Below, in pieces: positions 1-47,062 of a stretch of 47,062 nt of DNA (within the stretch, counting starts at the first letter, position 1; each line of letters begins with the position of its first letter). The position numbers and the translations under genes are program-made. The stretch comes from an uncultured Alphaproteobacteria bacterium. GTDB lineage: Bacteria; Pseudomonadota; Alphaproteobacteria; CAAHEQ01; UBA3637. Where the stretch lies: positions 1-47,062 of the forward strand of contig CALXXW010000020.1 in assembly GCA_944392785.1 (NCBI GenBank). The letters are read 5' to 3'. Under the pieces are notes generated by a model, which made no database searches, was not told the DNA's origin, and worked only from the letters and a program-made list of their open reading frames with translations.

Positions 1-126
1 AGGGCTGTCCTGAGGACATTAACTTTAAAAATTTTGTTTCACAAAACCGGCGTACTTCCGTCCGCCTTTTTTATGCGTTCCGAACATGCTTCCTCGCCTG
101 TTCAAATCACCCGCCGGACTCATTCT

Positions 127-158
127 AAAAAAAGACGGAACAAGTCCGCCTTCTTTTA
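127..158 (-). terminator. Terminator after tRNA-Pro
   Basis: Read on the minus strand, a GGCGGA / TCCGTC stem with a short loop is followed by a run of T, directly after the tRNA 3' end. Outer arms CATTCTAAAA (121-130) and TTTTAGAATG (154-163) extend the inverted repeat. The first 120 bases of the window show no gene. Confidence 0.75.
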
Positions 159-161
159 GAA

Positions 162-238
162 TGGTCGGAATGACGGGATTTGAACCCATGGCCCCTACGT
201 CCCGAACGTAGTGCTCTACCAGGCTGAGCTACATTCCG
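162..238 (-). tRNA. tRNA-Pro (anticodon CGG)
   Basis: The minus strand gives a 77-nt cloverleaf. The acceptor arm is CGGAATG / CATTCCG with a genome-encoded CCA. The T arm contains GGTTCAAATCC. The anticodon stem CTACG / CGTAG encloses loop TTCGGGA, so the anticodon is CGG, reading the proline codon CCG. Confidence 0.95.
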
Positions 239-319
239 ATAGCTAACCCTTCTATACCTTTTTAAGACAAAAGTCAAGAATTATTTTTAAAAAGTTTTTG
301 ATGGGAATCTCTTTCGCTC

Positions 320-348
320 TTGCAGGATGAATATAAACATGATATGCT
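320..348 (+). promoter_or_regulatory. Sigma-70-like promoter of nagZ
   Basis: TTGCAG, 17 nt, TATGCT. It lies 25 nt before the preferred nagZ start and fits transcription of the nagZ-amidase pair. Confidence 0.5.
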
Positions 349-372
349 TCCTTCGGAATAAAAGGGGTGTAT

Positions 373-1443
373 ATGAGACTTATGGCTGCTGTTATGCTCT
401 CCGTAGCCGGTCCTGTCTTGACCGAGTATGAGAAGAGATTGTTGGAAAAAGTAAATCCTTTAGGTATTACTTTGTTTTCTCGTAATATCAGGAATCGATC
501 TCAGGTGAAGCATCTTGCCGAGGAAATTTATACGGTTATAGGACGGGAAGATGTCCTGATCGCGGTGGATCAAGAAGGTGGACGTGTTTGTCGTTTAACG
601 CCTCCGGAGTTCGATGAATATGCGGCAGCGGCGGCGATAGGGGCGTTGCCTTCATCAGAGCGACAAGAAATGAGTCGTTTGCATGCTCAACTTATCGCTG
701 ACGATTTACGAAGTATTCACTTCAATATGAATTTTGCTCCTTGTTTGGATGTGGTTTATCCGACAACTCATGCGGTTTTAAAAAGTCGCTGCTTTTCATC
801 AGATCCGGATGTGGTAGCTCAAGTGGGGGTTGAAATGGTAAAGGCCTATCTGACAGCGGGAATTATCCCCTGTGTGAAACACTTACCGGGACATGGGAAT
901 GTATCCGTCGATCCCCATCTTAAAATGCCCGTTTTATCGAATGATGCACAAAATTTTCAAAAGGATTTAAGGCCTTTTCAAGCCGTTGCAGCTTTGACTC
1001 CTGCCGCTATGACGGCACATATTCAAGTACCTAAAGTAGATACGCTGCCGTTGACATTATCGGCTCGAGGGATTCAAGAGATTATTCGAGGGCGTATCGG
1101 TTTCCAGGGGCTTTTATTTTCTGATGCGATTGAGATGCGGGCGTTGTCCGGTTCACTTGCTGAGCGTACAAAACAAGCTCTGGCTGCCGGATGTGATGTC
1201 GTGTCATATTGCGGAGGTCAGGAGGCGGCATTATCTGAAATTGCCTCAGTCGCTTCTCCTTTGACAGAGAAAGGGATGGAGCGTTTTGGGAATTTAAAAG
1301 AAGTGCTTAAACGGCAGCATACGGTTGCTCCCTCTTGGGAGCAGCGCCGAAGATACCGGATATTGATGTCCCAAATAACGCCGCCGAAAGAGGATTATGA
1401 TGCTGTTGAAACATTACATAAAATGCAGGAAGGTCAAGGATGA
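373..1443 (+). CDS. nagZ: Beta-N-acetylhexosaminidase NagZ
   Basis: A cytoplasmic glycoside hydrolase of family 3 that removes GlcNAc from GlcNAc-anhydroMurNAc peptides during peptidoglycan recycling. The family core is visible: DQEGGRV near residue 67, then KHLPGHG followed by the Asp-x-His pair (DPH) of the NagZ acid/base dyad near residue 185, and FSDAIEM carrying the likely nucleophile Asp. The length of 356 aa is normal. A GTG two codons upstream is possible, but AAGGGG sits 5 nt before the ATG at 373, so that start is preferred. The stop overlaps the next start as ATGA, so the amidase is translationally coupled. No signal peptide is convincing, as expected for NagZ. Confidence 0.93.
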   Translation: MRLMAAVMLSVAGPVLTEYEKRLLEKVNPLGITLFSRNIRNRSQVKHLAEEIYTVIGREDVLIAVDQEGGRVCRLTPPEFDEYAAAAAIGALPSSERQEMSRLHAQLIADDLRSIHFNMNFAPCLDVVYPTTHAVLKSRCFSSDPDVVAQVGVEMVKAYLTAGIIPCVKHLPGHGNVSVDPHLKMPVLSNDAQNFQKDLRPFQAVAALTPAAMTAHIQVPKVDTLPLTLSARGIQEIIRGRIGFQGLLFSDAIEMRALSGSLAERTKQALAAGCDVVSYCGGQEAALSEIASVASPLTEKGMERFGNLKEVLKRQHTVAPSWEQRRRYRILMSQITPPKEDYDAVETLHKMQEGQG

Positions 1444-2198
1444 AACACATGGAAGAATATCCTTTTTTATCTTCGGCTCCCAGAAAACAAGAGGTTCGCC
1501 TTGTCGTTTTGCACAGTTTTGCTTTACCCGTATCCCAGATGTTGACGGTATTAAAAGAACAGGGTCTAAGCATACACTATATGATTGATGAAGATGGCAG
1601 GGTGGTGCGTTGTGTCCCAGAAGACAGAGTGGCTTTTCATGCCGGTCGGGGTCATTGGCGGGATCTCCAGGGAGATTTAAATGCCATGAGTATTGGTATA
1701 GAATTGTATCATCCCAACTTGGGACAAACACCGTATGCACCGAAACAAATCAAGGTGTTGATTGAATTGTTGAAAGAGATAATGGAACGTTATCGAATTT
1801 CGCCGGCCTACTTGGTTGGGCATTCGGATATAGCGCCTCTTCGAAAAGCAGATCCGGGAAGGGCGTTTCCGTGGTCTCAACTGGCCGCAGAAGGATTGGG
1901 ACTTTGGCCCGCGAGACAGCGAGTTCGGCACACGGATGATGTCTGTTCTCCTGTTGAGATGTTGGCGACTATAGGGTATGATGTCTCGTCAGATGAGGCT
2001 CTTCGCGCATCCACCTATGCCTTTAAACGTCGTTTTTTACCGGAGAAAGTACGCCTTGTTCAGAATGTCAACCGTTTGATTGCCGAACCGTGCCCGGCTC
2101 GGGCGGCTGTACATAGCACCTGTCCTGTTTTTCTGCGTCGTTTAAAGCAGGTTTATCAGTTATATTCGTCTTGTGTTATCCGACATGATTCCTGTTGA
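1440..2198 (+). CDS. AmpD/AmiD-type N-acetylmuramoyl-L-alanine amidase
   Basis: An amidase_2 (PGRP-like) zinc enzyme expected to cleave the bond between MurNAc and L-Ala in muropeptides. Ligand-like residues are the His of VVLHSF near residue 24 and the His and Asp of GHSDIAPLRKADPG near residues 127-138, all matching AmpD. Residues about 165-210 (LATIGYD ... AFKRRFLP) resemble a C-terminal peptidoglycan-binding helical domain, as in AmiD-like enzymes. No signal peptide or lipobox is present, so it is probably cytoplasmic. It overlaps nagZ by 4 nt, and the two enzymes act on the same recycling substrate. AmpD and AmiD cannot be separated with certainty from sequence alone. Confidence 0.88.
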   Translation: MKHMEEYPFLSSAPRKQEVRLVVLHSFALPVSQMLTVLKEQGLSIHYMIDEDGRVVRCVPEDRVAFHAGRGHWRDLQGDLNAMSIGIELYHPNLGQTPYAPKQIKVLIELLKEIMERYRISPAYLVGHSDIAPLRKADPGRAFPWSQLAAEGLGLWPARQRVRHTDDVCSPVEMLATIGYDVSSDEALRASTYAFKRRFLPEKVRLVQNVNRLIAEPCPARAAVHSTCPVFLRRLKQVYQLYSSCVIRHDSC

Positions 2199-2222
2199 GG
2201 CAGGTATCACTTTCGGGGTCTT

Positions 2223-2240
2223 AACACCTCAAGCGGTGTT
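2223..2240 (+). terminator. Weak hairpin between convergent genes
   Basis: AACACC and GGTGTT form a 6-bp stem with a 6-nt loop, 25 nt after the amidase stop. The T tract is short, so terminator activity is only possible. Confidence 0.3.
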
Positions 2241-2318
2241 TTGAGGATGTTGGCTCTCATCCCTTCAAAAATCAAGTTGAGTTAATAGGGCCGTCGACAC
2301 AAATGCGGTCATTCAAAA

Positions 2319-3605
2319 TTAACGGGTATGTTCCTGATGACGAGTTAACCACGTGGATAGATTAGGGTGTGCCATAGGACAAGTGACGGGCACTTTTTCT
2401 CTCTGGATATTATAGAACAAGTGAGTCCGGTTATACAATTCAAATAGTTCCTTGGACAGAGCCTTTGTTCCGCTGGGCAGCTCTGTATTTGATGCCAGCA
2501 TCTGAGTGCATAAGCGTACACGATGTGCCCCTTTTTGAAGTTCCGGTAAAACGGATGCTGTTTGCTTGGAAACATGCTGACAAGCTTGTCTGAATAAGGT
2601 GGCAGTCTCCATTGCCATGAGCAGTAGGGCTGAAGTAGGAGACAAATTTAAAATCTGTTTGTCATTTTTCGCTTTGTCCGCCTTTTGGATGATGAGTATG
2701 GCTTCTGATGCCAGTCGTTGCCCCACGACGGAGGTCAGTTGAAGCCTTAAGTCAGCGGCCTGTTTTTGGGAGGATAATTTATCTTTGAAGCCCGAAAAAA
2801 AGGCAGCTATGAATAAAGGATAATCTCGAGAGGGGTCAAAGTCAGCTCTTTTTTGCCACGCCGAATAGAGGAATTCAACCGTTTGGTATGCCATATCTAA
2901 ACTTGACGTTGAACGGGTTGAGTCTTCGGTCGGGTAGAGGCTCTGGGTCAATAACTGTATATCTCCCAATAAAAGCCCTAAATCCGGCCGCTTTAAAACT
3001 TTTTTTAAGGGGCATAATGATTGTTGATATTGCACCAATTGACGTTGAATCAAATCTTGCCTCATTTGGTATATGACTTTTTTTGATGCTTCAGATTCCG
3101 TGGCGGAGTAATACGGGCCACGGTTCTTTAGAATAAACTCTAATAAATCGGTAGATTTAATGCGAGGGTAAATACCGAAATGAATCAGAACATGACACAT
3201 GGCAACGGCTATTTTGTGATTTTCGGGGGTGGGTGATTTATTGAGCAAAAACTCTGGTAATTCCGCTAAGGAAACGACCCGAGAATAATGTTCCGTTATG
3301 GCAATACGGCTTCTGCCCTCATCATACCGATAGGTTGTTTTTTCCCCCTCTTCATAGTAAACGTTTCGTTGAAAGATATTTGTTTTTGTTAATAGGTATT
3401 CAAAGGCATCCAAAGAACCGGCACACAAGGCCAGAGATAGACCGTTTTCCCAAACTGTTATATCGCTATGGTCTCCTTCATCTTGCACAAGGCGCGGATA
3501 GCGAATGTTGACATCAAATTGAGGATGATTCGTTAGTTTTTTTAACGCTTCGACATCGTTATTTTGAATCGCTTGCAAAAAATGTTTTTTCTTGAATAAA
3601 ATCAT
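2319..3605 (-). CDS. Ankyrin-like protein of unknown function
   Basis: A 428-aa protein with no recognised catalytic motif. Residues about 8-95 read like two ankyrin-type helical repeats: FLQAIQNNDVEALKKL and then NGLSLALCAGSLDAFEYLL, with the usual loop residues between them. The remainder is helical and polar, without obvious membrane segments. A TTG start seven codons upstream is possible, but the ATG at 3605 has AAAGG at reasonable distance. A good promoter lies just upstream within the anmK 3' end, so it can be transcribed apart from anmK. Ankyrin proteins in host-associated bacteria are sometimes effectors; nothing here shows export. Confidence 0.7.
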   Translation of the reverse strand: MILFKKKHFLQAIQNNDVEALKKLTNHPQFDVNIRYPRLVQDEGDHSDITVWENGLSLALCAGSLDAFEYLLTKTNIFQRNVYYEEGEKTTYRYDEGRSRIAITEHYSRVVSLAELPEFLLNKSPTPENHKIAVAMCHVLIHFGIYPRIKSTDLLEFILKNRGPYYSATESEASKKVIYQMRQDLIQRQLVQYQQSLCPLKKVLKRPDLGLLLGDIQLLTQSLYPTEDSTRSTSSLDMAYQTVEFLYSAWQKRADFDPSRDYPLFIAAFFSGFKDKLSSQKQAADLRLQLTSVVGQRLASEAILIIQKADKAKNDKQILNLSPTSALLLMAMETATLFRQACQHVSKQTASVLPELQKGAHRVRLCTQMLASNTELPSGTKALSKELFELYNRTHLFYNIQREKVPVTCPMAHPNLSTWLTRHQEHTR

Positions 3606-3641
3606 GAAGGCAACCTTTCTGAACAAAATGAAGTGGAAAGT

Positions 3642-3670
3642 AGTTTAGCATGGGGTATTGTTTTTGTCAA
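3642..3670 (-). promoter_or_regulatory. Sigma-70-like promoter of the ankyrin-like gene
   Basis: On the minus strand TTGACA, 17 nt, TAAACT. Its -35 box overlaps the last codons of anmK. Confidence 0.6.
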
Positions 3671-4989
3671 GATATTGCTGAAAATTCGGTGCTCACTTTG
3701 CCTTTTATCTGCCATCCTTTTGAGGCACGACTCATGCAATCTAAATACAGTGTTCGAGTCGGATCAGAAAAGGCCTCCATCCCGCAAATGCTTGGTTGTT
3801 GACAACCTGTAAGCGCGGGTTGTGTCCAAGGTCTTTGTTCATCATAAGCCACCCCCATGGCCGCCCATAAAAGAGCTTCCATCGTTTTTTGAAGGGGACT
3901 GAAATAAACGTGCGGTTTTCGAGTAAATCGACGTTGTATACTTTGAAAGACGGGTTTGTGTTCCGGAAGGATAAATCCGTTTCCCATCAATAAATTTTCA
4001 AATGTTTGGCGAACAATCGGATGATTCCAACCGCCGCCGTATAGAGAAATTTCTGTCGGCATATTGATATTCGGTGACACAAAACGCAGCGTCAATGCGG
4101 CAATATATCCGGCGAAATAAGCGGCTGTATACAAGGCCTGATTGAAATTTTCTTTTTTTTGAAAAGCTGTTATCCGTGCACAGTGATAATAAGCCGGATC
4201 TCCGGACTTGGGTGGCGGCTGTTCATAGTAGGAACGTCCCAAATCGTAAAGCTGTTGCAGTAAAGTTTCATCTAAAAAACCTTTTAAGCTATATTGACCA
4301 TCTCGATCGTATGTATCCCGTGTGTGGTATCGGACAATGGCATCGATAAATTCATTGCAGGGGCCGGCATCCCAACTTTGCAGAGCTTGGCCGTTTATAA
4401 TAATCGTTGGGTTGGATGTATTACCGGCGTTATAGTCAATTTTGTTTAAGACGCCCTCTTGACGTGCCAGCAAAGCCGATAAAGGCGGTGCCAGAGGAGC
4501 ACCTTCACCGCCATTCATGATATCATCTGATCGAAAATCATACAGGACGCGGATAGAGGCTTTCAATTTTTTAGAAATTAAGTCGGCCAACATTTGTCCT
4601 GAGCCGATTTGCAGCGTATAGGGGAGACATCCTAATTGACGTGCGCGTGAAGGCGGACAATGATCGAGTGTTTTTCCATGCGAGCATATGGCTTTGATGT
4701 CAGAGGGGTTGATATGATGTGTCTGTATCAGCTCGATAACGGCTTGAGCTATCTGATGAACATAGGTATCATGTAAGTTGCGAAAACAGGGTAAGGCATT
4801 GAGATCTGCCATTGAAATGCCGCTCATGATCTTGTGCCGCACACGCTGTACCAGAGTAATCATGTCGTGAGAAAAAGGCGTGCTTTTTTGGGCTTTCAGA
4901 GACAATGTCCCGTTATTCCAATCGGCCAAAACCACATCAATGGCATCCATGGAGTTTCCCGTCATAATACCGATATACAGGGCGCTCAT
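3667..4989 (-). CDS. anmK: Anhydro-N-acetylmuramic acid kinase AnmK (divergent)
   Basis: Converts 1,6-anhydroMurNAc and ATP to MurNAc-6-phosphate in peptidoglycan recycling. Family motifs appear in order: GIMTGNSMDAID at the N-terminus (the P-loop-like start seen as GTMSGTSLDG in other AnmK), SHGKT, DFRSDDIMNGGEGAPLAP, WDAGPCN with the conserved Asp base, YGGGWNHP, and MEALLWA near the C-terminus. At 440 aa it is longer than the usual ~370, with an extra C-terminal stretch, and several motifs deviate from consensus. The start is the ATG that overlaps the upstream phosphatase stop as ATGA, with AAAGGAG in front. Coupling to the phosphatase suggests consecutive steps. Confidence 0.88.
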   Translation of the reverse strand: MSALYIGIMTGNSMDAIDVVLADWNNGTLSLKAQKSTPFSHDMITLVQRVRHKIMSGISMADLNALPCFRNLHDTYVHQIAQAVIELIQTHHINPSDIKAICSHGKTLDHCPPSRARQLGCLPYTLQIGSGQMLADLISKKLKASIRVLYDFRSDDIMNGGEGAPLAPPLSALLARQEGVLNKIDYNAGNTSNPTIIINGQALQSWDAGPCNEFIDAIVRYHTRDTYDRDGQYSLKGFLDETLLQQLYDLGRSYYEQPPPKSGDPAYYHCARITAFQKKENFNQALYTAAYFAGYIAALTLRFVSPNINMPTEISLYGGGWNHPIVRQTFENLLMGNGFILPEHKPVFQSIQRRFTRKPHVYFSPLQKTMEALLWAAMGVAYDEQRPWTQPALTGCQQPSICGMEAFSDPTRTLYLDCMSRASKGWQIKGKVSTEFSAIS

Positions 4990-5636
4990 GAAGGCTCCTT
5001 TAGGTGATGTTCTGCCAAAAGGGCTTCCACGTCTCTTAAAGTGGCACAAGCGTAATCCGGCGGTGTTGCTTGTATTTCGGGAGAGGAGATATCTGTTCCG
5101 ACCAGAATCGCGATGGCATGAGGATATCGGCGAGCCATCATGATATCCGATCGACTATCGCCAATGGTAATGAGTTGTTTAAAGGAAAGCCCCTTAAGAG
5201 CTGTTTCTACAAACCGTTTATCGGGCTTATCCGCGACGGCAATACCGGCGCCGATTATTCGGCAGAAACAAGAGGTTAGTCCTGTCTCAGCGACCTCTCG
5301 GTGCAATAACAAGTCGTTTTTATTGCTTGCTAGTATGTTGCAAAAACCAAGCCTGTTGGCTGTTTCCAGGGCCTCATAAGCACCGTCTTTTAGTTTGACT
5401 TGGTCCGTGTGTTTCTGATAAGCGTTCAGGTAGACACTCCTTGCTTCTTCCCTTTTATCCGGACCGAATAAAGTTGTCAATAATTGACTACCGGAGACAT
5501 TCATCCCTTCTTTGGCTTGCTTGGGTGTCCACGGCGCCAGGCCGAAATGCATGCGCATGTCATTTTGGGCGGCTAATATCGCAGAAAACGTATCCGCCAA
5601 TGTGTTATCCCAATCCCACAGAATAATATCATCCAT
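4986..5636 (-). CDS. HAD-family phosphatase, possible MurNAc-6-phosphate phosphatase
   Basis: A 216-aa HAD hydrolase of phosphoglycolate-phosphatase type. Motif I is DWDNTL near residue 7, motif II ASNKN, motif III the Lys of ADKPDKRF, and motif IV IGDSRSD; a helical cap lies between motifs I and II. It is the first gene of a two-gene operon with anmK and overlaps it by 4 nt. Because AnmK makes MurNAc-6-phosphate, a role like MupP of the Pseudomonas recycling pathway (MurNAc-6-P to MurNAc) is a reasonable inference. Phosphoglycolate phosphatase is the alternative. The start ATG has no Shine-Dalgarno sequence and lies 6 nt after a -10 box, suggesting a leaderless mRNA. Confidence 0.82.
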   Translation of the reverse strand: MDDIILWDWDNTLADTFSAILAAQNDMRMHFGLAPWTPKQAKEGMNVSGSQLLTTLFGPDKREEARSVYLNAYQKHTDQVKLKDGAYEALETANRLGFCNILASNKNDLLLHREVAETGLTSCFCRIIGAGIAVADKPDKRFVETALKGLSFKQLITIGDSRSDIMMARRYPHAIAILVGTDISSPEIQATPPDYACATLRDVEALLAEHHLKEPS

Positions 5637-5642
5637 GGCGAT

Positions 5643-5671
5643 AATATATCATGCTGTCCATTTAAAGTCAA
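5643..5671 (-). promoter_or_regulatory. Promoter implying a leaderless HAD-anmK mRNA
   Basis: On the minus strand TTGACT, 17 nt, TATATT, then 6 nt and the ATG of the phosphatase. Transcription would be expected to begin at or next to the A of the start codon. Confidence 0.7.
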
Positions 5672-5808
5672 AATAAATCTGTAGATGATGTGGAGGGTTT
5701 ATCAACCGGAGATATAAGGGCTGAGAGCTTTTAGGATTCTCTTTCAATACCCCTCGAACAGCACCTTTTTCAAGATGTTGAAATCATAGAAATATCAGTC
5801 GCCTTCTT

Positions 5809-5847
5809 AAAAAGGAGTTTTTTGTTTGCTATCAGGCTCCTTTTTTT
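5809..5847 (-). terminator. Terminator after rnj
   Basis: Read on the minus strand, AAAAAAAGGAG and CTCCTTTTT form a stem with a 19-nt loop and end in T, 31 nt past the rnj stop. Confidence 0.55.
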
Positions 5848-5877
5848 GTGAGCGTTTATTCGTCGATTCAATCTGGT

Positions 5878-7554
5878 CTAAATCCGCACCAGGTGAATCT
5901 CCAGAACGGGTTTTTTGCCATAGTGTTCTTTTAAAAATTGACGAATTGTTTGTCGCATATGATTTTCGATCAGGTCATTATTGTTGATTTGGTCAGGTTT
6001 AATTTCTGCAATTTTTTCCTTGATTTGAAGTATAAGAGCCTCTTTATCCGACTCGGTTTGCTCTACCAGTCCAAAGGTTGATAATTGAGGTTCTCCCATC
6101 AGAACTCCTTTTTTATCCAAAACAATGGTTAAGACAGCACTACCGTCATCCATCATTTTTCTTCGTTTTCGCAGAGCCTCGTCATCCAGACGAATGATAC
6201 GCTTCCCGTCAACGGCCAGAATACCGGCTTTGACTTCACCAATAATCTGAGGTGTATCATCTAACTCTATGACTTCGCCGTCTTCCAAGGCAAAAGCCGC
6301 TTTGGCACCCCACTGACGAGCCAGCTCCACATGTCCCATCAATTCCATCGCCTCGCCATGCACGGGTAGAGCAATTTTAGGCTTAAGCAGTGTATACATT
6401 TTTTTCAAGTCATCACCGGCATAGTGACCGGAAACATGGACCAAAGCCTCACGATCCGTAATAATTTTAATGCCTTTAGCCTTTAAGCGGCGTTGTAATA
6501 AAGCAATAGCTTTTTCGTTTCCGGGAATGACGCGAGAAGAAAAAATAATGACATCATCCGCCCCGAAGTAAACAGAATTTTTTTGAGGCATTGTGCTGGC
6601 TAAATTGCTGAGAGCAGAGAACGGTTCGCCCTGAGATCCCGTGCATATGTATAACACGGAACCGATGGGACGTTCTAAAGCTTCGGCTTCTGATAAAAAG
6701 GCCGGAATGTCCTTAAAATATCCCGTTGCACGGCCGGCGGCTTCCACACGCCACAGACTGCGTCCCAACAGACAAACCTCTCGATGGTTGGCGGCGGCGG
6801 CTCGACAAATGCCCTCCATCCGTGCGACATTGGAAGCAAAGCAAGCAACGGCAATTTGTTTGTTCGGATACTCAGAAATCAACTGCGTCAAGGTGTCCGC
6901 CACATCGGCTTCGGTCTTGCTTGTCCGTGTCCCGAATACATTCGTCGAATCACACACCATGGCAAGGACACCCTCTTGACCCAAAGCCTCAAGCGTTTGA
7001 AAATCCGTCTGCTGTCCTAAGATCGGATCGGCATCCAATTTCCAATCTCCGGTATGAACGACCAAGCCTTCGTGCGTGCGTATGGCCAAGGCGTTGGGTT
7101 CGGGGAGAGAATGATTCATTCGAATGAATTCTACCTCAAAGGGTGTTAGATCGATAGAGGTCCCTTGTTCAACGACATGCACGTCAACGCGACCTAACAG
7201 CCCCTCTTGATTAAGTTTGTCTTCCAACAGCTCGTTTGCGAACGGTGTCACATAAACAGGACATTTCAGATCGTGCCAGAGATAGGCGACACCACCGATA
7301 TGATCTTCGTGAGCGTGTGTGATAACAAGGCCTACAATATCTTGTTTTTTGTCGGCTAAGAAAGCCGGATCGGCTAAAAGCACATCCACACCCGGCAGTC
7401 CATCTCCCGGAAAGCCGATGCCGCAATCAACAATCAGCCATTTTCCTTGATAGCCGTATAAAAAAAAGTTCATACCGACACCTGTTGCGCCGCCCAGCGG
7501 AATAAAGACAAGTTTGTCGGTGGGAATGATTATTTGTTCTTGAATGTTTTCCAT
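5878..7554 (-). CDS. rnj: Ribonuclease J
   Basis: A metallo-beta-lactamase and beta-CASP ribonuclease with 5'-3' exo- and endonuclease activity in RNA decay and processing. The signature ITHAHEDHIGG near residues 78-88 carries the zinc ligands. Other ligands appear in VVHTGDWKLD and later in LPVHGEAMELMGH. The beta-CASP part follows, with the conserved HVSGHYAGDDLKKM. A short C-terminal domain brings it to 558 aa, normal for alphaproteobacterial RNase J. The gene starts 9 nt after birA ends, so the two form one minus-strand transcript. In related genomes coaX often sits between birA and rnj; it is absent here. Confidence 0.95.
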   Translation of the reverse strand: MENIQEQIIIPTDKLVFIPLGGATGVGMNFFLYGYQGKWLIVDCGIGFPGDGLPGVDVLLADPAFLADKKQDIVGLVITHAHEDHIGGVAYLWHDLKCPVYVTPFANELLEDKLNQEGLLGRVDVHVVEQGTSIDLTPFEVEFIRMNHSLPEPNALAIRTHEGLVVHTGDWKLDADPILGQQTDFQTLEALGQEGVLAMVCDSTNVFGTRTSKTEADVADTLTQLISEYPNKQIAVACFASNVARMEGICRAAAANHREVCLLGRSLWRVEAAGRATGYFKDIPAFLSEAEALERPIGSVLYICTGSQGEPFSALSNLASTMPQKNSVYFGADDVIIFSSRVIPGNEKAIALLQRRLKAKGIKIITDREALVHVSGHYAGDDLKKMYTLLKPKIALPVHGEAMELMGHVELARQWGAKAAFALEDGEVIELDDTPQIIGEVKAGILAVDGKRIIRLDDEALRKRRKMMDDGSAVLTIVLDKKGVLMGEPQLSTFGLVEQTESDKEALILQIKEKIAEIKPDQINNNDLIENHMRQTIRQFLKEHYGKKPVLEIHLVRI

Positions 7555-7563
7555 TATGTTATC

Positions 7564-8232
7564 CTATAAAAAAATATCCCCGGCGCTGATGTTTTTTTCT
7601 GTTCCGTTGGGTAAGCTTAAAACCAAGGCGCCATCAGGTGATAGTGTTTTGAATATGCCGGTTATTGTTTCGGTCGGCAATTTAACCGTTATAGATTGTC
7701 CCAAGCCGGATGCTTTAGATGTCCATTGGGCAAGCAGCCAGGCCGTTCCGTTGTTTTGAACGTGTGTTAAAAGGGTATTTAAACAGGCCAATATCCGATT
7801 GGCTAATTCCGGAGGCGTTAAAAAACCACCGAGAGCCTTGGTCGGATATAGCACATGATTTATAGGGGCTTGGTTTAAATTAACGCCGATACCTGCAATG
7901 ACACGATCATCGATGCGTTCTAGTAAAATACCGGCCACTTTGGCACCGTCCCACAGAACGTCATTTGGCCACTTAAGGCGCAAAGGTATTTCGGGCAGAG
8001 CGTCAATAACAGCCAACCCGAACACAAAAGCCAACAATGGTGTTTTGGCTCCCCAGTCGGATAATACGACCGAGAGAAACAAATTACCTTCCAGACTTTG
8101 CCACACGCGTCCATGACGTCCGCGTCCTCGGGTTTGACGTTCGGCTATAATCGCCGTTCCGCAAGGGTAGTGACGGGCGGTATCATTTGTACTTTCGACC
8201 GTTTTGAAAGAAATAATGTTCCAATTAAACAT
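7564..8232 (-). CDS. birA: Biotin--[acetyl-CoA carboxylase] ligase
   Basis: Attaches biotin to the biotin carboxyl carrier protein. The 222-aa product has only the catalytic domain, with no N-terminal DNA-binding domain, so it is probably not the biotin repressor. Motifs: STND near residue 13, GRGRHGRVW binding biotinoyl-AMP, LKWPNDVLWDG, KVAGILLE and GIGVNLN. The ATG at 8232 is chosen because the following residues match the family N-terminus; longer in-frame starts run through the promoter. There is no Shine-Dalgarno sequence, and a -10 box ends 6 nt before the ATG. It is followed closely by rnj. Confidence 0.92.
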   Translation of the reverse strand: MFNWNIISFKTVESTNDTARHYPCGTAIIAERQTRGRGRHGRVWQSLEGNLFLSVVLSDWGAKTPLLAFVFGLAVIDALPEIPLRLKWPNDVLWDGAKVAGILLERIDDRVIAGIGVNLNQAPINHVLYPTKALGGFLTPPELANRILACLNTLLTHVQNNGTAWLLAQWTSKASGLGQSITVKLPTETITGIFKTLSPDGALVLSLPNGTEKNISAGDIFL

Positions 8233-8238
8233 AATGGA

Positions 8239-8267
8239 AGTATAACACTTTCCGGGTAAAAAAGCAA
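8239..8267 (-). promoter_or_regulatory. Promoter implying a leaderless birA-rnj mRNA
   Basis: On the minus strand TTGCTT, 17 nt, TATACT, then 6 nt and the birA ATG. Confidence 0.65.
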
Positions 8268-8284
8268 CAAGAAGCATTTTTTTA

Positions 8285-8313
8285 TTGACATTTTCATTGT
8301 CAAGCAAGATACT
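8285..8313 (+). promoter_or_regulatory. Possible promoter of the exported protein and sufE
   Basis: TTGACA, 17 nt, GATACT, divergent from the birA promoter. The first -10 base is off consensus. AAGGAG precedes the ATG at 8361. Confidence 0.45.
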
Positions 8314-8360
8314 TGCCTTATATGAAAGACCATCAGTATGGATATGATAAGGAGACAAAG

Positions 8361-9764
8361 ATGAATAAAACATTATTTAATACTCTGTTGATGACGACAA
8401 TGATTTCTTGGGGGGTGTCTGCGGCGGTTATCGTGCCGACAGCGGATCAAATTAAGGAGTTGTTTCAACCGATGTCGTTGGCTAATCTGGCGGTTGAGGC
8501 TCCGCAAATAGAGGTCCAATCGGAAAAGGATAATTTTTTAGTTATTGTGCCGGCCGTTCAGTTGAAAGATATCGGCCAGCATAAAGGGGGTCTTGTTCCC
8601 GAACAAAAAATAACCCTCACGCGCCAGGGGGATTTTGCCAATCATGCCCAATACGCCATGACCTCAAATGATTTGGAGTACATGCGACAAGTCTTTCAGG
8701 CGTTGAGCCCGGATATTACCGTTTCGGCTCAGTCCTTTATCAATCAAAATGACATTGTTCCGGGATTACAGTTGATTACGAAGCAGTCTATGAATATCAA
8801 AGAATTAAGCGCTACTATTCCAGCGGCACTTGATTTGAAAGTCAACTCGCTGGTTGCCGATGGATTACTGCGGGCATTGTCAGATCAAAAGATGGATATA
8901 GCCAGCTCGATAGATGGTACGGGTGTAGAGTTGACAACGGCACAGTTTTCCCTGTTTTTACCCCATATTTCGGCAATGTTCAGCGGAAAAAATGCGGATA
9001 TTCAATCGGATGACTGGGCGCAAATCGCCTCGGCCGATAGTATTCAAGGTTCTCTTGAACTGCCCCAGATGAGTGTGTTGTCTGCGCTGTTTCCTTTTTC
9101 CGTCACGACGGATGGTAAGATAAGCATATCATCGCAAGACGATACCACATTGACCGTTCAAATGAATCATTTTACATTTCCGTCAAATGCTCCGTTTATT
9201 AACAGTCCGTTGACGCCGAAGGATGTCTTTTTGCAAATCGTCGTAAAGGGGGCGACACGTGCGCAATTGTTGGATTTATATCAGGCGGATGTTTCCGGTG
9301 CAGCGGACACCTTGGCCAAACGCGATGAATTGTTTAAAACGATGACATTTGAAATACCGGAGGCGGCCTTGGTTATGGCGGAAGGTGCTATTCGCTTGAA
9401 GGGGCAACTTAAACCCTATGCCTTGGAGGACCAATGGAGCATGACGGCAGATTTGACCATGACCATTGTCAACATGGATAAATTATCGCCTGTTCCCACA
9501 GTCAATGAAGTCCAATGTAAACAAGCTGAAGAGCTTGCTAAAACGAATCCGGAGAAAGGCGAGCTCTTAAAACAACTGTCTTGCACGCCGCAAGGAGGTA
9601 TACTGGACTTTTTACGTCCGTTTATGACAGAGAAACGGACGGTTGATGAAGAAGGCAATACTCTGGATACGTTTGCCGTTCAAATCACCACAGACACAGT
9701 CAGTATTAACGGTCAGCCGTTGTCAGATATGGCCGCCGGCATGGTGATGACAGAGGGGCTTTAA
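8361..9764 (+). CDS. Exported protein of unknown function
   Basis: A 467-aa protein I do not recognise with confidence. Residues 1-21 form a Sec signal peptide (charged start, hydrophobic core, cleavage near VSA-AV). The rest is soluble and rich in beta-forming residues, with repeated short patterns, and reads like alphaproteobacterial periplasmic proteins of the DUF2125 or DUF945 kind. Cysteines occur only near residues 390 and 412. The start has a strong AAGGAG. Longer in-frame starts exist but would run through the promoter and spoil the signal peptide. sufE begins 3 nt after its stop, so they share an operon without an obvious functional link. Confidence 0.75.
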   Translation: MNKTLFNTLLMTTMISWGVSAAVIVPTADQIKELFQPMSLANLAVEAPQIEVQSEKDNFLVIVPAVQLKDIGQHKGGLVPEQKITLTRQGDFANHAQYAMTSNDLEYMRQVFQALSPDITVSAQSFINQNDIVPGLQLITKQSMNIKELSATIPAALDLKVNSLVADGLLRALSDQKMDIASSIDGTGVELTTAQFSLFLPHISAMFSGKNADIQSDDWAQIASADSIQGSLELPQMSVLSALFPFSVTTDGKISISSQDDTTLTVQMNHFTFPSNAPFINSPLTPKDVFLQIVVKGATRAQLLDLYQADVSGAADTLAKRDELFKTMTFEIPEAALVMAEGAIRLKGQLKPYALEDQWSMTADLTMTIVNMDKLSPVPTVNEVQCKQAEELAKTNPEKGELLKQLSCTPQGGILDFLRPFMTEKRTVDEEGNTLDTFAVQITTDTVSINGQPLSDMAAGMVMTEGL

Positions 9765-9767
9765 CGG

Positions 9768-10163
9768 ATGACGTTTGAAGAGCTTTGTGATAACTTCTCC
9801 TTTCTTGAATCTTGGGAAGAGAAGTATCAGTATTTAATTGAGCTGGGGGATACACTTCCTCCCTTTGATGAGGCGGATAAAACGCCGGCAAATAAAGTGG
9901 AGGGGTGTATGAGCCAGGTTTGGTTGACACATTGGCAAGATGCGATGGGGCGTCACTTTTTTAAAGCAGCCAGTGATGCGCATATAGTGCGAGGCTTGGA
10001 GGCAATCATCTTAACACTGGTTAACGGTAAAACAGATGCGGAATTGCATGACTTGGATTTGCTCTCTGCTTTCCGACGGCTGGGATTGGAAGAGCATTTG
10101 TCACCGACACGTCGCAACGGTTTTTATGCTATGACGGATCGAATTCGACAGTTGATTAAATAA
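9768..10163 (+). CDS. sufE: Cysteine desulfuration protein SufE
   Basis: Accepts sulfane sulfur from the cysteine desulfurase SufS and hands it to the Fe-S scaffold. The 131-aa protein has the family layout: N-terminal helix, LGDTLPPF, then NKVEGCMSQVWL with the acceptor Cys at residue 47, and the C-terminal helical part with LGLEEHLSPTRRNG. No suf or isc genes lie nearby. It is cotranscribed with the exported protein upstream. Confidence 0.95.
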   Translation: MTFEELCDNFSFLESWEEKYQYLIELGDTLPPFDEADKTPANKVEGCMSQVWLTHWQDAMGRHFFKAASDAHIVRGLEAIILTLVNGKTDAELHDLDLLSAFRRLGLEEHLSPTRRNGFYAMTDRIRQLIK

Positions 10164-10186
10164 CAGATTTTCTTGTTTCTTTTTTC

Positions 10187-10215
10187 TTGACTTTTGGGGG
10201 GATTTCTGATACAAT
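10187..10215 (+). promoter_or_regulatory. Promoter of the SRP RNA
   Basis: TTGACT, 17 nt, TACAAT, ending 6 nt before the likely 5' end of the SRP RNA. Confidence 0.8.
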
Positions 10216-10221
10216 CCGACT

Positions 10222-10309
10222 CGGAAGGGCGCGGACGTAGCCTTTGGCCAGCGGGTCAGGTTCGGAAGAAAGCAGCCCAGCTTTTGTGTTGCGGGTCGCG
10301 TCCCTTCTG
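10222..10309 (+). ncRNA. ffs: Signal recognition particle RNA (4.5S, small type)
   Basis: The RNA partner of Ffh. The conserved apical part GGTTCGGAAGAAAGCAGCC (GGAA tetraloop plus Ffh-binding symmetric and asymmetric loops) is at about 10259-10277. The ends GAAGGG and CCCTTC pair, followed by CGCG / CGCG-type pairs, giving a single rod of about 88 nt. The ends are inferred from pairing and promoter position. No strong T-tract terminator is visible. Confidence 0.92.
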
Positions 10310-10341
10310 TTTTCAATAAACAGCTGTGACAGGAAATAGGT

Positions 10342-12072
10342 ATGGCATCATCTTCGCAAGTTTTAGCACGCAAATACCGTCCTCAGGTTTTTGATGATTT
10401 GTTGGGGCAAGAGGCTTTGGTCCAAACAATTCGAAATGCGATTGCCACCAATCGATTAGCGCATGCCTACATGTTGACAGGTATTCGCGGTGTCGGAAAA
10501 ACGACATCGGCGCGGATTATCGCGAAGGGGCTTAATTGTATAGGGCCGGACGGAAAGGGGGGTATGACACCTAATCCCTGCGGCCGGTGTCAACATTGTC
10601 AAGATATTGCCAATGACGCCCATATAGATGTTATTGAAATTGATGCCGCCAGTAATACCAGCGTTGATAATGTCCGTGAAATTATCGAAAGTGCTAAATA
10701 TAATCCGGTATCTGCACGTTTTAAAATCTATATTATCGATGAAGTTCACATGTTGTCTAAAGCTGCTTTTAATGCCTTGTTGAAGACACTGGAAGAACCT
10801 CCCGAGCGTGTTAAATTTATTTTTGCTACGACAGAGGTAAGGAAAGTTCCTGTGACGATTTTGTCTCGTTGTCAACGATTTGATTTAAAAAGAGTTGATG
10901 AAAAGACTCTGGCGGCTCATTTGGCAAAGATTACCTCTCAAGAGGGAGGGATGGCCGAAGAGGCTGCTTTGCACCTGATTGCTCGTGCCGGTGAAGGGTC
11001 TGTGCGCGATTCATTGTCGCTGCTAGACCAAGCTTTGACACAGTTGGATAAAAACCTGACGGTAGAGGGTGTCCGACATATGTTGGGTTTGGTCGATCGA
11101 ACGGCTTTGTTTGATTTATATGAGGCTGTGATGGGTGGAAATATGGCGCAGATGCTCTCTGTGCTGCAACGTCAGTATGAATGTGGGGCAGAGCCTCTGG
11201 TCATGGCGCAAGATTTATTGGAGTTGACGCACTGGCTGACACGTATTAAAATTGTCCCAACGGGCTTGGAGGAAGACATGAGTGTTCCCGAATCGGAACA
11301 GGCGCGAGGTAAGGCTTTGGCCTCGTCCTTGTCGGTTGCGACTTTAAGTGCGGCATGGCAAGTCTTGCTCAAAGGGGTTGAGGAAATTAAATATGCGGAT
11401 TATCCCCTTAAAGCATTAGAAATGGTCTTGATACGATTGGCGTATATGAGTGAGTTGCCTTCTCCCGTTCAGTTGATTCAAGACATAAAAAAAAACGGTT
11501 TAGTTGAGGTTTCTCGTCCTTCCTTGACAGAGGGGGTATCTGTTGCCAGATCCCAAGAATCAAAAGCTTCCGTCAATGTGTTGACGCCAACAAAAACGGT
11601 TGAGCCAGCTCTGGCCTCTTTATCGTCAAATACTCCTCAGGGAAAACGCACCTTTCGAGATTTATCCGAAATAGCATCATGTGCGCGTGAGCGTTGTGAA
11701 CGCCTATTGGCTTTTAATATAGAAAATTATATTCGCCCGATATCAATAGAGCCGGGGCTTATTAAGTGCTCTTTTATTGAGGGGACTCCACGAACCCTCT
11801 CGCGAGATCTGGCACAGTTTCTGTTGAAGGAAACAGGCGAACGCTGGATTATTCAAGAACAGAGTGAGGGCGGGGCTAAAACAGCACATGAAATGAAGAC
11901 GGATCATCAAAATCAAATTTTATCCGAGGTTAAAACACAGCCCTTGGTGTCAGCTGTTCTGAAAGCATTTCCTAAGGCTAGAATTGAAAAGATTAAAGAA
12001 CAGAATACCTCCTCGGAAGGGGAGGAAGGCAGTCATCCCGAAGATGACACATTGACGTCTGCCGATGATTAA
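10342..12072 (+). CDS. dnaX: DNA polymerase III subunit gamma/tau
   Basis: The clamp-loader ATPase and replisome organiser. Visible elements: Walker A GVGKTT near residue 50, a four-Cys zinc module (CGRCQHC plus the Cys before it) near residues 65-85, Walker B IIDEVHML, the sensor ATTE, and the arginine-finger region LSRCQRFDLKR. The ATPase and collar domains end near residue 375, and a tau-specific C-terminal part continues to residue 576. At residue 382 an A9 run (11487-11495) is followed by stops in both other frames within four codons, so a shorter gamma-like form may be made by slippage. The usual ybaB-recR neighbours are missing; clpB follows. Confidence 0.95.
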   Translation: MASSSQVLARKYRPQVFDDLLGQEALVQTIRNAIATNRLAHAYMLTGIRGVGKTTSARIIAKGLNCIGPDGKGGMTPNPCGRCQHCQDIANDAHIDVIEIDAASNTSVDNVREIIESAKYNPVSARFKIYIIDEVHMLSKAAFNALLKTLEEPPERVKFIFATTEVRKVPVTILSRCQRFDLKRVDEKTLAAHLAKITSQEGGMAEEAALHLIARAGEGSVRDSLSLLDQALTQLDKNLTVEGVRHMLGLVDRTALFDLYEAVMGGNMAQMLSVLQRQYECGAEPLVMAQDLLELTHWLTRIKIVPTGLEEDMSVPESEQARGKALASSLSVATLSAAWQVLLKGVEEIKYADYPLKALEMVLIRLAYMSELPSPVQLIQDIKKNGLVEVSRPSLTEGVSVARSQESKASVNVLTPTKTVEPALASLSSNTPQGKRTFRDLSEIASCARERCERLLAFNIENYIRPISIEPGLIKCSFIEGTPRTLSRDLAQFLLKETGERWIIQEQSEGGAKTAHEMKTDHQNQILSEVKTQPLVSAVLKAFPKARIEKIKEQNTSSEGEEGSHPEDDTLTSADD

Positions 12073-12233
12073 GTTCTTTTTTTTGCAATATCAAAGACAA
12101 AAGGCAGCAGCCTGTTGACAGGCTGGATAAAAACGATACCAGATATAATAGGTTGAATATCGGCTAAGCTTAAAATTGTCGATTGAGACAAGACAGCACT
12201 ATCATATTGACGAAAGCGCGTGAATTTTTTTTG

Positions 12234-12270
12234 ATGTCCCTCTTGAAAAGAAGGGCATAAATACCTATGT
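12234..12270 (+). promoter_or_regulatory. Sigma-32 (RpoH) heat-shock promoter of clpB
   Basis: The element TGTCCCTCTTGAA matches the RpoH -35 consensus almost fully. After 16 nt comes CCTATGT as a -10-like element. It ends 25 nt before the clpB ATG. A CAGCCTG / CAGGCTG hairpin at 12108-12125 lies between dnaX and this promoter. Confidence 0.75.
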
Positions 12271-12295
12271 TTTCTTTAAAAGAAAGGATGAACAC

Positions 12296-14806
12296 ATGCC
12301 AGAAAATTTAACAGATCGCAGTCAAGGCTTTATTCAAGCCGCTCAAAATTTAGCCGTTCGTCATCACAATCAGTTTTTGATGCCGGCGCATTTATTACAA
12401 GTGATGCTAGAGGATAAACAAGGGATGGCCGCTTCGTTGCTGGCCCAAAGCGGTGCAGACGTAGAGGCCGTCCGTCAGGCGGTGGAAAAGGATGTGGCTG
12501 ACTTGCCTCGCGTCGATGGTGCCGGGGTTCAAATTTCGGCAGACCGCTCTTTTTTGAGCGTATTAGATACGGCAGCACAAATTTCAGAAAAAGCCAAAGA
12601 TGCTTATATTACGGTTGAACGGCTTTTACAGGCTGTTTTAGCGCATAAATCTTATGGTGTAGATATTCATCGATTAAATCAGGTTATCAATACCATGCGT
12701 CAAGGTCGGACAGCGGAAACGCCGACGGCGGAAGATACATTTGATGCTTTAAAGAAATATGCGATGGATTATACCGAGCGAGCCATGCAAGGTAAATTAG
12801 ACCCTGTTATTGGTCGAGATGAAGAAATTCGTCATACCATTCAAGTTCTGTCTCGCCGTACAAAAAATAACCCGATTTTAATCGGAGAGCCGGGTGTTGG
12901 TAAAACCGCCATTGTTGAGGGGTTGGCTTTAAGAATAGTCAACGGAGATGTCCCGGAAAGTTTGGCTCACAAGCGTTTGATGGCTTTGGACATGGGGGCA
13001 TTAATTGCCGGTGCCAAATATCGCGGGGAGTTTGAAGAACGCTTAAAGGCTGTTTTAAAGGAAGTTGAAGCGGCTTCGGGACAGATTATTCTTTTTATTG
13101 ATGAGATGCATACGGTCGTTGGCGCTGGTGCGACAAGCGGTTCGATGGATGCCTCTAATTTGTTGAAGCCAGCATTGGCACGCGGAGAATTACACTGTAT
13201 TGGGGCGACGACTTTGAAGGAATATCAGAAATATATTGAAAAGGATCAGGCGTTTGCACGTCGCTTTCAACCGGTTTACGTGAATGAGCCTCAGGTTGAA
13301 GAAACGATTTCTATTTTGCGTGGAATTAAGGAAAAATATGAGTTGCACCATGGGGTACGTATTTCGGATGCGGCGTTGGTGGCTGCTGCCGTCATGTCTA
13401 ACCGTTATATTACGGATCGTTTTTTGCCGGATAAGGCAATTGATTTGGTGGATGAAGCCGCCAGTAAACTACGGATGGCAATAGATTCTAAACCGGAACA
13501 TTTGGATGAAATAGATCGTCGATTGGTCCAGTTGAAAATAGAGCGAGAAGCTCTCAAAAAAGAGTCGGATACCGCCTCTAAAGAGCGCCTGCAGAAAATT
13601 GAAAAAGAAATTCAGCACTTGGAAAAACAGTCGGCCGATGAAACACAAGCTTGGAGCGCCAGTAAAAGTAGTATTCAAGAGGCTGGTCGTTTGCGTGAGA
13701 CACTGGATAAAGCGCGTATTGAAGTTGAGCGAGCTTTACGGGACGGACTTTATGAACGGGCAGGAGAGCTACAGTATAAAGAAATTCCGGAATTGGAAAA
13801 GAAGCTGAATGAACTATCGGCTCATCAGCAGGCTCACACGGCCGTAGAGACCGTGACTCCTGACATTATTGCCGGTGTCGTTTCAAAATGGACAGGTATC
13901 CCTGTTGATAAATTGATGGGAAGCGAACGTGAAAAATTATTGGATATGGAAAAGAATTTGGCTCGGCGAGTGGTTGGACAAGATGAAGCGATTCAAGCCG
14001 TATCTAATGCTGTCAGACGTTCTCGCTCGGGCCTAAAAGATCCTAATCGTCCCATAGGCTCCTTTTTGTTTTTGGGGCCGACCGGTGTCGGGAAAACAGA
14101 GCTGGCTAAAGCATTGGCGGAATTCTTATTCGATGAAGAGTCGGCTTATTTAAGGATCGATATGTCGGAGTACATGGAAAAACATGCAGTTGCACGCTTG
14201 ATTGGTGCGCCTCCGGGATATGTCGGTTATGATGAAGGCGGTGTGTTGACAGAGGCCGTTCGTCGACGCCCTTATCAGGTTATTTTATTTGATGAGGTGG
14301 AAAAAGCGCATCCGGATGTATTTAACATTTTATTGCAAGTTCTGGATGATGGCCGCTTGACAGATGGTCAAGGACGGACGGTAGATTTTAAAAATACATT
14401 TTTGATTATGACATCTAACTTGGGAGCGGGTGGTAGTGATGATGATATTCAAGCAACCTTGAAGTCGTTCTTTAGACCCGAGTTTATCAATCGTCTTGAT
14501 GAGATTTTGATTTTCCATCGTCTTAAAAAGGAAGACATCCGATCGATTGTTGATATTCAGCTCAATCATTTAGAGGAACGTTTGAAAGATAGACATATTC
14601 ACCTGCAATTGGATGATAAGGCAAAAGATTGGTTGGCAGAAAACGGATATGATGCCGAATTTGGGGCTCGTCCTTTAAAGCGACTGATACGTCAGGAGCT
14701 GGAAAACCCCTTGGCCATCCAGTTGTTGGAGGGTAAAATCCGTGATAACGATACGGTCTATATTTCGGCGGATAAAAAGGGACTTGTGATAAAAAAGGCG
14801 TCTTGA
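12296..14806 (+). CDS. clpB: ATP-dependent disaggregase ClpB
   Basis: Hsp100 chaperone that works with DnaK to rescue aggregated proteins. An N-terminal Clp_N repeat domain (residues 1-145) is followed by the first AAA+ module (Walker [10 protein letters not shown] near 196, Walker B ILFIDEMH). The long coiled-coil middle domain covers about residues 395-520, and the second AAA+ module has Walker [10 protein letters not shown] near 593 and [11 protein letters not shown]. At 836 aa it is close to full-length ClpB, and the coiled coil separates it from ClpA and ClpC. AAAGGATG precedes the ATG. The RpoH-type promoter upstream fits heat induction. Confidence 0.97.
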
Positions 14807-14860
14807 TGCCTTAGAGGACCCCTCTCAAAAAAAGAGAGTGAACAGAGCTTTTTAGATGAA

Positions 14861-14900
14861 CAGGTTGCTTTCAAGAGAAGAAACGCTTGAAAGCAACCTG
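14861..14900. repeat. Perfect 15-bp inverted repeat after clpB
   Basis: CAGGTTGCTTTCAAG and its exact complement flank a 10-nt loop. There is no T tract, so it is not a classical terminator. It could be an mRNA 3'-end stabiliser, a rho-site hairpin or a dispersed repeat. Confidence 0.6.
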
Positions 14901-15044
14901 TGTTGTATGAGATGATGGACCACAAAGGTTTGTATGCTTCCCTAATCAGAGGATGTTGAATAGCGTATATGGCTTTCGGCGGCCTATTGGGGATAAGGGA
15001 ATGATAGAGATATCTCTTATATTCTTTTGTTCTGAAAATAGGGC

Positions 15045-15073
15045 TTGTCCTTTTAAAAAGAGTGTGCTACACT
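15045..15073 (+). promoter_or_regulatory. Promoter of the OB-fold gene
   Basis: TTGTCC, 17 nt, TACACT, with AGGAGG further down before the ATG at 15105. Confidence 0.55.
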
Positions 15074-15104
15074 CACCTTGTGAGATATTTTTATAGGAGG
15101 ATAT

Positions 15105-15443
15105 ATGAGGAAAATCTTGATGTTAACGACTTGTGTTTTGATGAGCGTTTCTGCCCAGGCAGCGTTTTTGGATCATGATGCTCCGAAGCCGATTTCGGTG
15201 GCGGAGGCCTTGACCTTGCGTGATGATGCTCCCGTGATACTGGAGGGGAATATTCAGAAGCGTCAATATAAGGATAAATATCTTTTTGTCGACCCAAGCG
15301 GAGAAATGACCGTTGAAATCGAAGAAGAAGATTGGATGGGAACGGATGTAAAACCAAGCGATAAGGTTCGTCTGTATGGTGAGATTGATAAAGATTGGTT
15401 TTCAACAGAAGTTGATGTTGATCGGGTAGAACTGATCCAATAA
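15105..15443 (+). CDS. Exported OB-fold protein, YgiW/YdeI (BOF) family
   Basis: A 112-aa periplasmic protein with a signal peptide ending near residue 19 (VSAQA). The mature part follows the BOF-family pattern: ISVAEALTLRDDAPVILEGNIQ (written here as ISVAEALTL and VILEGNI), YLFVDPSGEMTVEI, then VRLYGEIDKDW and VDVDRVELI. Known members are stress-related proteins of unclear biochemical role that may bind small cationic ligands. It is a single gene with its own promoter and AGGAGG. A terminator-type hairpin lies only 210 nt downstream, and the stretch 15444-15652 shows no gene. Confidence 0.85.
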   Translation: MRKILMLTTCVLMSVSAQAAFLDHDAPKPISVAEALTLRDDAPVILEGNIQKRQYKDKYLFVDPSGEMTVEIEEEDWMGTDVKPSDKVRLYGEIDKDWFSTEVDVDRVELIQ

Positions 15444-15652
15444 TGGTGCGTTTTATCTGGCGCTTTGAGTTGTGAAACCTGAGCAGGTGTATCCCTTTAA
15501 CGCTTCATGTATGGCTTGAGGGATAGGGTGGTCAGGGCCGTCACTTATCAATTTAGACTTGATAGAGTGGATAAACGGGTGACTGTTGAGCTGCTAGGTT
15601 GGGTCACCGGATAGGGGATGATGCGATCCGTTTGACGAATGATATAAGATAT

Positions 15653-15683
15653 AAAAAAACACTCCGTCATGGAGTGTTTTTTT
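15653..15683. terminator. Bidirectional terminator, mainly of tRNA-Thr
   Basis: A7 CACTCC and GGAGTG T7 form a 13-bp stem with a 5-nt loop. Read on the minus strand it follows the tRNA-Thr 3' end by 2 nt; on the plus strand it could end readthrough from the OB-fold gene. Confidence 0.85.
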
Positions 15684-15685
15684 AA

Positions 15686-15761
<76 letters not shown>

Positions 15762-15911
15762 CGTTTCGGGAGAATTATAGCGGAACTTTTTGGGAAATGC
15801 AAGTCTTTTTTTTATTTTTTTTACAAAAGCCGTTTTTGGAGGATAAAAGTTTTATATTGTTTTTAAAAATCAGTAAAATGAAAAATTTTTTTATTTTGTT
15901 TAAAAAAAGTA

Positions 15912-15951
15912 TTGACAGGACAACACCTATCATATATGATACATATTGTAT
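15912..15951 (+). promoter_or_regulatory. Strong promoter with overlapping palindromes, redox-like operon
   Basis: TTGACA, 17 nt, TATGAT is almost perfect sigma-70 consensus. The -10 box is embedded in the perfect 14-bp palindrome TATCATATATGATA (15928-15941). It is followed by ATACA-TAT-TGTAT (15939-15951). AT-rich inverted repeats over the -10 and start are typical ArsR-family operators, and the last gene of this operon is a tandem ArsR-type protein, so autoregulation is inferred. Confidence 0.75.
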
Positions 15952-15977
15952 TTGATATATATTAAAAGAGATAGATA

Positions 15978-16483
15978 ATGAAACGATATGCCGGTCTGTT
16001 AGGTTTGTCCTTTTTGTGGATCGCCAAGAGCGCCCAAGCCAACCCCGCTTGCGTCGTCTGTACGGTAGCGGTTGGGGCCTCTTTGAGTGTGGCCAGGCGT
16101 TTGGGTATCAGTGATTGTGTTGTGGGATTGTGGCTGGGTGCTTTTTTGACGTTGTTAGGCTATTGGAGTATTTGGTGGTTTGATAAAAAAAGTGGTATTT
16201 TTGGGGTAGAGATGCCATATTAATACTGTTATCATTGGGATTGGTGATGGGGGTTTATATTCGCGATTTAGATTATACGCCGCAACCGATAGCATATGTG
16301 TTGTATTTGGATCCTTTCTTAGCTTCTGTTTTAGGCGGATCTTTATTGTATCTTTTATCACAGAAGTTTTATGGTTTTTTAAAAGAAAAGAATGGGGGAC
16401 ATGCCCACTTTCCTTTTGAAAAAGTCGCTTTGCCGCTTTTGTTTTTAATGGTGGCAAGTGGGTGTTTAACATGGTCAATATAG
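15978..16483 (+). CDS. CxxC membrane protein, interrupted by a frameshift
   Basis: Two short reading frames (15978-16223 and the frame that ends at 16483) join into one protein of about 168 aa if one extra A is present in the A7 run at 16185-16191. Reading on in the second frame gives a smooth continuation (KKWYFWGRDAILILLSLG) from the first. The product would have a signal-like N-terminus, NPACVVCTVAVGA with a CxxC right after it, and three or four membrane segments ending near LFLMVASGCLTW. I do not know a family name. The break is either a real mutation, an assembly or sequencing error, or a slippage site. It is first in an operon with a glutaredoxin, which supports a redox role for CxxC. 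Confidence 0.6.
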
Positions 16484-16492
16484 GAAGTTATT

Positions 16493-17074
16493 ATGAAAAA
16501 AGCAGAAAGTGTTAAAGAATTTGTAGAACGTGTTGATAATATGAAGAAAAAAAATCCTAAGGATTTGTCTTCGGATCAAGATTTGACGATTGCCATTATG
16601 AACCTTATTTCGATTGAGGAGCATTTGATGTTTTCCGGTGCTAAGACTGGGAAAACCGCTTTTTATGATACCATCGAAGATATTCGTGAGATGCGCAAAA
16701 ATTTAATGCAAAAAATTATTCCGGCTTATGAAGGTGAGGTGTGGTGTATTTCTAAACACCTGTTGGCCACTTCCATGCGATTGATGGAAGTCGGGACAAA
16801 ACAGCAATCCATGGGAAATAAAGAGGAGGCCTATCATTTATTCAATCAGGCATATGATCTGTATTGCTTGTTCTGGGGACTTAATATGAACTTGGTAGAC
16901 GTCAAGGGTGTGGCCTGGCAACCGGATGATGCGGCCGTGGTTCAAAAGGCCGTTGCTCAGTTGGAAGTGGCTCCTAAGAAAAAAGAAAAAACGGATGCCG
17001 ACGCCGATAATACCTCTACATTCGGTCGCCTAAAATCATTTGTGCGTAAAGCGGTTGATTGTTGTATTGAATAG
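16493..17074 (+). CDS. Conserved-looking helical protein of unknown function
   Basis: A 193-aa soluble, strongly helical protein with no signal peptide that I do not recognise. It begins with charged helices, has a tetratricopeptide-like middle (LLATSMRLMEVGTKQQ, then GNKEEAYHLFNQAYDLY), and ends with a Lys-rich linker and a tail ending in CCIE. AGGAAG precedes the ATG. It is the second gene of the operon, 9 nt after the membrane protein and 12 nt before the glutaredoxin. The two adjacent terminal cysteines are notable in a redox-like operon but are not proof of function. Confidence 0.75.
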   Translation: MKKAESVKEFVERVDNMKKKNPKDLSSDQDLTIAIMNLISIEEHLMFSGAKTGKTAFYDTIEDIREMRKNLMQKIIPAYEGEVWCISKHLLATSMRLMEVGTKQQSMGNKEEAYHLFNQAYDLYCLFWGLNMNLVDVKGVAWQPDDAAVVQKAVAQLEVAPKKKEKTDADADNTSTFGRLKSFVRKAVDCCIE

Positions 17075-17086
17075 AAAGGAGAAGAT

Positions 17087-17470
17087 ATGAAAAAAGGTAT
17101 ATTACTATCGCTGTTGCTACTGCTTGTTGCTTTCGGTAGTGCGATGTTGTTGTTGAAACCCGAAAAGTCTCTGATTCAGGAGAATACGATTTATTTCTTT
17201 ACGAAGGATATGTGTCCCTATTGTAATCAGGCTGCTTTTTACATTAAACAGCAGTATCCTGATTTAGAGGTTTCCTTTAAAAATATAGCGGATGAGGAGA
17301 ACATGACCTTATTGATGGCTTGTGCCGATAAATTTCAGCTGGACAAACGTCGTTTGGGAACGCCTTTGATTTGCATGGGAGATACCTATGTTTTGGGGTG
17401 GTCTGATGCAGAAAAAGCGAAGTTTGATACAGCCGTTAAGGCGTTTTTGAAGCAATCTCAGGTGAATTGA
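17087..17470 (+). CDS. Membrane-anchored glutaredoxin-like protein
   Basis: A 127-aa protein with an N-terminal hydrophobic anchor (residues 4-23) and a thioredoxin-fold domain expected on the periplasmic side. The active site is CPYC at residues 43-46, as in glutaredoxins. The cis-Pro motif appears as GTPLIC near residue 92, with an additional Cys after it. The C-terminal helix is short. It follows the unknown protein by 12 nt with AAAGGAGAAG as ribosome binding site and overlaps the regulator gene at TGATG. Likely a thiol-disulfide exchange partner for the CxxC membrane protein, by context. Confidence 0.85.
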   Translation: MKKGILLSLLLLLVAFGSAMLLLKPEKSLIQENTIYFFTKDMCPYCNQAAFYIKQQYPDLEVSFKNIADEENMTLLMACADKFQLDKRRLGTPLICMGDTYVLGWSDAEKAKFDTAVKAFLKQSQVN

Positions 17471-18117
17471 TGTCAGAGCAGATTTTGCCAACAGATATCA
17501 TGATCAAGGCAGCGCGTGGGATAGGGTATATATCCCACCCGTTGCGCCTGAGGATTTTAGAGTTTTTAGACGTTAATGATGGCTCACCTGTTTCGGGTAT
17601 TGCGAAAGGTTTAGGCGTCGAACAAATGATTGTCTCTCAAAACTTGAAAAAGCTACGGGAAGCTCATTTGGTTCAGACAGAACGGCACGGTGTCTTCATC
17701 TATTACCGGATATGTGAGGAATATCCGGCTTCTGTTTTTGTGTGTATTCGCAAGCTGTTCGGCTATATGACGGATAATTTTTATTTTTTGAAAGAGGACT
17801 ATAAGGCTCTTTTACCGAAAGACTACACCACGATGGTTGCTAATCGTATTAAGTTGTTTGCGCATATCGATAAAATGCGCATTTTAGATTACCTATATGT
17901 GACAGGAAAAAGCACGGTGGGTGATATAGCAGCGCATTTACGGTTGCCGCCCTTAAAAGTGTCTCAGCTGTTAAAAAAAATGAAGGATGATGAATTTGTT
18001 TCTTGTCAAAGACAAGGTCGTTATGTTTTCTATGAGATTTTAAAAGGGGTGCATTGGACGGCTATAGCCTGTATTCGCAAACGCTATACGAATCTTAGGG
18101 ATAAAAGTCAGTTCTAG
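17470..18117 (+). CDS. Tandem ArsR-type winged-helix regulator
   Basis: A 215-aa protein made of two ArsR-like winged-helix domains in one chain, about residues 8-95 and 115-205. Each has LRLRILEFL- or KMRILDYL-type helix 1, a recognition helix (MIVSQNLKKLREA and LKVSQLLKKMKDD), a wing (RHGVFIYYRI and RQGRYVFYEI), and a final helix with the same CIRK motif (VCIRKLFG and ACIRKRYT). Normal ArsR proteins are homodimers of about 100 aa, so this looks like a single-chain pseudo-dimer. The matching cysteines could sense thiol state or metal. Start ATG 17470 overlaps the glutaredoxin stop by one base; a TTG just before it is less likely. Candidate operators are at 15928-15951. Confidence 0.85.
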   Translation: MSEQILPTDIMIKAARGIGYISHPLRLRILEFLDVNDGSPVSGIAKGLGVEQMIVSQNLKKLREAHLVQTERHGVFIYYRICEEYPASVFVCIRKLFGYMTDNFYFLKEDYKALLPKDYTTMVANRIKLFAHIDKMRILDYLYVTGKSTVGDIAAHLRLPPLKVSQLLKKMKDDEFVSCQRQGRYVFYEILKGVHWTAIACIRKRYTNLRDKSQF

Positions 18118-18130
18118 ATGCTTTTTTTTC

Positions 18131-18159
18131 TTGACACAGACGCAAAAAGAAAGTATAAT
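18131..18159 (+). promoter_or_regulatory. Consensus promoter of rpsD
   Basis: TTGACA, 17 nt, TATAAT: exact consensus. A leader of about 95 nt follows, with a possible AACACTCC / TGGGTGTT hairpin at about 18162-18188. Whether S4 binds this leader is unknown. Confidence 0.9.
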
Positions 18160-18260
18160 CCGAACACTCCCTGAGAATGTGGGTGTTTGGAATGAGCCAA
18201 ATATCACGCTTTATCAATAGGATAAATGACTATCGGGGAACAACAAAGGAAAGGTAGAAT

Positions 18261-18875
18261 ATGTCGAAAAGACTTAATGCAAAACATAAAATCGAGCGCC
18301 GTTTAGGTGTTAACCTGTGGGGAAAAGCGAATAGCCCTGTTGAAAAAAGAAACTATGGTCCGGGTCAACATGGGGCCAATCGTAAGAAACCAACGGATTA
18401 TGGGGTACAATTGCACGCAAAGCAAAAGTTGAAAGGTGTTTATGGGAACCTTTCCGAAAAGCAACTGCGTAAATACTATGCCGAAGCAATTCGCCGTAAA
18501 GGGGACAGCTCGGAAAACTTGGTTGGTATTTTGGAGTGCCGTTTGGATTCAATAGTTTATCGTATGAAATTTGTTCCGACCGTTTTTGCCGCGCGTCAGT
18601 TTGTCAGCCATGGGCACGTGCTGGTCAACGGTAAGAAGGTGAATATTCCGTCCTATATGGTCAAGCCGGGAGATGAAATTGCGGTTCGTAATAAAGCAAA
18701 AGAAATGGCTTTTGTGATTGAGGCGATGGCCGCGACAGATCGCGAAGTCCCCGAATACATGAGCGTCGATGCCAAAGAAATGAAAGGGACGTTTGTGCGC
18801 GTACCGTCCTTGGCCGATATTCCGTATGCGACGCAGATGGAGCCGAATTTGGTTATCGAATTCTACTCACGTTAA
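18261..18875 (+). CDS. rpsD: 30S ribosomal protein S4
   Basis: Primary 16S rRNA-binding protein. At 204 aa it has normal length. The N-terminal part is typical ([18 protein letters not shown]), followed by GPGQHG and the S4 domain ([36 protein letters not shown]). The C-terminal end LVIEFYSR is characteristic. AAAGGAAAG precedes the ATG. It is a single-gene unit with a consensus promoter and a strong terminator. Confidence 0.98.
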
Positions 18876-18895
18876 GTCGTTGTATAATCGACTAC

Positions 18896-18935
18896 AAAAA
18901 AAGACCGCTTGTTTTGAAAAACGAGCGGTTTTTTT
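18896..18935 (+). terminator. Terminator of rpsD
   Basis: ACCGCTTGTTTT and AAAACGAGCGGT pair around GAAA, followed by T7. Confidence 0.9.
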
Positions 18936-18936
18936 G

Positions 18937-18965
18937 TTGCTATTCAAGATGAGATAGTTTATACT
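18937..18965 (+). promoter_or_regulatory. Promoter of rfbA-rfbB
   Basis: TTGCTA, 17 nt, TATACT, directly after the rpsD terminator. Confidence 0.65.
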
Positions 18966-19010
18966 CATTTCTACCAATGATGGTCTAATGTCTATGAAGA
19001 GAGGATGAAC

Positions 19011-19889
19011 ATGAAAGGAATTATCTTAGCTGGTGGAAGCGGTACGCGTCTTTATCCACTGACAAAAACAATATCCAAACAACTTTTGCCGGTTTATGAC
19101 AAGCCGATGATTTATTACCCGTTATCAACACTTATGTTGTTTGGGATTCGAGATATCTTGATTATTTCAACACCGCAAGATACTCCTCATATTGAAAAAT
19201 TATTGGGCACGGGAGCGCTGTTAGGAATGAATATCAGCTATGCCGTCCAAGCGGAGCCCAAAGGAATTGCCGAGGCTTTTATTATTGGTTCTAAATTTAT
19301 CGGAGATGATGAAGTCTGTTTGATTCTGGGCGATAACATTTTCTATATGGGCGAACAAACACATACATTCCGTCATGCCGTTGAAGAAGATATCGGGAAA
19401 CAAGCAACGATTTTTGCCTATCATGTTGCGGACCCCGAACGTTTCGGTGTCATCGAATTTGATGATAAGAATCAGGCGATTTCTATTGAAGAAAAACCTC
19501 AGCATCCTAAGTCCAATTATGTTTCTGTCGGTCTTTATTTTTATCCTCCGGATGTGGTTCAGAAAGCCAAGACATTAAAGCCGTCTGCGCGAGGTGAGTT
19601 GGAAATCACAGATTTAAATAATCTCTATCTTCAAGAAAAGCGTTTGTCGGTTATCCCGATGCGTCGCGGCAATGCGTGGTTGGATGCGGGAACGCCCGAA
19701 AGCTTGATGGAGTCCAGTCAATTCGTTGAAATTATTGAGAAACGACAAGGGCTTAAAATAGCCTGTATTGAGGAATTGGCTTTCCGTCGGGGTTTTATCG
19801 ACTATAATCAGTTAGGTATGCTGCTTGAGACGTTGGTTGATAGTCCTTACAAGTCTTATCTGGAAAAGGTTTATCGGGAGTATAAATAG
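19011..19889 (+). CDS. rfbA: Glucose-1-phosphate thymidylyltransferase
   Basis: RmlA makes dTDP-glucose from dTTP and glucose-1-phosphate, the first step toward dTDP-rhamnose and related deoxysugars of surface polysaccharides. Signature GIILAGGSGTRLYPLT at the N-terminus, then KQLLPVYDKPMIYYPLS, LILGDNIFY (metal/sugar site) and VGLYFYPPDV. 292 aa, normal length. GAGAGG lies too close to an ATG at 19005 and at the right distance from the ATG at 19011, so the latter is chosen. The stop TAG shares its G with the GTG start of rfbB, so the two are coupled. Confidence 0.95.
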   Translation: MKGIILAGGSGTRLYPLTKTISKQLLPVYDKPMIYYPLSTLMLFGIRDILIISTPQDTPHIEKLLGTGALLGMNISYAVQAEPKGIAEAFIIGSKFIGDDEVCLILGDNIFYMGEQTHTFRHAVEEDIGKQATIFAYHVADPERFGVIEFDDKNQAISIEEKPQHPKSNYVSVGLYFYPPDVVQKAKTLKPSARGELEITDLNNLYLQEKRLSVIPMRRGNAWLDAGTPESLMESSQFVEIIEKRQGLKIACIEELAFRRGFIDYNQLGMLLETLVDSPYKSYLEKVYREYK

Positions 19890-20902
19890 TGTCAAAAGCG
19901 ATTTTAGTCACGGGTGGGGCCGGTTTTATCGGTTCGAATTTTGTGCCGTATTTCTGTGCCGCTCATCCGGAGCTGCATATCATTAACTTGGATAAATTGA
20001 CGTATGCGGGGAATTTGGACAATTTGAAAGAATGTTGTTCATTGTCTAATTATACGTTTGTTCAAGGGGATATTTGTGATGCTGATTTTATAAAACAGGT
20101 GTTCCAACAATATGACATTCGTGGTGTGATTCATTTTGCTGCAGAAAGCCATGTGGATAATTCTATTTCCGGACCACGAGCGTTTATTGAAACAAATATC
20201 TTGGGGACGTTTAATATGCTAGAGGCCGCCCGTCAACATTGGATGAGTGCTCCCGGTGTGTATAAGCCTGACTATGCCTTGGCTCGTTTTCATCATATTT
20301 CAACGGATGAGGTCTATGGTGCTTTGGGTGCGGATGGGCTTTTTTCAGAGACAACACCTTATGCGCCGAACAGTCCATACTCTGCCAGTAAAGCAAGCTC
20401 GGATTTTTTAGTGCGTGCCTATCATCACACATATGGTATGAATACGACGACCTCTAATTGCTCGAATAACTATGGTCCCAAGCAGCATGCGGAAAAGCTA
20501 ATTCCAACAATTATTCGTAAGTGTTTGGCTGAGGAGGCAATCCCTGTCTATGGTCAAGGAACCAATGTGCGAGATTGGTTATATGTTTTGGATCATTGTC
20601 GAGCCATTGACTTGATATACCACCAAGGACGAGCCGGTGAAACATATAACGTTGGCGGAAGAAATGAGCGCAACAATCTGGAAATTGTGCATACGATTTG
20701 TGCTTTGCTAGATAAAATGCGTCCGCGTTTAAATGGTGCCAAATATGCCGACTTAATCACTTTCGTTGCCGATCGGGCGGGGCACGATTTTCGGTATGCC
20801 ATTGATGCATCAAAGTTGGAAAAAGAATTAGGCTGGAAAGCTAAGGAAACTTTTGACACCGGCATTGTGAAAACGGTGGCTTGGTACCTTGAAAAGGCTT
20901 AA
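19889..20902 (+). CDS. rfbB: dTDP-glucose 4,6-dehydratase
   Basis: RmlB converts dTDP-glucose to dTDP-4-keto-6-deoxyglucose. Rossmann motif TGGAGFIGSNF near residue 8, DKLTYAGNLDNL, AAESHVDNSI, ISTDEVYG, and the catalytic YSASK. It starts with GTG, overlapping the rfbA stop by one base. rfbC and rfbD are not in this window, so the final sugar cannot be told. A terminator follows closely, which shows this is a two-gene unit. Confidence 0.95.
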   Translation: MSKAILVTGGAGFIGSNFVPYFCAAHPELHIINLDKLTYAGNLDNLKECCSLSNYTFVQGDICDADFIKQVFQQYDIRGVIHFAAESHVDNSISGPRAFIETNILGTFNMLEAARQHWMSAPGVYKPDYALARFHHISTDEVYGALGADGLFSETTPYAPNSPYSASKASSDFLVRAYHHTYGMNTTTSNCSNNYGPKQHAEKLIPTIIRKCLAEEAIPVYGQGTNVRDWLYVLDHCRAIDLIYHQGRAGETYNVGGRNERNNLEIVHTICALLDKMRPRLNGAKYADLITFVADRAGHDFRYAIDASKLEKELGWKAKETFDTGIVKTVAWYLEKA

Positions 20903-20925
20903 CCTCTTCCTAAGGAAGAAAAGAT

Positions 20926-20965
20926 AAAAAAAGTGCTTTTTTCTGGTAAAAAAGTGCTTTTTTTT
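20926..20965 (+). terminator. Terminator of rfbA-rfbB
   Basis: AGTGCTTTTTT and AAAAAAGTGCT pair with two G-U wobbles around a 5-nt loop, followed by T8. The arms are also a direct repeat of AAAAAAGTGCTTTTTT. Confidence 0.8.
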
Positions 20966-20966
20966 C

Positions 20967-20995
20967 TTGCGTCTTTGGGAATAAAATGCTAGTCT
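20967..20995 (+). promoter_or_regulatory. Probable promoter of gyrA
   Basis: TTGCGT, 17 nt, TAGTCT. It begins in the T tract of the preceding terminator. Confidence 0.5.
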
Positions 20996-21038
20996 GACAT
21001 ACAAGTAAAAAACAAACTTGAATAAAAGGATTTAAGAG

Positions 21039-23843
21039 ATGACAGAACTGACAGAAACAGCAATTCAGACCGGTGTCGTGGATGTGTTCCCGACAGCGAT
21101 TGAAGATGAAATGCGAAAGTCTTATTTGGATTACGCGATGAGCGTCATCGTTTCACGTGCCCTGCCGGATGTTCGGGACGGTTTAAAGCCGGTGCATCGT
21201 CGTATTTTGTTCTCTATGAATGAAAATGGCTACGATTATAACAAACCCTTCCGTAAGTCGGCACGTATTGTCGGGGATGTTATGGGTAAGTATCACCCGC
21301 ATGGAGACAGCTCAATTTACGAGGCTATGGTTCGTATGGCCCAATCGTTTTCGATGCGTGTGCCGCTTATTTCTCCGCAAGGAAACTTTGGTTCCATGGA
21401 CGGGGATAAGGCTGCAGCGATGCGTTATACTGAGGCACGGTTGGCTTTGCCGGCTCATTTATTGTTGGAAGATATTGATAAAGATACAGTAGATTTTCGT
21501 CCGAATTATGATGAAACTTGTCAAGAGCCCGAGGTATTGCCAGCACGTTTCCCGAATATTTTGGTTAATGGGTCGGGCGGTATTGCCGTTGGTATGGCGA
21601 CGAATATTCCTCCCCATAATTTAGGTGAGGTTGTATCTGCCTGTATTGCCGCAATTGATAATCCAAATATCACGATTGAAGAATTGATGCAATACGTTCC
21701 TGGTCCGGATTTTCCGACGGGCGGTATTATTTTGGGCCGAGGAGGTGCTCGTTCGGCCTATCAAACAGGGCGTGGCTCGGTTATTATGCGGGCGCGCTGT
21801 TCTATTGAAGAAATTAAAAAAGATAAGACGGCTATTGTCGTGACCGAAATCCCTTACCAGGTCAATAAGGCGCAGATGATTATACGCATTGCCGAGTTGG
21901 TTAAAGATAAGGTGATTGAGGGTATTTCCGATTTGCGGGATGAGTCGGATCGCCAGGGCGTTCGTGTGGTGATTGAGCTGAAAAAAGATGCTTATCCTGA
22001 TGTTGTTTTAAATCAGCTTTATAAGTATACACCTTTGCAAACCAGTTTCGGTATGAATGTGTTGGCTTTGGATAACGGGCGGCCGGCTTTAATGAATTTA
22101 AAGCAAATTATTGATGCGTTTATCCGTTTTCGTGAAGAGGTGGTGCGTCGGCGGACTATTTTTGAACTGAACAAGGCGCGTGATCGTGCTCATGTTTTAG
22201 TGGGATTGGCTATTTCTGTTGCCAATTTGGACCGAGTTATCGAGATGATTAAAACAGCACCGGATCCGACATCGGCTAAGACACGCTTGATGGAAACGCG
22301 TTGGGAAGCATCGGATGTGGAAAATTTAATACAGCTGATTGATGAACCGGATCGTAAGGTTGAAAACGGCGTTTACTTGTTATCCGAGGCGCAGGCTAAA
22401 GCTATTTTGGACTTGAAGCTTAATCGTTTGACCGGTCTGGAACGGGATAAAATTCACAGTGAAGTAGGCGAATTGGCCGGGATGATTAAAGGTTATTTGA
22501 CAACGCTGGGTTCACATGAACGCATTTATGCCATTATTCGTGAAGAATTAGAAGCCGTGAAAGAACAATTCCCGGATGAACGCCGCACAACCATAGAGGA
22601 TGCTGAATTCGAACAAGATATGGAGGATTTAATCCCTCGAGAACAAATGGTTGTCACCGTGACCAACACAGGTTATATTAAGCGGGTGCCACTGAATACA
22701 TATCGTGCTCAGCATCGTGGCGGAAAGGGGCGTTCCGGTATGTCTACTCGGGAAGAAGATAGTGTGGCAAATTTATTTGTGGCTTGCACACATAGCCCCT
22801 TGTTATTCTTTTCCAGCCGCGGCATTGTGTATAAAATGAAAACATATCGTTTGCCGGAAGGTTCCCCGCAGTCTTTGGGAAAGGCCTTGATTAACCTGTT
22901 GCCGTTGCAACAAGGTGAAACAATTTCAACTATTTTGACGCTACCCGAAACAGAGGAAGCTTGTGCTCATTTGACGGTTATGTTCGCTACCTCAAGCGGT
23001 AGTGTGCGGCGTAATCGGTTATCCGATTTTTGGCGTGTCAATCAGAATGGTAAAATCGCTATGAAATTGGATGAAGGTGATAAACTGATAGGTGTAGCTA
23101 TCTGTGATGAAAATCAAGATATTTTGTTGGCATCTAAGAACGGCAAGTGCGTCCGTTTTCCGGTAGATGATGTTCGCGTATTTGAATCTCGTGCCTCAAC
23201 GGGTGTTCGCGGTATGAAGCTTGGCGGCGGAGATGAAGTGATTTCTTTGTCCGTTGTCAAGCATGCTAAAGCAGATATTGACAAACGAGATGCTTATTTG
23301 AAGGAGGCTGCTGCCCGTCGTCGTGCTCAGGGAGGGGTAGACGAAGGTGATACATCGGATGAAAACGCTACCAGCTCTATGACGTTGACATCGGAAGAGT
23401 TTGATCATATGGCTTCGGAAGAAGAATTCATTTTGACATTAACAGCAGCGGGGTATGGTAAGCGTACCAGTGCTTATGAGTATCGGATTACATCTCGCGG
23501 CACTTCGGGGGTTGTGAATATCAAAACAGATGAAGGAAAACGTGCGGCTGCCGTGGTTGCATCTATGCCGGTCCCGGCCGGTTCACATATTATGCTGGTG
23601 ACCGATGGAGGTAAACTGATACGGATGCGTACGGATGATATTCGTATTGCCGGGCGTTCGACAATGGGTGTTATTTTATTCCGCTTGGATAAGGATGAGA
23701 AGGTTGTTTCGGCAACATGTATCACGGATATTGATGAGTCGGATACAGAGGAAGAGGCGATTGAGCTCTCTTCCGGTGACGCATCGGTTGCGGTTGCCAA
23801 GGAAACGGCTGATGAAATAAACTTGACTTCAACAAATGAATAA
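21039..23843 (+). CDS. gyrA: DNA gyrase subunit A
   Basis: Introduces negative supercoils with GyrB. Breakage-reunion domain: [20 protein letters not shown] at residues 29-48, the quinolone-resistance region [17 protein letters not shown] (Ser at the E. coli 83 position, Glu at the 87 position), and the active-site Tyr in RYTEARL near residue 129. The C-terminal beta-pinwheel carries the GyrA box QHRGGKG near residue 560, which separates it from ParC. At 934 aa it is slightly longer than E. coli GyrA, with an acidic insertion around residues 760-790 and an acidic tail. AAAGGATTTAAG precedes the ATG. Confidence 0.98.
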
Positions 23844-23857
23844 AGGAGAAAAAGAAA

Positions 23858-24130
23858 ATGTGCCCTTGCCCTTTTTGTGCCAGTGTTCTGGTTTTATTGT
23901 CGCCTTTACTGTTGTTCAAAAAGCCTCGGTCTTGGTTGATGAAAAAACTTAAATACCATCACGGTCATTGTGAAACGTGTCAGAAGGCAGAGCATGCTTC
24001 TCATATGGCGGATCATACACCTTGTACGTGTCGGGCTTGTCTTCACCATAAGACGGGGATATCGAAAACGCAACGGGTAGCTTCGGCTAAAAAGAAAAAG
24101 TCAAAGCGCTCTTATCGTCGGGGGCATTAA
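23858..24130 (+). CDS. Small Cys/His-rich membrane-anchored protein
   Basis: A 90-aa protein with no family I can name. It starts with MCPCPFC, continues with a hydrophobic segment (residues 8-20), then a His- and Cys-rich stretch (HHGHCETC, later CTCRACLHH) and a very basic tail (KKKKSKRS). The cysteine spacing suggests a metal site. AAAGGAGAAAAAGAAA precedes the ATG and it starts 15 nt after gyrA, so it is probably read from the gyrA transcript. Confidence 0.65.
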   Translation: MCPCPFCASVLVLLSPLLLFKKPRSWLMKKLKYHHGHCETCQKAEHASHMADHTPCTCRACLHHKTGISKTQRVASAKKKKSKRSYRRGH

Positions 24131-24161
24131 TTTCCATCCATGGGAATGTCTCGTAATTTTT

Positions 24162-24190
24162 TTGACATTCTCAAGAAAATCAGTTATTCT
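24162..24190 (+). promoter_or_regulatory. Promoter of the small membrane protein operon
   Basis: TTGACA, 17 nt, TATTCT, 36 nt before the ATG at 24226. Confidence 0.75.
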
Positions 24191-24225
24191 ATGCCTGGTG
24201 ATGGCATGACAGTTAGGAGGTTCAG

Positions 24226-24411
24226 ATGAAAAGAAGTATTTGTATTAGAAAAACAAAAACGAATATCTTTTTATTGTTTCTGTTGGGGCTTGTGATCGGG
24301 GGTATTCTGGGATTGCGTCAGGGAGCGGCTCCCACAGGGACGTCTTCTGAGGCGGATATTTTGGTCCCGATGAATGCTACCGTGAAAGGAGAGGGAATAG
24401 ATGCTTCTTAA
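24226..24411 (+). CDS. Small single-pass membrane protein
   Basis: A 61-aa protein of unknown function: a basic N-terminus, one hydrophobic segment (about residues 14-30, LFLLGLVIGGILGL) and a short polar tail. AGGAGG sits at ideal distance from the ATG, and a strong promoter lies upstream, which supports it being real. Its end overlaps the start of the next gene by 11 nt, so translation is probably coupled. Confidence 0.65.
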   Translation: MKRSICIRKTKTNIFLLFLLGLVIGGILGLRQGAAPTGTSSEADILVPMNATVKGEGIDAS

Positions 24412-25156
24412 GACACTGCAAGATGTCCAGTCTTCTTTTCTTGAGGAATTTCTGGATTGGCGGAATCGAGATCAATGGCAGGAAGCCGAGGTTGTCGGAC
24501 AAAAGGGCCCCTTCATGACGTATGTTAAGGAAATTTCTAATCAGCCCAAAGAAGCGATTCAAGCCGTGGAGCGAGCTTTGGAAAAAGAGGGAATTTCTTG
24601 TCGTTGGCATGTTCGGGCTGATACAGAACATGGCGGCGTGACACGCACCTTCTTGGCTGTTGATGCGGCGTCACGAGAAAAAATGGCGACCTTATTCGAA
24701 CAAGCTCGTCAGGCCGGACATGTATTTTCTAAGCCCCCGCATTTGCATGATGATGAAATTCAAATGATTGTTCCCGGTGTTAATCCGGCATTTTCGGATA
24801 TTCATCCAACATCCGATCCTCAGAGAGATTTTTCGGAAAAATTTGATTGGCGTGATCGATCCGCTTGGCAAGAGCAAGAAGTGTTTGACGGCCAAAGAAA
24901 GCATCCAACATTTGTTAAGGATGTCACGTGTTTTTCAAAGGAAAATTTAAAACGCTTTATATCTGATTTGTCTTATGCGGATGTGCGGTATCAACAACAT
25001 ATTTTGTCCGTTGGAAAAGATGCCTCCGGACAGGATATTTTACGCGCCTTTGTCAGTATTCGTGGCGATGACAGTATCCAAAAGATAACAACGCTTTTTC
25101 AGCAAAGGGCACAAGAAAAGAATAGGCATCTTAACCAAGGGAGAGCAGAGCGATGA
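24401..25156 (+). CDS. Protein of unknown function with an internal duplication
   Basis: A 251-aa soluble protein made of two similar units of about 90 residues. Unit 1 (residues 12-110) opens FLDWRNRDQWQEAEVV and unit 2 (residues 145-240) opens KFDWRDRSAWQEQEVF. Both continue with a TYVKEI / TFVKDV strand, a helix, then RTFLAVD / RAFVSIRG and a final TLFEQAR / TLFQQRA helix. No signal peptide or known motif. GGAGAGGG precedes the ATG. It overlaps the cyclophilin start by 4 nt (ATGA) and the small membrane protein by 11 nt, forming a tight three-gene operon. Confidence 0.75.
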   Translation: MLLKTLQDVQSSFLEEFLDWRNRDQWQEAEVVGQKGPFMTYVKEISNQPKEAIQAVERALEKEGISCRWHVRADTEHGGVTRTFLAVDAASREKMATLFEQARQAGHVFSKPPHLHDDEIQMIVPGVNPAFSDIHPTSDPQRDFSEKFDWRDRSAWQEQEVFDGQRKHPTFVKDVTCFSKENLKRFISDLSYADVRYQQHILSVGKDASGQDILRAFVSIRGDDSIQKITTLFQQRAQEKNRHLNQGRAER

Positions 25157-25689
25157 AACAATTAAGCGCGTTTATTTTAACTCTTTTTTTTATAATAACA
25201 GGAGCAAAAGCTATGGATAAAGAAAATACACTCTATTTAGATTTGGATTATGGTCGTGTCGTTATTGAATTATTACCGGATGTTGCACCTAATCATGTGG
25301 CTCGAATCAAAGAATTAACACGTCAAGGATTTTATAATGGTGTCAAATTTCATCGTGTCATTCCGGGGTTTATGGCACAAACGGGTGATCCGACCGGAAC
25401 AGGAATGGGGGGCTCGGGTAAAAAGTTGAAGGCTGAGTTTAACGCAACACCGCATGTCCGCGGAACTGTTTCCATGGCTAGAGCGATGGATCCTGACTCG
25501 GCAGACAGTCAATTTTTTATCTGTTTTGCAGATGCGCGCTTTTTAGATAATCAGTATACGGTTTTCGGTAAAGTGGTTGAAGGGATGGAGTTTGTGGATA
25601 TGATTAAAGCGGGTACTTCAGCCAACAATGGGGCCGTTGCCAATCCAGATATTATTGTTAAGATGTCTGTTGCGGCCGATGAAAAATAG
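25153..25689 (+). CDS. Exported cyclophilin-type peptidyl-prolyl isomerase
   Basis: A 178-aa PpiA-like enzyme that catalyses cis-trans isomerisation of prolyl bonds. A signal peptide ends near residue 20 (TGAKA), placing it in the periplasm. The domain core is clear: FYNGVKFHRVIPGFMAQTGD with the catalytic Arg, GTGMGGSG, GTVSMARAMDPDSADSQFFI (shown here in parts), FLDNQYTVFGKV. The gene is coupled to the duplicated-domain protein upstream and ends before a strong terminator. Confidence 0.95.
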   Translation: MKQLSAFILTLFFIITGAKAMDKENTLYLDLDYGRVVIELLPDVAPNHVARIKELTRQGFYNGVKFHRVIPGFMAQTGDPTGTGMGGSGKKLKAEFNATPHVRGTVSMARAMDPDSADSQFFICFADARFLDNQYTVFGKVVEGMEFVDMIKAGTSANNGAVANPDIIVKMSVAADEK

Positions 25690-25708
25690 GTCCTAGATTT
25701 TTACACCA

Positions 25709-25741
25709 AAACACCTGATTTCCCAAATCAGGTGTTTTTTT
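25709..25741. terminator. Bidirectional terminator between ppi and parC
   Basis: AAACACCTGATTT and AAATCAGGTGTTT pair around CCC, with A and T tracts on both sides, between two convergent genes. Confidence 0.9.
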
Positions 25742-25770
25742 ATGGGATGAAGTTTTCTTTTGAGAGTGCG

Positions 25771-27978
25771 TTAGTCTCGATCAAATTTATTACTGCGCGG
25801 GAAACCAACCGGAGGAAATTTACCAACAGAGGCGCGTTTTGCTAACCATAAATCAATCGCTTTTTCAACTCTGACGCCATTACCGGAAGCAAAAGGTAAG
25901 CCCTCGGCCAAGTTAAAAAATTTGATATCCGATAGACGAGCTTCTTGGTATTTCTGCAGAATAACACCGCTGCTGCGTCCCATTGTTGGGATTTCTTCTG
26001 TTTTAAAAACGATCATCTTACGGTTAGTGCCAATGACCGCAATATGGTCTCCTGTGACGGGGCGGCAAATGATAGCTTTATCTCCGTCTGCGACATTTAA
26101 GATAATTTTGCCGGCACGTGTTTGAGCCACAACCTCTGAAGCTGCGACAATAAAGCCTTTCCCCTTTTGGGAGGCCAACAGCAAGCGTTCGACAGGATTA
26201 TAAACAAATAGGGCTACAATTTCGGCATTCTCGGGTAAATCAATGGAAAGACGTATCGGTTCTCCAAAGCCTCGGCCGCCCGGTATATTATTTCCTAAAA
26301 TAGTATAAAAACGTCCATTGCTGGCAAATAAAATCACACTGTCCGTTGTGTAGGTTTTGAGAGAAAATTTTAATGTATCGCCATCTTTGAACTTTAAATC
26401 AGTCGTATCTACATGACCTTTTAAGGCACGAATCCACCCCTTTTGTGACAAGACGACGGTTATGGGCTCTTTTTCTATCATAGCTTCAATGGGAACATCT
26501 ACCGTATCGGAAGCCTCAACAACTAAAGTACGACGAGCCCCCAAAGCCGTTTTTTGACCAAAGCGTTTTTTGATATCATTGATTTCTTCGGAAAGTCGTT
26601 TCGCTCGCAAAACCTCATCTACCAACAACGCCTCTAAGCCGGCTTTTTCCAAGTTTAACTCTTCAAACTCATTTTTGAGTTGCTCTTCTTCCAAACGGCG
26701 TAGAGAGCGTAAGCGCATATTCAAAATAGCCTCTACTTGCACTTCGGAAAGACTGAACTCTTCAATCATAATCGGTTTCGGATCATCTTCATTCCGGATA
26801 ATTTCAATCACACGATCCAAGTTCAAAAAGGCAATAATGAATCCTTGTAATAACTCCATTCGCCGTGCGATTTTATCAAGACGATAACGTGAACGGCGTT
26901 GTAAAACATGGTCACGGTGTTTCAAAAAAGCGATGAGCACCTCACGCAAACTCATCACCCGAGGTGTATGATCGGCATCCAACACATTCATATTCAGATT
27001 AAAATTAACCTGTAAATCTGTGTGTTTAAACAAATGTTCCATCAACTGCTCCGGCGGGACGGACCGAGATTTTGGCTCTAACACAATCCGAACAACATCG
27101 GAAGATTCATCACGAATATCGGCTAATAAAGGCAGTTTCTTTTCCATTAAAAGCTTGGCGATTTTCATAATCAGCTCAGATTTCGGCACCAGATAAGGAA
27201 TTTCGGTGATAACAATTTGATACTGTCCGTGAGAAAGTTCTTCTTGCTCCCATTTGGCTCTGATTTTTAAAGCCCCGCGACCTTCCGTATATACCTTAAT
27301 GATATTTTCTTTTGTTTCGAACAACAATCCGCCTGTCGGAAAATCGGGCCCTTGTATAAAGTCAATCAATTGAGCGGTTGTTGCGTCCGCATGTTTTAAC
27401 AGATACAAAAGAGCATCACAGATTTCACCGACATTATGAGGCGGGATATTGGTTGCCATTCCTACGGCGATACCGGAAGCCCCGTTTGCCAACAAATTCG
27501 GAAACGCTGCCGGCATTACGGTTGGTTCTTCTTCTTCTCCATCATATGTTTTATCGAAATCAACGGCATCATCATCCAGTCCGTCCATCAAAGCCAAAGC
27601 CACAGGGGTTAATCGAGCTTCGGTATAGCGCATAGCTGCTGCTCGATCTCCATCGATGTTGCCGAAATTTCCTTGACCATCGACAAGAGGATATCGTACG
27701 GCAAAATCTTGCGCCAAACGAACCATGGCCTCGTAGACAGAGGTGTCTCCGTGCGGGTGGTACTTACCAATGACATCCCCCACGACCCGAGCACACTTTT
27801 TAAAGCCGGTATTGGGGTCAAGTTTGAGTTGCCGCATGGCAAAAAGCAAACGCCGATGAACGGGCTTTAACCCATCTCGCACGTCCGGTAGCGAGCGTGC
27901 GACAATTGTTGACATGGCATAGGCTAAATATCTCTCAGACAGAGCATCGGCCAATTTTGTTTCTTTAATGTTTTCCAT
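25771..27978 (-). CDS. parC: DNA topoisomerase IV subunit A
   Basis: Decatenates daughter chromosomes with ParE. The N-terminal part [37 protein letters not shown] and the active Tyr in RYTEARL near residue 120 define the type IIA A subunit. The C-terminal domain is short and lacks a GyrA box, and a separate gyrA is present at 21039, so ParC is the right call. 735 aa. Two ATGs lie together (27981 and 27978) behind GAAGAAGAAAAG; either may start. Confidence 0.96.
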
Positions 27979-28153
27979 CATCTTTTCTTCTTCGTTAAGT
28001 CTTAACTTATCACCCGAGTTTACTTAAAAAAACTTTAAAAAGCAAGTTTTTTTTACAAAAAGAAAATTTCGTCAGGCTTGAGTTTCAAAGGCGTTTTGAA
28101 AAGCTGGAAAGCCATGTTTCATTGGACGGAAGTATTTAAATTGGAATTATCAC

Positions 28154-28182
28154 TTGCCTTTTGTGATAAAATTCGGTAGACT
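28154..28182 (+). promoter_or_regulatory. Promoter of the IalB-like gene
   Basis: TTGCCT, 17 nt, TAGACT, 26 nt before the ATG. Confidence 0.55.
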
Positions 28183-28208
28183 AGCAAAATAAGAAAGGGA
28201 GGACAAAC

Positions 28209-28733
28209 ATGATAATACAAAAAGGGCTCTGCATTTTAGCTTTATTGTTGATGACTACAGGAGCAATAGCGGCTCCGGCTAAAAATAATATGGAGATTTT
28301 AGGTAATTTTGATGCATGGACGGCATATGTTTTTAATGACGATGATGGTAAAATTTGTTATATGGCCAGCGAGCCAATAAAATCTCAAGGGAAATACAAG
28401 ATTCGTGATGATGTTTTTTTGATGGTCACACATCGCCTAAGCAATAAAACGTTTGATGTGGTAAATATTGCGGCGGGATATACTTATAAAAAGGGGTCTC
28501 GACCGACTTTTTCAATTGACGGTGCCAAGCCGTTCACTTTGGTGACCAGTGCCGATACGGCTTGGGCAAAGGATGCTCCAACCGATGCGCGATTGGTCAA
28601 AGCGATGCGAGCCGGAAATAAGGCGGTGCTGAAGGGGACCTCTCGGCGTGGAACATTGACGACGGATACCTTTTCTCTGAAGGGTTTTTCCAAAGCATAT
28701 CGAGCCATACAAAAAGCATGCGGTCGTGAATAG
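28209..28733 (+). CDS. IalB-family exported protein
   Basis: A 174-aa periplasmic protein of the invasion-associated locus B family, common in Alphaproteobacteria, including non-pathogens. A signal peptide ends near residue 21 (GAIAA). Family features in order: FDAWTAYVF, GKICYMAS, FDVVNIAAGYTYKKGS, FTLVTSADTAWAKD, the Ser/Gly-rich RRGTLTTDTFSLKGFSKA, and a Cys near the C-terminus (KACGRE). The two Cys may form a disulfide. AAGGGAGG precedes the ATG. rlmN follows within 13 nt. The family name should not be read as proof of invasiveness. Confidence 0.88.
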   Translation: MIIQKGLCILALLLMTTGAIAAPAKNNMEILGNFDAWTAYVFNDDDGKICYMASEPIKSQGKYKIRDDVFLMVTHRLSNKTFDVVNIAAGYTYKKGSRPTFSIDGAKPFTLVTSADTAWAKDAPTDARLVKAMRAGNKAVLKGTSRRGTLTTDTFSLKGFSKAYRAIQKACGRE

Positions 28734-28746
28734 TAAGGATAGATAA

Positions 28747-29805
28747 ATGAAAACAGAACTCATAGGCTTGTCATTTGATGAGCTGAAAGATGAATTAGTG
28801 CGTTTAGGTGAAAAACCGTTTCGTGCAAAACAAATTTGGCATTGGATTTATAATAAAGGTGAGACGGATTTTTCAAAAATGACGACGTTGGCCAAGCCTT
28901 TTCAAGAGAGGCTGGCCAGCCTTTATACTGTCACGCATCCCCGTATTGTGACCCAGCAAACGTCGGTTGACGGGACGCGTAAATGGTTGATGGCTTTCCA
29001 AGATGGCAAACAAGTGGAATGCGTCTATATTCCGGAAGCCGATAGGGGAGCCGTGTGTATTTCCACTCAGGTCGGATGCGCTCAAGGGTGTAAGTTCTGT
29101 CATACCGGGACGCAGAAAATGATGCGTAATTTAACGGCGGGAGAAATTGTTGGGCAGTTTATGACGGCCAGAGATAGTTATGGGGAGTGGCCAACACCGA
29201 CGGATGAGACTCGTTTTTTATCTAACATTGTTGTGATGGGAATGGGTGAGCCTCTATATAATTTTGAGAATTTAAAAAAGGCTTTGCGGATTTTAATGGA
29301 TGGTGACGGTATAGCCATTTCTAAACGCAAGATAACGGTATCGACGGCGGGTATGGCAGACCACATACCTGAATTAGCGGATTTGGGAGTGAAGCTGGCG
29401 GTTAGTTTACATGCCCCGAATGATGAGATCCGTAATCAGATTATGCCGATTAATCGTAAGTTTCCATTGAAGACTTTAATTGAAGCCTGTCGGGAATATC
29501 AGCGTCGTTCCGAGCGGCGGCAATTCATCACGATGGAATATGTAATGTTAAAAGGTATCAATGATCAGCCGGAACATGCGCGGGAATTGATGACGCTGGT
29601 TAAAGGGCTTGAGGTTAAATTTAACTTGATTCCCTTCCATTATTGGGAAGGGGCTCCGTTTGAACCCAGCAGCAACAATACGATACATCGTTTTTCCAAG
29701 ATATTGGAGGAAAATTGGTTTGCCGCACCGATTCGCCGATCACGCGGTGAGGATATTATGGCGGCCTGCGGTCAATTAAAGTCAGCTAAAGGGAATGTGG
29801 AGTAA
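28747..29805 (+). CDS. rlmN: Dual-specificity RNA methyltransferase RlmN
   Basis: A radical-SAM enzyme that methylates C2 of A2503 in 23S rRNA and A37 of some tRNAs. The 4Fe-4S triad appears in GCAQGCKFCHTGTQ, the SAM motif GMGEPLYNFENL follows, and the methyl-carrying Cys is in the C-terminal AACGQL with the preceding RRSRGEDI. The N-terminal HhH-like part has GEKPFRAKQIWHWIYNKG. 352 aa, normal length. Confidence 0.97.
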   Translation: MKTELIGLSFDELKDELVRLGEKPFRAKQIWHWIYNKGETDFSKMTTLAKPFQERLASLYTVTHPRIVTQQTSVDGTRKWLMAFQDGKQVECVYIPEADRGAVCISTQVGCAQGCKFCHTGTQKMMRNLTAGEIVGQFMTARDSYGEWPTPTDETRFLSNIVVMGMGEPLYNFENLKKALRILMDGDGIAISKRKITVSTAGMADHIPELADLGVKLAVSLHAPNDEIRNQIMPINRKFPLKTLIEACREYQRRSERRQFITMEYVMLKGINDQPEHARELMTLVKGLEVKFNLIPFHYWEGAPFEPSSNNTIHRFSKILEENWFAAPIRRSRGEDIMAACGQLKSAKGNVE

Positions 29806-30101
29806 AATTAAAAAGACAGACGACAAACAGAAGTCATGAGCTGAAATACCCAGAGCGAATAAGAAGAATATATGAGCGGCAGCTTATGCTTGAACGGATG
29901 CCGAGTAGTGCCTTTTGGGATAAACAATCTTCGAGCAAATCCGCATCCCGCGGTCCCTTGTTGTTCCATAGGTTGTCTTGGAATTCAAATGAGCATGAGT
30001 AAGCCTTTTTTTAGGTCTTTAAACCCCGAAGGGGAAACGATAGTTTTTTAGTCTTTTCTCTGTTGAATAGAGCAGATATAAAATTGTCATAAAAGTGTCA
30101 T
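29806..30101. other. Gene-free stretch, no recognised feature
   Basis: No credible reading frame on either strand. Short pairings occur (GGATGC with GCATCC at about 29896-29955; CCCC-GAA-GGGG near 30025-30035 followed by a T6 run at 30045), which could belong to an RNA or to the rlmN 3' end. I cannot match it to 6S RNA, RNase P RNA or tmRNA. Confidence 0.4.
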
Positions 30102-30130
30102 TTGATTTTTGTATGCATTTCGGGTATACA
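30102..30130 (+). promoter_or_regulatory. Promoter of fabI
   Basis: TTGATT, 17 nt, TATACA, 37 nt before the ATG. Confidence 0.6.
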
Positions 30131-30167
30131 ATAAAACAGTTTTTTAACATAACGAGAGGAAATAACA

Positions 30168-31001
30168 ATGAAAACAGGTATTATGTCCGGTAAAAAAGGG
30201 CTGATTATGGGCGTTGCAAACGATCACTCTATCGCTTGGGGAATTGCAAAAGCGTTGGCTGACCAGGGGGCTGAGCTGGCTTTTACATATCAAGGTGAAA
30301 CTTTGGAAAAACGGGTTCGTCCGTTGGCTGAGTCTATTGGCTCTGATATTATGATCCCCTGTGATGTGTTAGATTCTGCTTCTATGGATGCAGCTTTCCA
30401 GACGATTAAGGATAAATGGGGTAAAATGGACTTTGTGGTTCATGCGATTGCTTTTTCGGATAAAAATGAGCTCAAAGGGCGTTATGTTGATACGACGGCT
30501 GCCAATTTCAGTAATTCCATGTTAATTTCTTGCTATTCTTTCACGGATGTTTGTCGACGGGCTGCCGAATTGATGCCGGACGGTGGTGCTTGTTTAACGT
30601 TGACATATTTAGGGGCGGAACGCTACATCCCGAATTATAATGTGATGGGTGTTGTTAAGGCAGCCTTAGAGGCTTCCATCCACTTTATTGCTTTTGACTT
30701 GGGACATCAGAATATTCGTGTCAATGCTATTTCTGCCGGACCTGTTCGGACATTAGCTGCTGCCGGTATTGGTGATTTTCGCCAAATTTTAGGTTGGACC
30801 GAAAATAATTCGGCTTTATGTCGGAATGTGACCATTGAAGATGTTGGTGGAACAGGAGCATATTTGTGCAGTGATTTGGCTTCCGGTGTGACGGGTGAGA
30901 TTATCCATGTCGATGCAGGATATAGCCGTAATGCTATGATTAACCCGCGCAACGCACAAAAATCAGCGGAGTTATTGTCGACGTTTAAGCTGTCGGAATA
31001 A
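30168..31001 (+). CDS. fabI: Enoyl-[acyl-carrier-protein] reductase (NADH) FabI
   Basis: Catalyses the last reduction of each fatty-acid elongation round. An SDR protein with the FabI-specific nucleotide motif MGVANDHSIAWGIAKAL near residue 14, AFTYQGE, HAIAFSDKNELKG, and the catalytic Tyr157 and Lys164 (YNVMGVVK). The C-terminal GEIIHVDAGY is typical. 277 aa. GAGAGGAAATAAC precedes the ATG; a second ATG six codons in is possible. It has its own promoter and terminator. Confidence 0.97.
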   Translation: MKTGIMSGKKGLIMGVANDHSIAWGIAKALADQGAELAFTYQGETLEKRVRPLAESIGSDIMIPCDVLDSASMDAAFQTIKDKWGKMDFVVHAIAFSDKNELKGRYVDTTAANFSNSMLISCYSFTDVCRRAAELMPDGGACLTLTYLGAERYIPNYNVMGVVKAALEASIHFIAFDLGHQNIRVNAISAGPVRTLAAAGIGDFRQILGWTENNSALCRNVTIEDVGGTGAYLCSDLASGVTGEIIHVDAGYSRNAMINPRNAQKSAELLSTFKLSE

Positions 31002-31019
31002 ACTTCATAGAATAGAAAG

Positions 31020-31053
31020 GAATCCTCCTCTTTCCGAAGAGGAGGATTTTTAT
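31020..31053 (+). terminator. Terminator of fabI
   Basis: AATCCTCCTCTT and AAGAGGAGGATT pair around a short loop, followed by a T run. Confidence 0.9.
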
Positions 31054-31071
31054 TATTTTTTTATTTTTCCC

Positions 31072-31100
31072 TTGACAGAAGAATTTTTCGCTGCTAAGAT
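31072..31100 (+). promoter_or_regulatory. Promoter of candidate RNA 1
   Basis: TTGACA, 17 nt, TAAGAT. The start of transcription is expected near 31107. Confidence 0.8.
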
Positions 31101-31106
31101 GATACT

Positions 31107-31285
31107 CGAGCCGGGTGATGTCCGGTTCGGGGGGTGAGAACCTCCAAGAGAGTTGGGTCGAAGACCTTTTAGTCGTTTTGCGACTGGAAGGTCGTGAAAT
31201 AAAGGATATTTTATCTTTAATACACGCACTATGTTCTCTTGTAGTTCTCAACTTCCAGTCGCCCTCATCAAGGCGACTTTCTTTT
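31107..31285 (+). ncRNA. Candidate structured RNA 1 with alternative folds
   Basis: About 180 nt between a strong promoter and a terminator, with no reading frame that looks coding. A rod is closed by GTGAGAAC (31134-31141) with GTTCTCAAC (31244-31252) and CAAGAGA (31145-31151) with TCTCTTG (31235-31241). Inside lies a hairpin GACCTT-tt-AGTCG / CGACT-gg-AAGGTC (31163-31193) and a CGTG / CACG arm (31193-31226). An exclusive alternative pairs GCGACTGGAAG (31180-31190) with CTTCCAGTCGC (31252-31262), which would break both the inner hairpin and the terminator. It does not show the tmRNA, 6S or RNase P signatures I know. Confidence 0.6.
31258..31285 (+). terminator. Terminator of candidate RNA 1
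   Basis: GTCGCC and GGCGAC pair around CTCATCAA, followed by TTTCTTTT. Its left arm is shared with the alternative 11-bp pairing. Confidence 0.75.
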
Positions 31286-31349
31286 CGCCCGTTATATAGA
31301 TAGGTGAAGATGGCTTTCTGTGCAAGTTATCTTTTTTTTTAAAAAGGGG

Positions 31350-31378
31350 TTGCATATGCTTTTGGAAATACCTATATA
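31350..31378 (+). promoter_or_regulatory. Promoter of candidate RNA 2
   Basis: TTGCAT, 17 nt, TATATA. Expected start near 31385. Confidence 0.6.
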
Positions 31379-31384
31379 AGGGAT

Positions 31385-31640
31385 AACCTGGTGGCGATTG
31401 GGCTCACAAAAAAATGATCCAAAAAAAACAAACCCCAATCGCATAGAGGAAAAGATGTCCTATCTTTTCCGGGGAGAAGAGTTTTCCTTTCATAGCTCTT
31501 CTCCCTTTCCTTATGGGAAGGAAAGAGAGTCGGTTGGAAAAACTTGTTCCTCCCAAAGGTGCGGCCATCGTCTAAAGCAGAATGAAATTATCGGTTTCTT
31601 CCGGCTTGTTTTTGAATTTAACACTTGATAGGCATAGCCG
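31385..31640 (+). ncRNA. Candidate structured RNA 2: four consecutive perfect hairpins
   Basis: Four adjacent perfect stems follow the promoter: GCGATTGGG (31394-31402) with CCCAATCGC (31434-31442); GGAAAAGAT (31448-31456) with ATCTTTTCC (31462-31470); GGAGAAGAG (31473-31481) with CTCTTCTCC (31496-31504); CTTTCCTT (31505-31512) with AAGGAAAG (31518-31525). An overlapping 76-codon reading frame has no family features and is dominated by these arms, so RNA is the better explanation. The 3' end is unclear; a terminator at 31709-31734 could serve it. Confidence 0.5.
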
Positions 31641-31667
31641 AATGGCTTCCCAAAGTATATTTAACCC

Positions 31668-31696
31668 TTGACTTTTTCTTAAAAATGTGCTAGATT
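31668..31696 (+). promoter_or_regulatory. Promoter upstream of the spanin-like pair
   Basis: TTGACT, 17 nt, TAGATT. Transcription would start near 31703, only about 6 nt before a terminator hairpin. Confidence 0.65.
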
Positions 31697-31708
31697 TTCT
31701 TTGTAAAG

Positions 31709-31734
31709 ACCCGACGTGTGCGCGGGTTTTTTTT
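31709..31734 (+). terminator. Terminator between promoter and spanin-like genes
   Basis: ACCCG and CGGGT pair around a 9-nt loop and are followed by T8. GGAG for the next gene begins 3 nt later. Confidence 0.75.
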
Positions 31735-31746
31735 ATGGAGAAAATC

Positions 31747-31968
31747 ATGATGCTATCAAAAAGTCTTTGGCTGGGCTTATGGGGAATAAGTGGCTTGTCG
31801 ATAGCCGTCTTATCCTATCAATTAGGAAAAGCGAACAGTAAAATACAGGTTATTGAAAAACAGGTGGAGGTTGTAAAATATGTGGAGAAAGAGCGTTCGG
31901 AGATTCAAGCACGTCCTCATGCTACTCGTTTGGAGCTGCTTGAGCGCATGCGTGCCGGAATCCTCTAA
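31747..31968 (+). CDS. Small i-spanin-like (Rz-like) membrane protein
   Basis: A 73-aa protein with an N-terminal membrane segment (about residues 5-22) and a charged, coiled-coil-like remainder (VIEKQVEVVKYVEKERSEIQ, then ARPHATRLELLERM). This is the layout of a phage inner-membrane spanin, which fuses inner and outer membranes at lysis. GGAG lies 6 nt before the ATG at 31747. A lipoprotein frame begins inside its 3' end in the +1 frame, as in Rz/Rz1 pairs. No other phage gene is visible, so it is either a lysis remnant or a domesticated pair. I have not matched it to a named family. Confidence 0.55.
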   Translation: MMLSKSLWLGLWGISGLSIAVLSYQLGKANSKIQVIEKQVEVVKYVEKERSEIQARPHATRLELLERMRAGIL

Positions 31969-32113
31969 CTTTTGTCCCGTCTATCCGATAGCGGGGCCCT
32001 TGGTGGCTGAGGAGTTAGCGAGTGCCGGAGAGTTGCCGATGACATGGGAATGAATAGCCCGTCTTGATAAATTGCGGCAAGAGTTGGCGTTGTGTCATTC
32101 GTATCCTTTTTAG
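31919..32113 (+). pseudogene. Nested o-spanin-like (Rz1-like) lipoprotein with an in-frame stop
   Basis: A +1 frame starting with ATG inside the upstream gene encodes a short lipoprotein: MLLVWSCLSAC places the lipobox LSAC at residues 8-11, followed by CPVYPIAGPLVAEELASAG. A TGA at 32051-32053 ends it after 44 codons. The same frame continues with IARLDKLRQELALC to a TAG at 32111. The phrase around the TGA (TWE-stop-IARLDKLR) reads as if a Trp codon TGG had become TGA. TGA is a normal stop elsewhere here, so a nonsense mutation or a shortened protein is likely. Confidence 0.5.
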
Positions 32114-32163
32114 AAGATATCCGCTAACCGATGGGTTGGTTCAATAAAAAGTTTTATGGTTCA

Positions 32164-32403
32164 TTATTCCGTGGTATTTTTCGCCGGAAAGGTGGAAATG
32201 TCTTCTGCTTCTTCAGAGAGGTTTTGGGGCATATTCTCTGTTTCCGGCATTTCATTCGTGTGGATGACATAACTGCCTTTTAACCAACGTCCCAGGTCAA
32301 TGTCGGCACATTTCTTTGAACAAAAGGGTCGGTAGGCAAAAGAGCTGTTTTTACCGCAAATAGGGCAGTATTGATGTAAAATAGGTGTATCTGAATGGTT
32401 CAT
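32164..32403 (-). CDS. yacG: DNA gyrase inhibitor / zinc protein YacG
   Basis: A 79-aa zinc-ribbon protein. The four ligands are in YCPICGK and [16 protein letters not shown], exactly the YacG pattern. In E. coli YacG binds GyrB and inhibits gyrase. The C-terminal half is acidic and poorly conserved. It overlaps the RNase E/G gene by 4 nt and closes the dksA-maf-rng-yacG cluster. Confidence 0.93.
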
Positions 32404-33326
32404 GGTTTTTCCTTTATCTCAAAAGCGTTTATATCCTTACCAAAATCCGGAATGGCCGATATATATGGGACTCTTTCCAAGAGAGCTACCACTTTGGGAT
32501 GAGCGTGCACACAAAGCGCATGGGGTAAGTCTTTAACGGCACGGCAAATACGATAAAAAGCATTTTCCGGTGTATTCCATAAATCAGCCAGAGCAGATCT
32601 TTCTCGGCGACGCTTCAGCTCATAAAGTCCGCTGCGAGTCCAGCCACCGATACTCAGCATATGATCCGCTTTTGCCGCTTCTTGGATAACATGGTCTAAC
32701 GATCGCCTGGTCGTTGTTGTTTTGGTCCCGGCAAAGTCAATTAAAGTCAAGCCCCCGATATGGCGTAAGCGCAGATGACGTAAAATTTCTGATACGGCTT
32801 CGGTGTTAATTTGATGCCATTGACCACGACTGGAGCTTGTATCCACATCAACCGTATGGCAAACATGTGTTTGCTCAAAATGAAGTGTGCCTCCGCTTTG
32901 AAGACGTACCTGATCGGCTAAAGCCTGCATCATGACGGTATCAATCTCATCCCTTTCGGCCGGTAGGATTTTTTCCTCGGGAAATAACGTCTCTAATACT
33001 TGTTTTAAGGGAGGACAGCCGACGTGCTTATTTTCTGAAAAAACACCGGATGCATCCTTGTCCGATCTGGCTTCTTTCGTTATACGGACATAAACCGTTT
33101 CTCCTTCCGTATGAGGTTCAGACGTTGGAACAAAAACATCTTTTTCCTTATCTGTTCGAATAAAATATCCTCGTAAAGTCGGATGATAGCTGATGATATG
33201 TCCCCGAACGATTTCACCCAAATTGAGTGTCAGATGCCTTTGAATAAAAAGCTCTGTCGGACGATTATCTTCAAAGAAAACGGCGCGTTCCTCTCCCGCC
33301 CATTCATCATAAATCAGTCGATTCAT
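32400..33326 (-). CDS. rng: Ribonuclease E/G family protein (short alphaproteobacterial type)
   Basis: A 308-aa RNase G-like endoribonuclease for rRNA and mRNA processing. An S1-like segment is visible ([20 protein letters not shown], then VFVPTSE). The catalytic Asp pair is suggested by [13 protein letters not shown] and LTLIDFAGT, and the helical remainder matches the short maf-linked form. It lacks the Zn-link CxxC of RNase E. The ATG at 33326 overlaps the maf stop as ATGA; a longer in-frame start would lie within maf and is rejected. Confidence 0.85.
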
Positions 33327-33925
33327 TTTTTTTGCAATAATCCGCGTAAAACTTGAGAAACCTCGAAAATCGGCAGACCGATGATGTTGGGATATGAACC
33401 GACAATTCCTCTGATCAATGTGGATAAAACCCCTTCGATTCGGTAGCCGGCGACATTTTGCCATTCTCCCGACGCCAGAACGGCAGCGATTTCCGTTTCA
33501 TCTAAGTGTTTCATCAAAACGGCCGTTTGAACGACTTTGGCTATTTGTCGCCCTTCCGGTGTTATGACGCAAAAGCCCGTCATCACACGGTGCCTTTTCC
33601 CGGAAAGAAGGCATAGTTTTTCACGTGCCTCATCTACGGTTTTAGCTTTGCGTAGAATGCGTCTTCCGACGGCTATAACCGTGTCAGCGGCTAAGATGTA
33701 TGTGTTGGGATGATCCATCGCCGCCGCCAAAGCTTTCTCACACGCTATTCGTTTGACATAGCGTGCAGGGAGCTCCCCCTTCTGAGGCGATTCATCTATA
33801 TCTACCCGAACAACCCCCTCGGGAAACAGCTGTGCCTGCTCTAATAAGTGCCGTCGCTGCGGTGACTGGGAGGCCAATAGAAACCCTCCTGTCAAGCGCC
33901 AGAGATTATTGCTCTTCTTCTGCAA
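33323..33925 (-). CDS. maf: Maf-like nucleotide pyrophosphatase
   Basis: Hydrolyses dTTP, UTP and modified nucleotides. Motifs: LLASQSPQRRHLLE at the N-terminus, ILAADTVIAV with the catalytic Asp, SGKRHRVMTG, GYRIEG and GSYPNIIGLP. The start is uncertain because no ATG precedes the conserved N-terminus: TTG at 33925 has AAGGA upstream and overlaps the dksA 3' end by 20 nt; a further TTG at 33964 and one near 33891 are alternatives. About 200 aa. It is coupled to the RNase E/G gene through ATGA. Confidence 0.9.
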   Translation of the reverse strand: MQKKSNNLWRLTGGFLLASQSPQRRHLLEQAQLFPEGVVRVDIDESPQKGELPARYVKRIACEKALAAAMDHPNTYILAADTVIAVGRRILRKAKTVDEAREKLCLLSGKRHRVMTGFCVITPEGRQIAKVVQTAVLMKHLDETEIAAVLASGEWQNVAGYRIEGVLSTLIRGIVGSYPNIIGLPIFEVSQVLRGLLQKK

Positions 33926-34331
33926 AGTTTTTTTCCTTACGTTCGTGACGTTCCTGTGCTTCAATGCATAGTGTTGCGACGGGACGAGCCTCTAACCGAG
34001 CCAAACCGATCGGTTCGCCTGTTTCTTCGCAATAACCGTATGTTCCGGCTGCGATTCTATCCAAGGCAGAGTTGATTTTTTTGATCAGTTTCCGCATACG
34101 GTCTCTTGTTCGCAGTTCTAAAGATTGATCCGTTTCATTGCTGGCACGATCATTTAAATCGGCTTCATTTAAATTGGTTTCTTTGAGTTCTTGTAAAGTC
34201 GACGCTGAATCGCGGATAAGTTCCTCGCGCCAGGCTAAAAGCTTTTGCCGAAAATACTCCAGCTGCATCTCATTCATGTACTCTTCTTTGGATGATGGCC
34301 GATAGTTGGGGGGCAATGTTATCTGTGTCAT
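33906..34331 (-). CDS. dksA: RNA polymerase-binding factor DksA (two-cysteine form)
   Basis: Binds the RNA polymerase secondary channel and works with ppGpp. The coiled coil runs about residues 20-95 with its tip DLNDRAS carrying two Asp, followed by SLELRTRDRMRKLIKKI. The zinc-finger region keeps only two of four Cys: YGYCEETGEPIGLARL and ATLCIEAQERHE, so the second and fourth positions are Thr and Ala. This is the pattern of alphaproteobacterial DksA, which can function without zinc. GAAAGGAGAACGTT precedes the ATG. Confidence 0.93.
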   Translation of the reverse strand: MTQITLPPNYRPSSKEEYMNEMQLEYFRQKLLAWREELIRDSASTLQELKETNLNEADLNDRASNETDQSLELRTRDRMRKLIKKINSALDRIAAGTYGYCEETGEPIGLARLEARPVATLCIEAQERHERKEKNFAEEEQ

Positions 34332-34371
34332 AACGTTCTCCTTTCGTTAAGTTATACGGAATAGTATTACA

Positions 34372-34400
34372 TACATAAACGATTTTTTCCCGAAAGTCAA
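34372..34400 (-). promoter_or_regulatory. Promoter of the dksA cluster
   Basis: On the minus strand TTGACT, 17 nt, TATGTA. Confidence 0.5.
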
Positions 34401-34411
34401 TTAAATAAAGC

Positions 34412-34440
34412 TTGTATCTGTCATAAAAGTTTGATACAGT
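34412..34440 (+). promoter_or_regulatory. Promoter of the Sel1-like gene
   Basis: TTGTAT, 17 nt, TACAGT, 30 nt before the ATG, divergent from the dksA promoter. Confidence 0.55.
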
Positions 34441-34469
34441 GCCAATAAAGAGTCAAAGGGAGGAAGAGT

Positions 34470-35903
34470 ATGCCGATGAAAATACTGATGGGTTTGGTTA
34501 TGGGCGGATGGTTGCTGAGTTCATCCGCATGGGCTGAAAATGTGCGAGAGACCAACGAAGAGACGTGTCAAGAATTACTGCAATTAGCCGAAACCGTTCC
34601 GGAGACATCACCTTATGATTTATGTGGTTTTTCGGATCCGGATTTGGCTTGGAATAAGTGGGCTCCGTTTTCCTCAAAGAATAAATTACGTCGAGCGTTG
34701 TTTGAATTGTGTCAACGCTATCCGGCTCATGAATATGCGGCGCTTTACTGTAAAAAATCCGAAGAGTTAGGGTATCCGCCGGCGCTCATAAAAGCAGGGG
34801 TGGGGCATCTAAACGCCGGTCGTTTTTCCGAAGCCTTAGAGGTGTTTACAACGGCTTTGAAAGATGAGGGATTGACCGGCGCCGATGAAGCGGCTATTTC
34901 CGAAAATTTAGGACGGCTGTATACGACCCAGGGGTCTCCTTATTTTAATCCGCGGGTTGGTGTCCCTCTGTTGCAAAAGGGGGCCTTGTTAGGATCGGCT
35001 GTTGCGAATAATATCCTAGGATTTTTGTCCACTTGGGGGCAGTTGGGGGTTGCGCAAAATACAAAAGAGGGTCTGCAATACTATTGGCGTGCGGCCCTTT
35101 TGGGATGTCCTTCGGGTGAAGAAAATATCGGCTTATTACACCTGGTGCGCCAAAATCGTATTCCGCCGCAACAAGGCTTTCGTTATATGATGCAGCAGTC
35201 TTGGACCTGTGAGCCTTTGGTGCGTGCCGTACAAGAACCGGGAGAAAAAATGGATTGTGATTGTCAAACATTGCTGGAAAGCGAGCGTGTGCAACAGTCT
35301 CAACCATATCGTCTGATTCAAATCGAGGATCAAAGTGTTTTATTACGGGATCAGATGGGCAACGAATTTTTGGGGCATGCGGGTGAAAAACTGAATAACG
35401 GCGTCGTGGTTGTTGAGGTAGGAGTGGATTACGCGACTGTTCTTGTCAACGGACAGCGTTCTTTTTTACAATTGGTCAAAGAAACACCCTGTCAGACGTA
35501 TTGTGCTCGTTTCTATCAGGCCGGCGGCATTGTCGACATTAAGCCGTATCGTTTTACGTTTTCGGCAAGCGAATGTGAAGATATTTATTTCTATGCCGCG
35601 CATTTAATCGGATTGGAGCACGATTTTGTTGGGAAGAAAGAATGTGCTCGTATCATGGGAGAGATGGATTCTGCCAGTCGCTTGTTGTTGGAGGAACGTA
35701 AACAAGAAGAGTTAGATGCGTTGGCTCCGTCCGAAACAGTATCAAACGAGACACCCAAAAAGGCAGAGGCATCCGCTGCTTCATCTACTCCACAAGCCGT
35801 TTCGGGTGTTCAGCAACCTGTCAAAAAAGCGCAGTTTGCTCTACCTACTCCTGATGAACCGGATAAAAAAAGAGGGGTTCGTAGTCGCAGGCGGACAAAA
35901 TAA
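34470..35903 (+). CDS. Exported Sel1/TPR-like protein with a beta-rich domain
   Basis: A 477-aa periplasmic protein. The signal peptide ends near residue 22 (SSAWA). Residues about 85-245 are helical repeats of Sel1/TPR type (ALFELCQRYPAHEYAALYC, AGRFSEALEVFTTALKD, GVPLLQKGALLGSAVANNIL, EGLQYYWRAALLGCPSGEEN). A beta domain (YRLIQIEDQSVLLRDQMGN to VLVNGQRSFLQL) resembles PilP/PulC-type folds. The tail is Pro/Ala/Lys-rich and ends in RRRTK. Several Cys are present, suggesting disulfides. GGGAGGAAGAG precedes the ATG. No known pilus or secretion genes are near, so the role is open. Confidence 0.75.
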   Translation: MPMKILMGLVMGGWLLSSSAWAENVRETNEETCQELLQLAETVPETSPYDLCGFSDPDLAWNKWAPFSSKNKLRRALFELCQRYPAHEYAALYCKKSEELGYPPALIKAGVGHLNAGRFSEALEVFTTALKDEGLTGADEAAISENLGRLYTTQGSPYFNPRVGVPLLQKGALLGSAVANNILGFLSTWGQLGVAQNTKEGLQYYWRAALLGCPSGEENIGLLHLVRQNRIPPQQGFRYMMQQSWTCEPLVRAVQEPGEKMDCDCQTLLESERVQQSQPYRLIQIEDQSVLLRDQMGNEFLGHAGEKLNNGVVVVEVGVDYATVLVNGQRSFLQLVKETPCQTYCARFYQAGGIVDIKPYRFTFSASECEDIYFYAAHLIGLEHDFVGKKECARIMGEMDSASRLLLEERKQEELDALAPSETVSNETPKKAEASAASSTPQAVSGVQQPVKKAQFALPTPDEPDKKRGVRSRRRTK

Positions 35904-35914
35904 TAAAAAAACAC

Positions 35915-35943
35915 TTGCTTTTCTTGGAAAAATCATGTAGAAT
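35915..35943 (+). promoter_or_regulatory. Promoter of rpsF-rpsR-rplI
   Basis: TTGCTT, 17 nt, TAGAAT. A leader of about 115 nt (35950-36064) follows; leaders here can bind the S6-S18 complex in other bacteria, but I cannot confirm the motif by eye. Confidence 0.65.
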
Positions 35944-36064
35944 ACCCTCCATCCGACAATCCTTGCCCTTGCTAATCGGACGGGGGCTATGTTTCAGGCC
36001 ATTGATTCATGGGGAATTAGTGCGCATAAACCGAAACGAGAAAATCCAAAAGGAGAGGGTATAC

Positions 36065-36442
36065 ATGCCTTTTTATGAAAATGTTTTTGTCGCGCGTCAA
36101 GATTTGACTCCGGCAAAAGTCACAGAGTTGACAGATAAATTTGCCGGCATCATTGAAAATATGGGCGGCAAAGTGACGAAACGTGAAGACTGGGGTCTAC
36201 GTACCTTGGCTTATAAAATTCAAAAAAACCGTAAGGGTTATTACGTTTTGATGAATGTGGACGCACCGGCGGCTGCCATTGTTGAAATGGAGCGATTGAT
36301 GCGTTTGGATGAAAATTTATTACGCTATCTGACGGTTAAAGTAGACAAGTTAGAAGATGGTCCATCCGTGATGTTAGAGGCCAAGAGCCGTGGACCAAAA
36401 GCAGAAGATAAATTCGAAATCGAAGTGGGAGGCGAAGTATAA
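36065..36442 (+). CDS. rpsF: 30S ribosomal protein S6
   Basis: A 125-aa protein of the 30S platform that pairs with S18. The N-terminus [16 protein letters not shown], the core [19 protein letters not shown] and [14 protein letters not shown] match S6. The longer upstream in-frame extension is leader sequence; the ATG at 36065 has AAAGGAGAGGG and is the real start. Its stop overlaps the rpsR start (TAATG). Confidence 0.97.
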
Positions 36443-36681
36443 TGGCTGAAATAAGCAAAGGATCTTTCTTTCGTCATAAGAAAACATGTCAATTTTGTGC
36501 CGATAAAACGTCAGAAATTGATTACAAGGATATTAAGTTGTTGAGCCGTTTTGTGACAGAACGCGGTAAAATGGTTCCTTCACGAGTCTCTGCAACATGT
36601 GCCAAGCATCAACGGAGCTTGTCTCGAGCCATTAAACGGGCACGCTTTCTTGCCTTGTTGCCTTTTGATAACAACGATTAA
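36442..36681 (+). CDS. rpsR: 30S ribosomal protein S18
   Basis: A 79-aa S18 with the typical [18 protein letters not shown] and [13 protein letters not shown]. It carries CQFC near residues 16-19 and CAKH near residues 54-57, a CxxC plus CxxH set consistent with the zinc-binding C+ form of S18; many alphaproteobacterial S18 proteins lack these. Coupled to rpsF. Confidence 0.96.
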
Positions 36682-36697
36682 TTGAAAGGGAAAAACA

Positions 36698-37243
36698 ATG
36701 GAAATAATCTTATTAGAGCGTATTGAGCGTTTGGGACAAATGGGTGATGTTGTCAACGTTAAAAACGGTTATGCACGCAACTATTTATTCCCACAAAAAA
36801 AAGCATTGCGCAAAACAAAAGAGAATATGGCGTTCTTTGAATCTAAACGGAAGGAATATGAAGCCCATAACCTCAAGTTAAAAGCCGATGCGGAAGAAAT
36901 GGCGAAAAAATTAGCGGGTCTTTCCGTGACCATTATTCGTCAAGCGGCTGAAACGGGTCAGTTATATGGTTCCGTGACCGGTCGTGATATTTGCGATGCG
37001 ATTCGTGAAGCCGGTTTTCATGTTGAGCGCCGTCAAATCGTTTTGAATCAGCCGTTTAAGCACATGGGTATTTTTGATGTCGTTTTATCTTTGCATCCGG
37101 ATGTGACACAAACGATTCGTGTCAACATTGCTCGTTCGGAAGAGGAGGCTAAACGAGCTTCTTCAAAGAAAGCAGCTGTAAAACAACCGGAAACACCGGT
37201 TGAGGTCGCAACGGAGGCGGCCGATAAGGCGGATGCCGAATAA
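36698..37243 (+). CDS. rplI: 50S ribosomal protein L9
   Basis: A 181-aa L9 with N-terminal MEIILLERIERLGQMGDVV and GYARNYLFP, the long central helix and the C-terminal domain (GQLYGSVTGRDI, HMGIFDVVLSLHPDV). An Ala/Lys/Glu-rich tail of about 35 residues extends beyond the usual end, common in Alphaproteobacteria. AAAGGG precedes the ATG. Confidence 0.97.
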   Translation: MEIILLERIERLGQMGDVVNVKNGYARNYLFPQKKALRKTKENMAFFESKRKEYEAHNLKLKADAEEMAKKLAGLSVTIIRQAAETGQLYGSVTGRDICDAIREAGFHVERRQIVLNQPFKHMGIFDVVLSLHPDVTQTIRVNIARSEEEAKRASSKKAAVKQPETPVEVATEAADKADAE

Positions 37244-37272
37244 TTCAGGAACATAAAACGATTGAGAATGAG

Positions 37273-37301
37273 GGAGGTCTTTTATGACCTCCTTTATTTT
37301 T
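37273..37301. terminator. Terminator between rplI and the M48 gene
   Basis: GGAGGTC and GACCTCC pair around a 6-nt loop; T-rich on the plus side, A-rich on the other, between convergent genes. Confidence 0.8.
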
Positions 37302-38607
37302 CCGGATTATTTTCTTTTGCTCCTCCTAAAATATCCTGCATGCGTTGTGTTGCGGCGGTGTTTTCCGGAAGACTTTTTAATGCTTTTTTGGCTTCCTTAC
37401 GAGCCTCTGATTCCTGTCCGATACTCCAATAGTATTCTGCCATGGCATAGGGAATGTATTGATTTTTTCCCAACCGTCCATACCCGATAGCTAAAAGCCG
37501 CCATCCACTGCTCAGGTCCGGTTCTCGATGCACGGCATTTTGAAGGTGTTGCGTGGCCAGTTGAGCATTATGCATGTCATCTGTCTCTAAAAGAGCTTGG
37601 GCAAGAGATAGCAGAATTAAAGGTGCATTCGGTTTTAATTCCGCGGCTTTTTGATAAGCCTTAATAGCTTGTTGAATCTGTGATGTTTCGAAATAGAATT
37701 GCCCTTTTAACTCATAAAAATAAGGGTTTGTCGGTTCTTCTTCTATCAATTCTTCCAGCATTTTGAAAGCTGGCTCTAGCTTGTTTTGTCGATATAAGGC
37801 GATGGTTCGAGCATATTTATCCACGCGGCTGGAACCCGGGTATTTATTCAATGTTTGTTCTGGTTTGGATAAGAAGGCAAACAGCTTAGCTTGACTCATC
37901 AAAAAAGCCTCATCTTGGTGCAGTGGGAGAGGGTCTTTTAAAAAGTAGGCCAAATCGTTTAAACGCGCTTGGGTTAAGGGATGTGTTCTTAAATAGGAAT
38001 CATCTTCGTATGTATTCAGTCGTTCTTGTTTGCGAATGGTTGTCATGACGTTTTGAAAGCCACTCATGGAATATCCGATTTTGCGCATAATATCCACGGC
38101 GACTCTGTCAGCCGCACTTTCTTCGCTTTGACGATAACTGGTAAACATGCCCAAGGCAGAGGCTTGACTGCCCATCATAATGGCTACGCCGGCATCGGGG
38201 CGACCGCTGGCTGCGGCCAATAAGCCGCCGATAACGGTAGATATGAGAGCCGTCTTCTGAGCGGTTTTGTATTCTTCATAACCACGCACGACGTGTCCTC
38301 CGATAATGTGGCCGGTTTCATGGGATAAAACAAACATGACATCATCAACGCTTTTGGCTTGCATCAGAAGGCCGGTGTGGATGAAAATGGTTTGTCCTCC
38401 GGCGACGAAAGCATTTAAGCTGGGATCATTGATTAAAATCACTTTGGCGTTTTGCGGCGCAAGGCCACCGGCTTTAAAAATGCGTTGGACATAGGACAAA
38501 AGAACACTTTCAACCTCGGTATCCCGAATAATCGAAAAAGCGGCCGCCGGATGAGCCATCAACAGCATCAACAATATAAAACCAATCATTACTCGAATTT
38601 GGCGCAT
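37294..38607 (-). CDS. Exported M48 metalloprotease with TPR repeats (BepA-like)
   Basis: A 437-aa periplasmic zinc peptidase. A signal peptide ends near residue 23 (HPAAA). The M48 motif is LSHETGHIIGGH (HExxH) near residue 95, and the third ligand lies in SEESAADRVAV. The second half has TPR-type repeats (FYELKGQFYFETSQIQQAIK, AAELKPNAPLILLSLAQALL), as in BepA, which degrades or assists outer-membrane proteins. The ATG at 38607 is preferred over longer in-frame starts because it leaves a clean signal peptide and sits 6 nt after a -10 box; no Shine-Dalgarno is seen. Confidence 0.88.
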   Translation of the reverse strand: MRQIRVMIGFILLMLLMAHPAAAFSIIRDTEVESVLLSYVQRIFKAGGLAPQNAKVILINDPSLNAFVAGGQTIFIHTGLLMQAKSVDDVMFVLSHETGHIIGGHVVRGYEEYKTAQKTALISTVIGGLLAAASGRPDAGVAIMMGSQASALGMFTSYRQSEESAADRVAVDIMRKIGYSMSGFQNVMTTIRKQERLNTYEDDSYLRTHPLTQARLNDLAYFLKDPLPLHQDEAFLMSQAKLFAFLSKPEQTLNKYPGSSRVDKYARTIALYRQNKLEPAFKMLEELIEEEPTNPYFYELKGQFYFETSQIQQAIKAYQKAAELKPNAPLILLSLAQALLETDDMHNAQLATQHLQNAVHREPDLSSGWRLLAIGYGRLGKNQYIPYAMAEYYWSIGQESEARKEAKKALKSLPENTAATQRMQDILGGAKENNPEK

Positions 38608-38613
38608 GAGCAT

Positions 38614-38642
38614 AATGTAGCGCAAAAAATTACTTGGGTCAA
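38614..38642 (-). promoter_or_regulatory. Promoter implying a leaderless M48 mRNA
   Basis: On the minus strand TTGACC, 17 nt, TACATT, then 6 nt and the ATG at 38607. Confidence 0.65.
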
Positions 38643-38733
38643 TAATTCTTTTGAAAAGCTGTAAGAAACGCTTGACAAGACCTTTTAATGTATGGCACAT
38701 TAGATATAACATATCGTTTGTAAAGGATGTTTG

Positions 38734-39255
38734 ATGAAAGAATATAAAGCAATCTTTGTGGGGTTTCTTGTCACCTGTGTTTTATTGGTCTTAACACTTT
38801 TCATTCATGCGGCATCCGGTGTACGCCAACAGCATGCCGCCTTTCATCTGTTTGCCGACTTTGCGAAGTCGGATGGCATTATGAATGGCGCCGATGTCCG
38901 TGTGGCCGGTATTCGTGTCGGAGAAGTCGTCGCGCAGCGCTTGGTTGGAGGATATCGTGTGCAAATAGAAATGGCCTTTGATCGGCCGATTGAATTGCCG
39001 ACGGATACCTCTGTTCTTATAGAGACAGACGGATTGTTGGGGGCTAAGCATTTAGAGCTGTTACCGGGGGCCGAGGAAGAGATGTTAGTTTCCGGTGAAA
39101 CGTTGGGGTATACGCAAGATGCCTTAATTTTGGGCGAATTGCTGGATAAAGTCAATGCTTTTATGCGGGAAAAGAAAGAGCGAGAGGCGATCCAAAAAGA
39201 TCGGACCTTATCCGAAGTATCAGAGACGTTTGACCGTGAAATCAGCAGAAAGTAA
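38734..39255 (+). CDS. mlaD: MCE-domain protein MlaD (first copy)
   Basis: A 173-aa inner-membrane anchored MCE protein of the Mla phospholipid transport system between the membranes. One membrane segment (about residues 6-27), then the MCE core: FADFAKSDGIMNGADVRVAG, IRVGEVVAQRL, LPTDTSVLIETDGLLGAKHL. A charged helical tail of about 40 residues follows. AAAGGATG lies before the ATG. A second mlaD follows 12 nt later. The ABC and permease genes (mlaF, mlaE) are not in the window. Confidence 0.9.
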   Translation: MKEYKAIFVGFLVTCVLLVLTLFIHAASGVRQQHAAFHLFADFAKSDGIMNGADVRVAGIRVGEVVAQRLVGGYRVQIEMAFDRPIELPTDTSVLIETDGLLGAKHLELLPGAEEEMLVSGETLGYTQDALILGELLDKVNAFMREKKEREAIQKDRTLSEVSETFDREISRK

Positions 39256-39267
39256 AGGAGAGAAAGA

Positions 39268-39711
39268 ATGAAAAAAAATCCTATTGAAACCATTTTAGGT
39301 TTTTGTGTTCTTATTTTTGCATGTTTGTTTTTATATTTTGCCGGATCGCGCGTTGATATCAAGAAAGTGGAAGGCTATACTGTTTCGGCTAATTTTTTGA
39401 AAATCGGTGGTCTGGAAGTCGGTTCAGATGTCCGAATTTCAGGTATTAAAGTTGGGTCTGTCGTTGCGACCAAGCTCAATAAGAAAGATTATACGGCAGA
39501 TGTCTACCTCAGTATTGATCCGTCCGTTCAGTTGCCGATAGATACAGTGGCCGGTATTGCTGATGTCGGTATCATGGGGGATAAGTATGTTCGTTTGGAA
39601 CCGGGGAAAAGTCAAGCCATTTTGCAGAATAACTCCAGGATTATGAATACCAAGAATTATAAATCATTAGAGGATAACGTCTCAGAATTTATTTTCTTGT
39701 CAACCAAGTAG
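39268..39711 (+). CDS. mlaD: MCE-domain protein MlaD (second copy)
   Basis: A 147-aa MCE protein with N-terminal anchor (ETILGFCVLIFACLFLYFAG) and core ANFLKIGGLEVGSDVRISG, IKVGSVVAT, LPIDTVAGIADVGIMGDKYV. It resembles the usual single alphaproteobacterial MlaD more than the first copy does. The two differ clearly in sequence, so the duplication is old. Together they could build a mixed hexamer. GGAGAGAAAGA precedes the ATG. The DUF2155 gene follows 9 nt later, the usual neighbour. Confidence 0.92.
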   Translation: MKKNPIETILGFCVLIFACLFLYFAGSRVDIKKVEGYTVSANFLKIGGLEVGSDVRISGIKVGSVVATKLNKKDYTADVYLSIDPSVQLPIDTVAGIADVGIMGDKYVRLEPGKSQAILQNNSRIMNTKNYKSLEDNVSEFIFLSTK

Positions 39712-39720
39712 AGGTATAAT

Positions 39721-40218
39721 ATGAAGACCTTATTTGTCGGAATGATTTTATTGACTGTGCCCGGAATGGTCTGTGCGGCCGATATTGAGGCGAGCAGTGT
39801 CCTTTTGCGCGGCGTTGATAAGATTACGGGGCGTACTCAGATGTCTGAGGTGGATATCGGATCCAAAAATCAATTCGGTGCTTTGGTAATCAGTGCCGAA
39901 AAATGCTTGAAGCGTCCACCTGAGGAAACACCTGAAAATGCCGCTTTTTTGAAAATTTCGGAAGTTGGACTAAATGGAGCGGAAACGGTTGTCTTCAACG
40001 GTTGGATGTTTTCTTCAAATCCGGCGCTTTCGGCTATGGAGCATCCGGTGTATGATATTTGGGTGGTGGATTGTATAGCACCACAAACACCGCCGGCATG
40101 GGAGGTGAATGCTGAAAAGATAACTCTTCCTTCTATACCTCAACAGGCGGTTGATATTGAAACGTTGCCGGCCCTGAATGAGGGGGCATCTTGGCCGCAA
40201 CCGGATTTCATGGATTAG
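39721..40218 (+). CDS. DUF2155-family exported protein
   Basis: A 165-aa periplasmic protein found beside mlaD in many Alphaproteobacteria. A signal peptide ends near residue 19 (MVCAA). Family features: LLRGVDKITGR, FGALVISAEKCLKRPPEETP, and the highly conserved FNGWMFSSNPALSAMEHPVYD and IWVVDC (shown in parts). The two Cys probably form a disulfide. Function unknown; the neighbourhood suggests a link to outer-membrane lipid transport. Confidence 0.92.
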   Translation: MKTLFVGMILLTVPGMVCAADIEASSVLLRGVDKITGRTQMSEVDIGSKNQFGALVISAEKCLKRPPEETPENAAFLKISEVGLNGAETVVFNGWMFSSNPALSAMEHPVYDIWVVDCIAPQTPPAWEVNAEKITLPSIPQQAVDIETLPALNEGASWPQPDFMD

Positions 40219-40306
40219 TTGCTGCGCTTGGTTTCAAGAGGGTCATACAAGTTTTGGTTTTGTTTGACGATCAGACGGCTTACAATCAGAGTCTATGGTT
40301 GTCTGC

Positions 40307-42139
40307 TTAAGAGGATTCATTTTCTGCACGTTCTGCCAATTCTAGCCACTTGTTTTCTTTTGCCTCAATTTCTGTGCGTAAGGCTCCTAAACGAGTGGCG
40401 ATTTCTTGAAAGGTTTTAAAATCTCGCTGGCACAAATCTTGATCGGACAGTTGTGTTTCCAGAGCGGTTGCCTGTTGGGTGAGCTGATCAATTTCCTGTG
40501 GTAGATTTTTAAACAGATGCTGCTCCGTAAAGCTGAGTTTGTGAGGCTTGTTTGGGGATGCTTTTATTTCTGAGGGGCGGGCTGGCAGGCGATTTTTGGG
40601 AATCTGTTTAGAGTGTTCCCGTTGAGCCGATTTTTTTTCAGAGGCTAATAAATCAGAATAACTTCCAACATATTCCATGACGCTGCCATCTCCGCGCAGG
40701 TGCAAAAGAGAGGTAGCTACTTTATCCAAAAAATCACGGTCATGACTGATGATTAAAATAGTTCCTTCATATTCGGCCAAAACCTCTTGCAGCAAGTCCA
40801 GTGTATCCATATCAAGATCGTTTGTCGGTTCATCCAAGACCAGAAAATTAGAGGGACGGGCCAAACATAGCGCCAGCATCAAGCGATTTTTTTCTCCACC
40901 GGATAAAATACCGACCGGGGATTGTGCTTGTGTCGGCGTAAATAGAAAGTCCTTTAAATACGAGACAACATGACGGTAATGTCCCCGCACGAAAATATGA
41001 TCTCCATCGGGACATAGGGTTTGCCATAAGGTTTTTTGTGGATTCAACTGGATTCTCTGTTGGTCAAAATAAGCCTCTTCCAGGTTTTTGGCCAGTCGAA
41101 CGCTACCCGTATCAGGTTCTAATCGTTTGGTCATCAGCTTGATAAGTGTCGTTTTTCCGGCACCGTTAGGGCCAACAATCCCAATTTTATTGCCTCGGAG
41201 GACACGAATGGAAAAGTCATGTATAATTTCACGATTCTGAAAGGATTTCGACACATGCTTTGCTTCAATAATCATCTTAGATCGAATATCCCCTTTATCA
41301 ATTTCAAGATTAACGGAGCCAACCTGTAAAATTTGTTCTTTACGTTCCAAGCGTAATTGTTGCAGACGTCTTAGGCGTCCCATATTACGCTTTCTGCGAG
41401 CCGTCACGCCTTTATGAAGCCACTCGGTTTCCTCTTCAATTTTCTTGTTTAAATTTTTTTGAGCAATGATTTCCTGTTCTAAAATTTGCTCTTGCCAGGC
41501 ATCAAAGTGAGCATAGCCTTTATCGTGTTCATGTGCTATCCCGCGATCTAGCCAAATTGTTGCATTTGAGACAGTTGTCAAAAAACGCCGATCATGACTG
41601 ATAACGACGACGGCTCCTTCAAAATTGAGTAGAGTTTGCTCTAACTTTTCAATGGTAGCGATATCCAGATGATTGGTTGGTTCATCCAGTAATAAAATAT
41701 CGGGCTCTCCTATCAACGCACGCGCCAAGGCGGCTTTTTTTAATTCCCCTCCCGAGGCGACTTGAGGAGACTGAGAGGCGTGAATGCCCAGCTCAGAGAT
41801 CAACATATCGGCCTTATACTCCTCATCTGTTTCGGCTCCACGATCATCAAGACCGGAAAGCACCACATCACGTAGCGTTTGGTATGTGTCAAAGTGTGTT
41901 TCCTGAGCCATATAGGAAATTTTGGTTGCCGGTTGAATAAAACGTTCACCCTCATCCGGCTCTAAAAGGCCCGCAATCACCTTTAAAAGAGTCGACTTCC
42001 CCGAGCCGTTTCGACCAATCAGGCAAATTTTATCACCCTTTTTGATATGAATATCCAATCCTTTAAATAACGGATGTACTCCGAAAGTCAAGAAGGCATT
42101 CTTTAGGCTATAAATGGGAGGAGAGGTGTCCGCGGACAT
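40307..42139 (-). CDS. ABC-F family ATPase (Uup-like)
   Basis: A 610-aa soluble twin-ATPase acting on ribosomes or DNA-repair intermediates rather than transport. Two Walker A sites (GRNGSGKST near residue 42, GPNGAGKTT near 325), two signature motifs (ASGGELKKAALARAL, LSGGEKNRLMLAL), two LDEPTN sequences, and the inter-domain linker rich in Arg/Lys (GVTARRKRNMGRLRRLQQLR). A C-terminal coiled coil (residues about 535-610) fits Uup. It starts 3 nt after the stop of the upstream small gene. Confidence 0.93.
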   Translation of the reverse strand: MSADTSPPIYSLKNAFLTFGVHPLFKGLDIHIKKGDKICLIGRNGSGKSTLLKVIAGLLEPDEGERFIQPATKISYMAQETHFDTYQTLRDVVLSGLDDRGAETDEEYKADMLISELGIHASQSPQVASGGELKKAALARALIGEPDILLLDEPTNHLDIATIEKLEQTLLNFEGAVVVISHDRRFLTTVSNATIWLDRGIAHEHDKGYAHFDAWQEQILEQEIIAQKNLNKKIEEETEWLHKGVTARRKRNMGRLRRLQQLRLERKEQILQVGSVNLEIDKGDIRSKMIIEAKHVSKSFQNREIIHDFSIRVLRGNKIGIVGPNGAGKTTLIKLMTKRLEPDTGSVRLAKNLEEAYFDQQRIQLNPQKTLWQTLCPDGDHIFVRGHYRHVVSYLKDFLFTPTQAQSPVGILSGGEKNRLMLALCLARPSNFLVLDEPTNDLDMDTLDLLQEVLAEYEGTILIISHDRDFLDKVATSLLHLRGDGSVMEYVGSYSDLLASEKKSAQREHSKQIPKNRLPARPSEIKASPNKPHKLSFTEQHLFKNLPQEIDQLTQQATALETQLSDQDLCQRDFKTFQEIATRLGALRTEIEAKENKWLELAERAENESS

Positions 42140-42142
42140 TTT

Positions 42143-42475
42143 TTAAGAGGGGATACGCTCTAATGAGCTTGGTAGAGGAATTTCCTTTAAAAAAGTCATG
42201 GGCACATTATATTCCCGAATGACGGAATTATCACGTGTTTCTACAACAAGAACAGAGCTTGTTCGTTCCAATTGTTCACGCACGTTCGGATGAATATAAT
42301 CTAAGACGATAGCGCTGTGAGAATTGCGGTAAAGCAAGGCATGTTCCGCTCCATTATAGACAATTTTAGGCTGTTCTACATCCTCCATGCGTGCGCGGAT
42401 TAAGATCATGATATCGCCGGCAGCATCTTTTAGAATATTATAATTTTTTTCTTGTTCCACCACAGTGTGTGCCAT
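42143..42475 (-). CDS. Small protein of unknown function
   Basis: A 110-aa soluble protein with no motif I can name. It contains DAAGDIMILIRARMEDVEQP and, further on, AIVLDYIHPNVREQLE and VLVVETRDNSVIREYNVPM, an alternating pattern that suggests a small alpha/beta domain. No Cys, signal peptide or membrane segment. GAAGGAGACTTTTTC precedes the ATG, supporting expression. It is directly followed by the ABC-F gene. Confidence 0.7.
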   Translation of the reverse strand: MAHTVVEQEKNYNILKDAAGDIMILIRARMEDVEQPKIVYNGAEHALLYRNSHSAIVLDYIHPNVREQLERTSSVLVVETRDNSVIREYNVPMTFLKEIPLPSSLERIPS

Positions 42476-42623
42476 GAAAAAGTCTCCTTCACATAAAACG
42501 TGAACTCTATTATATCGTAAAAATCAGAAAAATCAATGATAAAATGATACCTCAGAGGGGCGAAATATGTTTATAAATCATTGACAAAAATAATAGCTGT
42601 AATAATACATTAAAATCAAAATA

Positions 42624-43607
42624 TTATTTTTGAAAATCGCATACAATTTCAATATGATTTGAAAAAGTAAATTGATCGACGGGCGTGATTTTCCCCATAC
42701 GAAAGCCGGCCCCTATTAAAATGTTGGCGTCTCGAGCGGCCGTGGTCGGATTACATGAAATTAAAATGATGTTATGAACGTTTGAAAGGGCCAGATTTTC
42801 TGTTTGAGCTTTTGCTCCGGCACGAGGCGGATCCATAACCACCAGATCAATGTCTTTTAGTTCTTCCGGTGATAGGGGGTTCCGAAATAGGTCTCGCACC
42901 ACGCCATAGCGTCCCAGTGTTTGGACGCTTTCCGGCGTGCAGTCGTATCCGTGTGCGATCAGACCCTTTTCTAAAAGAGGATGCGTAAAGGTGCCTGTTC
43001 CACAGAAAAGATCAACGGCTGTTTGGGATTCTCCGACAAACGAGAGCATCAGGTCAATCAGGATTTTTTCTCCGGCCTCTGAGGGTTGTAAGAAGGCATC
43101 AGGTGGAAATGGCAGTTTTGTTTTCTCGACAATTAGCGTGTGATTGTATATCAAACGAGCAATCGGGTGTGTTTGAGCAAATATCGCAGCCTGCTCCAAA
43201 AAAGCCAGCGTAGGCTGATGGGTTCCGTGATGGATGTGTATATCTAAACCAAAGGGACTCTCTTGCACAAATACGTCTCCCTTGCCCGATAGAAACGAAA
43301 CGAAGCTTTTGAGCTTTGGTAAAAATGTTGATAAGGCGGGCGTTAAGATTGGACACTGTTGAATATCAATGACGGTATGGCTTTTAAATCCGTTAAATCC
43401 TAATTTTCCGGTTTCGAACGAAAAAGAGGCGCGTCGCCGCGACCCGATGGGGACTTGTCGGATCTCCTCTATCTCGGGCGTCAATCCTTTATCGGAAAAG
43501 GCACGCAGAATAAAGTGCTGCTTCATAAGCGCGTATTCTTTCGGCGACATATCTTGGTAAAGGCAACCGCCGCAGCGCTTGAAATAGGGGCAAATGGGTT
43601 GTGTCAT
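42624..43607 (-). CDS. TrmA/RlmD-family uracil-5-methyltransferase
   Basis: Methylates uridine C5 in rRNA or tRNA. The ATG at 43607 gives 327 aa beginning MTQPICPYFKRCGGC, with the Fe-S cysteines typical of RlmC/RlmD. SAM motif DLFCGTGTF, DPPRAGAK, and the catalytic Cys in LISCNPTT are present, as is the C-terminal VDQFTFSNHIEIV. It is short and lacks an N-terminal TRAM domain, so the exact target base is uncertain. The start has no Shine-Dalgarno and lies 7 nt after TATAAT, suggesting a leaderless mRNA. Confidence 0.9.
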   Translation of the reverse strand: MTQPICPYFKRCGGCLYQDMSPKEYALMKQHFILRAFSDKGLTPEIEEIRQVPIGSRRRASFSFETGKLGFNGFKSHTVIDIQQCPILTPALSTFLPKLKSFVSFLSGKGDVFVQESPFGLDIHIHHGTHQPTLAFLEQAAIFAQTHPIARLIYNHTLIVEKTKLPFPPDAFLQPSEAGEKILIDLMLSFVGESQTAVDLFCGTGTFTHPLLEKGLIAHGYDCTPESVQTLGRYGVVRDLFRNPLSPEELKDIDLVVMDPPRAGAKAQTENLALSNVHNIILISCNPTTAARDANILIGAGFRMGKITPVDQFTFSNHIEIVCDFQK

Positions 43608-43614
43608 AGCTGTT

Positions 43615-43642
43615 ATTATACGGTTTTTTTTGTATTTGTCAT
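43615..43642 (-). promoter_or_regulatory. Promoter implying a leaderless methyltransferase mRNA
   Basis: On the minus strand ATGACA, 16 nt, TATAAT, then 7 nt and the ATG at 43607. Confidence 0.65.
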
Positions 43643-43651
43643 CTAAAATAT

Positions 43652-43680
43652 TTGACATCAGTAAAAAAAACGGCTAAATT
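43652..43680 (+). promoter_or_regulatory. Promoter of lysS
   Basis: TTGACA, 17 nt, TAAATT, divergent from the methyltransferase promoter. Confidence 0.65.
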
Positions 43681-43716
43681 AATCAAAAATCAATCTTATG
43701 GTATGAGGAAATGTTT

Positions 43717-45195
43717 ATGACAGAAACACAAAATTTAGGGCATGAACAACGCCAAATACGCGTTTCTAAATTGCATGCTCTGGAAGAAAAAGGCATCAAT
43801 GCGTATCCGCAAATTTATCGTCCGACGGCAACGGCTTTGGATTTGAACAAAAAATATGCCTCTCTTGAAAAGGATACCCAAACGGCGGATGTGGTCAAAG
43901 TTGCCGGTCGTATTCGAGCTATTCGTAATTCGGGTATGTTTATGGATCTTTATGACGCGACGGGTAAAGTGCAAATTTATACGTCTAAAGAACACAGTGC
44001 TCCAGCTTTATTGGAGATATTGGATTTGCTGGATATTGGAGACATTATTGGCGTTGAGGGAACAGTGCGTCGTACAAAACGAGGAGAGCTGTCCATTAAT
44101 GCGGCTCAAATTACCGTTCTGGCCAAGGCTTTGCTGCCGTTGCCTGAAAAATATCACGGCTTGACGGATACGGATACCAAGTATCGTCAACGCTATTTGG
44201 ATATGATTATGAATTCAGAGACAACGACGACACTGATTAAGCGAAGCCAAATTATCACGGCCATTCGTCAATATCTGCTTGATCAAGGGCTGATGGAGGT
44301 TGAAACACCTCTTTTACATGTTATCAAGGGAGGGGCAACGGCCAAGCCTTTTGTGACACATCACAATGCGTTGGATATGGATTTATTTTTGCGTGTTGCA
44401 CCGGAGTTATACTTAAAGCGTTTGATTGTCGGCGGTTTGCCCGGCGTTTTTGAAATTGGTCGTAATTTTAGAAATGAAGGCATTGATACGCGTCACAATC
44501 CTGAATTTACGATGATGGAGGTGTATCGTCAATATAACGACTATACGGACATGATGACGTTGGTGGAGCAATTGGTCGAGAAAGCTGCGTTGGCGGTTAA
44601 TGGGACGACAGAGGTTGAAATGGAAGGGCATAAGATTGATTTAAAAGGTCCGTGGCCGCGTTGCTCTATGGCTGATTTAGTAAAAGAACACACGGGGGTT
44701 GACTTTATTTCGATTATGACGGATGAAGAGGCCCGAGCAGCTGCTCGTCAGTTAAATGTTGCCATAGCCGATGATGCGGATTGGGGCCATGCCTTGGCGG
44801 CTGTTTTTGAGGATAAATGTGAACAATTTTTAGTTCAACCCATACATGTTATTGATCATCCGAAGTCTTTGTCTCCTCTGACGAAGGAGCATCGTCATAA
44901 TCCGCGTTTGGTCGAGCGATTTGAAAGCTATATCAACACATGGGAAATATGTAATGCCTATTCGGAATTGACGAATCCGTTGGATCAGCGCACTCGTTTT
45001 GAAGAACAGGTTGCGGCTGCGGCCAAGGGGGATGAAGAGGCCGATATGATGGATGAAGATTTTGTCACAGCGCTTGAATACGGTATGCCGCCCACAGGCG
45101 GATTGGGTGTCGGTTTGGATAGGTTGATAATGGTCTTGACAGGCAATACGTCTATTCGTGATATTATAGCTTTTCCAACGATGCGTAAAAAGTGA
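43717..45195 (+). CDS. lysS: Lysine--tRNA ligase, class II
   Basis: Charges tRNA-Lys. The N-terminal OB domain (VKVAGRIRAIRNSGMFMDLY) is followed by a class II catalytic core: motif 1 around QGLMEVETP, motif 2 FEIGRNFRNEGID, and motif 3 GLGVGLDRLIM at the C-terminus. 492 aa, normal. GAGGAA lies too close to the ATG at 43711 and 8 nt from the ATG at 43717, so the latter is chosen. Most Alphaproteobacteria use the unrelated class I enzyme, so this may have been acquired by transfer. No class I lysK is in the window. Confidence 0.96.
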   Translation: MTETQNLGHEQRQIRVSKLHALEEKGINAYPQIYRPTATALDLNKKYASLEKDTQTADVVKVAGRIRAIRNSGMFMDLYDATGKVQIYTSKEHSAPALLEILDLLDIGDIIGVEGTVRRTKRGELSINAAQITVLAKALLPLPEKYHGLTDTDTKYRQRYLDMIMNSETTTTLIKRSQIITAIRQYLLDQGLMEVETPLLHVIKGGATAKPFVTHHNALDMDLFLRVAPELYLKRLIVGGLPGVFEIGRNFRNEGIDTRHNPEFTMMEVYRQYNDYTDMMTLVEQLVEKAALAVNGTTEVEMEGHKIDLKGPWPRCSMADLVKEHTGVDFISIMTDEEARAAARQLNVAIADDADWGHALAAVFEDKCEQFLVQPIHVIDHPKSLSPLTKEHRHNPRLVERFESYINTWEICNAYSELTNPLDQRTRFEEQVAAAAKGDEEADMMDEDFVTALEYGMPPTGGLGVGLDRLIMVLTGNTSIRDIIAFPTMRKK

Positions 45196-45213
45196 AGAGA
45201 AAAGGAGAAAAAC

Positions 45214-45516
45214 ATGACATTGAACGTTGAACAATTAAAAGAAGTCTTAAGCTTAAAACCGGTATTAATAAAGAAATTAGCACCGATGTTGCGTCCTTTT
45301 GCAAAGGCTATTTATTATGTTTTATCGGGGTTGTTGCTTATAGGTATTTTGGCTAGCTTTGTGGATTTATTCCGTGCGGGATTTAGCTTTTTTATTTTGG
45401 AGCTTGCCTTAATAATCGTTGCGTTAGCCATTGTTCGGATGTTTTCGGAGTATCTGGTGTCCGATAAAGCAGCAGCGGAGACAGCCGAAAAGACGGAACA
45501 AAAAGCCTCTAAGTAG
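45214..45516 (+). CDS. DUF4282-like small membrane protein
   Basis: A 100-aa protein with two membrane segments (about residues 33-53 and 58-76) and a short loop between them (VDLFRAGFSFF), followed by an Ala/Glu/Lys-rich tail. The layout matches DUF4282. Function unknown. GAAAAGGAGAAAAAC precedes the ATG, and it starts 18 nt after lysS, so they share a transcript. Confidence 0.75.
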   Translation: MTLNVEQLKEVLSLKPVLIKKLAPMLRPFAKAIYYVLSGLLLIGILASFVDLFRAGFSFFILELALIIVALAIVRMFSEYLVSDKAAAETAEKTEQKASK

Positions 45517-45531
45517 GACTTTATTTTGGAA

Positions 45532-45608
45532 GTTCTCGTAGCTCAGCAGGATAGAGCGCAGGATTCCTAATCCTGAGGCCGTGGGTTCGACTCCCGCCGA
45601 GAACGCCA
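45532..45608 (+). tRNA. tRNA-Arg (anticodon CCT)
   Basis: A 77-nt cloverleaf with acceptor GTTCTCG / CGAGAAC, encoded CCA, D arm GCTCAGCAGGATAGAGC, T arm GGTTCGACTCC, and anticodon stem CAGGA / TCCTG enclosing loop TTCCTAA, so CCT reads AGG. Confidence 0.95.
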
Positions 45609-45623
45609 AACCGTAAAGGAATC

Positions 45624-46070
45624 ATGATGCATATACACGCAACGACGGTTTGTGATGGTAAAGATGCGCTGATGATTGTTGGTGCGTCCGGCAGTGGTAA
45701 GTCCACTTTAGCGTTGCAGTTGATCAGGCGAGGTTGGTGGCTTGTTGCGGATGATGTTTCCGTGGTGACGTGTGGTGAGGATGGCGGTTTATCTGTGTCG
45801 GCATTGCCCGAAGGGATTGGGTTGCTTGAGGTGCGAGGATTGGGTCTGTTGCAAGAAGTTCCGAATCGGCAACGAGTTGCTTTGAAGGCGTGTTTTTCTT
45901 TGGAGACGACACAGCCGCCGCGATTGCCTTTGAGCTCAAGCTCTGTTGAAATTGAAAATGTGTCAGTGCGTCAAATTTTATTTTGGGAGAAAGATTCTGC
46001 TTTGTTGGATAAAGTTCTGACAGCGTGGGATGTTATCCACAATCGCCGAGCGCTAAAGGTGATTGATTAA
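45624..46070 (+). CDS. hprK: HPr kinase/phosphorylase, short alphaproteobacterial form
   Basis: A 148-aa protein holding only the C-terminal kinase domain of HprK. Walker A GASGSGKST is at residues 20-28, followed by ADDVSVV (catalytic Asp pair) and LPEGIGLLEVRGLG, the HprK signature. It is expected to phosphorylate HPr on its regulatory Ser, which is present in the HPr gene 420 nt downstream. AAAGGAATC precedes the ATG. In many relatives rapZ sits between hprK and the EIIA gene; here it does not. Confidence 0.93.
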   Translation: MMHIHATTVCDGKDALMIVGASGSGKSTLALQLIRRGWWLVADDVSVVTCGEDGGLSVSALPEGIGLLEVRGLGLLQEVPNRQRVALKACFSLETTQPPRLPLSSSSVEIENVSVRQILFWEKDSALLDKVLTAWDVIHNRRALKVID

Positions 46071-46085
46071 AGGAAAGGAGAAAAA

Positions 46086-46487
46086 ATGATAGGAGTTGTT
46101 TTAGTATCGCATACACACTTGGCGGAAGAGATGTTGCGGGTTGTTGAACATGTTGTTGGGCCACAAACGAACGTTGCGTGTGTGGGGATTGACACCACAG
46201 ACGACATGGAACAAAAGCGGCATGAGATTTTGGAAAAGACATCGGCGGTTGATACGGGGGATGGCGTTGTTGTCATTACAGATATGTTTGGTGGGACACC
46301 GTCTAATCTGGCAATTTCCATCATGGAAGAGCGTAATATAGAAGTTGTTTCGGGGATGAATGTTCCGATGTTGGTCAAATTGATGCGCGAGCGTTCGGAA
46401 AGTGTGAATGATGCGGTTTTAGCGGCTCAAGAGGCCGGCCGTAAATATATCAACATTGCGTCGCACTTGCTCAAGATGGATACCTAA
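46086..46487 (+). CDS. PTS system mannose-type EIIA protein
   Basis: A 133-aa EIIA-Man domain protein. The phosphorylated His is residue 9 in LVSHTHLAEE, and VVVITDMFGGTPSNLAI is the family core. No sugar permease is nearby, so in Alphaproteobacteria this form is thought to act in regulatory phosphorelay with HPr rather than in sugar uptake. AAAGGAGAAAAA precedes the ATG. HPr follows 3 nt after its stop. Confidence 0.93.
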   Translation: MIGVVLVSHTHLAEEMLRVVEHVVGPQTNVACVGIDTTDDMEQKRHEILEKTSAVDTGDGVVVITDMFGGTPSNLAISIMEERNIEVVSGMNVPMLVKLMRERSESVNDAVLAAQEAGRKYINIASHLLKMDT

Positions 46488-46490
46488 AGA

Positions 46491-46763
46491 ATGCGTGCAG
46501 CCATAGAGATTCAAATTCAGAACTTAAAAGGATTGCATGCTCGAGCGACGGCAGCATTTGTCAAATGCGCTGAGTCATTTGAATCTGAAATTACGGTTAT
46601 CAAGAAGGATGGACAATCAGCGTCGGGTAAGTCAATTATGGGATTGCTGATGTTGGCGATACCCTTGGGGGAGAGGATAGTCATTACAGCCGATGGGTCT
46701 GATGCCGAGGCAGCTATACAGGCACTGATCAAGTTGATTGACAATCGATTCGGTGAAGATTGA
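46491..46763 (+). CDS. ptsH: Phosphocarrier protein HPr
   Basis: A 90-aa HPr. The phosphocarrier His is residue 16 in GLHARAT; the regulatory Ser for HprK is residue 48 in SGKSIMGLLML. It closes the hprK-EIIA-HPr group; EI (ptsI/ptsP) is not in the window. It starts 3 nt after the EIIA gene without a strong ribosome binding site, so translation is probably coupled. Confidence 0.95.
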   Translation: MRAAIEIQIQNLKGLHARATAAFVKCAESFESEITVIKKDGQSASGKSIMGLLMLAIPLGERIVITADGSDAEAAIQALIKLIDNRFGED

Positions 46764-46786
46764 TAGAAGATATTTTTGATTTTTTT

Positions 46787-46814
46787 AAAGCCGTCACGTT
46801 CATGTGATGGCTTT
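46787..46814 (+). terminator. Terminator after ptsH
   Basis: AAAGCCGTCAC and GTGATGGCTTT pair with one wobble around a 6-nt loop. The T run afterwards is short. Confidence 0.6.
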
Positions 46815-46887
46815 ATTTGCATGTTAAAAGATGTTCTGTTTATCAAGTAAAAATAGCCTTGAAAAGCGCGGATTTCCGGGAAAAAAG

Positions 46888-46919
46888 TGTCACAAAAAAA
46901 CGATCCTTTTTTTGTGACA
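46888..46919. repeat. Palindrome copy 1 with A7/T7 arms
   Basis: TGTCACAAAAAAA and its exact complement flank CGATCC. On the minus strand the repeat begins at the expected transcription start of the promoter at 46922-46950 and is followed by T6. A second copy has its centre exactly 135 bp to the right. Confidence 0.85.
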
Positions 46920-46921
46920 AC

Positions 46922-46950
46922 TTTTTAGCACATCTACCCCACCGTGTCAA
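46922..46950 (-). promoter_or_regulatory. Minus-strand promoter firing into palindrome copy 1
   Basis: On the minus strand TTGACA, 17 nt, TAAAAA. Transcripts would start around 46915 and run straight into the hairpin. Confidence 0.5.
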
Positions 46951-47017
46951 GCATAATTTTTATGACGAATTATCAATAGGATAATACCTATTTTTATCCC
47001 ATCATCAAATGGTCCCG

Positions 47018-47059
47018 AAAACTGTCACAAAAAAAGGATCCTTTTTTTGTGACAGTTTT
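47018..47059. repeat. Palindrome copy 2, perfect 42 bp
   Basis: A perfect inverted repeat centred on GGATCC: AAAACTGTCAC, A7, GGATCC, T7, GTGACAGTTTT. It lies at the window edge, so further copies to the right cannot be seen. Confidence 0.85.
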
Positions 47060-47062
47060 TTG

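Follow-up and report, generated by a model that had tools for sequence, protein, structure and literature searches.

An Mpi-type invertible-promoter system with pilin-like targets predicted from paired palindromes in an uncultured alphaproteobacterium

Two near-identical long palindromes stand at the right-hand edge of contig C20 of an uncultured alphaproteobacterium, and the question they raise is what such a pair does there. The window analyzed here is that complete contig (47,062 bp), one of 25 in a genome of 1,124,423 bp (G000). The initial annotation of this DNA took the first palindrome to resemble a terminator or an operator at +1 of an adjoining promoter, and named hairpin RNAs, a partition or replication site, or a mobile repeat family as options. 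Our analysis suggests instead that positions 46888–47059 are, with high probability, one cassette of a multi-locus invertible-promoter (phase-variation) system that would employ an Mpi-type invertase and have pilin-like targets. The evidence consists of the copies of the site, their pairing, their place upstream of pilin-like genes, both orientations of the intervening segment, re-paired half-sites in relatives and an invertase gene, all of which are observed directly.

Results

The palindrome pair and its promoter

The features of the locus, from left to right, are as follows.

46836–46887, no strand: distal flank CTGTTTATCAAGTAAAAATAGCCTTGAAAAGCGCGGATTTCCGGGAAAAAAG, in part common to other cassettes of the genome
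46888–46919, no strand: putative distal recombination site (copy 1), TGTCACAAAAAAACGATCCTTTTTTTGTGACA, a palindrome with an arm of 16 and one C/C mismatched pair beside the GATC core
46904–47038, no strand: predicted invertible segment, core to core, 135 bp, read as OFF; its direction is that of C1, C2 and C4, and the C5 copy matches only as the reverse complement
46922–46950, minus strand: promoter, with −35 TTGACA at 46945–46950, −10 TAAAAA at 46922–46927 and a 17-bp spacer
47023–47054, no strand: core site of the putative proximal recombination site (copy 2), within a perfect 42-bp palindrome at 47018–47059 with an arm of 22
47055–47062, plus strand: start of the gene-side flank GTTTTTTG, the same bases that stand ahead of the pilin ATG at C1, C2, C4 and C5, followed by the contig end

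The coordinates and palindromy of the 32-bp and 42-bp inverted repeats agree with those annotated initially, as does the spacing of exactly 135 bp between their centers (46903/46904 and 47038/47039). These are the sole palindromes in the window with arms of at least 12 and at most one mismatch, and the longest arm in 25 dinucleotide shuffles of the window is 13, compared with the 16 and 22 observed. The annotated minus-strand promoter pointing into copy 1, TTGACA-17-TAAAAA, is likewise present; its spacer ends in TGC, an extended −10, and it abuts copy 1 and reads toward lower coordinates, away from the expected gene. A simple promoter scanner missed it because the scanner demands T at the sixth −10 position, and a simple scanner labels copy 1 terminator-like on both strands. 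An Rfam search of the window gave no family match near the palindromes. As the window is the whole of C20, the sequence stops 8 bases after the copy 2 core site, and the pilin gene of this cassette would lie to the right, past the end of the contig. To the left lies a compact PTS cluster of the regulatory type (45532–46763), in which genes for a short HPr-kinase-like protein, EIIA-man and HPr come, in that order, directly after a tRNA-Arg.

Copies of the cassette and the genes that follow them

A genome-wide copy count, suggested in the initial annotation, locates the 32-bp site TGTCACAAAAAAANGATCC at 16 places in G000 (three or fewer mismatches), with none for a reversed control pattern. Fourteen of the 16 lie elsewhere in the genome, so that a picture of just two copies serving as terminators of convergent genes did not arise. 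The consensus is TGTCAC-A7-GGATCC-T7-GTGACA, a palindrome of about 32 bp. Complete pairs with a constant 135-bp spacing occur on C1, C2, C4, C5 and C20, five partial cassettes are distal halves at contig ends (C4 left, C5 left, C12, C23 and C24 left), and C22 has a lone single site; G000 thus contains several dispersed promoters, each between the same inverted repeats. Flanks such as CTGTTTATCAAG are common to several cassettes, and the similarity passes both palindromes into the flanks and the pilin gene, without discrete ends at the inverted repeats. The exact site was found neither in IMG/VR nor in other GTDB r220 genomes, a set from which this genome itself is possibly absent.

At C1, C2, C4 and C5, which are all of the complete pairs with a visible gene side, a pilin-like gene (MKKHIPTNESGRSMVEMLGVLAIMGVLSIGAVAGYRW...) starts about 40 bp past the proximal site. 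The complete open frames comprise 390–470 codons and have a prepilin-like start (Pfam N_methyl, E 0.013, below the Pfam cut-off), and the C-terminal parts of their products are variable, Cys-rich and partly EGF-like.

Contigs C4, C5, C12, C20, C23 and C24 end inside or just past cassettes, as do several in the related genome G003 and also in G004. Because so many contigs end at switch cassettes, these loci are under-represented in the assemblies, and the cassettes may account for many of the contig ends.

Both orientations at paralogous cassettes

When the cassettes are framed with the distal flank on the left and the gene on the right, direct alignment succeeds among the inner segments of C1, C2, C4 and C20, whereas the C5 segment has to be reverse-complemented to align (92 of 103 positions identical, score 81, versus −12.5 in direct alignment). 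The promoter therefore faces the pilin gene at C5 (ON) and faces away from it at the other loci (OFF). Next to the distal site, a stretch of 60 bases that includes the promoter is identical in C1, C2, C4 and C20, and the remainder of the segment is variable. The two sites at C5 are the half-site pairings expected after inversion, except for two single-base differences, one in a flank and the other in a site. Both orientations are also seen with G003:C5 and with loci L102 and L106 of the relative G015; in every case paralogous cassettes of assemblies are compared and not two states of one locus, each single locus being present in one orientation.

A promoter in both orientations relative to the adjacent gene, together with re-paired half-sites, identifies the pairs as recombination sites of an invertible promoter. 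The pairs flank that promoter in either orientation, which argues against copy 1 as a terminator or operator at +1, and the geometry fits inversion where the hairpin-RNA and the partition or replication options have no Rfam match near the palindromes to recommend them.

The single site on C22 combines an outer-distal with an outer-proximal half, the product expected from deletion, and this locus is likely a deletion product or a decayed copy. The C22 cassette (L013, G000:C22:3498–4311) has a pilin-like gene that is missing its N-terminal part.

A candidate invertase of the Mpi family

The sole small serine recombinase of G000 is encoded at C25:32552–33160 (203 aa; Resolvase and HTH_7 domains). 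It scores 301.7 bits against NCBIfam NF009949 (master DNA invertase Mpi, Bacteroides), for which the curated cut-off is 272, and is weakly similar in sequence to a structurally solved DNA invertase (4m6f, E 3e-11); most of its named relatives belong to uncultured Alphaproteobacteria from the guts and rumens of animals. The gene is neighbored by a glycosyltransferase gene on one side and a UvrD-like helicase gene on the other. The genome-wide search (three or fewer mismatches) finds zero sites on C25, and the enzyme would therefore act in trans. The initial annotation had suggested looking for a partner protein encoded next to the repeats; a recombinase gene does exist in the genome, but it is not beside them.

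Active flipping of the segments in living cells, with the C25 enzyme as its agent, is what this arrangement suggests. We consider it unlikely that the promoter is invertible and is turned by another enzyme. Other recombinase genes are present in G000, namely one for a large serine recombinase on C16 and two for tyrosine recombinases, so that candidates exist, but the latter resemble XerC and XerD, the former looks mobile-element-borne, and a small serine invertase, for which the only gene is the Mpi-family one, is the type of enzyme that suits short dyad sites whose core is palindromic. The C16 gene (L032, 563 aa) adjoins a DNA methyltransferase gene, possibly within a mobile element.

Mpi-like relatives were found in 32 of the 43 genomes of the family that served for comparison. 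An Mpi-like gene is present in all six genomes with at least five sites, and none of the 11 Mpi-negative genomes reaches that number; in the remaining 26 Mpi-positive genomes, sites of this pattern are few or absent. A strict co-occurrence of switch and invertase was accordingly rejected, the association being one-sided and not significant by genome. The link to the enzyme is one-sided because many Mpi-positive genomes lack recognizable sites before the sampled pilins.

Diverged sites in related genomes

Diverged sites number 41 in G004, 15 in G003, 15 in G021, 7 in G006 and 5 in G015, with one control match over the 43 genomes. The pair spacing in G003 and G004 is 74 bp, and because the half-sites there are not all alike they can be used as natural markers, which locate the crossover without experiment. 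OFF loci in G003 and G004 pair TGTCGC with TATACA, and CGTTTC, CGTTGC or TGTTTC with GAAACA. At G003:C5 the halves are re-paired (TGTCGC with GAAACG, TGTATA with GAAACA), the spacer is inverted, and a promoter-like TTGATT-18-TATAAA, read by eye, faces the pilin gene. The exactness of this re-pairing places the crossover in the core, and the re-paired halves of G003 and G015 together map it to a few core bases, a resolution coarser than the exact 2 bp. G003:C77 has the same distal hybrid as G003:C5 and is interrupted by a contig end. Of the 16 paired loci of G015, two (L102 and L106) have hybrid sites and a clear inversion when compared with L100, L101 and L105, and L113 is probably inverted too; at several G015 loci one site contains TT and its partner AA.

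The non-inverted state was found in 45 of 51 readable cassettes of G000, G003, G004 and G015, where the OFF label in G015 is based on an inferred promoter (binomial versus 50:50, 2e-8, with loci within a genome not fully independent). A system that is mostly OFF, with the window copy OFF as well, is our best reading of these states.

The orientations could instead be old rearrangements, fixed after homologous recombination between palindromic repeats and not the work of an active site-specific switch. The orientation does differ between loci and not within one, and none of the 15 loci examined in G004 is ON, as such a history would allow. That reading nonetheless seems quite improbable, since three lineages whose sites differ greatly in sequence all have their crossovers within the short core, the hybrid sites are intact, homologous recombination would have a rather short homology of about 32 bp to work with, and an invertase of the Mpi family is encoded.

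A scan for paired repeats before pilin genes gave a signal in G004, in G006, at many G015 loci and at some G016 loci, and was near chance for most pilins of the Mpi-negative genomes and also of G010, G013, G029, G031 and most of G032. A 50-bp repeat at G017:L255 sits between two divergent neighboring pilin genes and was not counted as a switch.

Mobile-element and terminator readings of the palindromes

A non-autonomous MITE-like element inserted by chance upstream of pilin genes would also leave near-identical copies, dispersed over one genome and ending in inverted repeats, together with common flanks such as CTGTTTATCAAG. The repeat, however, runs past the palindromes into the pilin gene, which makes the unit a duplicated gene cassette and not an element ending at the palindromes; it is positioned upstream of pilin genes wherever this can be seen, its orientation varies with exact exchange at the core, searches of other GTDB r220 genomes and IMG/VR found no exact copy, and discrete ends at the inverted repeats with a target-site duplication were not found. 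We regard such an element as very improbable: the mobile repeat family of the initial annotation holds as a description of a dispersed cassette and fails as a self-mobile element. Least credible of all is a role for the palindromes as intrinsic terminators or RNA hairpins, such as one separating the PTS genes from the gene that comes next. A scanner does rate copy 1 as terminator-like on either strand, and a long stem forms when the transcribed site is folded, but that stem is A/T-rich with three G-C pairs, and not a G+C-rich stem with a T-run downstream of genes, the two copies flank a promoter and lie between promoter and gene start, the HPr gene already has a hairpin of its own (46787–46815), the T-run past the proximal site is lost in G015, Rfam has no match at the palindromes, and the reverse-complemented segments with re-paired halves would be left unexplained.

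Discussion

In the invertible-promoter mechanism that we propose, the small Mpi-type serine recombinase from C25 would cut the two inverted, dyad-symmetric sites at their short core, and strand exchange would flip the 135-bp segment with its single promoter. In the ON state, the promoter would read through the proximal site into the gene for a prepilin-type, Cys-rich surface protein about 40 bp further on, the site hairpin would fall in the 5′ leader, and the pilin-like gene would presumably be transcribed from the cassette promoter. In the OFF state, as in the window, the promoter would read away from the gene into the distal flank; here the transcripts would run toward the PTS genes and meet the hairpin at 46787–46815. 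One trans-acting enzyme would probably serve about ten dispersed cassettes, so that the cells of a clone are proposed to express different pilin-like proteins. As the GATC core is self-complementary and directionless, it should also permit deletion (C22) and the exchange of segments from one locus to another, and the TT/AA site pairs of several G015 loci would favor inversion.

The Mpi regulon of Bacteroides fragilis, reportedly with 13 invertible promoters, resembles the present system in its curated enzyme family, in its several dispersed short invertible promoters, in its surface-structure targets and in an enzyme gene that lies apart from the switches, whereas its host belongs to the Bacteroidota and its targets are capsule operons, as opposed to an alphaproteobacterium and pilin-like targets here. 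According to PMC8375218, which cites Coyne et al. 2003, a single serine invertase acts there in trans on many invertible promoters, and the repeat motif is ARACGTTCGTN (PMC8375218); this motif was not found in the site described here, TGTCAC-A7-GGATCC-T7-GTGACA of about 32 bp. We treat the site sequence as species-specific and not as defining for Mpi-type systems, and have filed the system as Mpi-type by enzyme family and architecture, with sites and targets that appear to be new.

Hin, Gin, Cin and Pin are small serine recombinases that use short, imperfectly palindromic hix/gix-type sites with a 2-bp core, and Hin inverts a promoter; the present system shares with them the small serine recombinase and the palindrome-like short sites and, with Hin, would share promoter inversion. 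Hin-type systems are confined to a single locus, where they act in cis, and they have an asymmetric core and an enhancer bound by Fis, whereas many loci are involved here and the core AT is self-complementary. In the fim switch of E. coli and the RecV switches of Clostridioides difficile, inversion of a promoter or regulatory segment likewise controls surface structures, but the enzymes are tyrosine recombinases, and those found in G000 are only XerC- and XerD-like.

If this reading is correct, Mpi-type inversion of surface-gene promoters would reach beyond Bacteroides into uncultured Alphaproteobacteria that have relatives among the genomes from gut and rumen metagenomes, and would offer a mechanism for selecting among expanded pilin-like families. 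Literature searches, in which subscription papers were mostly outside coverage, returned no description of such switches in this lineage. We put forward tentatively, as plausible but not yet the favored view, a lineage-wide antigenic variation in genome-reduced gut Alphaproteobacteria, in which one Mpi-type enzyme would use the self-complementary cores to flip, delete and possibly exchange cassettes between loci, tens of pilin-like proteins would be available with one or few expressed at once, and each genus (G003/G004, G006, G015/G016) would have its own site dialect.

Pilin-like families in the genomes of the family range from 2 to 98 matches per genome, and are very large in G007 (51), G009 (32), G019 (98) and G027 (90). 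Because G007 and G009 have no Mpi-like gene, pilin choice in these two, if any, must work otherwise. In G000, at positions 280–1689 of L026 (C25, near 145,000), a pilin-like N terminus is apparently fused to a glycosyltransferase-like domain (AFAVDDNYALFLPVTIRSIEEHSN...), recognized by eye, and a second pilin-like gene adjoins the fusion. Elsewhere in the window, positions 10219–10315 encode the bacterial small SRP RNA.
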